Positions 1-53,088 of a DNA stretch of 53,088 nucleotides are shown here, in pieces. Each line of letters opens with the position of its first letter. The first letter of the stretch is position 1. This DNA comes from Verrucomicrobiota bacterium (lineage in GTDB: Bacteria; Verrucomicrobiota; Verrucomicrobiia; Chthoniobacterales; UBA10450), in the NCBI GenBank assembly GCA_003218305.1, contig QHMY01000046.1, positions 1-53,088 on the forward strand, read 5' to 3'. The notes beneath the pieces are model-generated. The model did not search any database. It was given only the letters and a program-made list of their open reading frames with translations, and had not been told where the DNA came from. The translations under genes were made by a program, and so were the position numbers.

Positions 1-1
1 A

Positions 2-505
2 GCGATCTCGGCGCCCGAAACGCCCGCGGCAGCCGTGGTGGAAGCCGGGCAGGAAGCGAAAGTAGCCCCCGTCGTCACAGCCCCGACGGCCGAGAAGCCC
101 GTCGACGTCCCGCTACACGCTACGCCCGAGATCCGTGAGAAAGGGGATGCCAAGGCCGTCGTCGCCGAGGTCAACAAACTACCCGGGGTCAAAGCTTGCG
201 CCTTCACTTTTGGCGATGGTCTCAGTCTCGCTGGAAGTTTACCGGCCGAATATGAAACGGACGGGCTTTGCGCCATGGCCCCGTCGCTGATGCAGCGCCT
301 CGAAAACCATATGGTGGAAACCAAACTCGGCGAGCTCCGAGGAATGACGCTTACCTGCCTTAAGGGCGCCGTGACCTTTTTCATGCACGAAAATCTTTGC
401 CTCGCCGCGCTTCATTCAGGCGGCGACCTCACCACTGAGGTGCGGGAGAAACTCTCCCGCATCGTCCAGGAGCTTTCACGAAAGTATACGCACCACCCAG
501 TCTAG
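2..505 (+). CDS. Roadblock/LC7-domain protein (5' end outside window)
   Basis: The frame is open to the left window edge, so the GTG at 35 is probably internal and the gene is 5'-truncated. The visible part starts with an Ala/Pro/Val-rich low-complexity linker (about 45 residues) followed by a Roadblock/LC7-like fold of about 110 residues (GVKACAFTFGDGLSLAG region, then the helix with LMQRLENHM and a final amphipathic helix). Roadblock proteins such as MglB are small dimeric regulators (often GAPs or scaffolds) of MglA-type GTPases. It lies 12 bp upstream of an mglA-like gene and is probably cotranscribed with it. The domain call is from fold pattern and context; the N-terminal architecture cannot be seen. 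Confidence 0.7.
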   Translation, partial: AISAPETPAAAVVEAGQEAKVAPVVTAPTAEKPVDVPLHATPEIREKGDAKAVVAEVNKLPGVKACAFTFGDGLSLAGSLPAEYETDGLCAMAPSLMQRLENHMVETKLGELRGMTLTCLKGAVTFFMHENLCLAALHSGGDLTTEVREKLSRIVQELSRKYTHHPV

Positions 506-517
506 AAGGATTTTCCC

Positions 518-1189
518 ATGTCGATCATCAACTACGCCAGTCGCGAAATTCAGTTCAAAATTGTCTATTACGGTCCCGCCCTTTGCGGCAAGACCACTAA
601 CCTGGCGTACATTCACCAGCGGATTAATCCCGAAAACCGGGGCGACCTGGTCTCGCTCGCCACCGCGGCGGATCGCACCTTGTTCTTCGATTTCCTGCCG
701 CTGAACGCTGTTGTCATCAAGGGGTTCGTCACGAAGTTTCAGCTCTACACCGTCCCGGGCCAGGTCATTTACAACGCGACCCGTCAGCTCGTCCTGCGCA
801 GTGTGGACGGCGTCATTTTTGTGGCCGATTCGCAATGGGAAAAAATGGAGGAGAACGTCGAAAGCTTCAAGAATCTGGAAGACAACCTCGCGAAGCAGAA
901 TATCTCGATCGACGAGATTCCCTACGTCCTCCAGTACAACAAGCGCGACTTGGACAACATCGCGCCGGTCAATTACCTCGAGTACGTCCTGAACAACCGA
1001 AAACGGCGAGTGCAGAGTTTTGAAGTCATCTCCAGCACCGGCCAGAACGTTTTTGCCTCGCTCAACGCGGTCTCGCAAATTCTCCTGCACAAGTTCAGCA
1101 AACAAAGCGACGTCCCGAAGACGCCGCCTGCGCCAGTCGTGATCCCGGTGGAACCTCCAGCCCGGCAGAAACAGAACGCCAGCGTATGA
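518..1189 (+). CDS. mglA: MglA-type small Ras-like GTPase
   Basis: A 223-aa cytoplasmic GTPase. The P-loop GPALCGKTT is at residues 19-27, the switch II motif is TVPGQ (78-82) in place of the Ras DTAGQ, which is characteristic of MglA, and the base-recognition motif NKRD is at 141-144. The N-terminus and the LFFDFLP segment (about 55-61) closely follow the Thermus/Myxococcus MglA pattern. MglA proteins mark a cell pole and control polarity, motility or surface machinery, switched by Roadblock GAPs. Here there is an extra Pro-rich tail of about 23 residues (200-223). The stop overlaps the ATG of the next Roadblock gene (ATGA), implying translational coupling. Function in polarity is inferred from the family. 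Confidence 0.92.
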   Translation: MSIINYASREIQFKIVYYGPALCGKTTNLAYIHQRINPENRGDLVSLATAADRTLFFDFLPLNAVVIKGFVTKFQLYTVPGQVIYNATRQLVLRSVDGVIFVADSQWEKMEENVESFKNLEDNLAKQNISIDEIPYVLQYNKRDLDNIAPVNYLEYVLNNRKRRVQSFEVISSTGQNVFASLNAVSQILLHKFSKQSDVPKTPPAPVVIPVEPPARQKQNASV

Positions 1190-1653
1190 ACGCGATTCCC
1201 TGCCTGACCATAGAAGACGTCGCCAATCTCGACGGCATTCTGGGCGCATTTCTGGCCAAAGCCGAAGCGGACCTGACCGTTGTAATCGATCGCGGCGGGA
1301 ACGTGATTTCGCAATTCGGCGACATGACGGTGATGGACGTCACCATCATTGCTGCCCTCGCAGCGGGTTCATTCGCCGCCACCAAAGAACTCGCGCGCCG
1401 CATCGGCGAGGTGGAGTTCAATGCGCTTTATCATCAGGGAAACGGGAACCATATTTTCATGAATTCGGTCGACGACGACACGATCATGATCACCGTGTTC
1501 GGGCGCCGAACCACCGTCGGTTTGGTGCGATTCCATTCCTCGAGCACGGCCCAAAAAGTCGCCGAGCTTCTAAAAGCGCTCTCGAGCGGCGGTCACGGCT
1601 TTTCCTTCGACGCCTCGGACGTTACCGCCACCCCCGTCTTCGCCGATCAATAG
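1186..1653 (+). CDS. Roadblock/LC7-domain protein, MglB-like
   Basis: A 155-aa protein made almost wholly of one Roadblock/LC7 domain: LTVVIDRGGNVISQFGD (strand-turn-strand with the typical D-x-G-G-N), a long helix with AALAAGSFAATKELARRIG, and a second strand pair with IFMNSVDDDTIMITVFG, then a C-terminal helix. It is fused to nothing. It overlaps the mglA-like gene by 4 bp, so the two products are very probably partners; in known systems MglB homodimers accelerate GTP hydrolysis by MglA. Whether this or the upstream Roadblock protein is the GAP cannot be told from sequence. Confidence 0.88.
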   Translation: MNAIPCLTIEDVANLDGILGAFLAKAEADLTVVIDRGGNVISQFGDMTVMDVTIIAALAAGSFAATKELARRIGEVEFNALYHQGNGNHIFMNSVDDDTIMITVFGRRTTVGLVRFHSSSTAQKVAELLKALSSGGHGFSFDASDVTATPVFADQ

Positions 1654-1667
1654 ATTCAGAGTGCCTG

Positions 1668-1691
1668 ACTTCGGTGGTCCGAAGTTTGATT
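1668..1691. terminator. Hairpin between convergent genes
   Basis: A 7-bp perfect stem (ACTTCGG / CCGAAGT, loop TGGT) at 1668-1685, followed by TTGATT on the + strand. It lies between the end of the MglB-like gene (1653) and the end of fabF (1733, - strand). The T-tract is weak, so a rho-independent role is only likely. Confidence 0.45.
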
Positions 1692-1732
1692 CGGATCCCT
1701 GGGCGGGCCGACCGAGTGGCGTGTAGATCTGC

Positions 1733-2983
1733 CTACCCGGTGAACTCGGCGGCGACGAGGGTTGCGTTATGACCGCCGAAGCCAAAGGAATTGTTGATCA
1801 CGACGCGCACCTTCTTTTCGCGGGCGACCTTTGGCGTGTAATCCAGATCGCATTCCTCGCCGGGGTTCTCGAGGTTAATGGTCGGGGGGATGACCGAGTC
1901 GCGGATGGTGAGCGCGCAGGCCGCCATCTCGACCGCGCCGGCCCCGCCCAACAAGTGGCCGGTCATCGACTTGGTCGAACTGATCGCAACCGTCCGGGCG
2001 TGTTCGCCGAAGACCGTCTTGATTGCGCGCGTTTCGCACACATCGCCGAGATCGGTCGAAGTGGCGTGCGCATTCACGTAATCCACCTGGCTCGGATTGA
2101 TCTTCGCGTGATCGAGCGCCATCCGCATCGCCCGGACGGCGCCCTCGCCATCGGGCGGCGGTGCCGTCATATGGTGAGCGTCCGCGGAAAGTCCGTATCC
2201 GAGCAATTCGCAATATATCTTCGCACCGCGGGCCTTGGCATGTTCCAACTCTTCCACCACCACGACGCCGGCCCCTTCGCCCATGACAAATCCGTCACGG
2301 TCGCGATCCCACGGCCGTGACGCTGCATGCGGATCGTCGTTGCGGGTGCTGAGCGCCTTCATCGACGAGAAAGCAGCCATGCCGACCTGAACAATGGACG
2401 CTTCGGAACCGCCGGCGAGAAATATGTCCGCGTCGCCGAACTTAATGATCCGCCACGATTCACCGATGGCGTTATTCGAAGTCGCGCACGCCGTAACGAT
2501 GCAAAAGTTTGGGCCCTTCAAGCCGAATTCCATCGAAACCAAACCGCTTCCCATGTTGCTGATCAGTGCCGGGATGGTGAAAGGGGAAACGCGGGAGGGC
2601 CCTTTCGCGAGCAGGATGCCGTGCTGATCTTCGAGGGTTTTCAGGCCGCCGATGCCGCTGCTCACGATCGCGCCGAAGCGGGTCCGGTCGACCTTTTCCA
2701 TATCGACGCCGCAATCGGCCATCGCCATTTTCGCCGCCGCCATGGCCAGTTGCGAAAAACGGTCGGTGCGTCGGGCGTCCTTCGGATTCTTGAAATAGTT
2801 TTTCGGATCGAAGTTACGAACTTCACCGCCGATTCGGCAGTCGTAATTCGTCGTATCGAAGGCCTGGACCAGCTCAATCCCGCTGACCCCGTTTTTCAGG
2901 TTGTCCCAGAAAGTGTCAACGTCGTTGCCCACCGGCGTGATCACGCCGAGACCGGTGATAACAACTCTGCGATCTTTCATCAC
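1733..2983 (-). CDS. fabF: Beta-ketoacyl-ACP synthase II
   Basis: A 416-aa condensing enzyme of type II fatty acid synthesis: it joins malonyl-ACP to acyl-ACP with loss of CO2 in the cytoplasm. The Cys-His-His triad is intact: Cys166 in the ACATS motif, His306 in NAHATST and His343 in TGHLLG, with the conserved Lys338 five residues before it. The C-terminal GFGGHNATL motif is present. Length is normal for FabF. Its ATG overlaps the stop of the upstream guaB3-like gene by 4 bp, and it is the last gene of the six-gene minus-strand unit starting with exbB. It lacks neighbouring acpP or fabG, which usually accompany fabF. Confidence 0.96.
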   Translation of the reverse strand: MMKDRRVVITGLGVITPVGNDVDTFWDNLKNGVSGIELVQAFDTTNYDCRIGGEVRNFDPKNYFKNPKDARRTDRFSQLAMAAAKMAMADCGVDMEKVDRTRFGAIVSSGIGGLKTLEDQHGILLAKGPSRVSPFTIPALISNMGSGLVSMEFGLKGPNFCIVTACATSNNAIGESWRIIKFGDADIFLAGGSEASIVQVGMAAFSSMKALSTRNDDPHAASRPWDRDRDGFVMGEGAGVVVVEELEHAKARGAKIYCELLGYGLSADAHHMTAPPPDGEGAVRAMRMALDHAKINPSQVDYVNAHATSTDLGDVCETRAIKTVFGEHARTVAISSTKSMTGHLLGGAGAVEMAACALTIRDSVIPPTINLENPGEECDLDYTPKVAREKKVRVVINNSFGFGGHNATLVAAEFTG

Positions 2984-4158
2984 CGGCTGCCCATTCCAAC
3001 GCTTTGCACTGTCTGGAACAGTTTGCCTTCGGTCTTAATGGAAGGGGCGATAATGATTTCGGTTTGCTGAAATTCGGTAATCGTCCGCGCGCCGACGTTG
3101 CCCATGCAGGTGGTGATCGCGCCGACCAGGTTTTGGCTTCCGTCGTCCACTTCGGCTGGGCCGAAGAGAATCTGATTCAACGAGCCGGTGGCGCCGACTT
3201 TAATGCGGGTGCCGCGCGGCAGGTTCGCGTGCGGCGTAGCCATGCCCCAATGATATCCGCAGCCTGGCGCTTCGTGCGCCTTGGCAAAAGCGCTGCCGAC
3301 CATGACTGCGTCCGCGCCGCAGGCGAGAGCTTTGCAAACGTCGCCGCCCTTGCTCATTCCGCCGTCGGTAAGAATCGGAACGTAGCGCGCCGTTTTCTTG
3401 AAATAGGCATCGCGCGCCGCGGCGCAATCGACGGTCGCCGTTACCTGGGGCACGCCCAGGCCGAGAACGCCGCGTGAAGTGCAGGCTGCTCCTGGCCCGA
3501 CGCCGATAAGCACGGCCGCGGGACCGCACTCCATGATCTCCAGCGTGACATCGTAGCCGACGGTGTTTCCGACAATGACGGGAATTTTCATTTCGCGACA
3601 AAACTTCTCGAGATCGAGCGATTTGTACTCGGATGAAACGTGGCGGACGGTGGAGACGGTGCTTTGGACGACGAAAACATCCGCCCCGGCTTCCTGCGCA
3701 ATTGCTCCGAATTCCACGGCCCGTTGCGGAATGGAACTGACGGCCGCAGTGGCGCCGGCGTCCTTCATTTGCCGAATGCGCGCCGCGATCAAATCTTGCT
3801 GCACCGGCTCCTGGTAAATTTTTTGGAGCAACCCCGTAATTTCCGCTTTGTCGGCGTTGACAATTTTCTGGAGAACTTCCTGCGGATTCTTGTAGCGAGT
3901 TTGGACGCCTTCGAGGTTCAGTACCGCCAGGCCGCCCAGCTTGCTCATCTCAATCGCGAACCGGACATCCACCACGCCATCCATGGCGCTGGCCAGGATG
4001 GGAATCTTGAAATCAAGCGGCTCGGCGTCTCGTCGAGGCAAACGCCAGGCGATGTCGACTTCGTTCGGATTGATCGTGATCCGCCCTGGCACAAGCGCGA
4101 TCTCGTCGAACCCGTAGGTGACGCGTGCTTTTCGATTTCGGCCTATCCACATTCCCAT
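2980..4158 (-). CDS. GuaB3-type IMP dehydrogenase family protein
   Basis: A 392-aa TIM-barrel protein of the IMPDH/GMPR family. The catalytic loop GVGPGAACTSR (219-229) contains the nucleophile Cys226, and DGGMSKGGDVCKALACGA forms the phosphate-binding region. The CBS tandem of classical GuaB is absent and the length matches the GuaB3 subfamily known from cyanobacteria and actinobacteria, which has been reported to act on IMP. Its role in making XMP is therefore probable but not certain; it could instead be a GMP reductase-like enzyme. It sits between a zinc-ribbon membrane protein (2-bp gap) and fabF (4-bp overlap). Confidence 0.85.
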   Translation of the reverse strand: MGMWIGRNRKARVTYGFDEIALVPGRITINPNEVDIAWRLPRRDAEPLDFKIPILASAMDGVVDVRFAIEMSKLGGLAVLNLEGVQTRYKNPQEVLQKIVNADKAEITGLLQKIYQEPVQQDLIAARIRQMKDAGATAAVSSIPQRAVEFGAIAQEAGADVFVVQSTVSTVRHVSSEYKSLDLEKFCREMKIPVIVGNTVGYDVTLEIMECGPAAVLIGVGPGAACTSRGVLGLGVPQVTATVDCAAARDAYFKKTARYVPILTDGGMSKGGDVCKALACGADAVMVGSAFAKAHEAPGCGYHWGMATPHANLPRGTRIKVGATGSLNQILFGPAEVDDGSQNLVGAITTCMGNVGARTITEFQQTEIIIAPSIKTEGKLFQTVQSVGMGSR

Positions 4159-4160
4159 GG

Positions 4161-4400
4161 CTATATTTGTTCCGGTTTAAATCTTTCGTTCAAGCTTCCG
4201 CAGCGTGGACACCGCGGGAGCGCAGCAGGCGTTCGATCTTCAAACTCAAACGCGCAAATCACGCAACGCAAACGATAGCGCAAGGCGCGGCGCTCGCGTC
4301 GGCGACGATTCCACTCACCAACTATCCAGAGGAGGAAAACTGCCGCAAGAAAAACCAGCAGATAGATCGTGACCAGTGCGGACAGGCTGACTCGAATCAC
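4161..4400 (-). CDS. Small membrane protein with C-terminal zinc ribbon
   Basis: A 79-aa protein with one N-terminal transmembrane helix (about residues 7-28), a basic stretch (NRRRRERR, 31-38) that should stay in the cytoplasm, and a C-terminal C-x2-C ... C-x2-C zinc ribbon (Cys46, Cys49, Cys64, Cys67). Function unknown. Its ATG overlaps the stop of the TonB-like gene by 4 bp and it ends 2 bp before guaB3, so it is clearly part of the operon. It is short and would be missed by strict length filters, but the overlaps and the four cysteines argue that it is real. Confidence 0.72.
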   Translation of the reverse strand: MIRVSLSALVTIYLLVFLAAVFLLWIVGEWNRRRRERRALRYRLRCVICAFEFEDRTPAALPRCPRCGSLNERFKPEQI

Positions 4401-5188
4401 GGCGCCACTCTTTCAGCCGCCGCGGATGGCACGATAACGTCGTTTCCCCATTCGATGTCGGCCACTCCCCAAACCAATTCCTTTGGAGCTTCGGTGGTCG
4501 GTTGGCGGGACGAGAAATGCGAGAGCGTCAGATATTTTCTCGCTTGTTCGTCGAGGGCGGCGTCGCCGGACGATCTCTCGATAAAGCAGTGCCGGACCAT
4601 GCCGCTTCCATCCACGGCGACCCGAAACTGAGCGGCTTGCATTGATTCGCGACCGGTTGCCGTGAATTTCATTGGCGGACTTTGCAGGGCGCCGAGCGTT
4701 TCGAGTTCAGTCGACAGGAGCACGGTGGTTGAGGTGGCCGTCGTCGCCATTTGCGGAGGGGCAGCGAGCGGGCCGACCGGGCCCGGCGGTTGCGAGCTGG
4801 GGACCGCTGGGTCCGGAGGGAGGGGTGGGATCTCTTTAAGCGCCGGTTGCCGGGTCAGGTAGGAGGGGGCGTGTTGGATCGTAGGCAGTGCGAGCGACTT
4901 TCCATCAGCTGGCGGTTGGGTGGTGGAAGCCAGCGCCGGATCTTCGGCTTCGAGCCACCGCAACAGCACTTGCCCTTCTTCCGTGCCCGGCGCGATGAGC
5001 GTGACCCGCCCGGGCGGGGGGAGAAGGGCCACGGCTGGCGGATAGATGATTTGGAAAACGTAGAAACAGAACGCGTGCCCCAGGAAAGAGGCGGTGATAA
5101 ATCCGGCGAGCGCCAGTCGTCGCCGGCGAGGCTGATCCCAGGCGAAGATGAGATTGAAATCGCTCTCGGAACGCAGGGGAGTGCTCAC
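4397..5188 (-). CDS. TonB-like energy transducer
   Basis: A 263-aa protein with a short basic cytoplasmic N-terminus, one transmembrane helix (about 25-49), a Pro-rich periplasmic spacer (about 95-150, many PP and PLPPDP blocks) and a C-terminal TonB-type domain with the signature Q-A-x-F-x-V then DGSGMV and SSGDAALDEQA. TonB couples the proton-driven ExbB-ExbD motor to outer-membrane receptors. ExbD and ExbB are directly upstream (4-bp overlap with exbD), so all three should form one complex. No TonB-dependent receptor is in the window, so the substrate is unknown; a TolA-like envelope role is the alternative. Confidence 0.82.
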   Translation of the reverse strand: MSTPLRSESDFNLIFAWDQPRRRRLALAGFITASFLGHAFCFYVFQIIYPPAVALLPPPGRVTLIAPGTEEGQVLLRWLEAEDPALASTTQPPADGKSLALPTIQHAPSYLTRQPALKEIPPLPPDPAVPSSQPPGPVGPLAAPPQMATTATSTTVLLSTELETLGALQSPPMKFTATGRESMQAAQFRVAVDGSGMVRHCFIERSSGDAALDEQARKYLTLSHFSSRQPTTEAPKELVWGVADIEWGNDVIVPSAAAERVAP

Positions 5189-5589
5189 TTGGAAGGAGTA
5201 GTGGCCAGGGCCACCGAGGCAATCCCGTGTTCGAGGGCCAGATTCGTGACTTCAACCACGAGCGTGTAGGGAGTGAGTCGATCCGCTTTGATGATGATCG
5301 GCCGTCCTTCTTTCTTCGCCGCGTCGAGGTGAGGTCCGAGTTGTTCAAGAGCAATCTTTTGATCGCGAAAATAAATCGCCGGCACGGCCCCGCCGGTGAT
5401 GCTGATAATTTGCGGATTGATTTGCGGCCCGAGGGTGAAGCGGGAGAGGGGCACCGAAACGGAGATGCCAGGTTGGAGGATGAAGTTCGAGCTCAGGAGC
5501 AAAAAGAAAATCAGGAGGAAAACGACATCCAGCATCGGAATGACGCCAAGCCAGCCGAAATGGTATTCCTTCGTTCGGGAAAGCTTCAT
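5185..5589 (-). CDS. exbD: ExbD/TolR-family biopolymer transport protein
   Basis: A 134-aa single-pass inner-membrane protein. The essential membrane aspartate is Asp21 at the start of the helix (MLDVVFLLIFFLLL). A periplasmic domain follows, containing the typical (I/V)IKADRLTPYTLVVEV segment near residues 98-112. It forms the plug of the proton channel with ExbB. It overlaps the TonB-like gene by 4 bp and follows exbB by 30 bp. TolR cannot be excluded on sequence, but the adjacent TonB-like gene favours ExbD. Confidence 0.9.
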   Translation of the reverse strand: MKLSRTKEYHFGWLGVIPMLDVVFLLIFFLLLSSNFILQPGISVSVPLSRFTLGPQINPQIISITGGAVPAIYFRDQKIALEQLGPHLDAAKKEGRPIIIKADRLTPYTLVVEVTNLALEHGIASVALATTPSK

Positions 5590-5619
5590 ACGGTGCGCGG
5601 CCGGCCGGCCGACGAAAAC

Positions 5620-6279
5620 CTAGCGGCCCTTTTCTTCAACCGGCGCCTGGAAAGTGATGATGTCGCTCATCGGCTCGCGGTCGGTCAACATATGGACCAC
5701 TTCGATTCCCGCGCGCTCCATTTCGTGCATCAAGCTGTTCACTCGGGAGGAAAGGTAGCTGTAAGCCACGAAAGTCGGCGTCGCGACTACGAGCCCGGCC
5801 GCGGTGGTCAGCAGGCTCTTGTAAACGCCGTTGGAAAGCTCCGTCACGGTCGCATATCCGCCGTTGGAGGAGAGCGTTCCAAACGCGTCGATCATTCCCG
5901 AAACGGTGCCGAGCAGGCCGAGCAGTGGCGCCAGATACGCCAGAGTCGCAAGGACCCCGAGAAAACGCTCCAGTTTCGGCACTTCCAGTTGCCCCGCTTC
6001 CTGCACGATCTCCCGGAGCTCCGCGCGGGAAGCTTCATGGTGAATGATTGCGGCGTGAATGACTCGCGCGACCGGCCCTGGGGTTCCGGCTGATTCGTGC
6101 AGGGCTTCGGCGAAATTGCGGCGCTGGACCAGGTTGGAGAGTCCCTGCAAAAACTCGCCCACGTGGATGGTGGCGCGATGCAAATAGAAGAGCCGCTCGG
6201 CGAAAACCGCGATGGCAATGACGCTGCAAGCCAGGATGGGCCACATCAGCAACCCACCCTTCTGGATGTAGTCGATCAT
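5620..6279 (-). CDS. exbB: ExbB/TolQ/MotA-family proton channel
   Basis: A 219-aa inner-membrane protein with three transmembrane helices (about 10-32, 106-128 and 150-172) and a large cytoplasmic loop between the first two, the ExbB/TolQ topology. The PLLGLLGTVSGMIDAF stretch is the family signature. It forms the pentameric channel that uses the proton gradient to power ExbD and TonB. It is the first gene of the six-gene minus-strand unit, and its promoter should lie in the 220-bp divergent gap before mraZ. Confidence 0.92.
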   Translation of the reverse strand: MIDYIQKGGLLMWPILACSVIAIAVFAERLFYLHRATIHVGEFLQGLSNLVQRRNFAEALHESAGTPGPVARVIHAAIIHHEASRAELREIVQEAGQLEVPKLERFLGVLATLAYLAPLLGLLGTVSGMIDAFGTLSSNGGYATVTELSNGVYKSLLTTAAGLVVATPTFVAYSYLSSRVNSLMHEMERAGIEVVHMLTDREPMSDIITFQAPVEEKGR

Positions 6280-6333
6280 CTGAAGTTGTCTTAGCCGCCT
6301 TTGGTCTCTCTGGCAAGCAGCGAAGAGGGTGAA

Positions 6334-6408
6334 CAGGTTTCGGGTTCAGGGTTCAGGTGGAGCGTCCCGGGCGTCTGAACCCCGAATTCCCGACCCCTGA
6401 AACCCCTG
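6334..6408. repeat. Nested inverted repeat in the exbB-mraZ divergent gap
   Basis: Direct copies of GGGTTCAGG on the left face CTGAACCC and CCCTGAAACCCC on the right. The inner arms GGGTTCAG (6349-6356) and CTGAACCC (6375-6382) are a perfect 8-bp pair, and an imperfect outer pair surrounds them. It lies between divergent start codons, so it is not a simple end-of-gene terminator. It could be a dispersed palindromic element or a leader structure. Confidence 0.5.
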
Positions 6409-6429
6409 CAAAAGAGGCGTTAATTTTTA

Positions 6430-6459
6430 TTGACCCTTGGTATAGGAAGTGGTTACAAA
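6430..6459 (+). promoter_or_regulatory. Sigma-70-like promoter of the dcw cluster
   Basis: TTGACC at 6430-6435 and TACAAA at 6454-6459 are separated by 18 bp, a good -35/-10 pair 42 bp before the mraZ ATG. The -10 lies inside the decamer MraZ boxes, so bound MraZ would block it. This is read from sequence only. Confidence 0.6.
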
Positions 6460-6486
6460 TGGAGGGAAGTGGATCAAAATGGATTG
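6447..6486 (+). promoter_or_regulatory. MraZ operator: four 10-bp direct repeats
   Basis: Four successive decamers begin AAGTGG (6447), AAATGG (6457), AAGTGG (6467) and AAATGG (6477): exactly 10-bp period, consensus AARTGG-N4. MraZ proteins of E. coli and mollicutes bind arrays of (A)GTGG/TGGG-type boxes with 10-bp spacing in their own promoter. The array overlaps the -10 and ends 14 bp before the mraZ start, which fits autorepression of the whole cluster. Confidence 0.78.
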
Positions 6487-6500
6487 AACACCCACTGAGC

Positions 6501-6962
6501 ATGGATTCCGACTCTCAACCCCAAAAATTCTTCGCCGGCGAATTCCGTCACGCCATCGACCAGAAAAATCGGATCACCGTTCCTTCCGATTGGCGCCGCG
6601 GCGATGGCCAGGGTCAGGAATTCATCATTCTACCCGAGCCGCGCTTTCAATTCCTCCTGGTCATGGCGGCGGAAGAATTTGCCCGCCTCAGCGCCCAGGC
6701 CGAATCGGACCAGACAGTTTCCGCGCGCGATCGCCGGACCTTCTCGCGTCAGTTGCATTCGCGCGCCAAACACGCGGCCTCCGATCGCCAGGGGCGTCTC
6801 GTCCTGCCCGAAGACCATTGCAAGGAACTGGGTCTGAAAGGCGAGGTCGCGCTGGTCGGAGGCAACGGCCGTTTTGAAATTTGGAATCTGCAAAAATGGA
6901 AGCGTGCTCAAGACGAAGAGACGCCGACCTACCAGCACGTCGCCAATGTGATCGGGCTGTAG
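6501..6962 (+). CDS. mraZ: Transcriptional regulator MraZ
   Basis: A 153-aa AbrB/SpoVT-fold regulator, first gene of the division and cell wall cluster. Two MraZ half-domains are visible: GEFRHAIDQKNRITVP near residues 14-29 and the second, ASDRQGRLVLPEDHCKELGL near 93-112, each with the D-x-(Q/K)-G/N-R core. The ATG at 6501 is preferred to the upstream ATGs at 6357 and 6459 because MraZ normally starts just before F-x-G-E-F, and because the operator array lies immediately upstream. It should form a ring-like oligomer on the four decamer boxes. Confidence 0.93.
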   Translation: MDSDSQPQKFFAGEFRHAIDQKNRITVPSDWRRGDGQGQEFIILPEPRFQFLLVMAAEEFARLSAQAESDQTVSARDRRTFSRQLHSRAKHAASDRQGRLVLPEDHCKELGLKGEVALVGGNGRFEIWNLQKWKRAQDEETPTYQHVANVIGL

Positions 6963-6980
6963 GGTCGAGAGGAAGAGATA

Positions 6981-7979
6981 ATGAATGCGTTGCTGTTTGA
7001 GCGGCCCATCTGGTTCGCGACCGGCCCCTTGGAGGTCGAGGAGAAGGCGGAGGAAATGGAGGATATTACCTATCATCGACCGGTGCTCGCCGCGGAAGCG
7101 CTTGAGCTGCTGGCGCCGCGCCCGGGAGCATTGATCGTTGATGCCACTTGCGGCGGGGGGGGCCACACCGAGGAAATCCTGCGCACCGGCGCAGATGTTC
7201 TCGCCCTCGACCAGGACCCCGATGCGATCGCCCACGCCAGCCAAAGGCTCACTCCTTTTGGCGGCCGGGTGACTCTGCGGCAGATCAATTTCCGCCACGC
7301 CGGTGAAGTCCTCGATCAGCTTGGAATCGTCAGTATCGGCGGTGCATTGCTCGACCTTGGCGTCTCGTCGCGCCAGTTGGAAAACGCGGAACGCGGCTTC
7401 AGCGTGATGCGCAACGGGCCGCTCGACATGCGGATGGACCCACGCCGCGAACTCACAGCAGCGACCATCGTCAATTCCTATTCCGAAGAGGAACTCACCC
7501 GGCTCTTCCGTGAATTGGGCGAAGAACCGGCCGCGCGGCGCATTGCCAGTCAACTGGTCAAGCAGCGCAAGACCACTCCCTTTTACGATACCACCCAGCT
7601 GGCCAAAGCCGTCGAAAAAATCGTCTGGCGCCATGGACGACGTCACCCCGCGACCCAGGTTTTCCAGGCGTTGCGCATGGAAGTGAACGACGAGCTCGGC
7701 GCCCTGGAAGAGGGTCTGCGCGTCCTGACCGCGCGGCTCGAATCCGGCGCACGGATCGCGGTCATTACCTTTCATTCGCTGGAAGACCGGATCATCAAGA
7801 ATTTCTTCCGCGACCGCAGCCGCGAGACGCTCGATCGACCGGAGTGGCCGGAGCCGCGACCCAATCCGGCTTTCGCCTTGCGCCTCATTACGGCGAAGCC
7901 GGTCGAGCCCGGCGAAAACGAACAACGAATCAATCCACGCTCGCGCAGCGCGAAGTTGCGCGTGGCTGAAAAAATCTAA
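6981..7979 (+). CDS. rsmH: 16S rRNA (cytosine1402-N4)-methyltransferase
   Basis: A 332-aa SAM-dependent methyltransferase (MraW), nearly always second after mraZ. It methylates C1402 in the decoding centre of 16S rRNA. The SAM site DATCGGGGHTEE is at 54-65, and YHRPVL (31-36), DLGVSSRQL and the C-terminal ITFHSLEDRIIKNFF are family signatures. The first 25 residues are not usual for RsmH; an ATG at 7056 (MEDITYHRPVL) is a likely alternative start. The stop TAA shares one base with the next ATG. Confidence 0.95.
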   Translation: MNALLFERPIWFATGPLEVEEKAEEMEDITYHRPVLAAEALELLAPRPGALIVDATCGGGGHTEEILRTGADVLALDQDPDAIAHASQRLTPFGGRVTLRQINFRHAGEVLDQLGIVSIGGALLDLGVSSRQLENAERGFSVMRNGPLDMRMDPRRELTAATIVNSYSEEELTRLFRELGEEPAARRIASQLVKQRKTTPFYDTTQLAKAVEKIVWRHGRRHPATQVFQALRMEVNDELGALEEGLRVLTARLESGARIAVITFHSLEDRIIKNFFRDRSRETLDRPEWPEPRPNPAFALRLITAKPVEPGENEQRINPRSRSAKLRVAEKI

Positions 7980-8347
7980 TGCACGCACCGCGTCGCAAAG
8001 CCTTCAATTCCGTCAACGCGGTTTCGCTGGCGCGGTGGATCGTTATTACCGCCTCGCTGGCGATGACCGGGCTGATCTACGTTTACCTCACCTTGCAGCT
8101 CCACGATCTGGGCGATCGGAAGAAGGGGCTCGAAAATGAATTGACCAGCTTGCGGGCCCAGAACGACGTGGCTCGGGTCCAAATCGAAGCTTTGACCTCG
8201 CGCTCCGCGATGCAGCGCCGGCTGAAAGAGGGCTATCTCAAGATGGTCTCGATCCTGGAGCGCGACATCGTGCGATTGAACAGCACGTCGCGTCCGCTCG
8301 GAGAAGACGCCGTCCAACCAGTGGTCAACAAACGGGCTGGCCGATGA
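7979..8347 (+). CDS. ftsL: FtsL-like division protein
   Basis: A 122-aa protein with a basic cytoplasmic N-terminus, a single transmembrane helix (about 19-38) and a periplasmic coiled coil (about 40-80, LHDLGDRKKGLENELTSLRAQN). Size, topology and place between rsmH and ftsI are those of FtsL, the FtsQ-FtsB partner that activates FtsWI. FtsL is poorly conserved in sequence, so the name rests on topology and position. Gene ends overlap both neighbours (1 bp with rsmH, 4 bp with ftsI). Confidence 0.72.
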   Translation: MHAPRRKAFNSVNAVSLARWIVITASLAMTGLIYVYLTLQLHDLGDRKKGLENELTSLRAQNDVARVQIEALTSRSAMQRRLKEGYLKMVSILERDIVRLNSTSRPLGEDAVQPVVNKRAGR

Positions 8348-10107
8348 ATTGGAACAGCCGAATTCGCTGTGCGCTGGTCTGCCTCGGGTTCACGGCGCTA
8401 TTCAGCGTCTTTTCCTTCCGGCTTGTCTATTTGCAGATGGTCAAGCACGACGAGTACGCCGGGCTTGCGGCTGAAAAACACGTCTACAAACAGGCGATCT
8501 ACGCCGAGCGCGGCTCGATTTTGGACGCGAATAACGAGGTTCTCGCCCACAACGCGCCGGTCGAGACCATCGTGGCCGACGCGACGCACCTGAACAATCG
8601 CGCGGCGGTTATACCTTTACTGGAGGACGCCCTCAAGATTCCGGCCGCCGAGCTGTTGGAAAAATTGGAAGGCGACCGGCGCTACATCATCCTGAAGCGC
8701 GCGGTGCCGGAAGCGATCGCGATGACCTTGAAGGAGAAGCTTCGCGTCGGAAACCTGCGTGGGATTTATTTTGAGCGGGATTCCACGCGGATCTACCCGA
8801 ACGGCTCGATGCTTTGTCACGTCATCGGGTTCACGGACTTCGAGCACCACGGCATTCAGGGGGTGGAATCTTCCATGGAAGAATATCTTCATGGCCAGGA
8901 TGGCTATCGTTACATCGAACGCAACCGGGCCGGACAGGAAGTCGTGCTCTACCGCGGACAGGAGCGCACGCCGCGCGACGGCTACCAGGTGCATCTGACG
9001 ATCGATCTCAATTTGCAAAATATCGTTGAGAACGAAATCGACGCAGCCATGCGCGAATACACGCCGCAAAAAGCCACGATCATCCTGATGCGTCCGCAGA
9101 CGGGCGAGATTCTCGCGATGGCCAACCGCCCGCACTTCGATCTCAACCAGCGCCAGGAGGCGAAGCCGGAACAGATGAAAAACCGCGCCATCATCGACAT
9201 GATGGAGCCCGGTTCCACGTTCAAAATCGTCACCGCGGCCGCCGCCCTCAACGAGCGGAAAGTTCGACCCGACACGACCATCTTTTGCGAGAACGGCGTT
9301 TGGAATGTTGGGGGGCGTCCGCTGCATGATCACAAGGCTTACGCCGACCTGAGCGTGCGGGACATTCTCATCAAGTCGAGCAACATCGGTGCGGCGAAGC
9401 TGGCCATTTCGGTGGGCGACCAGAAATTCTATGAATACATTCGCCGCTTTGGCTTTGGCGAGCGCACCGGAATTGAACTGCCGGGAGAAATCGGTGGCGT
9501 GATTCGGCCGCCGCAACACTGGAGCAAGATCTCGATCACGCGCATTCCGATGGGCCATGAAGTCGGTGTAACGCCGCTCCAGATGACCTCCGCCATGGCG
9601 ACGATTGCCAACGGAGGCAAACTCGTTACGCCCCGCATCGTCAAATCGATCACAACGCAGGACGGCAAGACTGTGAGCACTTTTTCGCCCGTCGTTCTAC
9701 GCCAGGTCATCTCACCGGAAACGGCGGCTCAAATCGGAAGCGCCCTGCGCGGCGTCGTGAGCGATCGAGGAACGGCTGCGGCGGCAGCTGTCCCGGGTTT
9801 CACCATCGCGGGAAAGACCGGCACCGCGCAAAAAGTGGATCCCAAGGGCGGATACGAACAGGGAAAATATGTCGTTTCCTTCTCCGGCTATCTGCCGTCC
9901 GAAAATCCCGCTTTTGTTGGACTCGTGGTGCTGGACGACGCGCACACGACGAAACCGGAGTTGAACTACGGCGGGCTCGTCGCAGCGCCCATCTTTTCGC
10001 ACATAGCGGAAAAGGCCGCGCGCTATCTCGATCTTGAGCCGCACGAAGAACTGGGGAAACCGCCCGTCGCGGGCCGGGTGGCCTTAACCAATGCCCCGCG
10101 CCGTTGA
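8344..10107 (+). CDS. ftsI: Division transpeptidase FtsI (PBP3, class B PBP)
   Basis: A 587-aa class B penicillin-binding protein that cross-links septal peptidoglycan with FtsW. There is one N-terminal membrane anchor (about 10-32), a pedestal domain, then the transpeptidase domain with all three motifs: S291-T-F-K294 (nucleophile Ser291), S345-S-N347 and K491-T-G-T494. The C-terminus has no PASTA domain. It overlaps ftsL by 4 bp. In this position FtsI is expected rather than a sporulation SpoVD. Confidence 0.95.
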   Translation: MNWNSRIRCALVCLGFTALFSVFSFRLVYLQMVKHDEYAGLAAEKHVYKQAIYAERGSILDANNEVLAHNAPVETIVADATHLNNRAAVIPLLEDALKIPAAELLEKLEGDRRYIILKRAVPEAIAMTLKEKLRVGNLRGIYFERDSTRIYPNGSMLCHVIGFTDFEHHGIQGVESSMEEYLHGQDGYRYIERNRAGQEVVLYRGQERTPRDGYQVHLTIDLNLQNIVENEIDAAMREYTPQKATIILMRPQTGEILAMANRPHFDLNQRQEAKPEQMKNRAIIDMMEPGSTFKIVTAAAALNERKVRPDTTIFCENGVWNVGGRPLHDHKAYADLSVRDILIKSSNIGAAKLAISVGDQKFYEYIRRFGFGERTGIELPGEIGGVIRPPQHWSKISITRIPMGHEVGVTPLQMTSAMATIANGGKLVTPRIVKSITTQDGKTVSTFSPVVLRQVISPETAAQIGSALRGVVSDRGTAAAAAVPGFTIAGKTGTAQKVDPKGGYEQGKYVVSFSGYLPSENPAFVGLVVLDDAHTTKPELNYGGLVAAPIFSHIAEKAARYLDLEPHEELGKPPVAGRVALTNAPRR

Positions 10108-11614
10108 ACATCTTGCGCCCGCCCTTTGCCACCTCATGCAGCTCAAAGTTCTCGCCTCTGCCATTACCCCCCGCCAAGTCATCGGGCCGCTTGATCGCGT
10201 CGTGGAAGGCATCGCGTATGACTCGCGGCGTGTGCAAAGGAACTTTCTTTTCGTCGCAATGCGCGGTGAAAAAAGCGATGGCCATCAATTCATCGAACAG
10301 GCCATCGAAAAAGGCGCGTCGGTCATAGTGACGGAACAGGAAGTTCAACAAGCGCGCGTCACCTGCCTGGTGGTCGAGAACACGCGCCGCGCCCTGGCTG
10401 ACCTCGGTGCGGCCTTTTACCAACAACCGATGCGCCGGCTGAAGATGGCTGCCGTCACCGGCACCAATGGCAAGACCACCACCACGTTTCTGCTGAAGCA
10501 TATTTGCGAAAAAGCGGGGCTGCGTTGCGGCTTGCTCGGAACCGTTCGCTACGAAATCGGAGACCGCGTTCTCCCCGCGGTCCGCACGACCCCGGAATCG
10601 CTCGAACTCCAGGAACTTCTCGCGCAAATGGCGGATGCCGGTTGCAAGGCCGCCGCGATGGAAGTGTCATCTCACGCCATCGCCCAGGATCGCACGCGCG
10701 GCCTCGAGTGGGATGCCGCAGTCTTCACGAACCTGACCCAGGACCATCTCGATTTTCATGGGACGATGGAGAACTACTTCGAGGCCAAGGCCCAACTGTT
10801 TACCGCGCTTGCTGGACAGAAGACGAAAACGAACGCGACCGCTGTCATCAACATCGACGATCGCTACGGCGCGCAACTGGTCGATCGGTTGGACAAGAAA
10901 ACGCCGCTGATCACCTATGGAATGAGCGCTCGTGCCGATTTCCGGGCATCAAATTACCACGCGGAGTTTGCCGGCACCTCTTATCAACTCGACGCCCGGG
11001 GGAAAAGTTATCTCGTGCGCGTTCCGCTGATTGGCCGATTCAACGTCGCGAACTCGATGGCTGCTCTCGCCGCGGCGTGCAGCCTCGGGATCAACCTGCG
11101 TGAAGCAATCTTGAGTCTGTCACGATCTCCCCAGGTGCCGGGCCGGCTGGAAGCAGTTCCGGCGAAACGGCAGTTTCAAATCTTTGTCGATTACGCGCAT
11201 ACGGACGATGCGTTGCTCAACGTGATCAAGACCCTTCGCGAGTTGTCGCCGAGGCGTCTCATTGTCGTGTTCGGTTGCGGGGGCGACCGCGATCGGCAGA
11301 AGCGGCCGCTCATGGGACGCGTCGTCGATCAAAACGCCGATTACGGCATCATCACCTCGGACAATCCGCGGAAAGAAGATCCTGACGCTATCATCGCGGA
11401 AGTCGAGCAGGGTTTTCGGTCGCATAATTACGAAAAGGTACCCGATCGCGCGAAAGCGATCGCCCGCGCCATTGAGCTGGCCCAACCGCGCGACATTGTT
11501 CTCATCGCCGGCAAAGGCCATGAAGCGTACCAGGAATTTGCCGATCACACGGTGCCCTTCGACGACATCCAGGTGGCGCGTAACGCTTTAGAAAATCATC
11601 CGCTCGCCTTCTGA
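10091..11614 (+). CDS. murE: UDP-MurNAc-tripeptide synthetase MurE
   Basis: A Mur ligase (507 aa from the first ATG) adding the third stem amino acid to UDP-MurNAc-L-Ala-D-Glu in the cytoplasm. TGTNGKTTT is the ATP loop; the carbamylated-Lys region and DNPRKEDP are present. DNPR is the meso-diaminopimelate specificity motif, so the wall is probably of the DAP type. The first ATG (10091) overlaps ftsI by 17 bp; ATG 10136 (MQLKVLASAI) is the more family-like start and would leave a 28-bp gap. Followed by murF after 2 bp. Confidence 0.95.
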   Translation: MPRAVEHLAPALCHLMQLKVLASAITPRQVIGPLDRVVEGIAYDSRRVQRNFLFVAMRGEKSDGHQFIEQAIEKGASVIVTEQEVQQARVTCLVVENTRRALADLGAAFYQQPMRRLKMAAVTGTNGKTTTTFLLKHICEKAGLRCGLLGTVRYEIGDRVLPAVRTTPESLELQELLAQMADAGCKAAAMEVSSHAIAQDRTRGLEWDAAVFTNLTQDHLDFHGTMENYFEAKAQLFTALAGQKTKTNATAVINIDDRYGAQLVDRLDKKTPLITYGMSARADFRASNYHAEFAGTSYQLDARGKSYLVRVPLIGRFNVANSMAALAAACSLGINLREAILSLSRSPQVPGRLEAVPAKRQFQIFVDYAHTDDALLNVIKTLRELSPRRLIVVFGCGGDRDRQKRPLMGRVVDQNADYGIITSDNPRKEDPDAIIAEVEQGFRSHNYEKVPDRAKAIARAIELAQPRDIVLIAGKGHEAYQEFADHTVPFDDIQVARNALENHPLAF

Positions 11615-11616
11615 TC

Positions 11617-13011
11617 ATGGATTCACTATCACTCCACCAGATCGCTGAATTCGCGCAGGGCATGTTGGTCGCGGGCGATGCCGGTGCCCTGGTTTCGAAG
11701 GTCAGTACCGACTCGAGAACATTGCAACCGGGCGATCTCTTTGTTCCATTGCGCGGCGAGAACTTCGATGGGCACAAATTCATCGAGCAAGCGGTGGACC
11801 GCGGCGCTCTGGGCGCAATGGTCGAGGAGACTTGGAAAGGTGCGACCCCGAAAAACTTTGCGCTAATCCGCGTCCCGGACACGCTCGTTGGTTATCAAAC
11901 GCTGGCGGCTAACTACCGGAAATCGCTGCCGCTCAAGGTCATCGCCATTACCGGAAGCAACGGTAAGACGAGCACTAAGGATTTTGTCGCGGCCACTCTG
12001 TCTCGCGGATTCCGGGTCACAAAGACTGAAGGAAATTTCAACAATCACGTCGGCCTTCCGCAAACGATGCTGGCTGCCTCTGCGAGTGATGAAATCGCCG
12101 TCTGGGAAATCGGCATGAATCATCCGGGAGAGATCGCCGCGCTCGCGAAGCTCGCCGTGCCTGATGCAGCCATCGTCACGAACGTCGGTCTGGCCCACAT
12201 CGAATTCATGGGCAGCCGCGAAGCCATTGCCGCAGAAAAAGGCGCGCTGGCGGAAGCGGTCGGCCCGGACGGAACGGTGATCCTGAATGCGGACGATCCC
12301 TACAGCCGGGAAATCGCGGCACGGACGCGCGCGCGCGTAGTTCTGGCCGGCATCGAGAACGGCCAGATGCGCGCGAGCGAAGTGAGCCAGAGCGCGACCG
12401 GAAGCGAATTCACCATCCTGGAAGGTGCGCACCGTTGCCGCGCGCAACTGCCGGTCCCTGGGATTCACATGGTGCAAAACGCGGTGCTGGCTGTAGCGGC
12501 CGGCCGGCTCTTTGGGCTTTCGCTGGAGGAGTGCGCGGCAGGTCTGGCCTCTACGCCACTGACCAAAGCGCGTCTGCAAATCAAGGAGATCAATGGCATT
12601 CAATTCATCGATGACAGTTACAACGCCAATCCCGATTCGATGAAAGCGGCGCTTCGCACGCTCGTGGAACTGGATACGGAGGGACGGCGGATCGCCGTGC
12701 TCGGTCAAATGAGCGAACTTGGCGACGAATCGACGCCGCGCCACCGCGAGGTCGGTGAGACGGCGGCCGCCGTTGGCGTGGACGAATTGATCGCGGTCGG
12801 GCCGATCGGTGCGGAAATGGCGCAGGCCGCAAAAAAGGCCGGTTTGAAACTGAGCGTTTCAGTCGCCGATCCGCAGGAAGCCGCCGGGCGCCTCTCGGAA
12901 ACGGCGTCGCCTGGTGATTTGATTTTGGTTAAGGGCAGCCGATCCGCCCGGATGGAGCGAGTGATGGAAGCGTTTTCAAAGCGCCAACCAACCGCGGAGG
13001 TGTCGCCATGA
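11617..13011 (+). CDS. murF: UDP-MurNAc-tripeptide:D-Ala-D-Ala ligase MurF
   Basis: A 464-aa Mur ligase that adds the D-Ala-D-Ala dipeptide made by Ddl, encoded about 9 kb further on, giving the UDP-MurNAc-pentapeptide. ATP-binding loop TGSNGKTSTKDF near residues 112-123, then GNFNNHVGLPQT, and DDSYNANPDSM in the C-terminal domain are typical MurF motifs. Length is standard. It overlaps mraY by 4 bp (ATGA). Confidence 0.95.
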   Translation: MDSLSLHQIAEFAQGMLVAGDAGALVSKVSTDSRTLQPGDLFVPLRGENFDGHKFIEQAVDRGALGAMVEETWKGATPKNFALIRVPDTLVGYQTLAANYRKSLPLKVIAITGSNGKTSTKDFVAATLSRGFRVTKTEGNFNNHVGLPQTMLAASASDEIAVWEIGMNHPGEIAALAKLAVPDAAIVTNVGLAHIEFMGSREAIAAEKGALAEAVGPDGTVILNADDPYSREIAARTRARVVLAGIENGQMRASEVSQSATGSEFTILEGAHRCRAQLPVPGIHMVQNAVLAVAAGRLFGLSLEECAAGLASTPLTKARLQIKEINGIQFIDDSYNANPDSMKAALRTLVELDTEGRRIAVLGQMSELGDESTPRHREVGETAAAVGVDELIAVGPIGAEMAQAAKKAGLKLSVSVADPQEAAGRLSETASPGDLILVKGSRSARMERVMEAFSKRQPTAEVSP

Positions 13012-14108
13012 TGTATTACCTCCACAATCTGAGCGAGCAGATCAAAGGCTTTAACGTCTTTAGTTACGTGACCTTTCGGGCTATCGCCGCCTCGGTCACA
13101 GCTTTTATTCTTTCGCTGACTTTCGGCAATTTTGTGATCAGAAAACTGATCGCGCTCAAGGTCGGCCAGCCGATCCGGACAGCGGACGAAGTGCATCGGC
13201 TGGCGGAATTGCATAGCGCCAAGCAAGGCATTCCCACCATGGGAGGTGTCCTGGTCATCGGTGCCGTCGTCCTCGCGAGCGGTCTTTGGGCACGGCCGGA
13301 CAACCGCTTCGTCTGGCTGGCGCTTTTCAGCATGGTCTATCTCGGGGCTCTCGGGTTTGCGGATGATTACTTGAAGGTCACAAAAAAGAAATCCGATGGC
13401 ATCAGCGGCCGGCTCAAATTGCTTTTCCAAATCATTCTCGCGGCCGTCGTGACGACCGTGTTCCTGACCAATCCCCTCATCGAAGTCCAGGCCCGTTCGC
13501 TTTATCTGCCGTTCTTCAAGCTGCCGGTCATCCCGAACATGGGTTGGTTCACTCTGATCTTTTTCGCCTTCGTCATTGTCGGCTCCTCCAATGCAGTCAA
13601 TCTCACGGACGGTCTGGATGGCCTTGCGATTGGTTGCACGATCACGGTCGCCTTTGCCTATGCCCTGCTTTCCTATGCGGCGGGGAACTTCCGCATCGCG
13701 GAGTACCTCCAGGTCCCGTTTTATTCTTATGCAGGCGAGCTCGCGGTGGTTTGTTCGGCGCTCGTCGGAGCCGGTCTGGGCTTCCTTTGGTTTAATTGCC
13801 ATCCCGCGAAAGTCATCATGGGCGACACGGGTGCGCTCGCGATCGGCGGCGTCATCGGCGTCATCGCGATCTGTTGCAAACAGGAATTCCTCCTGGCGGT
13901 CGTGGGCGGTGTCTTCGTTATCGAAGCAGCTTCCGTGATCCTTCAGGTCCTGAGCTTCCGGTTGACCGGCAAACGCATTTTCGCGATGTCGCCGATCCAC
14001 CACCATTTCGAGCTGACCGGCTGGCATGAAAATACCGTCATTGTGCGGTTTTGGATTCTGTCGGCCATCTTCGCCCTTCTCGGCTTGGCCACGCTGAAAC
14101 TGAGGTAA
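13008..14108 (+). CDS. mraY: Phospho-MurNAc-pentapeptide translocase MraY
   Basis: A 366-aa polytopic membrane enzyme (about ten helices) that moves phospho-MurNAc-pentapeptide onto undecaprenyl phosphate, giving lipid I. The motifs are FADDYLKV with the Mg-binding DD pair, NAVNLTDGLDGLA, MGDTGALAIGG and the HHHFE loop close to the C-terminus. The start is set by the 4-bp overlap with murF. murD follows after 1 bp. Confidence 0.96.
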   Translation: MMYYLHNLSEQIKGFNVFSYVTFRAIAASVTAFILSLTFGNFVIRKLIALKVGQPIRTADEVHRLAELHSAKQGIPTMGGVLVIGAVVLASGLWARPDNRFVWLALFSMVYLGALGFADDYLKVTKKKSDGISGRLKLLFQIILAAVVTTVFLTNPLIEVQARSLYLPFFKLPVIPNMGWFTLIFFAFVIVGSSNAVNLTDGLDGLAIGCTITVAFAYALLSYAAGNFRIAEYLQVPFYSYAGELAVVCSALVGAGLGFLWFNCHPAKVIMGDTGALAIGGVIGVIAICCKQEFLLAVVGGVFVIEAASVILQVLSFRLTGKRIFAMSPIHHHFELTGWHENTVIVRFWILSAIFALLGLATLKLR

Positions 14109-14109
14109 C

Positions 14110-15435
14110 GTGAAATACCAGGGCAAAAAAGCTGCGGTGCTGGGGGCGGGATTGAGCGGAACCGCCGCCGCGCTGTTGCTGCGAAGCGAGGGAGCAGAAG
14201 TCACTGTCCTCGACACCGCCGATGAAAAGACTTTGCTGAAAACGACGGTGGAAAATCTCCGCGCGCGTGGCGCCGAGGTGCGGTGCGGGCCTGCGGCCGA
14301 GAAAGATTCTTCCTCCTACGATCTGGTTGTCCTGAGTCCCGGCATCGATCCGATTTCGCCGTTGGCGACCAATTTCTCCTCGCGAAATATCGAGACAATC
14401 GGCGAACTCGAGCTGGGCTGGCGATCCGTCGACATCCCGGTCATCGCCATTACCGGCACGAACGGAAAGACGACGACCACGGAATTGCTCGCGCAAATGT
14501 TGAATGCGTGCGGCCAGCGCACCATTGCCTGTGGCAACATCGGCAAACCGCTCTCCGAAGTCGCACTGGAGCAGCGTGACCTCGACGTGCTCACCGTGGA
14601 GGTGAGCTCCTTTCAGCTTGAGACCATCCGGACTTTCCGGCCTTCCATCAGCGTCTGGTTAAATTTCGCTCCGGACCATCTCGATCGATATCCCTCGGTC
14701 GCCGAGTATCGCGCGGCCAAGCTGCGCATTTTTGAGTATCAGACGGCGGATGACGTGGCGGTGGTGAACGCTGGCGAAACTCTGCCGAAGATCGCGGCCC
14801 GGAAGGTAACTTTCAGCGCCTACGCCAATCTCGCGGATTTTCGTTTCGAAGGCGGATCGATTGTCTACCAAAACACTCCGGTTTTGCGGATGGCGGACAC
14901 CAAATTGCGCGGCTCGCATAATATCGAAAACGTTATGGCGACGCTCGCCGTTGGTTTGGAGCGCGGCTTGTCGTTCGAACAAATGGTGCCGCCGCTCTGC
15001 GTTTACGAGCCGCAGCCACATCGTTGTGAGTTCGTGCGGGAAGTCGGCGGCGTCAGTTACATCAACGATTCAAAAGCGACAAATCTCGACGCGGTCGAGA
15101 AAGGACTGCTGGCGCAAAACAAGAACGTGATTCTGATTGCCGGTGGCAAGGACAAGGGATTCACCTTCGAAACTCTGCGGCCCCTTGTTTCCGAGAAAGT
15201 CCGAGCTGCGGTCCTGATCGGAGAAATGGCGGAGCGCATCGCGCAGGACTGGAAGGACGCCGTTCCCTGCAAAATCGCGCATTCCCTGGCCGACGCCGTG
15301 GAACGGGCGCGTGCGCTCGCCCAGCCTGGTGAAGTCGTCCTCTTTTCTCCGGGCACGTCTTCGTTCGACATGTTTAAAAGCTACGCCGATCGCGGCGATC
15401 AATTTCGTGCCCTGGTGCACGCCTTACCCAAGTAA
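14110..15435 (+). CDS. murD: UDP-MurNAc-L-Ala:D-Glu ligase MurD
   Basis: A 441-aa Mur ligase that adds D-glutamate. The N-terminal GAGLSGTAAALLL Rossmann-like segment, the ATP loop TGTNGKTTTTELL, and DSKATNLDAV in the C-terminal domain identify MurD. The start codon is GTG, one base after the mraY stop. It is the last Mur ligase before the LysM gene. Confidence 0.95.
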   Translation: MKYQGKKAAVLGAGLSGTAAALLLRSEGAEVTVLDTADEKTLLKTTVENLRARGAEVRCGPAAEKDSSSYDLVVLSPGIDPISPLATNFSSRNIETIGELELGWRSVDIPVIAITGTNGKTTTTELLAQMLNACGQRTIACGNIGKPLSEVALEQRDLDVLTVEVSSFQLETIRTFRPSISVWLNFAPDHLDRYPSVAEYRAAKLRIFEYQTADDVAVVNAGETLPKIAARKVTFSAYANLADFRFEGGSIVYQNTPVLRMADTKLRGSHNIENVMATLAVGLERGLSFEQMVPPLCVYEPQPHRCEFVREVGGVSYINDSKATNLDAVEKGLLAQNKNVILIAGGKDKGFTFETLRPLVSEKVRAAVLIGEMAERIAQDWKDAVPCKIAHSLADAVERARALAQPGEVVLFSPGTSSFDMFKSYADRGDQFRALVHALPK

Positions 15436-15438
15436 ATC

Positions 15439-16014
15439 ATGAAACTACCTCAGCTCCTCACGCGCAAAAAGCTGCGCGCCACCACTGCGCGTCGCGCGCT
15501 GGGGGGCGCGGCGGAAATGGATTACGAAGAGATGTCCGAGCCGAACATGAAGCTCTCCCGCGCTCTGCTCATTGTCCTCGTGCTTCACGTCGTGGCCGTC
15601 GCCGGCATCATTGCTTTCAATACGATCAAAACGCGGCAGGGTCCGCCCCCGCCGATCCCGACGGAAAGCGCGACGGCCAAGACCGTGCCAGCTGCCCCGA
15701 CGAAACCCGACATGCCGACTGTGGTCGCTTCGACGAAGAGTGACGAAGCGAAGGCCCTGAAGGCGCCGCCCAAAACAGTCGCGAAGGAGGAGCGCAAGAG
15801 CGACCCCGCAAAACCAGCGGAGAAAACGGCGGCGAAATCGGACGTTTCGAAAAGTTACGTCGTCGCGAAAGGGGACACACCCGTTTCGATCGCGCGCAAG
15901 TTGAAGGTTCCGTACGACGATCTGATGGCGGCGAACCACATCGACGATCCGCATAAGCTTCAAATCGGGCAGAAACTGATCGTTCCAGTTAAGCCCAAAA
16001 AGAAAGGGGACTAA
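15439..16014 (+). CDS. Membrane-anchored LysM protein inside the dcw cluster
   Basis: A 191-aa protein: basic N-terminus, one transmembrane helix (about 42-60), a Pro/Ala/Lys-rich linker (66-140) and one C-terminal LysM domain (about 142-186: YVVAKGDTPVSIARKL ... LQIGQKLIVP). LysM binds GlcNAc in peptidoglycan, so it should be a periplasm-facing wall binder. It lies 3 bp after murD and is in phase with the cluster. It is not one of the standard dcw genes of model bacteria; a division-site wall sensor or FtsN-like role is possible but unproven. Confidence 0.85.
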   Translation: MKLPQLLTRKKLRATTARRALGGAAEMDYEEMSEPNMKLSRALLIVLVLHVVAVAGIIAFNTIKTRQGPPPPIPTESATAKTVPAAPTKPDMPTVVASTKSDEAKALKAPPKTVAKEERKSDPAKPAEKTAAKSDVSKSYVVAKGDTPVSIARKLKVPYDDLMAANHIDDPHKLQIGQKLIVPVKPKKKGD

Positions 16015-16115
16015 TGAAACATCGAGCGAGGACAGCGCCGCTCGCCTTGGCGCGCTCTTATCGCACGGATGGACGGGACTTTTGTCCGCCAGTGCCGCCG
16101 CCACCACGAAACTAA
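16014..16115 (+). CDS. Candidate 33-codon ORF between LysM gene and ftsW
   Basis: The LysM stop (TAA, 16012-16014) shares its last A with an ATG that opens 33 codons ending in TAA at 16113-16115, immediately followed by the ftsW ATG at 16116. The peptide is basic and ends in a Pro-rich tail (CPPVPPPPRN). The exact end-to-end fit suggests translational coupling, but third-position GC (about 53%) is lower than in its neighbours, and no family is recognised. It may be only a spacer. Confidence 0.25.
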   Translation: MKHRARTAPLALARSYRTDGRDFCPPVPPPPRN

Positions 16116-17258
16116 ATGCATCGCAAGAGCGCCTATTTTTTGTTCCTGGCTGTTCTTGGCATGCTCGTTATCGGCATCGTCATGCTTTTCAGCACCAGCG
16201 CGTTCGCGCGAAACAGTCATGGCGACGTCTATTTTTTCATGAAGAGACAATTGGTTTGGCTCGGTGTCGGCCTCGTGGTCTGCACGGTAGCGGCCCTGGT
16301 CGATTACCATTTCTGGCAACGAACCTGGTGGATCTGGTTTGGCCTGGCTTTCATTACCCTCGCGCTTTGTTTTGTCCCCCATCTGGGCATGCGGATCAAC
16401 GGCTCCCGTCGCTGGGTCGGCGTCGGCCCGTTCACGTTTCAGCCGTCCGAGATCGCCAAGATCGCAGCCGTTTTTTTCCTGGCCTGGTGGTTTGCCCGCT
16501 ATGAAAAGGAAGCGAATCGGATCCTGCAGGGTTTCGTTTACCCATTCGCCATCGTCGTTGCCCTCTTGCTGTTGATTGTGACCGAGGTCGACCTGGGAAC
16601 TACCGCGCTAATCGGAGCGACGATGTTTGTCATCATGTTTGTCGCCGGGACCCACCCGGCTCTCCTCGGTCTGCTTTCGTTAAGCGGCGTCGCCGGCATC
16701 CTCTTCGTCGCAACCCATATGTCGGAGCGGATGGGCCGTCTATCGGCGTTCATGGATCCCGAACGGTTCAAGGACGATGCCGGCTTGCAGCAAATGCAGG
16801 CCTTGATCGCGTGGGGCAGCGGAGGGATGGAAGGTCTCGGCCTCGGGAATGGGCGGCAAAAAATGGCTTACCTGCCCTATGCCCACACCGACTTCATCTT
16901 CCCGATGATCGGCGAAGAACTTGGCTTGAGGGTGAGTTTGCTCGTCGTGTTTCTTTTCGTCGTAATCATTGTGTGCGGGATGATGATCGCGCTCCACGCG
17001 AAGGATCGCGCCGGGTTGCTGCTCGGGTGCGGGATTGTGTCGCTGCTTTCCTTGCAAGCGGCGGTCAACATCGGGGTCACGACCTCGCTCCTGCCGAACA
17101 AGGGCTTGCCGCTGCCGTTCGTGAGTTATGGCGGGTCGAACTTGGCGGCGTGCCTTTTTGGAATTGGGATACTCCTGAACATCTACCGCCAGGGAGTGCT
17201 CGAACCAGCGAACAAGAAGCGGACGATGATCCAGGCGCGAACCACGCCGAGAATCTAA
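16116..17258 (+). CDS. ftsW: SEDS glycosyltransferase FtsW
   Basis: A 380-aa SEDS-family membrane protein with about ten helices. It polymerises lipid II at the septum together with FtsI. Signatures: INGSRRWVGVGPFTFQPSEIAK near residues 92-113, then WGSGGMEGLGLGNGRQK, and the C-terminal LPLPFVSYGGSNL. Gene position and FtsI in the same operon favour FtsW over RodA. murG follows after 22 bp. Confidence 0.95.
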   Translation: MHRKSAYFLFLAVLGMLVIGIVMLFSTSAFARNSHGDVYFFMKRQLVWLGVGLVVCTVAALVDYHFWQRTWWIWFGLAFITLALCFVPHLGMRINGSRRWVGVGPFTFQPSEIAKIAAVFFLAWWFARYEKEANRILQGFVYPFAIVVALLLLIVTEVDLGTTALIGATMFVIMFVAGTHPALLGLLSLSGVAGILFVATHMSERMGRLSAFMDPERFKDDAGLQQMQALIAWGSGGMEGLGLGNGRQKMAYLPYAHTDFIFPMIGEELGLRVSLLVVFLFVVIIVCGMMIALHAKDRAGLLLGCGIVSLLSLQAAVNIGVTTSLLPNKGLPLPFVSYGGSNLAACLFGIGILLNIYRQGVLEPANKKRTMIQARTTPRI

Positions 17259-17280
17259 TGCGAGCAATAAATCTTACCTC

Positions 17281-18384
17281 ATGAACACCGTGATCGCATG
17301 CGGCGGAACGGGCGGGCATCTCTTTCCGGGGCTCGCGGTGGCGGAAGTTCTCCGCGCCCGGGGGCACGAAGTGATCCTCTTCGTCTCCGAAAAGGAAATT
17401 GACGCGCTTGCTCTCTCCGGTCACGGCGACTTCCGATTTCATAAGCTGCCAACGATTGGCCTTCCTTCGCCCTTTTCCCCCGCGATTCTCGGGTTCCTGC
17501 GTCGATTCAACGAGAGTCTTTCGATTTGCCGCGGCATCTATCGGAAATTCAAACCGCATGTTGTCCTCGGGATGGGTGGTTTCACCTCCACCGCGCCCGT
17601 GCTCGCGGGAAAAATGCGCGGGGTTCCGACGTTCATTCATGAGTCCAACGCGATTCCCGGAAAGGCCAACCGGCTCACGGCGCGAATGGTGCGTGCTGTT
17701 CTGCTCGGGTTTAAGGAATGCGCGCCCTTTTTCCCCAAGGTGCGAACGGAAGTCACCGGCACTCCGATTCGCAAGGAACTTCAGCGTTTGGATCGAAAGA
17801 TCGCGCGGCAGCGGCTTGGTCTGCGCGAGGATCTGACGACGCTTCTGGTCATGGGAGGAAGCCAGGGAGCGACCGGCATCAACCAGGCCATGATTAAATC
17901 GTTGCCGGCGCTCCAGGGCGCTCCCCTTCAGGTGATTCATCTTTCCGGCGCCCGCGAGGAACAACTCGTCGCTGACAGTTATCAGCAGGAAAAAATACCC
18001 TCCCATGTTGCAGCCTTTCATCACGCCATGGAGGAGGTTTATAGCGCCGCCGATTTCGCCATCGCCCGCTCCGGAGCGGCCAGTCTTGCGGAGCTCGCCG
18101 CCTTTTCGCTGCCCGCCATCCTCATTCCTTTTCCCTATGCCGCCGAAGATCACCAGACGCGGAACGCGGAGATTTTCGCCCGCGCCGAGGCCGGCATCAT
18201 TCTGAAAGAGGTCGAAATTACGGGCGATCTGCTCGCGCGAAAAATTACGGAGTTGACCAGCGACCCTTCGAAGCTGCTTGGCATGTCGGAGAAATCCGCG
18301 CAACTCGCGCCAAAAAACGCAGCCGCGCTCGTGGTGGAAACGATGGAAAGATATACGCAGCCCAGTCATGACGCTCGCCTCTGA
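17281..18384 (+). CDS. murG: UDP-GlcNAc:lipid I GlcNAc transferase MurG
   Basis: A 367-aa GT28 enzyme at the inner face of the membrane; it converts lipid I to lipid II. The N-terminal GGTGGHLFPGLAVAEVL loop (residues 8-24), HESNAIPGKANRL, MGGSQGATGIN and the C-terminal SGAASLAELAAF with PYAAEDHQTRNA are all MurG motifs. It overlaps the murC/murB fusion by 17 bp. Confidence 0.96.
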   Translation: MNTVIACGGTGGHLFPGLAVAEVLRARGHEVILFVSEKEIDALALSGHGDFRFHKLPTIGLPSPFSPAILGFLRRFNESLSICRGIYRKFKPHVVLGMGGFTSTAPVLAGKMRGVPTFIHESNAIPGKANRLTARMVRAVLLGFKECAPFFPKVRTEVTGTPIRKELQRLDRKIARQRLGLREDLTTLLVMGGSQGATGINQAMIKSLPALQGAPLQVIHLSGAREEQLVADSYQQEKIPSHVAAFHHAMEEVYSAADFAIARSGAASLAELAAFSLPAILIPFPYAAEDHQTRNAEIFARAEAGIILKEVEITGDLLARKITELTSDPSKLLGMSEKSAQLAPKNAAALVVETMERYTQPSHDARL

Positions 18385-20665
18385 TATCGATCTGCCAAAA
18401 TTTCTGACGCACGAGCGCCACCGGATTCACCTGGTGGGCGTTGCGGGGAGCGGGATGAGCGGTATCGCTGCGCTCCTGCTCGAACTGGGCCACGACGTGA
18501 GCGGCTCCGACAAGGTGGGGTCGCTGGAAACTGACCGCCTGCAGCGGATGGGACTTCGCTTCCATGTTCAACATCGAGCCGAGGACGCCAGCGATGCCGA
18601 GATGGTGATCTTTTCCTCCGCGATCAAGCAGGAAAACCCGGTTCTCGTGGGCGCGCGCGCCGCGGGAACGCCTCTCCTCCGCCGGGCCGAGGCATTGGCC
18701 GGAATCATGTCGGGCAAGCGCGGGATTGTCATCGCGGGAATGCATGGCAAGACGACTACGTCCGCCATGACGGCGCACGTGTTGCGCGAAGGAGGTCTGC
18801 ATCCGTCCCACTATGTTGGAGCGGAAATCCCCCTGCTCGGTTCAAACGCCCATTGGGATCGGCGCGGCGAATATTTTGTGGCAGAAGGGGACGAAAGCGA
18901 CGGGACGTTGCGTTTCTTCAAGCCGGAACACTCTCTCATCCTGAACATCGAGGAAGAACATCTCGATTTTTATGCGGACCTGGCCGCGATCGAACGCGTG
19001 TTCGCCCAACTCCTCGATCAAACATCCGGGCCGGCCTTTTATTGTGCCGACGATCCGCATGCCCGGAGAGTTTGCAGTGCGCACCCCCGTTCGATCTCCT
19101 TTGGCCTGGCTCCGGATGCGGATTATCACGGCACCGACATCGACCTTCGGGATTTCGCCTCCGTCTTTTGTGTATCTCGGAGGGGCGAGAAGCTGGGCGA
19201 AGCCGTCCTGAATGTGCCGGGCCGCCACAATGTGAGCAATTCGCTCGGAGTGATTGCGATCGCCACGGAGCTGGGCATACCATTCGAAAAAATCGCCGCG
19301 TCGCTCCGCCGCTTCGAGCACGCCCGGCGGCGTTTCGAGATCAAATACCAGAGCGATCGGTTTATGCTGGTCGATGATTACGCCCATCATCCGACGGAGA
19401 TTCGCGCGACGCTGGCAACGGCGAAGTCGGCCGGCCGCAATCGGGTTCTGGCGATGTTTCAGCCGCATCGCTACTCGCGGACGAGCGCGCTTCGGCATGA
19501 GTTTGGCCGCGCTTTCGACCACGCCGACCGGATTGTGGTGACCGACATATACCCGGCGAGCGAGGCCCCGCTTCCCGGCGTCACCGGGCAAACCATTGTC
19601 GACGAAATCGTGGCGCACGGGCACAAGGGTGCGAGCTATCAACCGCGGCTGGATCGTCTTCACTCGGACGTCGGCAATATGATCGCGGCGGGCGACCTGA
19701 TTTTGAGCCTGGGCGCCGGTAACATCCATGAACAGCTTTCGATTCTCGCAGCCGATCTGGTCATCGCCGAACGGTTGAAGGAAATTGTTGGTGAGGAAGG
19801 CGACGTGCGCCTTTACGAGCCGCTGGCGAAACACACGACTCTGCGCGTGGGTGGGCCGGCCCAGTTTTGGGTGGAACCGCGAAACGAGACGGCGTTTGCC
19901 GATCTCATCCGCTATTGCCACCTCGAAAATTTGCCGCTTTTTGTGATTGGCAGGGGATCGAATCTCCTCGTCCGCGACGGTGGGATCCGCGGTGTGGTGG
20001 TTCATCCGTGCGGCGGCGATTTCGACAAGGTGGAGGTCGTCGGGAGCGAAATCACGGCAGGGGCGGGCGCCAAACTCAAGCAAGTCGCTTATGCGGGCAA
20101 GGCTGCGGGTCTCGGCGGGCTGGAGTGGATGGAAGGGATTCCGGGCGCGGTGGGAGGCGGGTTGCGGATGAATGCCGGCGCCATGGGCTCGCAAACTTTT
20201 GAAAACGTTGTGCGGGTCCGGTATCTCGACGGCGAGGGGAACGTCCACACGAAAACGCCGGCGGAACTGGAGATCGGTTATCGCCACGTTCCTTCGCTGG
20301 ACCACAACTATGCGGTTTCCGCGGTCTTTCGGGGATTCACCACGCCGCTGGAAGAGATCACCCGCCGCCTGGAGGAGTCGCAGGAGAAACGCAGGACCAC
20401 CCAACCGAGCGCGAAAAGCGCAGGCTGTATTTTCAAGAACCCCGGGAGCGGCCCGGCCGGAAAACTGGTGGACGAGCTGGGACTTAAGAATGCGCGGGTC
20501 GGCCACGCCCGGGTCTCGGAGGTTCACGGAAATTTCATCATCAACGAAGGCGGAGCCACCGCGGCGGAGGTGCTCGAGCTGATTGAAAAGATCAAGCAGG
20601 TCGCGCTGACCGAGCGCGGCGTCGAGCTGGAAACGGAAGTGCAAATCGTGGGGGAGGAAGCGTGA
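18368..20665 (+). CDS. murC/murB: MurC-MurB fusion (UDP-MurNAc:L-Ala ligase / UDP-GlcNAc-enolpyruvate reductase)
   Basis: One 765-aa frame joins two cytosolic enzymes. Residues 1-465 are MurC (GVAGSGMSG near 20-28, ATP loop GMHGKTTTSAM, DDYAHHPTEI, MFQPHRYSRT). Residues about 475-765 are MurB, with the FAD motif GRGSNLLV and EWMEGIPGAVGG. MurB makes UDP-MurNAc and MurC adds L-Ala, so consecutive steps are joined. In the MurB half the usual Gly-Ser of the proton-donor motif is Gly686-Cys687 (SAGCIFKNP). The start at 18368 is chosen over 18278, as MurC normally begins shortly before the HxxG motif. It overlaps murG by 17 bp and ddl by 4 bp (GTGA). Confidence 0.95.
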   Translation: MTLASDIDLPKFLTHERHRIHLVGVAGSGMSGIAALLLELGHDVSGSDKVGSLETDRLQRMGLRFHVQHRAEDASDAEMVIFSSAIKQENPVLVGARAAGTPLLRRAEALAGIMSGKRGIVIAGMHGKTTTSAMTAHVLREGGLHPSHYVGAEIPLLGSNAHWDRRGEYFVAEGDESDGTLRFFKPEHSLILNIEEEHLDFYADLAAIERVFAQLLDQTSGPAFYCADDPHARRVCSAHPRSISFGLAPDADYHGTDIDLRDFASVFCVSRRGEKLGEAVLNVPGRHNVSNSLGVIAIATELGIPFEKIAASLRRFEHARRRFEIKYQSDRFMLVDDYAHHPTEIRATLATAKSAGRNRVLAMFQPHRYSRTSALRHEFGRAFDHADRIVVTDIYPASEAPLPGVTGQTIVDEIVAHGHKGASYQPRLDRLHSDVGNMIAAGDLILSLGAGNIHEQLSILAADLVIAERLKEIVGEEGDVRLYEPLAKHTTLRVGGPAQFWVEPRNETAFADLIRYCHLENLPLFVIGRGSNLLVRDGGIRGVVVHPCGGDFDKVEVVGSEITAGAGAKLKQVAYAGKAAGLGGLEWMEGIPGAVGGGLRMNAGAMGSQTFENVVRVRYLDGEGNVHTKTPAELEIGYRHVPSLDHNYAVSAVFRGFTTPLEEITRRLEESQEKRRTTQPSAKSAGCIFKNPGSGPAGKLVDELGLKNARVGHARVSEVHGNFIINEGGATAAEVLELIEKIKQVALTERGVELETEVQIVGEEA

Positions 20666-21591
20666 GAGCGATGCTGCCGAAAAAAATCGCGGTGCTGATG
20701 GGCGGACCCGGCTCAGAGCGGGACGTTTCCTTTGCCACGGGCCAGGGCGTGGCCCGGGCGCTCCGTTCGCTAGGCGCGGAGGTCGTGGAGGTCGATGTGA
20801 AAGGTCCGGACTTCGAATTGCCTTCCGGCGTTGAGCTGGCCTTCCTCGCGATCCACGGAACGTTTGGGGAAGACGGCCAGGTGCAGAGAATTCTGGAGCA
20901 CCGCGGAATTACCTATACCGGAGACGGCGTCGCCGAAAGCGAGCTGGCCTTCGATAAGATTCGTTCCAAGGAGGCATTTCGTCAGCACGGAGTTAGCACG
21001 CCTTACTGGCAAGTCGTGACCATTGGCCAGCGCCCGACGATTCCAATTCCGTTCGTAATCAAGGCGCCGCGGCAGGGCTCGACGGTCGGCGTGCATATCA
21101 TCAAGAGTGAGCGGGAAGTTGATGCCGCTATGGCGGATGCGGGGAGGTACGATCGTGAACTTCTGGTCGAGAAATTCATCCCAGGTCGCGAACTCACCAT
21201 CGGCATTCTCGGCGACCAGGCCCTGCCCATTTTGGAAATCATTCCGAAGGGCGGCTTTTACGATTACACGAACAAGTATCCGTTCCTGAATCCAGGCGCG
21301 GAAGGAGGCGCCGAGCATGTTTGTCCGGCGAAAATTCCGGAGGATCAAACGCGGATCATCCAGGAGCTCGCTCTGCGGGCGCATCGCGCGCTGGGGCTGC
21401 AGGTGTATTCGCGGGTGGATATCCTTCTACCCGAGGCGGGCGAGCTGGCTGTGCTCGAGGCGAACACTATTCCCGGAATGACGGAGGCGAGTTTGCTGCC
21501 GGAGGCAGCGGCTGCTGCTGGCATCGGTTACGCCGAATTGTGTGCGCGGATTATTGAGCTTTCGGAGCGGAGGGCCGTGGCAAGTCGATGA
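20662..21591 (+). CDS. ddl: D-alanine--D-alanine ligase
   Basis: A 309-aa ATP-grasp enzyme joining two D-Ala to give the dipeptide used by MurF. GGPGSERDVSFATG (about 14-27), the ATP-grasp KAPRQGSTVGV, SRVDILLPE and EANTIPGMTEASL are Ddl motifs. The GTG at 20662 overlaps the preceding TGA; ATG 20671 is an alternative. The stop overlaps the ftsQ ATG by 4 bp. Length is normal. Confidence 0.95.
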   Translation: MRAMLPKKIAVLMGGPGSERDVSFATGQGVARALRSLGAEVVEVDVKGPDFELPSGVELAFLAIHGTFGEDGQVQRILEHRGITYTGDGVAESELAFDKIRSKEAFRQHGVSTPYWQVVTIGQRPTIPIPFVIKAPRQGSTVGVHIIKSEREVDAAMADAGRYDRELLVEKFIPGRELTIGILGDQALPILEIIPKGGFYDYTNKYPFLNPGAEGGAEHVCPAKIPEDQTRIIQELALRAHRALGLQVYSRVDILLPEAGELAVLEANTIPGMTEASLLPEAAAAAGIGYAELCARIIELSERRAVASR

Positions 21592-22670
21592 GAGCGAAAA
21601 AACAAAGCCCGCGCGCCCGAAACGAACGCGTTTCGAATCCACGGCAACGTCGCCAGCAGCATCTTCTCGACGTCCGGGTTCGATCCCATAAGGCGACCCA
21701 GCATCGCAACCGGCGCGTTCTGGTGATCGCTTCGAAGATTGTCCTGGCCGCGGGCGTTTGCGTCGGGGTCTTTTTCAGCGTTCGGCTGGGAGCGAAACGG
21801 CTCTTCTTTGAAAATCCGGACTATCAGCTGAGCCAGATCGACGTGCAGACCGACGGAACGCTGCAACGCGATCAGATTTTGAAAACTGCCGACCTGCACG
21901 AAGGCGAAAATATTTTCATGGTGAATCTCGGGCAGGTCCAGGAGCGCCTGCAGCAGCTCCCGCAGGTCGACGAAGTGCAGGTGATGCGGAAGCTGCCGGG
22001 AGAAATCGATATTCGCCTGGTTGAGCGCAAGCCCATCGCCTGGATCACGTCCGACAAACAAATCTCCGATCCATTTGCCTCCGAGGTTGCTTTTCTGGTG
22101 GACGCGCGGGGCGTTCTGATGAAAGAAAAGAAGTTGTTGCCTGAATACCTCGGCCTGCCGCTGATCACGGGATGCACGAGCGAATCGCTCGAGCCGGGCA
22201 AAATCGTCGGTTCGTTCGAAGCGAAAGCGGCGCTTGAACTTCTGCGCCTGAGCACGCGCAGCTTTATGCAAACCCGCTTTCAAGTTCGCGAGATCGACGT
22301 CTCGAAAGGATATTGTCTGCTTGTTTCAGACAAGAACCACACCCGCGTTACGTTTGGCTTCGAGAATTTGGACATCCAATTGCAGCGGCTCGAGCAATTT
22401 CTCGTGTATGCCGACGATGCGAGGCGCGAACTGGAAACGGTGAACCTGCTCGTGCAGCGAAATATTCCCGTGACCTTCACCAAGAATTCAGTGGATGTGA
22501 TTAACGAAACGATCGACCCGGAAGGCTCGGAGCCGAGAATTTTGAAAGCGCTCCCGGTTCATCCCATGGCCAGGGCGGAACCTCCGGCCGTGGCGGAGAA
22601 GCCGCGCTCGAACGCGTCCGCGCCGTCGGTCCGCAAAGCAATTCCCCTTCGGAAAAACAGAAAGGATTAA
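21588..22670 (+). CDS. ftsQ: Cell division protein FtsQ (POTRA domain)
   Basis: A 360-aa bitopic protein: long basic cytoplasmic tail (1-43), one transmembrane helix (about 44-65), then a POTRA domain (about 75-145, with YQLSQIDVQTDGTLQRDQIL and VMRKLPGEIDIRLVERKP) and the FtsQ beta domain. The C-terminal 60 residues are Pro/Ala/Arg-rich. FtsQ links FtsL/FtsB to the division machinery. It is 4 bp overlapping with ddl and 5 bp before ftsA. Confidence 0.92.
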   Translation: MRAKKQSPRARNERVSNPRQRRQQHLLDVRVRSHKATQHRNRRVLVIASKIVLAAGVCVGVFFSVRLGAKRLFFENPDYQLSQIDVQTDGTLQRDQILKTADLHEGENIFMVNLGQVQERLQQLPQVDEVQVMRKLPGEIDIRLVERKPIAWITSDKQISDPFASEVAFLVDARGVLMKEKKLLPEYLGLPLITGCTSESLEPGKIVGSFEAKAALELLRLSTRSFMQTRFQVREIDVSKGYCLLVSDKNHTRVTFGFENLDIQLQRLEQFLVYADDARRELETVNLLVQRNIPVTFTKNSVDVINETIDPEGSEPRILKALPVHPMARAEPPAVAEKPRSNASAPSVRKAIPLRKNRKD

Positions 22671-22675
22671 GCGAA

Positions 22676-23890
22676 ATGGCAAGCAGCGATCTCATGGTTG
22701 GCCTCGAAATTGGAACATCGAAGATTTGCGTCGTCGTGGGCGAGGGCCGCCCCGACGGCACGATCAAAATTCTGGGCGTGGGCCAGGCGCCGTCCCGCGG
22801 CGTGCGGAAAGGAGAAATCGTCGATTTCGAAACGGCCATGAAGTGCGTGCATGAAGCGGTGGTGGACGCCGAAACAAAGAGCGACGTCATGATCCGTAGC
22901 GTCTACGTCGGCGTCGCTGGTTCGCACATTCAAAGTTTTAACAACCGCGGTTGCGTCATGGTCCCGGACGATCGCGAGGAAATCGACGAGCAGGACATCG
23001 AGGACGTAAAGATCAACGCTCGCGAAGTGAGCATTCCCGCCCCCAACGCCTTTCTCCATTCGATTATTCAGCATTACCACGTGGACGGGCAGGACGGCGT
23101 GCTCAACCCCGTGGGCATGCTCGGGGAAAAACTGGAGGCGGATTTTCACGTCATCCACGGAGTGCGGACCCGCATTCAGAACACAATTCGCTGCGTGAAG
23201 GAATTGCCGCTGGAAGTGGAGGACGTCGTCTTCACCGCGCTCGCGGCCGCGCAGGTTGTGCTGACGCAGCAGCAAAAGAATCTCGGCGCGCTCGTGATCG
23301 ACATTGGGGGCGGCACGACGGACTACATTCTGTATGTGGACGGTGCCGTTAAACAAAGCGGCGTCCTTGGAGTAGGCGGCGACCACATCACCAACGACAT
23401 CTCGATGGGCCTGCGCATTCCGATGACCCGCGCGGAGAAACTGAAAATCGAGGAGGGCAGCGTCACGCTGGGCAATTGCCTGCCGGGCGACACCGTCTTG
23501 CTGAAGGATGATTCCGGTTTTGCCGGCAAGGAGATCGAACGGGAAACCCTTAACACCATCATTCATCTGCGGCTGCGCGAAACGTTCGAGCTGCTGAAAC
23601 GGCAGCTGGAAGAGGAACCGTTTATCAATTACATCGGCGAGGGCATCTTCATCACCGGCGGATGCAGCCATCTGAGTGGCATCGACCATCTGGCCGAGGA
23701 AATCTTCGAGTTGCCCGCGCGCGTAGCTCATGCGCAGACGATGTCCGGGCTAACATCGGCCTTCGAAAATCCGCAGTTTTCCGCCGCGATCGGGTTGATC
23801 AAGTACGCGCAGGCCGTCCAGGTCGATCGCCGCCCCCGTGGCCGCATTGGTAGCTTGATCGGAAGAATTTTCCACGGAATGCGCTCATGA
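22676..23890 (+). CDS. ftsA: Cell division protein FtsA
   Basis: A 404-aa actin-like ATPase that tethers FtsZ to the membrane. Seen: phosphate-1 loop GLEIGTSKICVVV (9-21), the SHS2/1C subdomain after residue 80, phosphate-2 DIGGGTTDY, and the adenosine motif TGGCSHLSGID. The end (GSLIGRIFHGMRS) is the amphipathic membrane-targeting helix expected of FtsA. Length is normal. ftsZ follows after 31 bp. Confidence 0.95.
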   Translation: MASSDLMVGLEIGTSKICVVVGEGRPDGTIKILGVGQAPSRGVRKGEIVDFETAMKCVHEAVVDAETKSDVMIRSVYVGVAGSHIQSFNNRGCVMVPDDREEIDEQDIEDVKINAREVSIPAPNAFLHSIIQHYHVDGQDGVLNPVGMLGEKLEADFHVIHGVRTRIQNTIRCVKELPLEVEDVVFTALAAAQVVLTQQQKNLGALVIDIGGGTTDYILYVDGAVKQSGVLGVGGDHITNDISMGLRIPMTRAEKLKIEEGSVTLGNCLPGDTVLLKDDSGFAGKEIERETLNTIIHLRLRETFELLKRQLEEEPFINYIGEGIFITGGCSHLSGIDHLAEEIFELPARVAHAQTMSGLTSAFENPQFSAAIGLIKYAQAVQVDRRPRGRIGSLIGRIFHGMRS

Positions 23891-23921
23891 CCCGAAACGC
23901 AGACCTCAACTCAGCACGCTT

Positions 23922-25412
23922 ATGATCCAACTCAGCCGCAACTACAGCATGCCGGAAAAACAGGAAGAGGAAATTCCCATCAAAGTCGTCGGTATCGGCG
24001 GCGCCGGGTCCAATGTGCTCGATCGAATTGTGCTCGACGGTCTGAGCAAGGCCGAGCTCATCGCGATCAACACCGACGTGCAATCGCTGGCCAGTTCGGT
24101 GGCCGCGCACAAGGTTCAGCTCGGTCGCACCGTTACTCGTGGTCTCGGCGCCGGCGGGGATCCCGAGCTTGGTTACAACGCCGCCTACGAATCCGCCGAT
24201 GAAATCCGGCGGGCGCTCGCGGACACGAGAATGGTTTTCCTCTGCGCCGGCCTGGGGGGCGGCACGGGTTCGGGTGCCGCGCCCGCGGTGGCGCAGGTCG
24301 CCCGCGAAGCCGGATCGCTTGTTGCAGTCTTTGCGACGCTGCCCTTCGCTTTCGAGGGGAAACGGCGCATGAGTCAGGCCCGGGAAGCGCTCGACCGATT
24401 GCGCGAGAATGCCGACGCCGTCATCTGTTTTGAAAACGATCGTATGGGCGACATGGTCGCGCCGAAGGCGGGAATTCATCAGGCATTCGCGGTCGCCGAC
24501 GTCACAATCAGCCAAAGCGTTCGCTCGATCGTGAACCTGATCCAGCGGCCCGGCCTGATTCGAATCGGTTTCGACGATTTGCTGGCCGCTCTGCGCAGCC
24601 CGAGTGGACGATGTCTTTTCGGTTTCGGTGAATCGGATTCCGATAATCGCGCGCACGATGCGCTCACGCAGGCGCTGAAAAATCCCCTAATGGACCGTGG
24701 CCGGATGCTCGCTGATGCGTCTCACGTTCTCGTTCAAGTCGCCGGCGGACCGGGCATGACACTGTCCGAAGTCGAAATTCTCATGCAGGACCTCGGCCGG
24801 CATATCAACGATCACACGCAGATTCTCTTTGGCACATCGGTCGATGGACGGATGGGGAATCGCTTGAGCGTCACGTTGATCAGTTCGCTGGCGACAGAGG
24901 AGGAGAGGGCCTCGGTATCCACGCCCTCGGTGAGCGTTGTCCAGCCGAAACCCGTTCCGGCGCCCGAACCGGTGGCGCCACCGCCGCCTCCAATCTGGGA
25001 GCAACCGGAAGAACCGCCGGCGCCCGTCGCCGAAACTCCCGTTTTTGCCGATGAATTAATCCAGGTGGAAGAACCAGAGCCCGCCGCCGAGATCGAAAGC
25101 GAGACTGCCGCGTTCCAGAGCGAGACCGCCGGGTTCGAGAGTGAGACTGCCCGGGTGATGTCTGTGCCGGAGGAACCGGCTCCCGACGAAGCACCGCCGC
25201 CATCGCCGCCGCGTCTGATCCTGCCCAAGAAAAAACCGGTTCCCTTCAAGGAGCCGAAGCCGGTTGAAGAAAAGAAAGTGCACGCCAAACAAGAGGTGCT
25301 GCAATTCGAGCCGGTCACGCGCGGCCGTTTCGAGAAAAGCGAACCGACGATTGTGGAAGGCCAGGACCTCGATATCCCGACCTTCCTGCGCAAGAACGTT
25401 CGGGTGAAGTAA
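23922..25412 (+). CDS. ftsZ: Tubulin-like division protein FtsZ, with atypical T7 loop
   Basis: A 496-aa GTPase forming the Z ring. GTP-binding GGGTGSG is at 112-118 and NTDVQSL at 50-56. The C-terminal peptide DIPTFLRK, which binds FtsA, is intact. Two oddities: in the T7 loop the E. coli N-x-D-F-A-D is replaced by R214-I-G216-F-D-D219, so the equivalent of Asp209 is Gly while Asp212 is kept; and the linker (about 325-478) is long, Pro/Glu-rich, with three copies of an SETA-x-F/V unit near 402-418. The start could also be ATG 23949. No clear Shine-Dalgarno precedes either. Confidence 0.93.
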   Translation: MIQLSRNYSMPEKQEEEIPIKVVGIGGAGSNVLDRIVLDGLSKAELIAINTDVQSLASSVAAHKVQLGRTVTRGLGAGGDPELGYNAAYESADEIRRALADTRMVFLCAGLGGGTGSGAAPAVAQVAREAGSLVAVFATLPFAFEGKRRMSQAREALDRLRENADAVICFENDRMGDMVAPKAGIHQAFAVADVTISQSVRSIVNLIQRPGLIRIGFDDLLAALRSPSGRCLFGFGESDSDNRAHDALTQALKNPLMDRGRMLADASHVLVQVAGGPGMTLSEVEILMQDLGRHINDHTQILFGTSVDGRMGNRLSVTLISSLATEEERASVSTPSVSVVQPKPVPAPEPVAPPPPPIWEQPEEPPAPVAETPVFADELIQVEEPEPAAEIESETAAFQSETAGFESETARVMSVPEEPAPDEAPPPSPPRLILPKKKPVPFKEPKPVEEKKVHAKQEVLQFEPVTRGRFEKSEPTIVEGQDLDIPTFLRKNVRVK

Positions 25413-25451
25413 ACTGTGGCGCAGCCTCAAGGGGTCGCTAAAGCGCGCAGA

Positions 25452-26789
25452 TCACTTCTTCATCAGCTCCAGCACGGCGCTGACCATTCCGATCATGCCG
25501 GTCCGGATCGTTGGCTCGGGCACCGGGGCAAATTTGCTCGAGTGCAGGCTTGGCAACGGCTTTCCGGTCGTCTTGCTCTCGGCCGCCTTCGCGGGATCGA
25601 CTGCGCCCACATTGAACATAAACGCCGGGATCGAATGATCCGGCAGGCTGTATTCGCTGAAATCTTCGCCTCCCATCGTCGGATCTTTCACTACGACGTT
25701 GGCGGCTCCGATCGCGGTCTTCAAGGTGGCTGTGACGCGTTTGGTTAGCTCTGGGTTGTTGTAGGTCGCAGGGGTGTATTGGTCTTTCTCCACCTGTACG
25801 ATCGGCATTCGGTCGTCCGGAACGCCGGCGGTGGCAGCGACGCCTTTCGCGATCCGTTCGATTGCCGCCAGGACACGATCGCGCACTTCCTGTTTATAGG
25901 TGCGGACCGTGAGCTGCATTTTTACTTCGTCGGAAATGATGTTGTGCTTCGTGCCGCCGTGGATTGAACCGACGGTAATAACAATGGGGTCGATCGGATT
26001 GTTTTCGCGGCTGGCGATCGTCTGCCACGCCGTGACCATCTCGGCCGCGAGCACGACCGGATCCTTGGTTTTGTGGGGATAGGCGCCGTGTCCGCCCACA
26101 CCGCGGACGGTCACGTCAACTGAATCGACGTTGGCGTAACAGTATCCCTCGGTGACACCGATTTGGCCGGTGGCAATCTCCGCGTCGTCGTGCAACCCCA
26201 AGACGTAATCCGGTTTGGGCCAGCGGGTGTAGAGCCCATCCTTTAACAACGCCCGCGCGCCGCCGACTGTTTCCTCTGCGGGTTGGCCGATGAAAATAAT
26301 CGTGCCCTGCCATTTGTCTTTCAGTTTCCCGAGCGCGCGCGCGGTGCCGATAAACGTCGACATGTGAATATCGTGACCGCAGGCGTGCATGACCGAGACT
26401 TCCTGGCCGGCATCGTTTTTCGTCGTCACGGTGCTGGCGTAGGGAACACCGGTCTCTTCGTGAACAGGCAACGCGTCCAGGTCCGTTCGGATCGCGACCG
26501 TCGGTCCGGCGCCATTTTTCATAACGCCTATGACTCCAAATGAGGTCAGCCCCGGTTTGTCGTACTTGCCGACGTGATCGGTGACTTCGCAGCCGGCGGC
26601 TTTCAATTCCTTCGCCACGATCGCGGCGGAGCGTTCCTCGTGGGTGGATAGTTCGGGATGTAAGTGAAGATCCTTGTAGATCGTCAAGAGCGACGGTAGT
26701 TCGGCGTCTGCGAGCGTTTGCGGGCTTTGTTGCGCGAGAAGTGGAGTGGCAGCGAGCGAGAGCGCGATTGAAAACAGGCGAATCTTCAT
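25452..26789 (-). CDS. Exported M20D-family amidohydrolase
   Basis: A 445-aa zinc peptidase-like hydrolase (IAA-amino acid / hippurate hydrolase group). It has a signal peptide (MKIRLFSIALSLAATPLLAQ), so ATG 26789 is the real start, not the upstream codon at 26924. Metal motifs HACGHDIHMS, PAEETVGGA and the C-terminal GGEDFSEY are intact. It probably releases free acids or amino acids from N-acyl conjugates in the periplasm; substrate unknown. It converges with ftsZ. Confidence 0.88.
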   Translation of the reverse strand: MKIRLFSIALSLAATPLLAQQSPQTLADAELPSLLTIYKDLHLHPELSTHEERSAAIVAKELKAAGCEVTDHVGKYDKPGLTSFGVIGVMKNGAGPTVAIRTDLDALPVHEETGVPYASTVTTKNDAGQEVSVMHACGHDIHMSTFIGTARALGKLKDKWQGTIIFIGQPAEETVGGARALLKDGLYTRWPKPDYVLGLHDDAEIATGQIGVTEGYCYANVDSVDVTVRGVGGHGAYPHKTKDPVVLAAEMVTAWQTIASRENNPIDPIVITVGSIHGGTKHNIISDEVKMQLTVRTYKQEVRDRVLAAIERIAKGVAATAGVPDDRMPIVQVEKDQYTPATYNNPELTKRVTATLKTAIGAANVVVKDPTMGGEDFSEYSLPDHSIPAFMFNVGAVDPAKAAESKTTGKPLPSLHSSKFAPVPEPTIRTGMIGMVSAVLELMKK

Positions 26790-26857
26790 CCGGCACCTAT
26801 ACCAGACCGCCAGTGAAAAAGCATAGGGCGAATGAGACCGCGCGTGTTGATAATGCC

Positions 26858-27051
26858 TGTCATCCCGAGGCGCGCAGACGCCGAGGGACCTCTCAGTCGC
26901 AGGAAGCGCGCTCTCTGATGTCATTGCGTGCCACGCGGTTTCGCGTCCGACCCTCGCGAGAGCGGTTCAGATGCGAACAGCGTTCAATCGCCACCAACGC
27001 CCCTTATTGCAGATGCGAGGTCCCTCGCCGTCTACGCGACTCGGGATGACA
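26858..27051. repeat. 194-bp element with 35-bp terminal inverted repeats (MITE-like)
   Basis: Left arm 26858-26892 begins TGTCATCCCGAG and ends GGGACCTC; right arm 27017-27051 is its reverse complement with 32 of 35 bases matching. The interior has no gene. TGTCATCCCGAG ... GGGACCTC ends are a common dispersed repeat form in bacteria. The element fills most of the gap between the divergent amidohydrolase and DNA polymerase genes. Confidence 0.75.
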
Positions 27052-27106
27052 GCTCCGTCAGTCCGCCACTTGATTCAGCGCAATTTCGCCGCGTAGTTGC
27101 TGGCCC

Positions 27107-29392
27107 ATGGCGTTCGAGGAAAACACGCTTCTCTTCGGCTCCGACCCTACTTTGCGGATCGTTGCGATCGAGCTCGGCGAAACGGGCACCGTCAAGGTCT
27201 ACCGACGCGAGACCGACGGTTCGGTCGCCGTCGATCTCGAGCCGTTTCACCCGTTTGTCTGGTGCGATTCCGACGTCACTGACCTCAACCTCGAGGCCGA
27301 GAAACTCGAAGGCGATTTGCGGTATGGCTGGCGGATCAGCGTCAACAGTTGGAAGGAACTGATCGCCCTTCGCAATGGGCTCAAGAGCGCCGGCCGCAGC
27401 TTCTTCGCGCTGAGCGATCCGGTTCAGCATTATCTCACCGCGACCGGACGCACCTTGTTCAAAGGGCTTCCGTTTGAAGAATTGCGCCGGATCCAGCTCG
27501 AAGTTCTTTCCTTCATCGGCGGTGAAACCGAGATTCCCGATGCGTCGCAGCCATCCGACCACATCATGAGCATTGCGCTCTCGGATAGCAGCGGCTGGGA
27601 AGAATTGATCTTAGTCGATCCGAACAATGTGGAGGAGTCGGAGCGGACCGCGCTGAAGCGTCTGACCGCCCTCATCAGGGAGCGCGACCCCGATGTGATT
27701 GAAGGCCACAACCTTTTTCGTTTCGACCTGCCATATCTGGTCGCGCGTGCGCGCAAAGCTAAAGTGAAACTCGATTGGGGACGGAGTGGAGGATTCCTCC
27801 GTTCTCGTCCGTCCCGGCTCCAGATCGCGGAGAAAACGATCGACTACCCGAAGTTCGCGATCGACGGCCGGCATTTCGTCGACACCTTTCTCCTCGCCCA
27901 ATTCTACGATGTCGGCATGCGCAGCCTGTCGGGCTTCGAAAGGATGGACGTGGCCCAGCATTTTGGACTCGTCGACCAGGCCCAAATCTCATCCCTGACC
28001 GGCCGGGAACTTCAGCGCGCGTATCTCGAAGATTCCGAACGCTTCCAGCAACGCGCCCTCTGTGCCGTGCGCGAAACGCGGGCCGTCGCCGATCTCCTCA
28101 GCCCGAGTTATTTTATCCAGGCGCAAATTTTCCCCTACAACTACCAGGATGTGATTGTGCGCGGCAACGCGACCCGGATTAACGCGCTCTTCCTCCGCGA
28201 CTATTACCGGAAACGCCATTCCATCCCCGAGATGCCGATGGTCCGCGGTTTCGAAGGCGGTTACACCGCGATCTTTTTCACCGGCGTCGCGCGCAACGTC
28301 TGGCATTGCGACATCGCCTCGCTCTATCCCTCCATCATGCTGCAGTTCGATTGCTTTCCGGCGACCGATCAGCTCCAGATTTTCCGACACTTATTGACCG
28401 ATCTGCGCACCTTCCGGCTTGAAGCGAAGGCGAGCATGCGTTCCGCCACGGATCGGAAGCAGCAACAATATTTTCACGCGCTCCAGAACACCTTCAAAAT
28501 CCTGATTAACTCCTTTTACGGCTATCTCGGTTTCGCCCAGGGAAACTTCGCCGATTTTGACGCGGCCGCGCGCGTCACCCAGATCGGGCGGGAGCTCTTG
28601 CAAAAAATGATCGACTGGCTGAATGCGCGGGGCGCCCAGGTCATCGAAGTCGATACCGACGGCATCTATTTTGTCCCGCCTCCTTCTGTAGCCGCGTCCC
28701 TGCGGGATGCGCCGGGGGATGGCGCAAAATCAATGAACCAGGAGGCCGACCACAGGACGGTGGCGACAGCAGACATCGAAGAACTCCGGCGCGGTCTTGC
28801 CGCCGAGCTGCCGCCGGGGATTGAAGTCGAATTCGACGAACAATTCGAAGCGATGTTCAGCTACAAGGCGAAGAACTACGCGCTCCTCACCGGTGACGGC
28901 GAGGTCGTCATCAAGGGCGGCGCCCTCAAGTCGCGCGGGCTCGAGAAGTTTCAGCGCGTCTTCCTCGAGGAGATGATCAAGCTCCTGATGGAAGGAAAGC
29001 CAGAAGGGATTAGCGATCTGCGGAGCGATTTCGAGAGGAAAATCCGTGAACGGGAAATGCCGATCGCCTGGCTGATGAAGACCGACACGCTGCAGGATTC
29101 GCTCGAAAAGTACCGGCAAAAGATCGCTGGCTCCGCCCGGAACCGTGCCGCCGCCTACGAACTGGCCCTGGCCAGTGGCCGCGATTACAAACCCGGCGAG
29201 CAGATCAGCTATTACATTACCGGTACGACGAAGAAAGTCGCCGCGTATGAAAACGCGAAGCTCGCCTCGGCGTTCGATCCGCAAAACCGCGACGAAAATG
29301 TCGAATACTACGCCGCCAAGCTCGACGAGCTGGTGAAGAAGTTTGCGGGTGTCACTGCAGCCGAAACCAAACAAGAGACGCTGCTGCTGTAG
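27107..29392 (+). CDS. Family B DNA polymerase, exonuclease site degenerate
   Basis: A 761-aa B-family DNA polymerase. Polymerase motifs are intact: motif A DIASLYPSI (Asp402), motif B K464-ILINSFYG, motif C DTDG (Asp516, Asp518). The N-terminal exonuclease-like fold has the ExoII motif NLFRFD, but the ExoI D-x-E position reads IQLEVL and the ExoIII Asp is not found (LCAVRETRA), so proofreading is probably lost. After motif C, about residues 527-554 correspond to an in-frame palindromic repeat. It is shorter than E. coli Pol II (783 aa) but similar in build; a damage-related accessory polymerase is likely. No helicase, ligase or other partner is nearby. Confidence 0.9.
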   Translation: MAFEENTLLFGSDPTLRIVAIELGETGTVKVYRRETDGSVAVDLEPFHPFVWCDSDVTDLNLEAEKLEGDLRYGWRISVNSWKELIALRNGLKSAGRSFFALSDPVQHYLTATGRTLFKGLPFEELRRIQLEVLSFIGGETEIPDASQPSDHIMSIALSDSSGWEELILVDPNNVEESERTALKRLTALIRERDPDVIEGHNLFRFDLPYLVARARKAKVKLDWGRSGGFLRSRPSRLQIAEKTIDYPKFAIDGRHFVDTFLLAQFYDVGMRSLSGFERMDVAQHFGLVDQAQISSLTGRELQRAYLEDSERFQQRALCAVRETRAVADLLSPSYFIQAQIFPYNYQDVIVRGNATRINALFLRDYYRKRHSIPEMPMVRGFEGGYTAIFFTGVARNVWHCDIASLYPSIMLQFDCFPATDQLQIFRHLLTDLRTFRLEAKASMRSATDRKQQQYFHALQNTFKILINSFYGYLGFAQGNFADFDAAARVTQIGRELLQKMIDWLNARGAQVIEVDTDGIYFVPPPSVAASLRDAPGDGAKSMNQEADHRTVATADIEELRRGLAAELPPGIEVEFDEQFEAMFSYKAKNYALLTGDGEVVIKGGALKSRGLEKFQRVFLEEMIKLLMEGKPEGISDLRSDFERKIREREMPIAWLMKTDTLQDSLEKYRQKIAGSARNRAAAYELALASGRDYKPGEQISYYITGTTKKVAAYENAKLASAFDPQNRDENVEYYAAKLDELVKKFAGVTAAETKQETLLL
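28686..28769 (+). repeat. Palindromic repeat inserted in frame in the polymerase gene
   Basis: 84 bp (28 codons) starting CTGTAGCCGC, with the small hairpin CCC-TGC-GGG, and ending in an imperfect inverted copy (GGCGACAG). The opening CTGTAGCCGC-N2-CCCTGCGGG is shared with the intergenic element at 29400. It encodes a Pro/Gly/Ala-rich stretch between motif C and the next conserved block. Confidence 0.6.
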
Positions 29393-29399
29393 CATCCCC

Positions 29400-29481
29400 C
29401 TGTAGCCGCCGCCCTGCGGGCGGTGCCGCGTTGTTTGAATGGGACTCGTTCTCCACGCTTCACATAGCGAAGCGGCTACAG
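29400..29481. repeat. Paired-hairpin element between convergent genes
   Basis: Outer 10-bp inverted repeat CTGTAGCCGC (29400-29409) and GCGGCTACAG (29472-29481). Inside the left end is a hairpin CCGCCC-TGC-GGGCGG; inside the right end one with stem CGCTTC / GAAGCG. The layout (two hairpins in opposite orientation) is that of REP/BIME-type repeats. It may also end transcription from the polymerase and the permease. Confidence 0.7.
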
Positions 29482-29503
29482 CGTGGCCGCAACGCTCGAT
29501 TCG

Positions 29504-30634
29504 TCATTCGTCCGGTTTTCCTTTGGCTAGCTTCGGCGCATCAGCTCGAAGGCTTCGGACGGGTGGCAGAATTTCCTTAAAGGTAGCGCCGTAGATTTCC
29601 CAAACGGTCAGGAACAGACCGCAGACGATCGGTCCGACGATGAACCCGATGGGACCGAAGAGGAAGAGGCCGCCCAGCGTGCCGATCAAAATGAGAAGGT
29701 CGGGCATTTTTGCGTCTTTCCCCACCAGTGCCGGGCGCAGAATGTTATCAATCGTTCCGACAACGCCGGCACACCAGAGGAGAAGTAGCGTCGCAGCGAG
29801 GTTCTGGCCCGTAATGTAGAGGTAGATCACCGCCGGCACCCAGACGAGCGCCGGGCCGATCCCAGGCACAATCGAGAGGATGGCCATGATCGTTCCCCAG
29901 AAAGCGGAACCATCGATGCCAGCAACCCAAAAGCCGATGCCGGCCAGCGTGCCCTGGATGATGCCGATCACGACCGTGCCCTTAATGGTTGCTCGTGTGA
30001 CGGAAGTCAGTCGCTCCAGCAGCAGCATTTCGTCGTCGTGACTCAGCGGCATGTAATAAAAAATCCTTCCGACAATCCTCTTGCCGTCCCGAAAGAAGAA
30101 AAACATCGCGTAAAGCATGACGAAGAGATTGAGGAGAAAGGCGGCGGTTCCGGCGGTGAAGTCAGTCGCGCTCGCCACCAGGAACGCCCCGGCGGCTTTC
30201 GCGGCCCGGCCCACCGTCTCAAGGATCTGCGTTTGCTCCGGCACGTAAGGCGCGAGGGCCGGAAAACGATGCACTAGCCAATCGTGCGCGTTGAAAGTGG
30301 TCCCGGAACTGAAATGCTCCTGCACCCAGGGGAGGGCCTGGTCGCTGACGTGGAGTGCTTGCGTGACCACGATTCCGACAAACCCGCTGATCGGTCCAGC
30401 GACGAGAATAAAGAGGAGGACGAGCGTCAAGATGGCAGCCAGCGAGCCGCGGCCGCGGACCAGCCGCGCGATCCATTCATAAAACGGCGCACATAACCCG
30501 GCCAACATCGCGCCGAGGAGGAGCGGTTTCAGGAACGGCCACGCCACCGCGAGGAAAAGCAGCGAAACCGCCAGAACCAGGATCAACACGAAAGCCGTGC
30601 GGAAACTGGCGTGCGAAATATTCGGGCGTTCCAT
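29504..30634 (-). CDS. AI-2E family permease (PerM/UPF0118)
   Basis: A 376-aa membrane protein with paired N-terminal helices (LILVLAVSLLFLAVAWPFL and LKPLLLGAMLAGL), a periplasmic region (about 100-165) and five or more further helices, the AI-2E permease layout. The signature GIIQGTLAGIGFWVAG and PGIGPALVWVPAVIYLY are seen. Members export small molecules or act in Na+/H+ exchange; substrate here unknown. ATG 30634 gives the family-like start. Confidence 0.85.
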   Translation of the reverse strand: MERPNISHASFRTAFVLILVLAVSLLFLAVAWPFLKPLLLGAMLAGLCAPFYEWIARLVRGRGSLAAILTLVLLFILVAGPISGFVGIVVTQALHVSDQALPWVQEHFSSGTTFNAHDWLVHRFPALAPYVPEQTQILETVGRAAKAAGAFLVASATDFTAGTAAFLLNLFVMLYAMFFFFRDGKRIVGRIFYYMPLSHDDEMLLLERLTSVTRATIKGTVVIGIIQGTLAGIGFWVAGIDGSAFWGTIMAILSIVPGIGPALVWVPAVIYLYITGQNLAATLLLLWCAGVVGTIDNILRPALVGKDAKMPDLLILIGTLGGLFLFGPIGFIVGPIVCGLFLTVWEIYGATFKEILPPVRSLRADAPKLAKGKPDE

Positions 30635-30740
30635 TGCGGCAGTATGAGCGGGTTCAGCGCGGTTGTTCAACCCTGACGCGGAGGTGCTTGCGGGAAGACG
30701 TCGATTATCAAGTGGGCAAGCGAGACTGGTGCTCAAATAA

Positions 30741-30796
30741 GAGCGGCGGTTTACAAATCGCCACTGTTTTGGGCGGCGGACTGGAGACCGCCGCTC
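30741..30796. repeat. Paired-hairpin palindromic element
   Basis: Perfect 10-bp outer arms GAGCGGCGGT (30741-30750) and ACCGCCGCTC (30787-30796). The left half folds as GGCGGTTT-AC-AAATCGCC (with one G-T pair) and the right as GGCGG ... CCGCC. It lies between the TPR gene end (30812) and the permease start. Nothing else is seen in this 177-bp gap. Confidence 0.65.
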
Positions 30797-30811
30797 CTTG
30801 AAGCTACAGCT

Positions 30812-32467
30812 TTACTTCTTCGCCTGGCAGAGGCACGAAGTCGTGATTTTCAAATCGGCCTTTGCCCAGATTTTGTTGAACTTCGCGTTGAGCGCGGTGA
30901 TTTCTTCCTCGTTTTTCTTCTGCTCGCGCAAACTGTCGCTCAAGCCGAAGAGCGACCAGCCGTTGTCCGGCAGTCGCTTCAGATCGTCGCGGTAAACCTT
31001 CTCGGCCTCGGCGAATCTTCCCATCTTCATCAAGAGCGCGCCGAGCGAGTGCCGCACGGGAATCATCCAGGCCGGCGGCTCGTCGTATTTCAATTCGTCT
31101 TGCTGCTCCACCGCCAGGTTCAACTCGGAGAGGCCCTCGTCCACTCTCTTTTCCGCGACCAGGATTTCGCCTTCGAGCATGCGGGTGGCAAGCGCGAGAA
31201 CCACTTCGGCGGTGTTATTGCCCACCGGCGTCTCGTTCGGCACCTGCTTCGCGCCTTCCAAAAATAGAGCCTGCTCCGCTCGCGCGTTCGCGGTGTCGCC
31301 CTTGGCCGCGTAGGCAATCGCGCGCGCCGCGTGATGGAAGGCGCGCACGAACGGCATGTTTTCCGGATACTTGTCGGGCTCGGCCAGGATTTCGTCCCAG
31401 CGTCCGAAGCGCACCAGCACTTCGAGCGGGACCGCCAGGAACGCATCCGCAAAGGCCGCGTTTTCCTTCATGAAAGCAGGCGGCATTTCCGCGACCATCG
31501 ACCGGGCATGTTTGATGGCCAGATCACGCTGCCCGGTCATCAACGCGCCAAATGCCAGCATGTGATGGTTGTGCGCGGCGTAGACCGGAAGCAAACCGGT
31601 GGGCGGCCCGACAATCTTCCGGTAACGCGCATCGGCCTCGACCGCCTTTTCGTTGGTGTCGATCGCCTGCTGCCAGCGGCCCCGGCGAATATCGATGTGC
31701 GACGGCATATGGACGTTGTGGGCCAGGCCCGGTTGCAGGTTGCGCAAGCGGTCGGCCGCCGCGTCCGCCCGCTCGGGATTTGGCGAAGCTTCGACTGCAT
31801 GAATGTAGAGATGGTTCGCGAACGGATGGTTTACATTCAGTTTGAGGACGGCATCGAGTGTCGCCAGGATTTCGTCCGTGCCCGGGTTTGCCTCGCCTTC
31901 CCTGGTCCATTGGTCCCATGGGCGCAGATCCATCATCGCTTCGGCAAAAAACACCCCCACGTCGGGATCGGTGGGGTACACCTTCCAAACTTCTCGCATT
32001 GCATCCGCATAAGCCAGATCGAGCGGCTTGCGATCTTCCGGCTGAGGGTTGGCGTAGCGCTTGCCCAGCGCCTTGATCAACGCTTTCTCGACGGGCGATG
32101 CCTTGTCCGCGTGTTGTTCCGCGAGCTTGAGTTCCTTCCACGCGAGCTCCGCCGCCGGGGGCGGCACCAGCGGATAATTGATGTGCGGTCCGCTCGCCAG
32201 CGCGATTCCCCAATGTGCCATCGCGCACTTCGGATCGAGCCGCGCCGCTTCCTGGAACGACCGGATGGCCGCGCCGTGATTGAATCCAAAGACGAAGTCG
32301 AGACCCTGATTGAAATACCGGCGCGCTTCCGGCGACTTGGTCGTAACCGTCCGGGAATAAGCCCCGAGCCCCTCGAACACCGGTTCCTTCGCGGCGAGAA
32401 CCCCGAGGCCGCTGAACGCGATGGCCAGGATGACGAAAAACCTTCCCCGAAAACGAAACGACTTCAT
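30812..32467 (-). CDS. Secreted tetratricopeptide-repeat protein
   Basis: A 551-aa protein with an N-terminal signal peptide (FVILAIAFSGLGVLAA, starting at ATG 32467). TPR-like helical pairs begin near residue 35 (ARRYFNQGLDFVFGFNHGAAIRSFQEAARLDP, a good TPR unit) and recur to the C-terminus (LKKMGRFAEAEKVYRDDLKRLP). Many H-rich loops (HNHHMLA, MPSHIDIRRGRW) suggest a metal site. Members of this family are found in several environmental phyla, with no assigned function. A periplasmic scaffold or hydrolase accessory is all that can be inferred. Confidence 0.8.
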   Translation of the reverse strand: MKSFRFRGRFFVILAIAFSGLGVLAAKEPVFEGLGAYSRTVTTKSPEARRYFNQGLDFVFGFNHGAAIRSFQEAARLDPKCAMAHWGIALASGPHINYPLVPPPAAELAWKELKLAEQHADKASPVEKALIKALGKRYANPQPEDRKPLDLAYADAMREVWKVYPTDPDVGVFFAEAMMDLRPWDQWTREGEANPGTDEILATLDAVLKLNVNHPFANHLYIHAVEASPNPERADAAADRLRNLQPGLAHNVHMPSHIDIRRGRWQQAIDTNEKAVEADARYRKIVGPPTGLLPVYAAHNHHMLAFGALMTGQRDLAIKHARSMVAEMPPAFMKENAAFADAFLAVPLEVLVRFGRWDEILAEPDKYPENMPFVRAFHHAARAIAYAAKGDTANARAEQALFLEGAKQVPNETPVGNNTAEVVLALATRMLEGEILVAEKRVDEGLSELNLAVEQQDELKYDEPPAWMIPVRHSLGALLMKMGRFAEAEKVYRDDLKRLPDNGWSLFGLSDSLREQKKNEEEITALNAKFNKIWAKADLKITTSCLCQAKK

Positions 32468-32611
32468 AAGAGAAAAATACTTGCCCCGTGCCGACTTGGG
32501 CAACCGTTTTATTGCCGAGCGTCGGACAATTGCCCCGCGGACCAAATACTCGCGGCGGTCTCTTGTTTAGCGCAGCTCTTTCGCTGGCGATTTGGCCAGA
32601 CGCGAGACAGC

Positions 32612-32830
32612 CTACTCTTGAAGGCTGCTCAGCTCGACCACGGAGGCGACATGAAGCCCGGCCACATTAGCATGGGTGTCATTATCGGAGAACACGACGA
32701 CATACGTCCCCTTGGGATTAACGGCGGCGTGGTCCGGGGTGGGAACGGTGTATTCGCGGCCGTCACTCGTTCGGACCGTGAACGGCAAGAATGGCGTGCT
32801 GTGCAATAACTCTTTGATGCGGGGGATCAT
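32612..32830 (-). CDS. Conserved small protein (about 72 aa, function unknown)
   Basis: A 72-aa soluble protein, MIPRIKELLHSTPFLPFTVR then DGREYTVPTPDHAAVNPKG and a VVFSDNDT strand. The pattern (short helix, PF-x-PF, DGR, HP/DH, then beta strands) is that of a small family abundant in Verrucomicrobia and Planctomycetes, of unknown function. It has no signal peptide or metal motif. It is 9 bp after DUF2459, on the same strand, and may be cotranscribed with it. Confidence 0.65.
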   Translation of the reverse strand: MIPRIKELLHSTPFLPFTVRTSDGREYTVPTPDHAAVNPKGTYVVVFSDNDTHANVAGLHVASVVELSSLQE

Positions 32831-32839
32831 GGCAGCAGG

Positions 32840-33580
32840 CTATCTCAAATCGACGTGGGTCTCAATGCCCCCTTCTGTTTTCGTTCGCGGAGCGACCCGG
32901 CCAAACTGCCGGGCCTGATGGAGCAGAGGACCTGGAGTCAGGCACCAGGCGGGCGCGATTGGGCAACCGGCCCGGCGCAGTCCCTCCGCGACCCAGGTGT
33001 TGCAAGTGTGAAACGCCGAATACGTGCCTCGCGCCCGGTACCAGCCTTTTCCTAGACGAATCGGCCGGCCGGCCTCGTCGGTTGCGTAGGTTTGTTCGAC
33101 GTGCCGGCTCAACCGCTTGAAGCCTTCCACCGAAAGATCGACCGCGATGACGGAGAATTTTGGCTCCTGGAGCTTTGTCCGCAAGGTATCAAAACCGTCG
33201 GCCAACAGCACCGTGCGCTTCGAGCCGGCCAGAGCGTTTAATGCAATCCCGCTGGTAAGCGGCTTCCGGTACCCGTCATCCTCGCCCCAGCCGATCTCGA
33301 GATACCTGGACCCGGAAAAGTCCCGTTGGGCTGGCCAGACCCCGCGCGGAATATCCGCTCGCTTCACCGCCAGCCCAGTATGGAGCGCTCCATGGTTGAT
33401 CACGTAGACGGTGCGCGACGGCTCCCCGGCCCGGGGCGGGTAAAGCGAGTTGACCGGGCCGGCGCAGGCGGCAACGACAACGAGGATCGCCAGGAAGAAA
33501 GTGATCTGGAAAATGGCGCGCCCGGAGCGCTCTGCCTGACCCTTCATCCAACTAGGTCGCCCGAGGCGCGTCGTTTTCAA
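32840..33580 (-). CDS. DUF2459 lipoprotein
   Basis: A 246-aa protein with an N-terminal hydrophobic segment ending in a lipobox (VVAAC, Cys39). The mature part shows HTGLAVKRADIP, YLEIGWGEDDGYRK and FHTCNTWVAEGLRRAG, the conserved H, GWG and C-N-T-W residues of the DUF2459 (TIGR02117) family. The Cys and His are in the order of a thiol peptidase-like fold, but no activity is established. The start ATG could be at 33547 (MKGQAER). Confidence 0.82.
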   Translation of the reverse strand: MKTTRLGRPSWMKGQAERSGRAIFQITFFLAILVVVAACAGPVNSLYPPRAGEPSRTVYVINHGALHTGLAVKRADIPRGVWPAQRDFSGSRYLEIGWGEDDGYRKPLTSGIALNALAGSKRTVLLADGFDTLRTKLQEPKFSVIAVDLSVEGFKRLSRHVEQTYATDEAGRPIRLGKGWYRARGTYSAFHTCNTWVAEGLRRAGCPIAPAWCLTPGPLLHQARQFGRVAPRTKTEGGIETHVDLR

Positions 33581-33645
33581 TGATCGGAAAGGGATATTGC
33601 TTGTTCGATAGGCAGCGAGCCTGCCCTGACCTAAGCCGAACGGGG

Positions 33646-33688
33646 CGAGCCGAGTGGCTCCAATCCTGCTTTAACGGGAGTCGGCTCG
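33646..33688. repeat. Inverted repeat upstream of the DUF2459/CHAP-like gene pair
   Basis: CGAGCCGA (33646-33653) faces TCGGCTCG (33681-33688), and GAGCC-GAGT-GGCTC forms a second small hairpin. It lies in the 243-bp divergent gap; apart from this the gap shows only an AT-rich stretch at about 33750-33781. Likely one more of the dispersed palindromic repeats. Confidence 0.45.
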
Positions 33689-33823
33689 GTTCGACAAGCC
33701 TCCCCAAGCAAGGTCCGAAGACCTCAATCGCGTCCCGGGAGTGAACTGGTTACTTTTTTTATGGAAAAAATTACAAAAAACCGCTTGCGCAGACCCTTCA
33801 TAGAGTGGATAGGGGGCGCTCCC

Positions 33824-34438
33824 GTGCGAAAAACTACTATCCTATCTACTATCCTTTGTGGTTGTGTGGCCGTGTCGGCCCAAGCCGCAGCTCGAACTGA
33901 CAGTCTGACTTTTAAACCGCATAGCGTTTTCCAGAAGAAGGCCGGCGAGCCGGATTCGACGCCTGAACCCCCCCAGTTCCAATTCAAAGACCGGAACGGC
34001 AAGACCGTTTCCGCGCCCATCGTTTCCGAGTATCAGAAGAAACGGATCGTCCACCCGCTGGCCAAGGTTGATCCGCGGCTGGATTCCCGTTTGAGCCGGG
34101 CCGCGAGCATCGCGGATGAGCGTGCCTACGCGCACTCGAAATCGCGCTGCTGGCGCTACGTGAAGCAGGCGCTTGTGGCCTCAGGGTTGGTTTCCTCCTA
34201 CCCCAAGACGGCGCTGGCCAAGCAGGCTGGCGACGAACTGGTGCGGGATTATGGTTTCAAGAAATTGCCAATTCGCGATCCCTACGCGGCCCCCATCGGC
34301 TCGGTCCTGGTTTACTACAAAGGCCGCAGTGCTGCCGGCCATGTCGAGATTCGGACAAAGTCCGGTTTCGTGAGCGATTTCCGTTCGAAAGACGCCTGCC
34401 GGGCGGCGCTCATCGGCGTTTACGCCAAGGGCTCGTAA
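33824..34438 (+). CDS. Secreted CHAP/NlpC-P60-like protein, paralogue 1
   Basis: A 204-aa exported protein from a GTG (33824) preceded by AGGGGG and followed by a signal peptide (RKTTILSTILCGCVAVSAQA). ATG 33761 would add 21 residues and has no ribosome site. The C-terminal half looks like a Cys-His peptidase/amidase: Cys109 in SRCWRYVKQALVASG and His173 in AGHVEIRTKSGFVSD. About 50% identical in the mature domain to the gene at 35736, with the same Cys and His. Such domains cut peptidoglycan peptide bonds. The activity is inferred only from motif layout. Confidence 0.72.
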   Translation: MRKTTILSTILCGCVAVSAQAAARTDSLTFKPHSVFQKKAGEPDSTPEPPQFQFKDRNGKTVSAPIVSEYQKKRIVHPLAKVDPRLDSRLSRAASIADERAYAHSKSRCWRYVKQALVASGLVSSYPKTALAKQAGDELVRDYGFKKLPIRDPYAAPIGSVLVYYKGRSAAGHVEIRTKSGFVSDFRSKDACRAALIGVYAKGS

Positions 34439-34452
34439 GGAATAATTCGCTC

Positions 34453-34521
34453 TAGTGGCGCTTCTGCGAAGCGCCCGAGTTTGCGCAATGATTCCAAGGG
34501 CGCTTCACAGAAGCGCCACTA
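34453..34521. repeat. Paired-hairpin element that contains the stop codon of the next gene
   Basis: Two 24-bp arms (34453-34476 and 34498-34521) differ by one base when inverted: TAGTGGCGCTTCTG ... CAGAAGCGCCACTA. Each arm is itself a perfect 8-bp hairpin (GGCGCTTC / GAAGCGCC, 3-nt loop). The final CTA (34519-34521) is the TAG stop of the hydroquinone reductase on the minus strand. It can work as a bidirectional terminator. Confidence 0.8.
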
Positions 34522-35454
34522 CATCATCCGGTCGCGGCCGTGAGGCGCGTCCAAGTCCAGCTCGGGGCCGATTGGGACAATCCGGGTGGGATTGATCTGG
34601 CCGTGCGTCATATAGTAGTGGCGCTTGATGTGATCAAAATTCACCGTGCTGGCGATGCCATCGTGCTGGTAGAGATCCCGCAAGTAGCGCCACAGGCTCG
34701 GATAATCGACAATCCGGCGGAGATTGCATTTAAAGTGGCCGTGATAGACCGCGTCGAATCGGATGAGCGTCGGAAACAGGCGCCAGTCGGATTCGGTCAG
34801 GCGCTGGCCTAACAAGTAGCGCTGCGAGGCGAGTCGCGCGTCGAGTTTATCGAGAGTTTCGAACAACCGTTTCGCGGCGCGTTCGTAGGGCCGTTGGGCG
34901 GTGGCAAAGCCGGCGCGATAAACGCCATTGTTCACCCGCTGATAAATGAGTTCGTTGAGCTCATCGATTTCAGCGCTCAGCTCGGGCGGGTAGAAATCGT
35001 AATCGCTTGCGGCAAACTCATTGAATTCGCGGTTGAACATGCGGAGCAAGTCGTCGTCCGAGTTGCTGACGATCCGCTTCGTTTTTTTGTCCCACAACAC
35101 CGGCACCGTGACGCGTCCGTGGTACTGGGGATCGGTGGCGCGGTAAGCGTCAACCAGGAACTCAAAGCCATTCACCGGATCTCTGGAGTGTCCCGGACCC
35201 TCGCGGAAAGCCCAGCCACGTTCGTCGCGAACGGGGTCCACCACCGTCATGCCGATCGTTTCTTCGAGGCCTTTCAACTTGCGCAGGATGATGGTGCGAT
35301 GCGCCCACGGACAGGCGAGCGAGACGTAAAGATGGTAGCGGTCACGCTCCGGCGGGTAAGGGCTAGAGCCGTCGCGTTTCACCCAATCGCGAAACGCGTC
35401 TTCCTGGCGTTTGAACTCGCCGGACTCGGATTGTTCCTCGGGAAATTGCGCCAT
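34519..35454 (-). CDS. Glutathionyl-hydroquinone reductase (Xi-class GST)
   Basis: A 311-aa protein of the YqjG/ECM4 group, which uses glutathione to reduce glutathionyl-hydroquinones from quinone detoxification. The thioredoxin-fold has the family CPWAHR motif (Cys48), then SNSDDDLLRMFNREF and the C-terminal helical domain with TESDWRLFPTLIRFD and HIKRHYYMTHGQINP. ATG 35454 is chosen; the TTG three bases before is less likely. The stop codon sits in the repeat at 34453-34521. Confidence 0.93.
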   Translation of the reverse strand: MAQFPEEQSESGEFKRQEDAFRDWVKRDGSSPYPPERDRYHLYVSLACPWAHRTIILRKLKGLEETIGMTVVDPVRDERGWAFREGPGHSRDPVNGFEFLVDAYRATDPQYHGRVTVPVLWDKKTKRIVSNSDDDLLRMFNREFNEFAASDYDFYPPELSAEIDELNELIYQRVNNGVYRAGFATAQRPYERAAKRLFETLDKLDARLASQRYLLGQRLTESDWRLFPTLIRFDAVYHGHFKCNLRRIVDYPSLWRYLRDLYQHDGIASTVNFDHIKRHYYMTHGQINPTRIVPIGPELDLDAPHGRDRMM

Positions 35455-35600
35455 CAATCCGATCGTGGAGCGTTCTGACGTTTGATGCGAATCGAATTTT
35501 CGCGCGCGAGAACGCGAAAGGCGCGAGCCGACAAGATCGCGGTAATCTACTTTCGTCCGAAGCCCCTAATTTTTCTCATTTGAGAACACAAAAAGGGAGT

Positions 35601-35632
35601 TTGTTACGGTTATTACTCATGTTTCTTATAAT
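35601..35632 (+). promoter_or_regulatory. Possible promoter of paralogue 2
   Basis: A perfect TATAAT (35627-35632) lies in the AT-rich part of the 281-bp divergent gap, 103 bp before the GTG. A TTGTTA at 35601-35606 is 20 bp upstream, too far for an ideal -35; TTACGG at 35604 has 17-bp spacing. The rest of the gap holds no gene. Confidence 0.35.
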
Positions 35633-35735
35633 TCAGCATCATTTACAGCGAATAGCTCACTGTCGGAGAAATAGTTAGCTATCGAGGAGAAAAGGGCTTG
35701 CCACGCTGGTACGCGCCTTGCATACAGAGAATGCC

Positions 35736-36293
35736 GTGCGACGTCTTCTCTTACTGGTTTTTATAGTTGGCTTCGGCCTATCGCTTTCCGCAATCGAAGT
35801 CCGTTCTGAAGGACTCGCTTCATCCAAGACGAGATTTTATTATCGGACCCCGCAGGGGTATCCCGGTTCGGCTCGCATTATTCGCCATTACTGGAATGTG
35901 CCGGTGGTTCACCCGGATGCGCAGGTCGATGTGCGGCTGGATCCCCGGCTCCGACGCGCGGCCACCATTGCCCAGGAACGGGCCAATGCGAGCTCCCGCT
36001 CCCGCTGCTGGCGTTCCGTAAAGGAAGCGCTGCTTGCCTCCGGCGTAATTAACTCCTATCCGAAAACGAATTATGCCTCAGAGGCGGGTGACGAGCTGGT
36101 GCGCAACTATGGATTCAAGCGTCTGCCCGTCCGGGATCAATTCGCGGCGCCGATAGGTGCGGTGCTCGTCTTTGGTCACGGCGCTACCGGCCATGTGGTC
36201 ATTCGGACCAAGACCGGTTTTGTCAGCGATTACTGGACAAAGAACCGCTGCAAATATCCGTTGGTCGCGGTTTACGGAAAATACTCTTCGTAG
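35736..36293 (+). CDS. Secreted CHAP/NlpC-P60-like protein, paralogue 2
   Basis: A 185-aa exported protein. The GTG at 35736 followed by RRLLLLVFIVGFGLSLSA gives a good signal peptide and matches the GTG start of paralogue 1; a TTG at 35718 is an alternative. Catalytic-like Cys91 (SRCWRSVKEALLASG) and His153 (GHVVIRTKTGFVSD) align with the first copy. The N-terminal 40 residues of the mature protein are not similar to the other copy. It and paralogue 1 flank the hydroquinone reductase gene, which suggests a local duplication. Confidence 0.72.
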   Translation: MRRLLLLVFIVGFGLSLSAIEVRSEGLASSKTRFYYRTPQGYPGSARIIRHYWNVPVVHPDAQVDVRLDPRLRRAATIAQERANASSRSRCWRSVKEALLASGVINSYPKTNYASEAGDELVRNYGFKRLPVRDQFAAPIGAVLVFGHGATGHVVIRTKTGFVSDYWTKNRCKYPLVAVYGKYSS

Positions 36294-36324
36294 TCTGGGG
36301 ATCGCGCGCTTGATGCCGCGCAAA

Positions 36325-36341
36325 GTTTACCGCAGGTAAAC
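36325..36341. terminator. Hairpin at the end of two convergent genes
   Basis: Perfect 7-bp stem GTTTACC / GGTAAAC with GCA loop, at the ends of the CHAP-like gene (36293) and of the HNH-like gene, whose TAA stop (36327-36329) is inside the stem. A short T run follows on the minus side only (CTTT). Confidence 0.4.
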
Positions 36342-36767
36342 GATCCCGAAGTACTCGACAAAGCAGGCGATCCAATCCTCGCTGATTTCCTTTTGGGCCT
36401 GCGCAAGGGTCATCTTCCCCGCGGCGATGCGGGCCAGGAGATGGCGCGTCAGCAGTTCTTTTCGCTCCACGTTGTAGGGTCTGGCGGAGAGACTTTGCGG
36501 CCACAGATTTTCGACAACATCCGCGCCACCGAGTTCGGTGGGAATAAGGTGATCGACCTTAAATTCGGAGCGCCTCCGCCAGGGGATGTGATAACGGGAG
36601 AACATTCGCCGCTCCATTTCCTCAGTAACGCCGGCGCGATCCTTATCTCCCCGCGCCACCTTTCCCGGCGTGAGTTTCCGATTCGGCAGCAGTTCTTCTC
36701 CTGCGCGGGCTGAACCCGCCAGAGACAGGACGATCAGGAAAGCTGCGAGCGTAAGTCGAATATTCAA
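36327..36767 (-). CDS. Exported HNH-like nuclease-fold protein
   Basis: A 146-aa protein: signal peptide (1-22, ending SARA), then a short domain with KVDHLIPTELGG (Asp72, His73), NLWPQ (Asn87) and the following basic helix (ARPYNVERKEL). This D-H...N-L-W-P-Q order resembles the HNH zinc-finger nuclease fold, where the His is the general base. It could be an exported nuclease for nutrient scavenging. The second His of classical HNH is not seen (YN instead), so an inactive member is possible. Confidence 0.68.
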   Translation of the reverse strand: MNIRLTLAAFLIVLSLAGSARAGEELLPNRKLTPGKVARGDKDRAGVTEEMERRMFSRYHIPWRRRSEFKVDHLIPTELGGADVVENLWPQSLSARPYNVERKELLTRHLLARIAAGKMTLAQAQKEISEDWIACFVEYFGIVYLR

Positions 36768-36791
36768 GACGGCGGAAATGGCTCGCTAATC

Positions 36792-38813
36792 CTACTTCAG
36801 CAAATGTTCGCGGATGAACTGAACCGTGCTGTAAAACTGGAAATCCGCGTTTTTCTTTTTGGCAAAGCCGTGACCCTCGTCCTTCGCCATGAGAAACCAG
36901 ACCGGCGTGCTCTGTTTCTTGAGCGTGGCCACGATTTGTTCGGCTTCCGTCTTCGGCACTCGCGGATCGTTTGCGCCTTGCACTACAAAAAGCGGTTTGG
37001 TGATTTTATCCGCTTTGTTCAAGGGGGCGATCTGCTCGAGAAATTCGGCCATCTTCGGATCGCGTTCATCGCCGTACTCGACGCGTCGAAGATCCCTCCG
37101 ATAACTCTCCGTGTTCTTGAGGAAGGTGACGAAGTTGGATGGACCGACCACGTCCAGGGCACAACGAATTCGATCGGCGTAATTCGACGCCACCGCCAAA
37201 GTCATGAATCCGCCATAAGAACCGCCAGTCACCATGACGCGCCCGGCGTCGAGACCCTGGCGTGTGCCGATCCAGTCGAGCAGGGCCGAGATGTCCTTGT
37301 AGGAATCTTCGCGCTTAAAGCCGTTGTCGAGTTTCAGGAACGTTTTTCCATAGCCCGCCGATCCGCGGACATTCGGGAAGACGATCGCGCAGCCGAGCTC
37401 GTTGATGAAATAATTGTTCCGTCCCAAAAATCCGGGCCGGTACTGTGATTCGGGGCCGCCATGGATATTGATGATGACCGGTCGCGGGCCAGAAAACTTC
37501 TTTGGGTCCGGAGCATAAAGGAAACCGGTGATTTCCTTGCCGTCGAATGACTTCCAGCGAACCAACTCCGGTTCGACAAACTGCGTCGCGGGTAGGCCGC
37601 CGGTCTCGCTCGTTGTCCACCGCGCTGTCGTGTTCTTTCCGCCCGCGGTCGACCAGGTGTAAACGTCCGACGGTGAGCGCGCCCCTGCGACGTTGAACGC
37701 GAGCAGGCCTTGTTTCGGATCACGGTGCCAGCCCAGTCCCGAGATAACCACCGCGGGCAGCGGCGGGTTGAACACCGGGTCTTTTTGCGGCCGTGCCGTT
37801 ACGGTCCCGCTTCCCGGCACGATCTCAATCAGGTGCAGCGTGCTGACGCCATTTTCGTTCAGGGTATAGGCAATTTGTTTGCCATCCGGACTCAGGTCCC
37901 AGTCATCCACATCCCACTTCGAGTCGGGCAGAAGGTAGGTGTGTTTGCCGGTGGCGAGGTCGATGTAGGCCAGCCGCTGGAATTCTGACTCTCGATCTGT
38001 CGTGGCGAACACTCCCTTGCCATCCTTCGCAAATCTCGCCCTAGAATAGGATACCTTGTCCGCGCCTTCCGGAGGACGCGGCGTGACTTCCTTTTTCTCG
38101 CCGGTCGCGGTGTCAAACAACCAAAGATAACTTTCGTTAATCGAAACTTCTTCGCCGACCAGGAGCTGTTTGTCGTCGGGCGACCAGTCAACCGACTCCC
38201 AGCCGCCGCCTTTTAGTTCCGCGAGCAACCGATCGCTTTTAGGATCAGCGGGCGATTCCAGATAAATGTCGGTGTCGGCACCGTTGCGGCGAGTTGAGGT
38301 GTAAGCGATGCGCTCACCGTGAGTGCTCCAGGTCGGCCCTGAGTTCCGCGACTTGCCATCCGTCAGCAAAATGATTTCGCCGTCCGCGAGATTATGGCGG
38401 TAATTCTGATTGAATTCATTGCCGCCCGCGCCCTTCGAAAAAACGAAATACTCTCCCTTGGTCGGCTCGAACGTTCCGCCGTCCACGCGATCAGGAAAAA
38501 AGGTTAGCTGGGTCCGGTCCCCCCCGGGCTGGGTGACGCGATGGAGCTGATTGGTATCGCCGAAGCGGGTTGTGATCAGCATCTCAAGCCGGGAGGGATG
38601 CCAATCCTGGAACCCGGCCGCGCGTGATTCTGTATAACGGCCCACCTGCGCCGGCAGATCGCCCGGGATAGGTGGAATTCCGTCTACGACGAGATTGTCG
38701 CCTGGCGTGAGCGCTTTGGCTGGCTCAGGATCGGCCGCATTAACGGAAAGGGTCGGACCGAACAGAGTGAAAATAGCGAGCGCGAAAACAAACAAGGGTC
38801 GCAGAGTGTTCAT
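36792..38813 (-). CDS. Secreted S9-family prolyl oligopeptidase-like peptidase
   Basis: A 673-aa protein with a signal peptide (FVFALAIFTLFGPTLSVNA), a WD40/TolB-like beta-propeller (about 60-400) and an alpha/beta-hydrolase domain (about 430-673). Triad: Ser532 in GGSYGGFM, Asp616 in NDPRVP, His648 in GHGF. It resembles acylaminoacyl peptidase / dipeptidyl peptidase of the S9C type; it should release short peptides in the periplasm. It is divergent from the sulfotransferase-like gene by 85 bp. Confidence 0.92.
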   Translation of the reverse strand: MNTLRPLFVFALAIFTLFGPTLSVNAADPEPAKALTPGDNLVVDGIPPIPGDLPAQVGRYTESRAAGFQDWHPSRLEMLITTRFGDTNQLHRVTQPGGDRTQLTFFPDRVDGGTFEPTKGEYFVFSKGAGGNEFNQNYRHNLADGEIILLTDGKSRNSGPTWSTHGERIAYTSTRRNGADTDIYLESPADPKSDRLLAELKGGGWESVDWSPDDKQLLVGEEVSINESYLWLFDTATGEKKEVTPRPPEGADKVSYSRARFAKDGKGVFATTDRESEFQRLAYIDLATGKHTYLLPDSKWDVDDWDLSPDGKQIAYTLNENGVSTLHLIEIVPGSGTVTARPQKDPVFNPPLPAVVISGLGWHRDPKQGLLAFNVAGARSPSDVYTWSTAGGKNTTARWTTSETGGLPATQFVEPELVRWKSFDGKEITGFLYAPDPKKFSGPRPVIINIHGGPESQYRPGFLGRNNYFINELGCAIVFPNVRGSAGYGKTFLKLDNGFKREDSYKDISALLDWIGTRQGLDAGRVMVTGGSYGGFMTLAVASNYADRIRCALDVVGPSNFVTFLKNTESYRRDLRRVEYGDERDPKMAEFLEQIAPLNKADKITKPLFVVQGANDPRVPKTEAEQIVATLKKQSTPVWFLMAKDEGHGFAKKKNADFQFYSTVQFIREHLLK

Positions 38814-38898
38814 ATGAAAGGCTGATAGTCGGACAGGCTAGAACGGTTCCCGGGAATTAGGAACTGGCAATTCGTAATCGATATCCCAAGCTGGCGCC

Positions 38899-39642
38899 AT
38901 GTCGGAATCGACCTCGCCCGTTCGCATCGCGATGTGGTCCGGCCCGCGTAACATTTCGACCGCGATGATGCGGTCGTGGGGGAATCGGCCGGACACGTTT
39001 GTGTGCGACGAGCCGTTTTACGCGCATTATCTGCAGGCAACGGGACGCGGTCATCCCGGCGCTGAAGAAGTGATCGCCCGCGGCGAGACGGATTGGCGAA
39101 AGGTGGTGGAGCAACTGACCGGCCCCGTCCCCGATGGGAAACGTGTTTTTTACCAGAAACAGATGACGCATCATTTGTTGCCCGAGATCGACCGCGCCTG
39201 GCTTCTCGAGGTGACGAATTGTTTTCTAATCCGCGACCCACGCGAAGTGATCGTCTCGTACATCAAGAAGAACAACGATCCATCCCTGGATGACATCGGT
39301 TTCGTCCAACAAGCCGAGATTTTCGATTGGGTGCGCGCGGAGAGAGGCAGCCCGTCCCTGGTGCTTGACGCACGCGACGTCATCGAAAATCCGAAAAAAA
39401 TTCTGGAGTTGCTCTGCGATAAAGTCGGCGTTGAATTCACCGCCGCGATGCTCTCGTGGGCTCCCGGTTTGCGTGCGACCGACGGGATTTGGGCGAAGCA
39501 TTGGTATGGCGAAGTGGCGACCTCGACGACTTTTCGCAAGCCTTCAGGGCGTGACTCGGAGGAGGTGCCAGCGCGTTTGAGAGAGGTTTATGAGCGGGCG
39601 CAGGAATGTTACGCGCGCCTCCATCAATATCGATTGCGTTAG
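38899..39642 (+). CDS. Sulfotransferase-like P-loop protein
   Basis: A 247-aa soluble protein with a P-loop-like motif SGPRNIST (14-21) and LIRDPREVIVSY (PAPS 3'-phosphate-like binding motif; R-D-P-R-E). In these features it resembles sulfotransferases, but the P-loop lysine of typical members is absent (GPRNIST). It is followed after 48 bp by an aminotransferase-fold gene. In plants (BCAT-like protein 1 / 2 family) an N-terminal domain of this type (SGPRSLST) is fused to such an aminotransferase domain. I infer that the two bacterial products act together; the reaction is unknown. Confidence 0.75.
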   Translation: MSESTSPVRIAMWSGPRNISTAMMRSWGNRPDTFVCDEPFYAHYLQATGRGHPGAEEVIARGETDWRKVVEQLTGPVPDGKRVFYQKQMTHHLLPEIDRAWLLEVTNCFLIRDPREVIVSYIKKNNDPSLDDIGFVQQAEIFDWVRAERGSPSLVLDARDVIENPKKILELLCDKVGVEFTAAMLSWAPGLRATDGIWAKHWYGEVATSTTFRKPSGRDSEEVPARLREVYERAQECYARLHQYRLR

Positions 39643-39652
39643 AAGGCGTCGC

Positions 39653-39688
39653 ATAGGTCATATAGGTCGGATAGGTCCCATAGGTCGT
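39653..39688 (+). repeat. Four 9-bp tandem ATAGGTC units
   Basis: ATAGGTC-N2 starts at 39653, 39662, 39671 and 39680, just before the ATG at 39691. The variable two bases are AT, GG, CC, GT. No Shine-Dalgarno is seen after it, so the array may replace the leader or be a slipped-strand repeat. Confidence 0.7.
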
Positions 39689-39690
39689 AT

Positions 39691-40590
39691 ATGCTCCAGC
39701 AATTCCACGAGAAGAACCGCGACCTCCTGGTGAACATCAACGGCGAGCTCGTGCACCGGGACAAGGCCGGGGTGAGCCCGTTTGATTCCGCGGTCCAGGG
39801 GGGCGATGCCGTCTGGGAAGGACTGCGGCTTTATGACGGCCGCATCTTCAAATTGCACGAACATCTGGCCCGGCTCCGGCATTCTGCGGAAGCACTCTCC
39901 TTTGCTGAGATTCCGCCGGACGAAAAGATTATCGATGCGATCAGGCGCACCCTGGCCGCGAACAAGATGCGGGACGGTGTTCATATCCGCCTGACCGTGA
40001 CCCGTGGCGTAAAGACAACTTCGGGGATGGATCCCCGGCTGAATCAAACCGGGCCAACTTTGATCGTCCTGGCTGAACACAAGCCGCCGGTTTATGCGAA
40101 AACCGGGCTGACGTTGGTCACGAGCACCATCCGCCGTCCGCCGCCGGAGATTCTCGACCCGAGAATTCATCACGCCAATTTGCTGAACTCCATCCTGGCC
40201 AAGATCGAGGCGAACAAAGCCGGCGCGGATGACGCGCTCATGCTCGATACCCGCGGGTTCGTGGCAGAAACCAATGCCACCCATGTGTTCCTCGTCCGCG
40301 AGAACAAAGTCACCACGCCGCGGGTGCTGGCCTGTCCGGAAGGAATCACCCGCGCAACCGTGCTCGAGATTTGCGCGGCCAATAGGATCCCATGCGGCGA
40401 ATGCGACTTATCTCTCGAGGAGGTTTATCGCGCGGACGAGATGTTCTGCACCGGCACGATGGGCGAATTGGCTGGCGTCATTAAGGTAGACGGGCGTACC
40501 ATCGGCGGTGGCGAAATTGGGCCCATGACGCTCCGGCTGAGCGGATTGTTCGCGGAGCGGACCGCCCGGGAAGGCGTCGAAGTTGTCTAG
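39691..40590 (+). CDS. Class IV aminotransferase-fold protein lacking the PLP lysine
   Basis: A 299-aa fold type IV protein close to branched-chain and D-amino-acid aminotransferases: DSAVQGGDAVWEGLRLY near 30-46, RLTVTRGVKT, ILAKIEANKAGADDALMLD, AETNATHVFLV, PEGITRATVLEI, CTGTMGELAGV. The family places the Schiff-base Lys three residues before N in KSLNYL; here that stretch reads IHHANLL, so His160 replaces Lys and no other Lys is near. Thus usual transamination is doubtful, though the phosphate-binding GITR and TGT loops are kept. The gene ends in TAG inside an inverted-repeat element. Naming it ilvE would be unsafe. Confidence 0.85.
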   Translation: MLQQFHEKNRDLLVNINGELVHRDKAGVSPFDSAVQGGDAVWEGLRLYDGRIFKLHEHLARLRHSAEALSFAEIPPDEKIIDAIRRTLAANKMRDGVHIRLTVTRGVKTTSGMDPRLNQTGPTLIVLAEHKPPVYAKTGLTLVTSTIRRPPPEILDPRIHHANLLNSILAKIEANKAGADDALMLDTRGFVAETNATHVFLVRENKVTTPRVLACPEGITRATVLEICAANRIPCGECDLSLEEVYRADEMFCTGTMGELAGVIKVDGRTIGGGEIGPMTLRLSGLFAERTAREGVEVV

Positions 40591-40675
40591 TTGGTAGGGC
40601 GGCACCAGGAGCCACGCAGGCGTCAAGCGAGGCGCCGCCTCGATTGGGGGCCCCCCTATCGATATTGAACTAGAC
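40585..40675. repeat. Inverted-repeat element carrying the stop codon of the aminotransferase-fold gene
   Basis: GTCTAGTT (40585-40592) is matched by AACTAGAC (40668-40675). The TAG stop is at 40588-40590, within the left arm. Inside are a 7-bp palindrome CGAGGCG / CGCCTCG and a near-perfect 21-bp palindrome around GGGGGCCCCC (40641-40661). It fills the gap before mutS. Confidence 0.6.
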
Positions 40676-40723
40676 GCGTGTTTCCGGCTCGCAATCGAGG
40701 GTTGGTGATTTCATCTTTAGGCC

Positions 40724-43237
40724 ATGGCGGACGCCCTCACCCCGATGATGCAACAGTACCAGCGGCTGCGCGCGAGCGTGCCCGCGGATACGCTGTTGCT
40801 CTTTCGGCTCGGCGATTTTTATGAGCTCTTTTTCGACGACGCCAAGGAAGCCTCCGGGTTGCTCAACCTCGCGCTGACCCATCGCAACAGCGTCCCGATG
40901 TGCGGTATGCCCTACCACGCGGCGCCGGGTTACATCGCGAAACTGATTCAGGCCGGACGGCGGGTGGCGATTTGCGATCAAACGAGCGAGCCGCAGCCGG
41001 GCAAGATCGTTACGCGCGAGATAACCCAAATCATCACTGCCGGCACGGTCAGCGAACTGGACCTGCTTAAAGCGAACCGCCCGAACTATCTCGGCGCAAT
41101 TTATGTCGATGACGGACGTTTCGGTTTTGCCTATGCGGAGCTGAGCACAGGCGAATTTCGCGTCACGCAGTCAGGCGACATCAGCACGCTGATGGACGAT
41201 CTGGCCCGAATTTCTCCAGCGGAACTGCTGGTGAGCGAGCGGCAAGAGGCGCAGTTCGGCGAGATTGAAGGGACGCTCGCTTACGATGATTTCGCCTTTC
41301 TGGCGGAACACGCGCGTTTCACGTTGTGCGAGCATTTTGGCGTTAAGTCGCTCGATGGCTTTGGCTGCACCGACATGCCGGCAGCGATTGGCGCGGCGGG
41401 GGCGATCATCCACTACTTGAAGCAACAGCTTCGGCGGAAGGTCGATCATCTCACGTCGCTGCGCTGCGACGCACGGGACAACTACGTCATGCTTGACGCC
41501 GCGACCCAGGCGAATCTCGAGCTGGTCGAGTCGCGCGGGGTCCGCAACACCAGTCTCTTGGCCGCGCTTGACCGAACGGTGACGCCCATGGGTGGGCGAA
41601 GGTTGAGAACTTGGATTCTGCAGCCCCTGCGCGACTTAGTCGAATTGGAGCGACGCCAGCAAATGATCGCCGATTTGTTGCATGAATCGGATTTGATCGC
41701 CGCGTTGCGCCACTCCCTGAAATCGATTCGCGACCTGGAACGTGCCTCCGGGCGGTTGAGCCAGGCCTCAGGTAATGGGCGCGATCTGGTCGCCCTGAAG
41801 ACCTCGCTCCTCCAGATTCCGGAACTAAAGCGATCGCTCCAGGACTTGCTCGATCGGCTCGCCTTCGGAACGAACCACGCGGCACAGAGCGAACGGCCCG
41901 AATCACTGGCCCAATCGCTCCAGAATAATCTGCAGGAAATGCCGGAGCTGGCGCAGAAGCTGAGCCAGGCGCTGACGGACGATCCGCCCATCGCCCTGAA
42001 GGAGGGCGGAATTTTCCGCGATGGATTCGATGCCGACCTGGACGAACTGCGGCAGGCCTCCCGTGACGGTAAGAACTGGATCGCGCAATTGCAGGAGCGC
42101 GAGATCGCCGAGAGCGGGATCAAATCGCTCAAAGTCCGTTTCACTTCGGTTTTCGGCTATTTCATCGAGATCACGAAATCCAATCTGGCGAACGTCCCGG
42201 CGCATTACATCCGCAAACAAACGACCGTGGGCGGAGAACGTTTCATCACGCCCGAGCTGAAGGAGATGGAGACAAAAATCCTGGGCGCGGACGAGCGGGC
42301 GCGTCAGATGGAATATCAGCTCTTCCTAACGTTGCGCGAGGAAACCCTGCGGGAGCTGGCGCCCATTCAGCAGACGGCGAACGCGATCGGGACTCTCGAT
42401 GTGATTTGCGCGCTGGCTGAAACGGCGCGGCTCTTTGGTTATGCGCGCCCTCTCCTCAATCAGACGCTCAAGCTGATCATCCGGGACGGGCGACATCCGG
42501 TGCTCGATCAAAATCTCGCGGAGGAAAAGTTTGTCCCGAACGATACGGAGTTGGATGGGGACCGAACCCGGCTGGCGATCATTACCGGGCCGAACATGGC
42601 CGGAAAGTCGACCTACATCCGGCAGGTGGCGTTAATCGTGTTGATGGCGCAGATCGGGAGTTTCGTTCCCGCATCGAGCGCCGAAATCGGATTGGTGGAT
42701 CGGATCTTTACGCGGGTCGGGGCCAACGACGATCTCTCGCGGGGCCAATCGACTTTCATGGTCGAGATGAACGAAACCGCGAATATCGTGAACAACGCGG
42801 GCGAGCGCAGCCTCGTGATCCTGGATGAGATTGGCCGGGGCACCTCCACCTTCGATGGCCTTTCGATCGCCTGGAGCGTGGCGGAGTTCCTGCACGACAA
42901 GATCAAGGCGCGAACCCTCTTTGCGACCCATTATCATGAGCTGACGAAGCTGGCAGAGGAGCGCAAAGGCGTGGCAAACTTCAACGTTGCCGTGCGGGAA
43001 TGGAACGAGCAGATCATTTTCCTGCGCAAGATCATTCCAGGCGGCGCGGACAAGAGCTACGGCATCCACGTGGCGCGCCTGGCCGGCGTGCCGAAGGAGA
43101 TTCTCGATCGCGCCAAGGATATTCTCTCGCATCTGGAAAAACCGAATGGGGCGACGGAAGTCCAGAAATCTACGAAAAACCGGCGAAGCCGGAAGACGGT
43201 CAAGGTGCCGGAAAAACCCCAGCTCGATCTTTTTTAA
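40724..43237 (+). CDS. mutS: DNA mismatch repair protein MutS
   Basis: An 837-aa MutS. The mismatch-binding domain with FRLGDFYELFFDDA (F-x-E motif, near 27-40) is intact, followed by connector, core, clamp and the ATPase domain with GPNMAGKSTYIRQV, DEIGRGTSTFDG and FATHYHEL. It recognises mispairs as a dimer and recruits MutL; no mutL is in the window. Length and motifs are those of MutS1. The C-terminal short basic tail ends QLDLF, as is common. Confidence 0.97.
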   Translation: MADALTPMMQQYQRLRASVPADTLLLFRLGDFYELFFDDAKEASGLLNLALTHRNSVPMCGMPYHAAPGYIAKLIQAGRRVAICDQTSEPQPGKIVTREITQIITAGTVSELDLLKANRPNYLGAIYVDDGRFGFAYAELSTGEFRVTQSGDISTLMDDLARISPAELLVSERQEAQFGEIEGTLAYDDFAFLAEHARFTLCEHFGVKSLDGFGCTDMPAAIGAAGAIIHYLKQQLRRKVDHLTSLRCDARDNYVMLDAATQANLELVESRGVRNTSLLAALDRTVTPMGGRRLRTWILQPLRDLVELERRQQMIADLLHESDLIAALRHSLKSIRDLERASGRLSQASGNGRDLVALKTSLLQIPELKRSLQDLLDRLAFGTNHAAQSERPESLAQSLQNNLQEMPELAQKLSQALTDDPPIALKEGGIFRDGFDADLDELRQASRDGKNWIAQLQEREIAESGIKSLKVRFTSVFGYFIEITKSNLANVPAHYIRKQTTVGGERFITPELKEMETKILGADERARQMEYQLFLTLREETLRELAPIQQTANAIGTLDVICALAETARLFGYARPLLNQTLKLIIRDGRHPVLDQNLAEEKFVPNDTELDGDRTRLAIITGPNMAGKSTYIRQVALIVLMAQIGSFVPASSAEIGLVDRIFTRVGANDDLSRGQSTFMVEMNETANIVNNAGERSLVILDEIGRGTSTFDGLSIAWSVAEFLHDKIKARTLFATHYHELTKLAEERKGVANFNVAVREWNEQIIFLRKIIPGGADKSYGIHVARLAGVPKEILDRAKDILSHLEKPNGATEVQKSTKNRRSRKTVKVPEKPQLDLF

Positions 43238-43313
43238 CGAATCGTGATCGACTCAACCCCCAGAAGAGCCTGGCCTTCCCAGGACCCATGATAAGCGTGG
43301 GCACCCCTTTGCC

Positions 43314-43949
43314 ATGGCGATAAGAACCGAACAGGAATTAAGCGAGCAGTTACGCAGCCATTGGCTCAAGGCGATGGCCGCGATCGAGTTGCGCAATTTC
43401 GACTACGCGATTTCGCTTCTGCAAGGCGTCCTGAAACAGGAGCCGGAATTTCTCCCGGGCCGCCAGGTTCTGCGCCGCGCGGAGATCCTCCGCCGGCAAG
43501 GCAGGAAAAAGGCGCTTTTCGGCTTCTCGACTGCCGCCATTGCCGTCCTGAAGGCGCAGCGTGAATTGAAAAGGGATCCACGACACGCTGTGGAAATGAT
43601 CGAAAAAATTCTGGAAGACGAGCCATGCCATCGCCAGGCCAATCTGCTCTTGAAGGAGGCAGCGCTCGCGGCGGGCTGGCCCGAGATTGCGGTGTTTGCG
43701 CTCCAGACGTTGCTTGAGGAGAAGGCGCGCGACACAATAATTCTCCACGAATTGGGCCGGGTTCATCGCGATCTGGGTGAGAGCGAAAAGGAGGCTGAGA
43801 TCTACCACCGGATCACGGAGATCGATCCGCTAGATGCCGATGCAGCCCGGCTGGGGCGAGATGCCTCCGCCCGAGCTTCCATGAAAAGCGGCGGATGGAC
43901 GGAGGCGGCAAGCTATCGCGATCTCATCAAGGACAAAGGTGCGTCCTAA
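43314..43949 (+). CDS. TPR-like cytosolic protein
   Basis: A 211-aa protein without signal peptide or membrane helix. Helical pairs with TPR spacing occur at about residues 15-50 (KAMAAIELRNFDYAISLLQGV), 80-115 and 125-165 (HELGRVHRDLGESEKEAEIYHRITEIDPLDADAARL is a clear TPR). The end is charged and Gly-rich. No function is recognised; it starts 77 bp after mutS and may be cotranscribed. Confidence 0.72.
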   Translation: MAIRTEQELSEQLRSHWLKAMAAIELRNFDYAISLLQGVLKQEPEFLPGRQVLRRAEILRRQGRKKALFGFSTAAIAVLKAQRELKRDPRHAVEMIEKILEDEPCHRQANLLLKEAALAAGWPEIAVFALQTLLEEKARDTIILHELGRVHRDLGESEKEAEIYHRITEIDPLDADAARLGRDASARASMKSGGWTEAASYRDLIKDKGAS

Positions 43950-44054
43950 GCGCGCGCGGGCCGGCCAAAATTGCTTGGCAACGGAAAGCCAAGTTGCCAC
44001 TCTCCGGCGCGGGGCAACCGGTTTTGACGACCAATGCCCTGCAAATCCTAACCT

Positions 44055-44237
44055 ATGAAAATACAACTCAAATCAGTCCTGCCGTTTGCGGTGATCGCTC
44101 TGGTATTTGCTGCTCTCGGCTTTGGCGCCATTCATTCTTCGTCAGCTGGCGAACCTTCCCCGGCGCCTGATGCCAACAAGAAGGAGAATCCCGAAGCCAT
44201 GGCTTCTCCAACGCCAACGCCTCCACCCAAAGGATAA
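44055..44237 (+). CDS. Small exported protein (60 aa)
   Basis: A 60-aa protein with a signal peptide or membrane segment (about 8-26, VLPFAVIALVFAALGFGAI) and a Pro/Asn/Lys-rich tail (SPAPDANKKENPEA ... SPTPTPPPKG). No domain. Gene-like start with nearby AACCT ahead but no strong ribosome site; low-complexity tail suggests an envelope peptide. It lies in a 374-bp stretch between the TPR gene and the methyltransferase, the only gene seen there. Confidence 0.5.
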   Translation: MKIQLKSVLPFAVIALVFAALGFGAIHSSSAGEPSPAPDANKKENPEAMASPTPTPPPKG

Positions 44238-44263
44238 GGCGTAATTAGAACTCTTGCGAGATT

Positions 44264-44322
44264 CGCCAGCCGCCCACACTTGGAGGGGCCAGCTCCGCGA
44301 GCCCCAACTTCGAGTGCTGGCG
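44264..44322. repeat. Hairpin element at the end of the methyltransferase pseudogene
   Basis: CGCCAGC (44264-44270) and GCTGGCG (44316-44322) enclose GGGGC / GCCCC and CACTT / AGTG pairings. It begins just past the stop of the small exported protein and ends two bases before the stop of the methyltransferase frame (44324). It looks like the other paired-hairpin elements and may act as a bidirectional terminator. Confidence 0.55.
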
Positions 44323-44323
44323 G

Positions 44324-45396
44324 TTAACCTGCGGACACCCGCAGTCGTATTTCCAACACAGCCGGTTCCTGGCCCGGAGGGAGCGCTACCACCGGCAGCC
44401 ACAGTTGAGGATCGATTCCGGTGATCTTCAGCCGCAGGGCGGTTGGATGATCCAGGCGTTCGAGGTCGCCCCGCAGGGTAATCGATTCGAATCCAGTTCG
44501 GTCGGATGCGGAGAAATAAGTGGAGCCGGCCTTCGTCAGCTGAATGGACGTAATTTCAATGACGGTGAGGGCGCTGACGAAATCGATGCGAAGCGGAGCG
44601 GCCCCCGCTCCCGGTGGGAGTTCGATGCGGACCTCCTTCCATCCCTCATGCCCAATGCGGGCCTGACTCGAGTCCTCTTCGCGGTGCTCTCCATTTTCGG
44701 TGTAGAAAATCTGAACAACCGTCTGCTGAGCGAATGCCGTCTGACGGATCGTTCCGTCGCGCCAATGCTCGGCGAGTTTGCGCTGCATTTCCCCGGCGAG
44801 CGCAGTGTAATATTTTCCCAGGGCGGAATTCAATTCGTTGGGCGGCGCCAGGAGCTGTTCGAGAAATCCGGGTAATTCTTGTGCGGGCGGCTTCTGCCAG
44901 ACCCCGAGACCCGGGCCGTCATGAAAGGTCCAGGCGCGCCCGGGCGGATTTTCGGCAGCCACGCCTCGAGATCGTGCCGCACGGCTTCTTCGGTGTGAAG
45001 GCCGTCGAGATGAAGAACGTCGATGCTCCCAGGCGAAAATGTTTCACACGCCTCGTCAAAGTCCGCGCGGATGAGGGTCGAAAACGCTTCGTAATTCTCT
45101 CGATTGTGCGCGGAAATCTGTGCAAACGTCGTCTCATCATAGCCACCCGCATGTTGATCGCCTTGCCACGTATCGACCCCAAAGCATCGGGTGCCGGTCT
45201 GATTTTCCACCGCCGCCTGGCAAAAGGCGAAGTAGCTTTCCCCCCGATCCACGCCCAGCTCGACGAGCAAGCCTGGTTTCAGCGTCGCGACCAGGTCGTA
45301 GGCAAAGGCGATGTGGTCGGTCCAAGCCCCGACTCCATAGATGCGGGGCGCGAAATTGCGCGAAGGTAAAGCGCTATCGATCTTATCCAGTTTCAT
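44324..45396 (-). pseudogene. Class I methyltransferase with C-terminal beta-sandwich, broken by a frameshift
   Basis: Two overlapping frames together give one protein. The first (45396 to about 44945) has VELGVDRGESYFAFC (SAM-binding), HLDGLHTEEAVRHDLEAWLPKIRPG of a Methyltransf_24-type enzyme; homology stops there. The other frame resumes at once with WTFHDGPGLGVW, the expected next motif, and runs to 44324 with a beta-rich C-terminal region (FSALT ... ITSIQL). A single missing base in the GC-rich stretch near 44934-44946 explains this. It is either a true pseudogene or a sequencing/assembly error. Its ATG overlaps the ATG of the divergent glycosyltransferase gene. Confidence 0.75.
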
Positions 45397-48202
45397 GGAG
45401 ACGAGCCACGATAACGCGACGCAGCAGAAAAGTCAGCGGCCACACCTCCTGGTAGTTTCTCACGAGACAACCCTGAGTGGCGCGCCCATCCAGCTGATTC
45501 ATCTCGCCGGCTGGCTCAGGTCCCGCGGATGGGAAATCGCGCTGGTGGCCCCGGAGGATGGACCTGTCCTTGAGCCCCTTCGGAAATCGGGAGTCGAGCT
45601 GATCTTCGAGGCCCAGTTACTGATCGATCCCGCCTACGCCGCGCTCCGCCGGCTGGCGGCCCGGTTCGATCTGGTCCTCGCGAACACCGTTGCGACCTGG
45701 GAGGCGGTCCAGGCTGCGCATCTCGAGCAGAGACCGGTCGTCTGGTACCTGCATGAGACTCAGGTGGGTGTCGAGCTGATGAAACTGATTCACATGATCG
45801 AGCCGTCATTGGGGCTGGCTGACGCCCTGATCGTTCCGACAAAAACGACAGCCAGGATTTATCAGCCGCTCACCAGGCGCCCGATTCAGGTCGTACCTTA
45901 CGGAATTCCCGATCTCGGCCGGACCTCGCCGCGACCTTCCGACAAGCGGGTGACCTTCGTCACCACGGCCACCTACGAATCACGCAAAGGCCAGGACATT
46001 CTGCTCGAAGCAATTACGCGGCTGGACCCAGACGTCCGCGAGAAGGGGAATTTCGTCATGGCGGGCCGGCCGCTGGAGACGGAGTTTCATGAACAGCTTC
46101 GCGTTCGCAGCCGGGAATTTAGCAATGTGCGATTGCTGGGGCCGCTCGAGCACCAGCAATCAATCGACCTCCTTCGCGATGCCGACGTGGTGGTTTGTCC
46201 GTCGCGGGACGAAACCATGCCGATTTTCCTGCTCGAAGGAATGGGCCTCGGCCGGGCCTTGATTGCCACCGATGTAGGTGGCGTGAGCGAGTGGCTCCAT
46301 GACGGCGAGAATGCCCTGGTGGTCCCGTCGCAGGACTCGGCGGCGCTGGCGGTGGCGATTGAGCGCTGCATCAAGGATCGCGAGCTAATTCACCGCCTGG
46401 CTGATCGGGCTCGAGAAACGTTCGAGCGACATTTCACTCTCGATCGTTTCGGGGAGCAATTTGAAGCGACCCTGCTGGAGGCGGTCGAATCGCGGGAGAG
46501 CTCAGCCCAGCCGGGCAGCTACGAAGAGTGGGCGGAATTGTACGAAACGCCGCGAGAGTTCGATCGCATTGCTCTTCGGCAGGCCATCGAAACGTTCGCG
46601 CAGCGTCCGCTCTTTTCCATCTTGCTCCCGGTTTACAATCCCAATCTCGATTGGTTGACCGACGCGATCGATTCCGTCCGGCGCCAGATTTACGAGAACT
46701 GGGAACTTTGCATCGCCGACGACGCCTCGACGGACCAGAGCGTTCGGCCATTCCTTCAGGAGCAAGCCGCGAGGGACAAGCGGATCAAATTAGTTTTCCG
46801 GAAAGAGAACGGACATATTTCCGCTTGCTCGAATTCAGCGCTCGCGCTGGCCACGGGCGAATGGTGCTCGCTTCTCGATCAGGATGACACGCTGGCCGAG
46901 CACGCTCTGGCTCTGGTCGCGCGGGAAGTGAATGAGCATCCTGACGCTGGGCTGATCTACTCCGACGAAGACAAGATCGATTTGGAGGGGGACCGCTCCA
47001 ATCCGTTTTTCAAAACCGATTGGAACCCGGAATTGTTTTTGGGGCAAAACTACATCAATCACCTCGGCTCCTACCGGACCTCACTGCTGCGTGAGATAGG
47101 TGGTTTTCGCGAGGGATTCGAAGGTTCGCAGGATTATGACCTCGCGCTTCGCTGTATCGAGCGCTTGCAGACGCACCAGGTTCGGCACATTCCGCGCATC
47201 CTCTATCATTGGCGGATGGTTCCGGGCAGCCTCGCGGAAGTGCGCGACGCGAAACCATACGCCAAAGATGCCGCCCGGCTGGCCTTGAATAGCCACTTGG
47301 AGCGGACCGGAATCGCGGCCCGCGCGGAACTGTGCCCGGAAAACGTCGAATCGCATCGCGTGATTTTCGATGTGCCTGAGCCGCGGCCTCGCGTCGCGAT
47401 GATTATCGCGGCCAGGAATCACGGGTCCCACGTGTCTCAATCCGTCGAAAGCATCAGGCCGTATCTTGATTCGCGAGACGAGGTCATCATCGCGACCAAC
47501 GGCGGCGGGGAGGACGATCTTGCAGCGCTGGAAAAGCGAGGCGGGATCGTATTGCGAGACGACTTCGGATCGAATCTTGGCCGGATGAATAATGTCGCGG
47601 CAGCGCGGGCCACGGCTGAAATATTGTTGTTTCTGGATGCCGGACTAAAACCAGCGGGCGAGGAGTGGTTGCGGGAAATGATCAGCCAGGCCAGCCGGCG
47701 GGACGTGGGAGTGGTGGGTGCGCGAATCTGGTCTACGCAAGGTCTTCTGGCACAGGGAGGATTCATTCTCGGATTGGGTGGAATCGTGGGCGTGGCGCAC
47801 GCTGGAATTCCGCGCGGGCACGCCGGCTTTTTCAATCGCTCTTTTCTCCAACGGAATTGCGCCGCGGTTTCTTCGGACTGCCTGGCCGTGCGAGCAAAAG
47901 TGTTTCGAGACCTGGGCGGCTTTGAGGAGAAGAAGCTCGTCGAGAACTTCCAAGATCTGGATTTTTGCTTACGTGCGTGGGATCGCGGGTTGCAAGTCGT
48001 TTGGACTCCCTACGCTGAACTCGTGGCGAGTGAGTCGGGAGTTTTTTTGGCGCCGCTGAGTGGGCCGGACGCCGATTATATCCGGGAACGGTGGGCCGTC
48101 CGCTTAAACGAAGACCCCTTCTACAGCCCTAACTTGTCGCTCGCCTTGCCGGGATTGTTCGGGTTAGCGTTTCCGCCTCGCTGGCTCCATGCCCGCGGTT
48201 GA
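45395..48202 (+). CDS. Three-module glycosyltransferase (GT4 + GT2 + GT2-like)
   Basis: A 935-aa cytosolic protein with three glycosyltransferase modules. Residues about 15-365 are GT4-like (SHETTLSGAP, HETQVG, LEGMGLGRALIATDVGG with the E-x7-E motif). About 400-620 are GT2 (FSILLPVYNPN, DDASTD, DQDDTL as D-x-D, then EGSQDYDLALR). About 660-900 is a second GT2-like module, but DxD reads DAG (LFLDAGL) and the nucleotide loop IIATNGGG, so it may be inactive. The start is ATG 45395; ATG 45341 would overlap the pseudogene further. It converges with the next gene at 30 bp. Confidence 0.85.
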   Translation: METSHDNATQQKSQRPHLLVVSHETTLSGAPIQLIHLAGWLRSRGWEIALVAPEDGPVLEPLRKSGVELIFEAQLLIDPAYAALRRLAARFDLVLANTVATWEAVQAAHLEQRPVVWYLHETQVGVELMKLIHMIEPSLGLADALIVPTKTTARIYQPLTRRPIQVVPYGIPDLGRTSPRPSDKRVTFVTTATYESRKGQDILLEAITRLDPDVREKGNFVMAGRPLETEFHEQLRVRSREFSNVRLLGPLEHQQSIDLLRDADVVVCPSRDETMPIFLLEGMGLGRALIATDVGGVSEWLHDGENALVVPSQDSAALAVAIERCIKDRELIHRLADRARETFERHFTLDRFGEQFEATLLEAVESRESSAQPGSYEEWAELYETPREFDRIALRQAIETFAQRPLFSILLPVYNPNLDWLTDAIDSVRRQIYENWELCIADDASTDQSVRPFLQEQAARDKRIKLVFRKENGHISACSNSALALATGEWCSLLDQDDTLAEHALALVAREVNEHPDAGLIYSDEDKIDLEGDRSNPFFKTDWNPELFLGQNYINHLGSYRTSLLREIGGFREGFEGSQDYDLALRCIERLQTHQVRHIPRILYHWRMVPGSLAEVRDAKPYAKDAARLALNSHLERTGIAARAELCPENVESHRVIFDVPEPRPRVAMIIAARNHGSHVSQSVESIRPYLDSRDEVIIATNGGGEDDLAALEKRGGIVLRDDFGSNLGRMNNVAAARATAEILLFLDAGLKPAGEEWLREMISQASRRDVGVVGARIWSTQGLLAQGGFILGLGGIVGVAHAGIPRGHAGFFNRSFLQRNCAAVSSDCLAVRAKVFRDLGGFEEKKLVENFQDLDFCLRAWDRGLQVVWTPYAELVASESGVFLAPLSGPDADYIRERWAVRLNEDPFYSPNLSLALPGLFGLAFPPRWLHARG

Positions 48203-48231
48203 TTCCACGCCGGGGAAATCGTCGCCGGAGC

Positions 48232-50835
48232 TCAAGCCTCGGCCGGAACGGATGAGTCGGCTGGCGTTTCTTCCGCCGGGCCGATTTTCTCGCGTTCGAC
48301 CCCAAAGACGGTGGCGCGGGGCTCGAAACGGTTAAGCAAATCACCGAACCGTTTGATGAAGTGCAGGACGAGATCGTGCTCGAAGAGGTTTGTCACGTTG
48401 AGCATCGAGGTTTGGTGATGGCGATAGAGGCAAAGAATGTTTGGAACGAAACCGACTCGATGGCCTTTCTGCGCGAAACGCAGCCACATGTCGTAGTCCT
48501 CCCAACCAAACCATCCGATCTGATTGAGGTCGTTGTCGTAGCCGCCGATCTGGAGCAAAGCGTCGCGGCGAAACATGGCCATAGCATCGATGTAAGGATA
48601 CTGGACCAGGATCTGCGGGTCCCAGTCGTAATACGAAAGCAGTCCAACACGATTAGCCGGCGTGCCCCGAAACCGGCAGAGAAGGCTGTAAGCCGCGGCG
48701 CGGTCTTCGCGACTGACGACGTCGAGCAATTCGCGAAGGGCATTGGGGAAAATGAGGTTGTCCGCGTCCATGATGAAAATGAACGGGGCGCGGGCGAGCC
48801 CGATACCAACGTTGCGGGCGTCCGCCAATCCGGTGTTGAAGCGCTTGTCCACGATGCGTGTCGGCAAGGGAGACTTCTCCTGAAAATGACGCGCGCGAAT
48901 CAGCGAGTCATCGGTGGAGGCATCGTTCACGATCACAATTTCGGGAGGAATCGCCAGCTGGGCGGCGGCCTCGGCGATGCTGTCGAGGCAATCGCGAAGG
49001 TAGTGGGCATAATTGAAGAGCGTGATCACGATCGATAATTCGGGAGCGCCCGATCGCCCGTAGGAGTCGTTGTCGTGCAGGTTCCAGGCGATTTCGCCCG
49101 CCGCGCGGCGCTTTTCCTGTTCCGTGAATCTTGTCCGAAAGGCTTCCCGTTTCTCAATCGCGGCCAGGCGATGTTTGGATAGCTCTTTCATGACACGTTC
49201 CGAACGGACATCCTGTGCGACCGGTTCCTCCGCCGTCCTGCCGGTCAAACGCAGGAAATCCGTGGCGAGGGCGCGCCGCAAGGCCCCCGATTTCCGCCGG
49301 GAAAATTTCCGGAGCAATTCCTGCGGCATAGTAACCGGAGGTGCGTCGGGAATAATCTGGCCGTGCCGTGCCGTGTCCGAAGTTTTGCCGGTGCCTTCGA
49401 ACTCCTCCAGGAAAGCCTGGCACGCCTGGGCCTGGCGCAGTTGGTTTTGGACGAAATTGAGGCCTTGCCGCGCAATACGGGCGCATTCCTCGGGATGCTG
49501 CAGGTAGTATTCACAGCTCGAGACCAGGTTCTCGCGCTCGACCATGATGAAGTGTTCTCCGGGAACGAGAGCGCCGTAACCTTCGCAGGTCTCGCTGATG
49601 ATGCAGCAGCCGTTCGCGAAACCGGCGAGCATGCGGTGCCATTCGAAATATTTTTCTTCCGAGTAGTGAAGGTTGAGCAGGATGCGGCTTTGGCTGAGCA
49701 GGTCGTTCCGGTTCGCGGCCGTGAGGTAGCTGCGCGTCGTTTTTGTTTTGGCAAAGCCCAGAGGAACGAGGCGGAGGTGGCAGCGGTGCTTGGAAAAAAA
49801 CGGGGCGTGTTCGGCAAGAAATTCTTCGCGCCGGGGCGTCATGGAGCCCAGAAAAGTGATGTCGTATTCCCGTTCCGGATGCGACGGCTGGCGCGGATTT
49901 GCCAGCATTCCGTGATAACCGAGATGAAAATGGTGGCTGCGCAGGCCGCGTCTGCGATACGCCAGGACGCCCAGCGCATTGATGTCGGCGACACCCCGGG
50001 CGCTGGCTGCCCAGTGGAGATTGCCGTGGAACCAGACGGTCTCAGGTTGCTCGGTGCAGAGAAGCACCACGTTGCGGGTCAACTCCAGCGCGCGTTCCCG
50101 GGAAACCTGCTCCGTCAGGAACAGGTTATAAAATTCATGCGGGGTGACCACGATCTGAAGCGTATCGGCGGCTGGATTCTCGGCCGGCATTTCATCTAGC
50201 CGCAGATTGGCAGCGCAGCCCAGCTCGCGAAAACCGGCCGCGATCAGCTCGCCGATCTCGACGATAAAGAGGTTCGATTTCGTGGTGGCGAAAAGCTCCA
50301 CCTGCTTTGTCCGGATCGGCGCAGGCGGCTGCAGTTGCAGAGATGCGCCACTATCGTCGCGAAGATCAGGTGGCCGCTTTCTCCTCGATCTCGCCTGCTT
50401 TAACGAGGAAAGCAGGAACTCCCGCAGGTTGGGGAAGCCGACTTGCGCCACGAACGATAGAGGGATGGACGAAATTTCCGCGGCGTGAAAAGTTCGCCAG
50501 CTGCGCTCGTGGTCGAGCACCTGGAAGGTGAGCTGATTGCGGCCAAGTGGAAGTTGGAGCTCGAAGAGGAAGCCGCTCATCTTGGCTTCGGGCAAATCGG
50601 GAAACGCCGCCTCAGCGTCCAGCCGCTGACGCTTGCGCCGGGCGGCCACTATCGTGCGGCTGAAGAACCGGCGTTTCACGATCACCCTGAGCCCGTTGAT
50701 TGGCTGGCCGCCACGATGAAGGAGCCAGCCGGTCAGGCTGACATCGCCCCCGAAAGCGACCGGCTCGATCGGAGCATCGAAACGGAAAACGTAATCCTGT
50801 ACTGCAGCAGGCTCGGAGTTTGGTGGGCGGCTCAT
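48232..50835 (-). CDS. Multi-domain glycosyltransferase (beta-sandwich + CgeB-like + GT2)
   Basis: An 867-aa protein. The first about 130 residues form a beta-rich accessory domain with S-L-T-G-W...SGF spacing (VSLTGWLL, KMSGFLFELQLP). The middle (about 180-490) is like CgeB/spore-maturation GT family 1 (YDITFLGSMTPRREEFLAEHA; LNLHYSEEKYFEWHRMLAGFANGC). The C-terminal part (about 620-840) is a GT2 with NDASTDDS and MDADN (D-x-D). Its ATG is 14 bp after the stop of the next glycosyltransferase gene, and both run on the minus strand. Sugar donors are unknown. Confidence 0.82.
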   Translation of the reverse strand: MSRPPNSEPAAVQDYVFRFDAPIEPVAFGGDVSLTGWLLHRGGQPINGLRVIVKRRFFSRTIVAARRKRQRLDAEAAFPDLPEAKMSGFLFELQLPLGRNQLTFQVLDHERSWRTFHAAEISSIPLSFVAQVGFPNLREFLLSSLKQARSRRKRPPDLRDDSGASLQLQPPAPIRTKQVELFATTKSNLFIVEIGELIAAGFRELGCAANLRLDEMPAENPAADTLQIVVTPHEFYNLFLTEQVSRERALELTRNVVLLCTEQPETVWFHGNLHWAASARGVADINALGVLAYRRRGLRSHHFHLGYHGMLANPRQPSHPEREYDITFLGSMTPRREEFLAEHAPFFSKHRCHLRLVPLGFAKTKTTRSYLTAANRNDLLSQSRILLNLHYSEEKYFEWHRMLAGFANGCCIISETCEGYGALVPGEHFIMVERENLVSSCEYYLQHPEECARIARQGLNFVQNQLRQAQACQAFLEEFEGTGKTSDTARHGQIIPDAPPVTMPQELLRKFSRRKSGALRRALATDFLRLTGRTAEEPVAQDVRSERVMKELSKHRLAAIEKREAFRTRFTEQEKRRAAGEIAWNLHDNDSYGRSGAPELSIVITLFNYAHYLRDCLDSIAEAAAQLAIPPEIVIVNDASTDDSLIRARHFQEKSPLPTRIVDKRFNTGLADARNVGIGLARAPFIFIMDADNLIFPNALRELLDVVSREDRAAAYSLLCRFRGTPANRVGLLSYYDWDPQILVQYPYIDAMAMFRRDALLQIGGYDNDLNQIGWFGWEDYDMWLRFAQKGHRVGFVPNILCLYRHHQTSMLNVTNLFEHDLVLHFIKRFGDLLNRFEPRATVFGVEREKIGPAEETPADSSVPAEA

Positions 50836-50848
50836 GAAAAAACGAAAA

Positions 50849-53088
50849 TCAGGTGGCGCTCCACGGTTTTGAGACGCGGGGCGGGAAGGCCAGCGTAAAG
50901 AGCTTCTGGCCGAGGGAAAGGTTCGGGTTGTAGCAGGGGTCAGCCTCGAGTGCGTGGCCCCACTTCTGGTTCATGTAATCGACCTCGGCGAGGAAGCGCT
51001 TTTGTTTGGAGGCCGTGTCTTCGAATCCGCGGCTGGCGGATTCATGGTGGTAAAGTTCTGAGTGTGGCGTCCAGAGAATCCGGAAGCCTTTCTCTTGCAG
51101 GCGCAGACAAAAATCGACGTCGTTAAAGGCGACCGGGAGATGCTCTTCATCCAGCCCGCCGAGTTCTAGGTAGAGAGCCTTTCTCACCAGCATGCAGGCG
51201 GCCGTCACGGCGGAAAAATTCTGGATCAAATGCGCGCGCGCGAAGTAGCCATGTTCGTTTCGCAGTCCCGCGTGCGCGTGGCCCGCCACCCCACCAGCGC
51301 CCAGGATCACTCCACCATGTTGCATGGTCTTGTCGGGGTACCAAAGGCGCGCCCCAACCGCGCCGATCTCCGGTCGCAATCCGTGGCTGACCATTTCCTC
51401 GAGCCAACCGCCGTTCATCACTTCCAGATCGTTATTGAGCAGGGCGATCAGGCTGCCTCGCGCCTGACCGACGCCGAAGTTGTTGAGCTTGCTGTAATTG
51501 AACGCGCCCGGCACTCGGCAGATGCGCACCCGCTGATCGCCTTTGAGCGATGCGAAGTAGTCCAGCGTCTCGGCCTCGGAACTATCGTTATCGACCACGA
51601 CGATCTCGTAATTTGGGTATTCGGTCTTCGCGAGAATGCTCTCCAGACACGGGCGTAGAAATGCGGCCCGGTCGCGCGTCGGAATAACGAGAGAGACCAG
51701 CGGCGCGTTGTTTCTTCGCAAGTATTTGACTCGAAGATAATCGCCGTAATCCGGCCCGGCGCTCCCGGCGATTTGCAGCCGATCCAGATGCTCTTGCATC
51801 GCCTTGATGGCCGCTTCGTGCGCATAGGGCTTGGCGGCGGCGAAAGTTGCGGTGCTTTGCTCCGCGATTCGCCAGTGATAGAGGACCCGCGGGATGTGGC
51901 GGATCTGCGAAGCCTCGATTCGCTCGACGCAACGCAGGGTCAAATCGTAATCCTGTGAACCTTCGAAACCGACCCGGAATCCGCCAGCCGCGCGGATCAA
52001 CTCGCTCCGGTAAATGCTCAGGTGGGAAATGTAGTTCTGGGAAGTGAAAAGGTCCGGGTTCCAATCCGGCTTAAAATAGGGATCACAACGGTGGCCGTGA
52101 CGGTCGAGCTTGTCCTCATCGCTGTAGAGGAGTTGCAATTGCGGATCGCGATTCAGCTCGAGAGCGGCGAAGTAGAGTGCCGTCGGCGTCAGTTCGTCGT
52201 CGTGATCGAGCAGCGCGATGAAATCGCCGGTCGCCATTTGGAGCGCATCGTTTGAAGTGGCGCAAATGTGGCCATTCTGAGCGCGCTTTCGAATTTTGAT
52301 CCGGGAATCCTGACCGGCGGAGCGCTCGATCAGCTTCCAGATGCGCGGATCGGTTGAGGCATCATCCACAACGCACAGTTCCCAGCGCGGATAGAGTTGC
52401 GCCCGAACGGACTCGATGGCGTGCTCCAGCCATTTGGGATTCGTATTGTAAACCGGAAGCAGGATCGAGAAGAGCGGCTGCTCTTGGAATTGGGCGAGGT
52501 GCGCTCGAATGGCCGCGCGATCCGCCGGCGTCAGCCGATCGTAAAGCCGGACCCACGCCCGATAGTTACCGACCGCTTCACTGACCTCGTCCTTCTCCGG
52601 CCAAAAGAGCGGCCCGTGGACGCGCTGTTCAAAAAACGGTTCCCAACGACCCTGGGCGTCGCCGGCTTCCAGAATCAACGTGGTCGGAAGGCGCGGGACC
52701 ACCACATCGAGCGAAAAACCGCTGCGCAAGGCGCCGGGATGCTGCTCAAAGGCGAGCGCGATATCGGGGCGGGTGATCCCGTAAGTCGCCTGGAACTGTT
52801 TTCCCCCGAGGCGAGCGCGAACCGCGGTGACGGGTTCGCCGTAAGCGGCCAGACACCAGCCCGAGATGTGGACATGGCGCACCTTCCTAGACCAATCGTC
52901 AGGCCGGTCCAGCCAGAATTGGAGGCGCGCGCAGGCCCGATTGTCGGGATCGAAATACTCCAGCTCTTCCGCCGGAAGAGGCTCATCGCCCAGATCCTCC
53001 GTTGTGGCGCCAATAACCTGTTGCTGGAAAAACGGGCGCCAGCGGTCTCCCTGTTGTCGGCATTCGAGCGCAAGCAACGATTTCCCCG
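50849..53088 (-). CDS. Multi-domain GT2 glycosyltransferase (5' end outside window)
   Basis: The frame is open to the right edge, so the N-terminus is missing. The visible 745 or so residues start in a beta-sandwich (LALECRQQGDRWRPFF), which is followed by a second copy (HISGWCL ... SGFSLDVVVP ... EAGDAQGRWEPFF) and then by two complete GT2 modules: FSILLPVYNTN with DDASTD and LLDHDDEL, and VSLVIPTRDRA with VVDNDSS and LLNNDLEV, ending FNDVDFCLRL. The first GT2 is a clear paralogue of the middle module of the 935-aa protein. It should build a surface glycan with the neighbouring enzymes. Confidence 0.85.
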   Translation of the reverse strand, partial: GKSLLALECRQQGDRWRPFFQQQVIGATTEDLGDEPLPAEELEYFDPDNRACARLQFWLDRPDDWSRKVRHVHISGWCLAAYGEPVTAVRARLGGKQFQATYGITRPDIALAFEQHPGALRSGFSLDVVVPRLPTTLILEAGDAQGRWEPFFEQRVHGPLFWPEKDEVSEAVGNYRAWVRLYDRLTPADRAAIRAHLAQFQEQPLFSILLPVYNTNPKWLEHAIESVRAQLYPRWELCVVDDASTDPRIWKLIERSAGQDSRIKIRKRAQNGHICATSNDALQMATGDFIALLDHDDELTPTALYFAALELNRDPQLQLLYSDEDKLDRHGHRCDPYFKPDWNPDLFTSQNYISHLSIYRSELIRAAGGFRVGFEGSQDYDLTLRCVERIEASQIRHIPRVLYHWRIAEQSTATFAAAKPYAHEAAIKAMQEHLDRLQIAGSAGPDYGDYLRVKYLRRNNAPLVSLVIPTRDRAAFLRPCLESILAKTEYPNYEIVVVDNDSSEAETLDYFASLKGDQRVRICRVPGAFNYSKLNNFGVGQARGSLIALLNNDLEVMNGGWLEEMVSHGLRPEIGAVGARLWYPDKTMQHGGVILGAGGVAGHAHAGLRNEHGYFARAHLIQNFSAVTAACMLVRKALYLELGGLDEEHLPVAFNDVDFCLRLQEKGFRILWTPHSELYHHESASRGFEDTASKQKRFLAEVDYMNQKWGHALEADPCYNPNLSLGQKLFTLAFPPRVSKPWSAT

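Follow-up and report, generated by a model that had tools for sequence, protein, structure and literature searches.

Co-inheritance of a predicted sulfotransferase and a lysine-less aminotransferase-like protein across bacterial phyla

A predicted sulfotransferase (ST) and a fold-IV aminotransferase-like protein (AT) that lacks the PLP Schiff-base lysine are encoded next to each other in a Verrucomicrobiota genome, and the two genes are inherited together across several bacterial phyla. We searched 879 genomes from four class-level draws for both genes; ST was found in 73, of which 72 also encode a lysine-less AT and 63 carry the two genes adjacent on one strand, in keeping with the consistent linkage across bacteria that the original prediction for this locus had supposed. 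Six of the 73 ST carriers were known before the draws (G000, G297, G300, G302, G517, and G519), and excluding them leaves a lysine-less AT in 66 of 67 ST genomes. PLP aminotransferases are characterized by their Schiff-base lysine, and a clade that apparently lost it once, is strongly constrained, and accompanies ST in this way points to an unrecognized PLP-fold chemistry and to an unrecognized sulfated metabolite. Such strong coupling makes it almost certain that the two genes serve a common metabolic step. We consider it about an even bet that they constitute a metabolic module of two enzymes, in which lysine-less PLP-fold chemistry is followed by PAPS-dependent sulfation.

The gene pair and its active-site residues

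The window, by which we mean the whole stretch of DNA analyzed, comprises 53,088 nucleotides (contig QHMY01000046.1). From its letters, the original prediction described a 247-aa protein with an SGPRNIST motif followed by a lysine-less aminotransferase-fold gene, and both open reading frames are present as such on the forward strand, with a histidine at residue 160 of AT in place of the lysine. The features discussed below are as follows.

38899..39642, + strand: ST gene, encoding a 247-aa Sulfotransfer_5 protein (PF19798; Pfam E value, 5e-56), a predicted PAPS-dependent sulfotransferase
38938..38961, + strand: ST residues 14-21, SGPRNIST, a P-loop-like and, by the sulfotransferase fold, probable 5'-phosphosulfate-binding loop with Arg for the usual Lys
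39223..39261, + strand: ST residues 109-121, FLIRDPREVIVSY, with Arg112 and Ser120 as the probable 3'-phosphate-binding residues
39643..39690, + strand: intergenic spacer between ST and AT, 48 bp
39691..40590, + strand: AT gene, encoding a 299-aa lysine-less fold-IV aminotransferase-like protein (PF01063; Pfam E value, 2e-46), His type
39871..39873, + strand: AT Arg61, invariant, retained PLP-phosphate site (144/144 lysine-less and 37/37 Lys-bearing sequences)
39982..39984, + strand: AT His98, Tyr in near Lys-bearing relatives (144/144 lysine-less versus 0/37)
40012..40014, + strand: AT Lys108, a new invariant lysine, Gly in near Lys-bearing relatives (144/144 versus 0/37)
40168..40170, + strand: AT His160, in the column of the PLP Schiff-base lysine (alignment with BCAT 5cm0)
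40267..40275, + strand: AT Glu193 to Asn195, with Glu as the likely ring-nitrogen contact of PLP and Asn as a likely second-shell residue, by analogy (PMC12429042)

ST scores 190 bits against PF19798 (cut-off, 23.2) and AT 159 bits against PF01063 (cut-off, 28.5). Many NCBIfam transaminase models also match AT, every one with a score below its curated cut-off, and since the Schiff-base lysine is missing we describe the protein as aminotransferase-like and do not file it as an aminotransferase. The source genome, whose nearest relatives are Spartobacteria/Chthoniobacterales MAGs, has a single copy of ST and a single match to AT at an E value of 1e-60 or better. Elsewhere in the window, two similar predicted secreted proteins of ~200 aa (33761-34438 and 35718-36293; SRCWRYVK...GHV.IRTKSGFVSD), neither with a Pfam match, flank a GST gene, and a homologous cluster lies near ST-AT in 18 fetched loci. 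The gene at 36327-36767 is on the - strand; its 146-aa product, without a Pfam match, is predicted to be secreted and contains an HNH-like stretch (DHLIPTELGG...NLWPQS). The 953-aa protein at 45341-48202 joins GT4-type and GT2-type glycosyltransferase domains.

The ST model (AlphaFold2 pLDDT, 94) has the fold of PAPS sulfotransferases; the closest solved folds are those of tyrosylprotein sulfotransferases and of the OLS/CurM sulfotransferases, at a Z score of about 14 (14.2 for both TPST-1 with PAP and the OLS sulfotransferase), and its profile reaches CurM at an E value of 8e-9. The SGPRNIST loop, part of the motif WSGPRNISTA at residues 13-22, is near-invariant across 88 ST sequences, and R112 and S120 are present in all 88. 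An APS kinase is encoded in the source genome, yet one is found in nearly every genome, so that PAPS supply does not discriminate and was set aside as evidence for the pair. Distant Sulfotransfer_5 genes on a Dolichospermum plasmid (L196; CP070234.1) and a Streptomyces plasmid (L197; NZ_CP108701.1) adjoin the PAPS-making genes cysC and cysC-cysD, respectively, and the Streptomyces gene lies within an NRPS cluster.

The AT model (pLDDT, 93) matches fold-IV transaminases at Z scores of 32 to 39. Alignment of PPNIKSLNYLNN from the Lys-bearing BCAT 5cm0 with DPRIHHANLLNS from the window AT places His160 in the lysine column, the IKSLN of 5cm0, which holds the Schiff-base lysine, corresponding to IHHAN. 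Of 181 distinct AT homologs, 95 have His in this column, 49 have Asn, and 37 have Lys, so His160 is no isolated mutation. Every fold-IV homolog found adjoining ST has His or Asn here, and ST was not found in the flanks of 24 fetched close Lys-bearing loci; loss of the lysine is confined to the clade that partners ST.

Six AT residues (N9, W42, H98, K108, E129, and N195) are present in all 144 lysine-less sequences and in none of the 37 Lys-bearing ones. The phosphate side of the cofactor site is retained as well: all 144 lysine-less sequences have R61 and T220, almost all have T256, and this PLP-phosphate cup (Arg61, Thr220, and Thr256) is conserved together with Glu193 in the window AT and the His type. 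Glu193 is found in all His types, with Thr or Ser instead in all Asn types. In related enzymes, a Glu at this position and a second-shell Asn two residues on hold the PLP nitrogen (PMC12429042), an arrangement that, by analogy, makes a similar role for N195 plausible. The Asn type, having no Glu for the ring nitrogen, may differ from the His type in its chemistry. Since Asn is unable to act as a base, whatever chemistry the two types share should depend on residues found in both, with H98 and K108 as the best candidates.

Linkage, co-occurrence, and shared history

Each of the four classes contributes to the association. The Verrucomicrobiia (286 genomes) carry ST in 13 and a His-type AT in 16; 12 of the STs adjoin a His-type AT and the thirteenth adjoins a truncated Asn-type AT. 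In the Alphaproteobacteria (210 genomes), ST was found in 22 and AT in 26, with both in 21 and the two adjacent in 16, and the Gammaproteobacteria (185 genomes), where His and Asn types are both present, have ST in 5, AT in 6, both in 5, and an adjacent pair in 4. The two genes occupy an identical set of 33 genomes in the Planctomycetia (198 genomes) and are adjacent in 30 of them, always with ST upstream on the same strand. Co-occurrence is far above chance by hypergeometric tests that ignore phylogeny (P values of 5e-17 in Verrucomicrobiia, 3e-22 in Alphaproteobacteria, and about 1e-36 to 1e-38 in Planctomycetia). Much weaker second Sulfotransfer_5 copies were seen in two genomes (G327:C1:2206226-2206849, 80 bits, with no adjoining AT, and G772:C1:6283410-6284042, 76 bits).

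That such a pattern could reflect shared synteny and phylogenetic inertia only, with no functional tie, is hardly credible and already largely refuted. This explanation could draw on the partial conservation of the Chthoniobacterales flanks (S9 peptidase and MutS) and on the tests' disregard of phylogeny, but the pair is also present in Planctomycetota, Pseudomonadota, Eisenbacteria, Gemmatimonadota, Abditibacteriota, and one archaeal MAG, with different flanks and in either gene order (ST-AT in His-type loci, AT-ST or ST-AT in Asn-type loci); moreover, it survives loss of linkage, both genes being retained at separate places in the unlinked cases, and it appears to have been co-transferred. 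No third partner gene or consistent pathway context recurs across phyla, and the S9 peptidase and MutS genes, conserved only within Chthoniobacterales, look like synteny and were rejected as partners. Viral candidates were likewise rejected: the sole match to ST (L236) is spurious, falling by chance within another gene, and both matches to AT are common class-IV transaminases that lack a neighboring ST.

The gene trees broadly agree, an outcome in line with the original prediction, which had named a shared history of the two domains as a check. In an AT tree that included Lys-bearing sequences from several fold-IV subfamilies and left out the trait column, the sampled lysine-less ATs form one clade (support, 98/97) that splits into His and Asn lineages. 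The tree of STs from linked loci, from which three long or odd sequences were excluded beforehand, divides along the same His/Asn line (SH-aLRT, 97). Over 77 pairs, AT and ST distances are correlated (r = 0.80; His type alone, 0.87; Asn type alone, 0.60), and permutations reached at most 0.26 to 0.39. In a wider ST tree that includes distant outgroups, the deep branches are poorly supported and a few long sequences are unstable in position, so the agreement rests on the linked-locus tree and the distance correlation. Two cross-phylum groupings, a planctomycete with a gammaproteobacterium (L079 and L082) and a Verrucomicrobium with an Alteromonad (L088 and L093), recur in both trees, which suggests that the pair has been transferred as a unit.

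The two domains also occur in one chain. A Spartobacteria MAG (L032:3983-5716; PLCM01000018.1) has a single 578-aa open reading frame with ST followed by AT, in which a GC-rich, partly palindromic spacer replaces the usual stop and spacer and the frame stays open. If this single MAG contig is sound, an assembly error being possible, it is a natural fusion with the domain order that the original prediction gave for plant proteins. The plant BCAT-like proteins At3g05190 and At5g27410 are putative fusions of this kind, with a sulfotransferase-like and then an aminotransferase-like domain in one chain. Chlamydomonas Cre01.g033763, a photosynthesis candidate (PMC8448359), matches in its description but fits an aminodeoxychorismate lyase equally well and was not used as evidence.

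One-sided dependence and the proposed chemistry

The dependence between the two genes is one-sided, of ST on AT. ST without a detected AT occurs in one surveyed genome (G358) and at five further loci from the first scan, mostly in MAGs (L043, L060, L063, L067, and L068), whereas AT without ST occurs in 10 surveyed genomes, nine of which were rechecked with the ST profile. The probable substrate of ST is therefore the product or ligand of AT. Most simply, AT would work on an amino or keto acid by itself and ST would modify what AT yields or binds, although another sulfotransferase could serve the AT-only genomes. Asn-type lysine-less ATs annotated as "aminotransferase class IV" are also found on roseobacter, Paracoccus, and Azospirillum plasmids (L210-L215), several of them in transporter operons. 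Those of the roseobacter type adjoin amino-acid or dicarboxylate-type transporters with no ST nearby, and a Ruegeria plasmid has an Asp/Glu racemase gene alongside as well. AT-only genomes keep the diagnostic residues, with the exception of Cys215 in two, and a comparison that included these genomes found no AT residues tracking ST loss beyond lineage differences. The diagnostic residues thus appear to be part of the function of AT itself and not of an interface with ST, and their persistence where ST is missing argues against decay of the protein.

These observations bear on what AT does for its partner. It might be a carrier or presenting subunit, holding an amino acid or PLP-amino-acid adduct with no turnover and offering it to ST within a stable complex; the pair would then amount to a single sulfotransferase whose substrate-binding subunit is a recycled PLP fold. 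A fusion would be a natural outcome, and the lost Schiff-base lysine, the tight linkage, the fused open reading frame, and the near absence of ST without AT all fit; we nevertheless consider this rather unlikely, since AT and its diagnostic residues persist in the 10 genomes lacking ST, the roseobacter Asn-type genes lie in transporter operons away from any ST, and the two genes stand apart in some genomes. That AT is a pseudoenzyme sensing PLP or an amino acid and regulating ST would accord with the lost catalytic lysine and the strong co-inheritance, but the invariant active-site residues and the persistence of AT without ST favor a function of its own, and we judge a regulatory role improbable.

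The reverse order of action is also conceivable, in that ST would sulfate a hydroxyl to make it a leaving group and AT, with pyridoxamine phosphate (PMP), would then eliminate the sulfate, the His type acting as ColD does. In sequence-profile comparison, the solved relatives closest to ST are the OLS and CurM sulfotransferases, which activate a beta-hydroxyl for elimination, and ColD, a His-based dehydratase, provides a precedent for His replacing Lys. Such sulfation-assisted elimination is nonetheless quite unlikely in our view: with ST acting first, one would expect AT to need ST, the opposite of the dependence observed, and the Asn of the Asn type could not be the base.

We therefore return to the two-enzyme module. 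The fold-IV site of AT, without a Schiff-base lysine, would accommodate PLP, PMP, or an adduct of PLP with an amino acid, and AT would act on an amino or keto acid via other residues, the candidates being His98 and Lys108, plus His160 in the His type; ST would then move sulfate from PAPS onto what AT makes or holds, the two proteins presumably sharing a small-molecule substrate and perhaps coming into physical contact. Co-inheritance, linkage, retention when unlinked, apparent joint transfer, and the Spartobacteria fusion support such a module, as do the PAPS sulfotransferase fold of ST and the distant PF19798 relatives near cysC and cysC-cysD. A bolder version, which we hold to be doubtful, is that a fold-IV lineage lost the Schiff-base lysine once, before the His/Asn split, with its chemistry moving to His98 and Lys108, and that together with a PAPS sulfotransferase it makes a widespread sulfated amino or keto acid in bacteria and some archaea, the two being fused in plants. 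Within that scenario, the new invariant Lys108 might be viewed as a migrated lysine, comparable with that of the WNK kinases.

Comparison with known systems

The original prediction spoke of an undescribed two-part system. The two genes do behave as one, and we found no description of an ST-AT pair in the open literature; the lysine-less fold itself, however, is already known, loss of the lysine in fold IV having been noticed structurally in 7z79 and 9j32. What is added here is that this loss marks one clade and accompanies a sulfotransferase, that the clade comprises two lineages (His and Asn), and that the dependence between the partners is one-sided. Nothing was found in the open literature on the function of the plant genes, 7z79, or 9j32, and the structurally solved, functionally unexplained 7z79 group now gains a candidate partner.

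The best solved match to AT is 7z79 itself, an aminotransferase-like protein of Variovorax paradoxus (41% identity; Z score, 38.8; root mean square deviation, 1.6), of which 9j32 is the lysine-restored mutant N174K. As the type structure of the lysine-less clade, it shares with the window AT the fold, the clade, the missing lysine, and W42, H98, K108, E129, and N195, but it has Asn for His in the lysine column and Ser for Glu193, and its nearest relatives in our data (L187 and L188) are in genomes without ST. The archaeal-type branched-chain aminotransferases (5cm0, 5e25, and 5mqz; PRK08320) are about as close, with ~42% identity over the full length and Z scores of 37 to 38, and share the PLP-phosphate residues of AT; unlike AT, they have the Schiff-base lysine, lack the six diagnostic residues, and show no linkage to ST.

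For ST, the OLS and CurM domains (4gox and 4gbm) and the tyrosylprotein sulfotransferases match in fold and in the region of the PAPS site, whereas ST differs from them in being a stand-alone protein of 247 aa, with 11 to 16% identity and an Arg in the P-loop. The plant BCAT-like proteins would have the same domain order as the His-type operon and the Spartobacteria fusion, and, if the plant fusion is real, there is a function to seek in these proteins, which are now named by similarity only.
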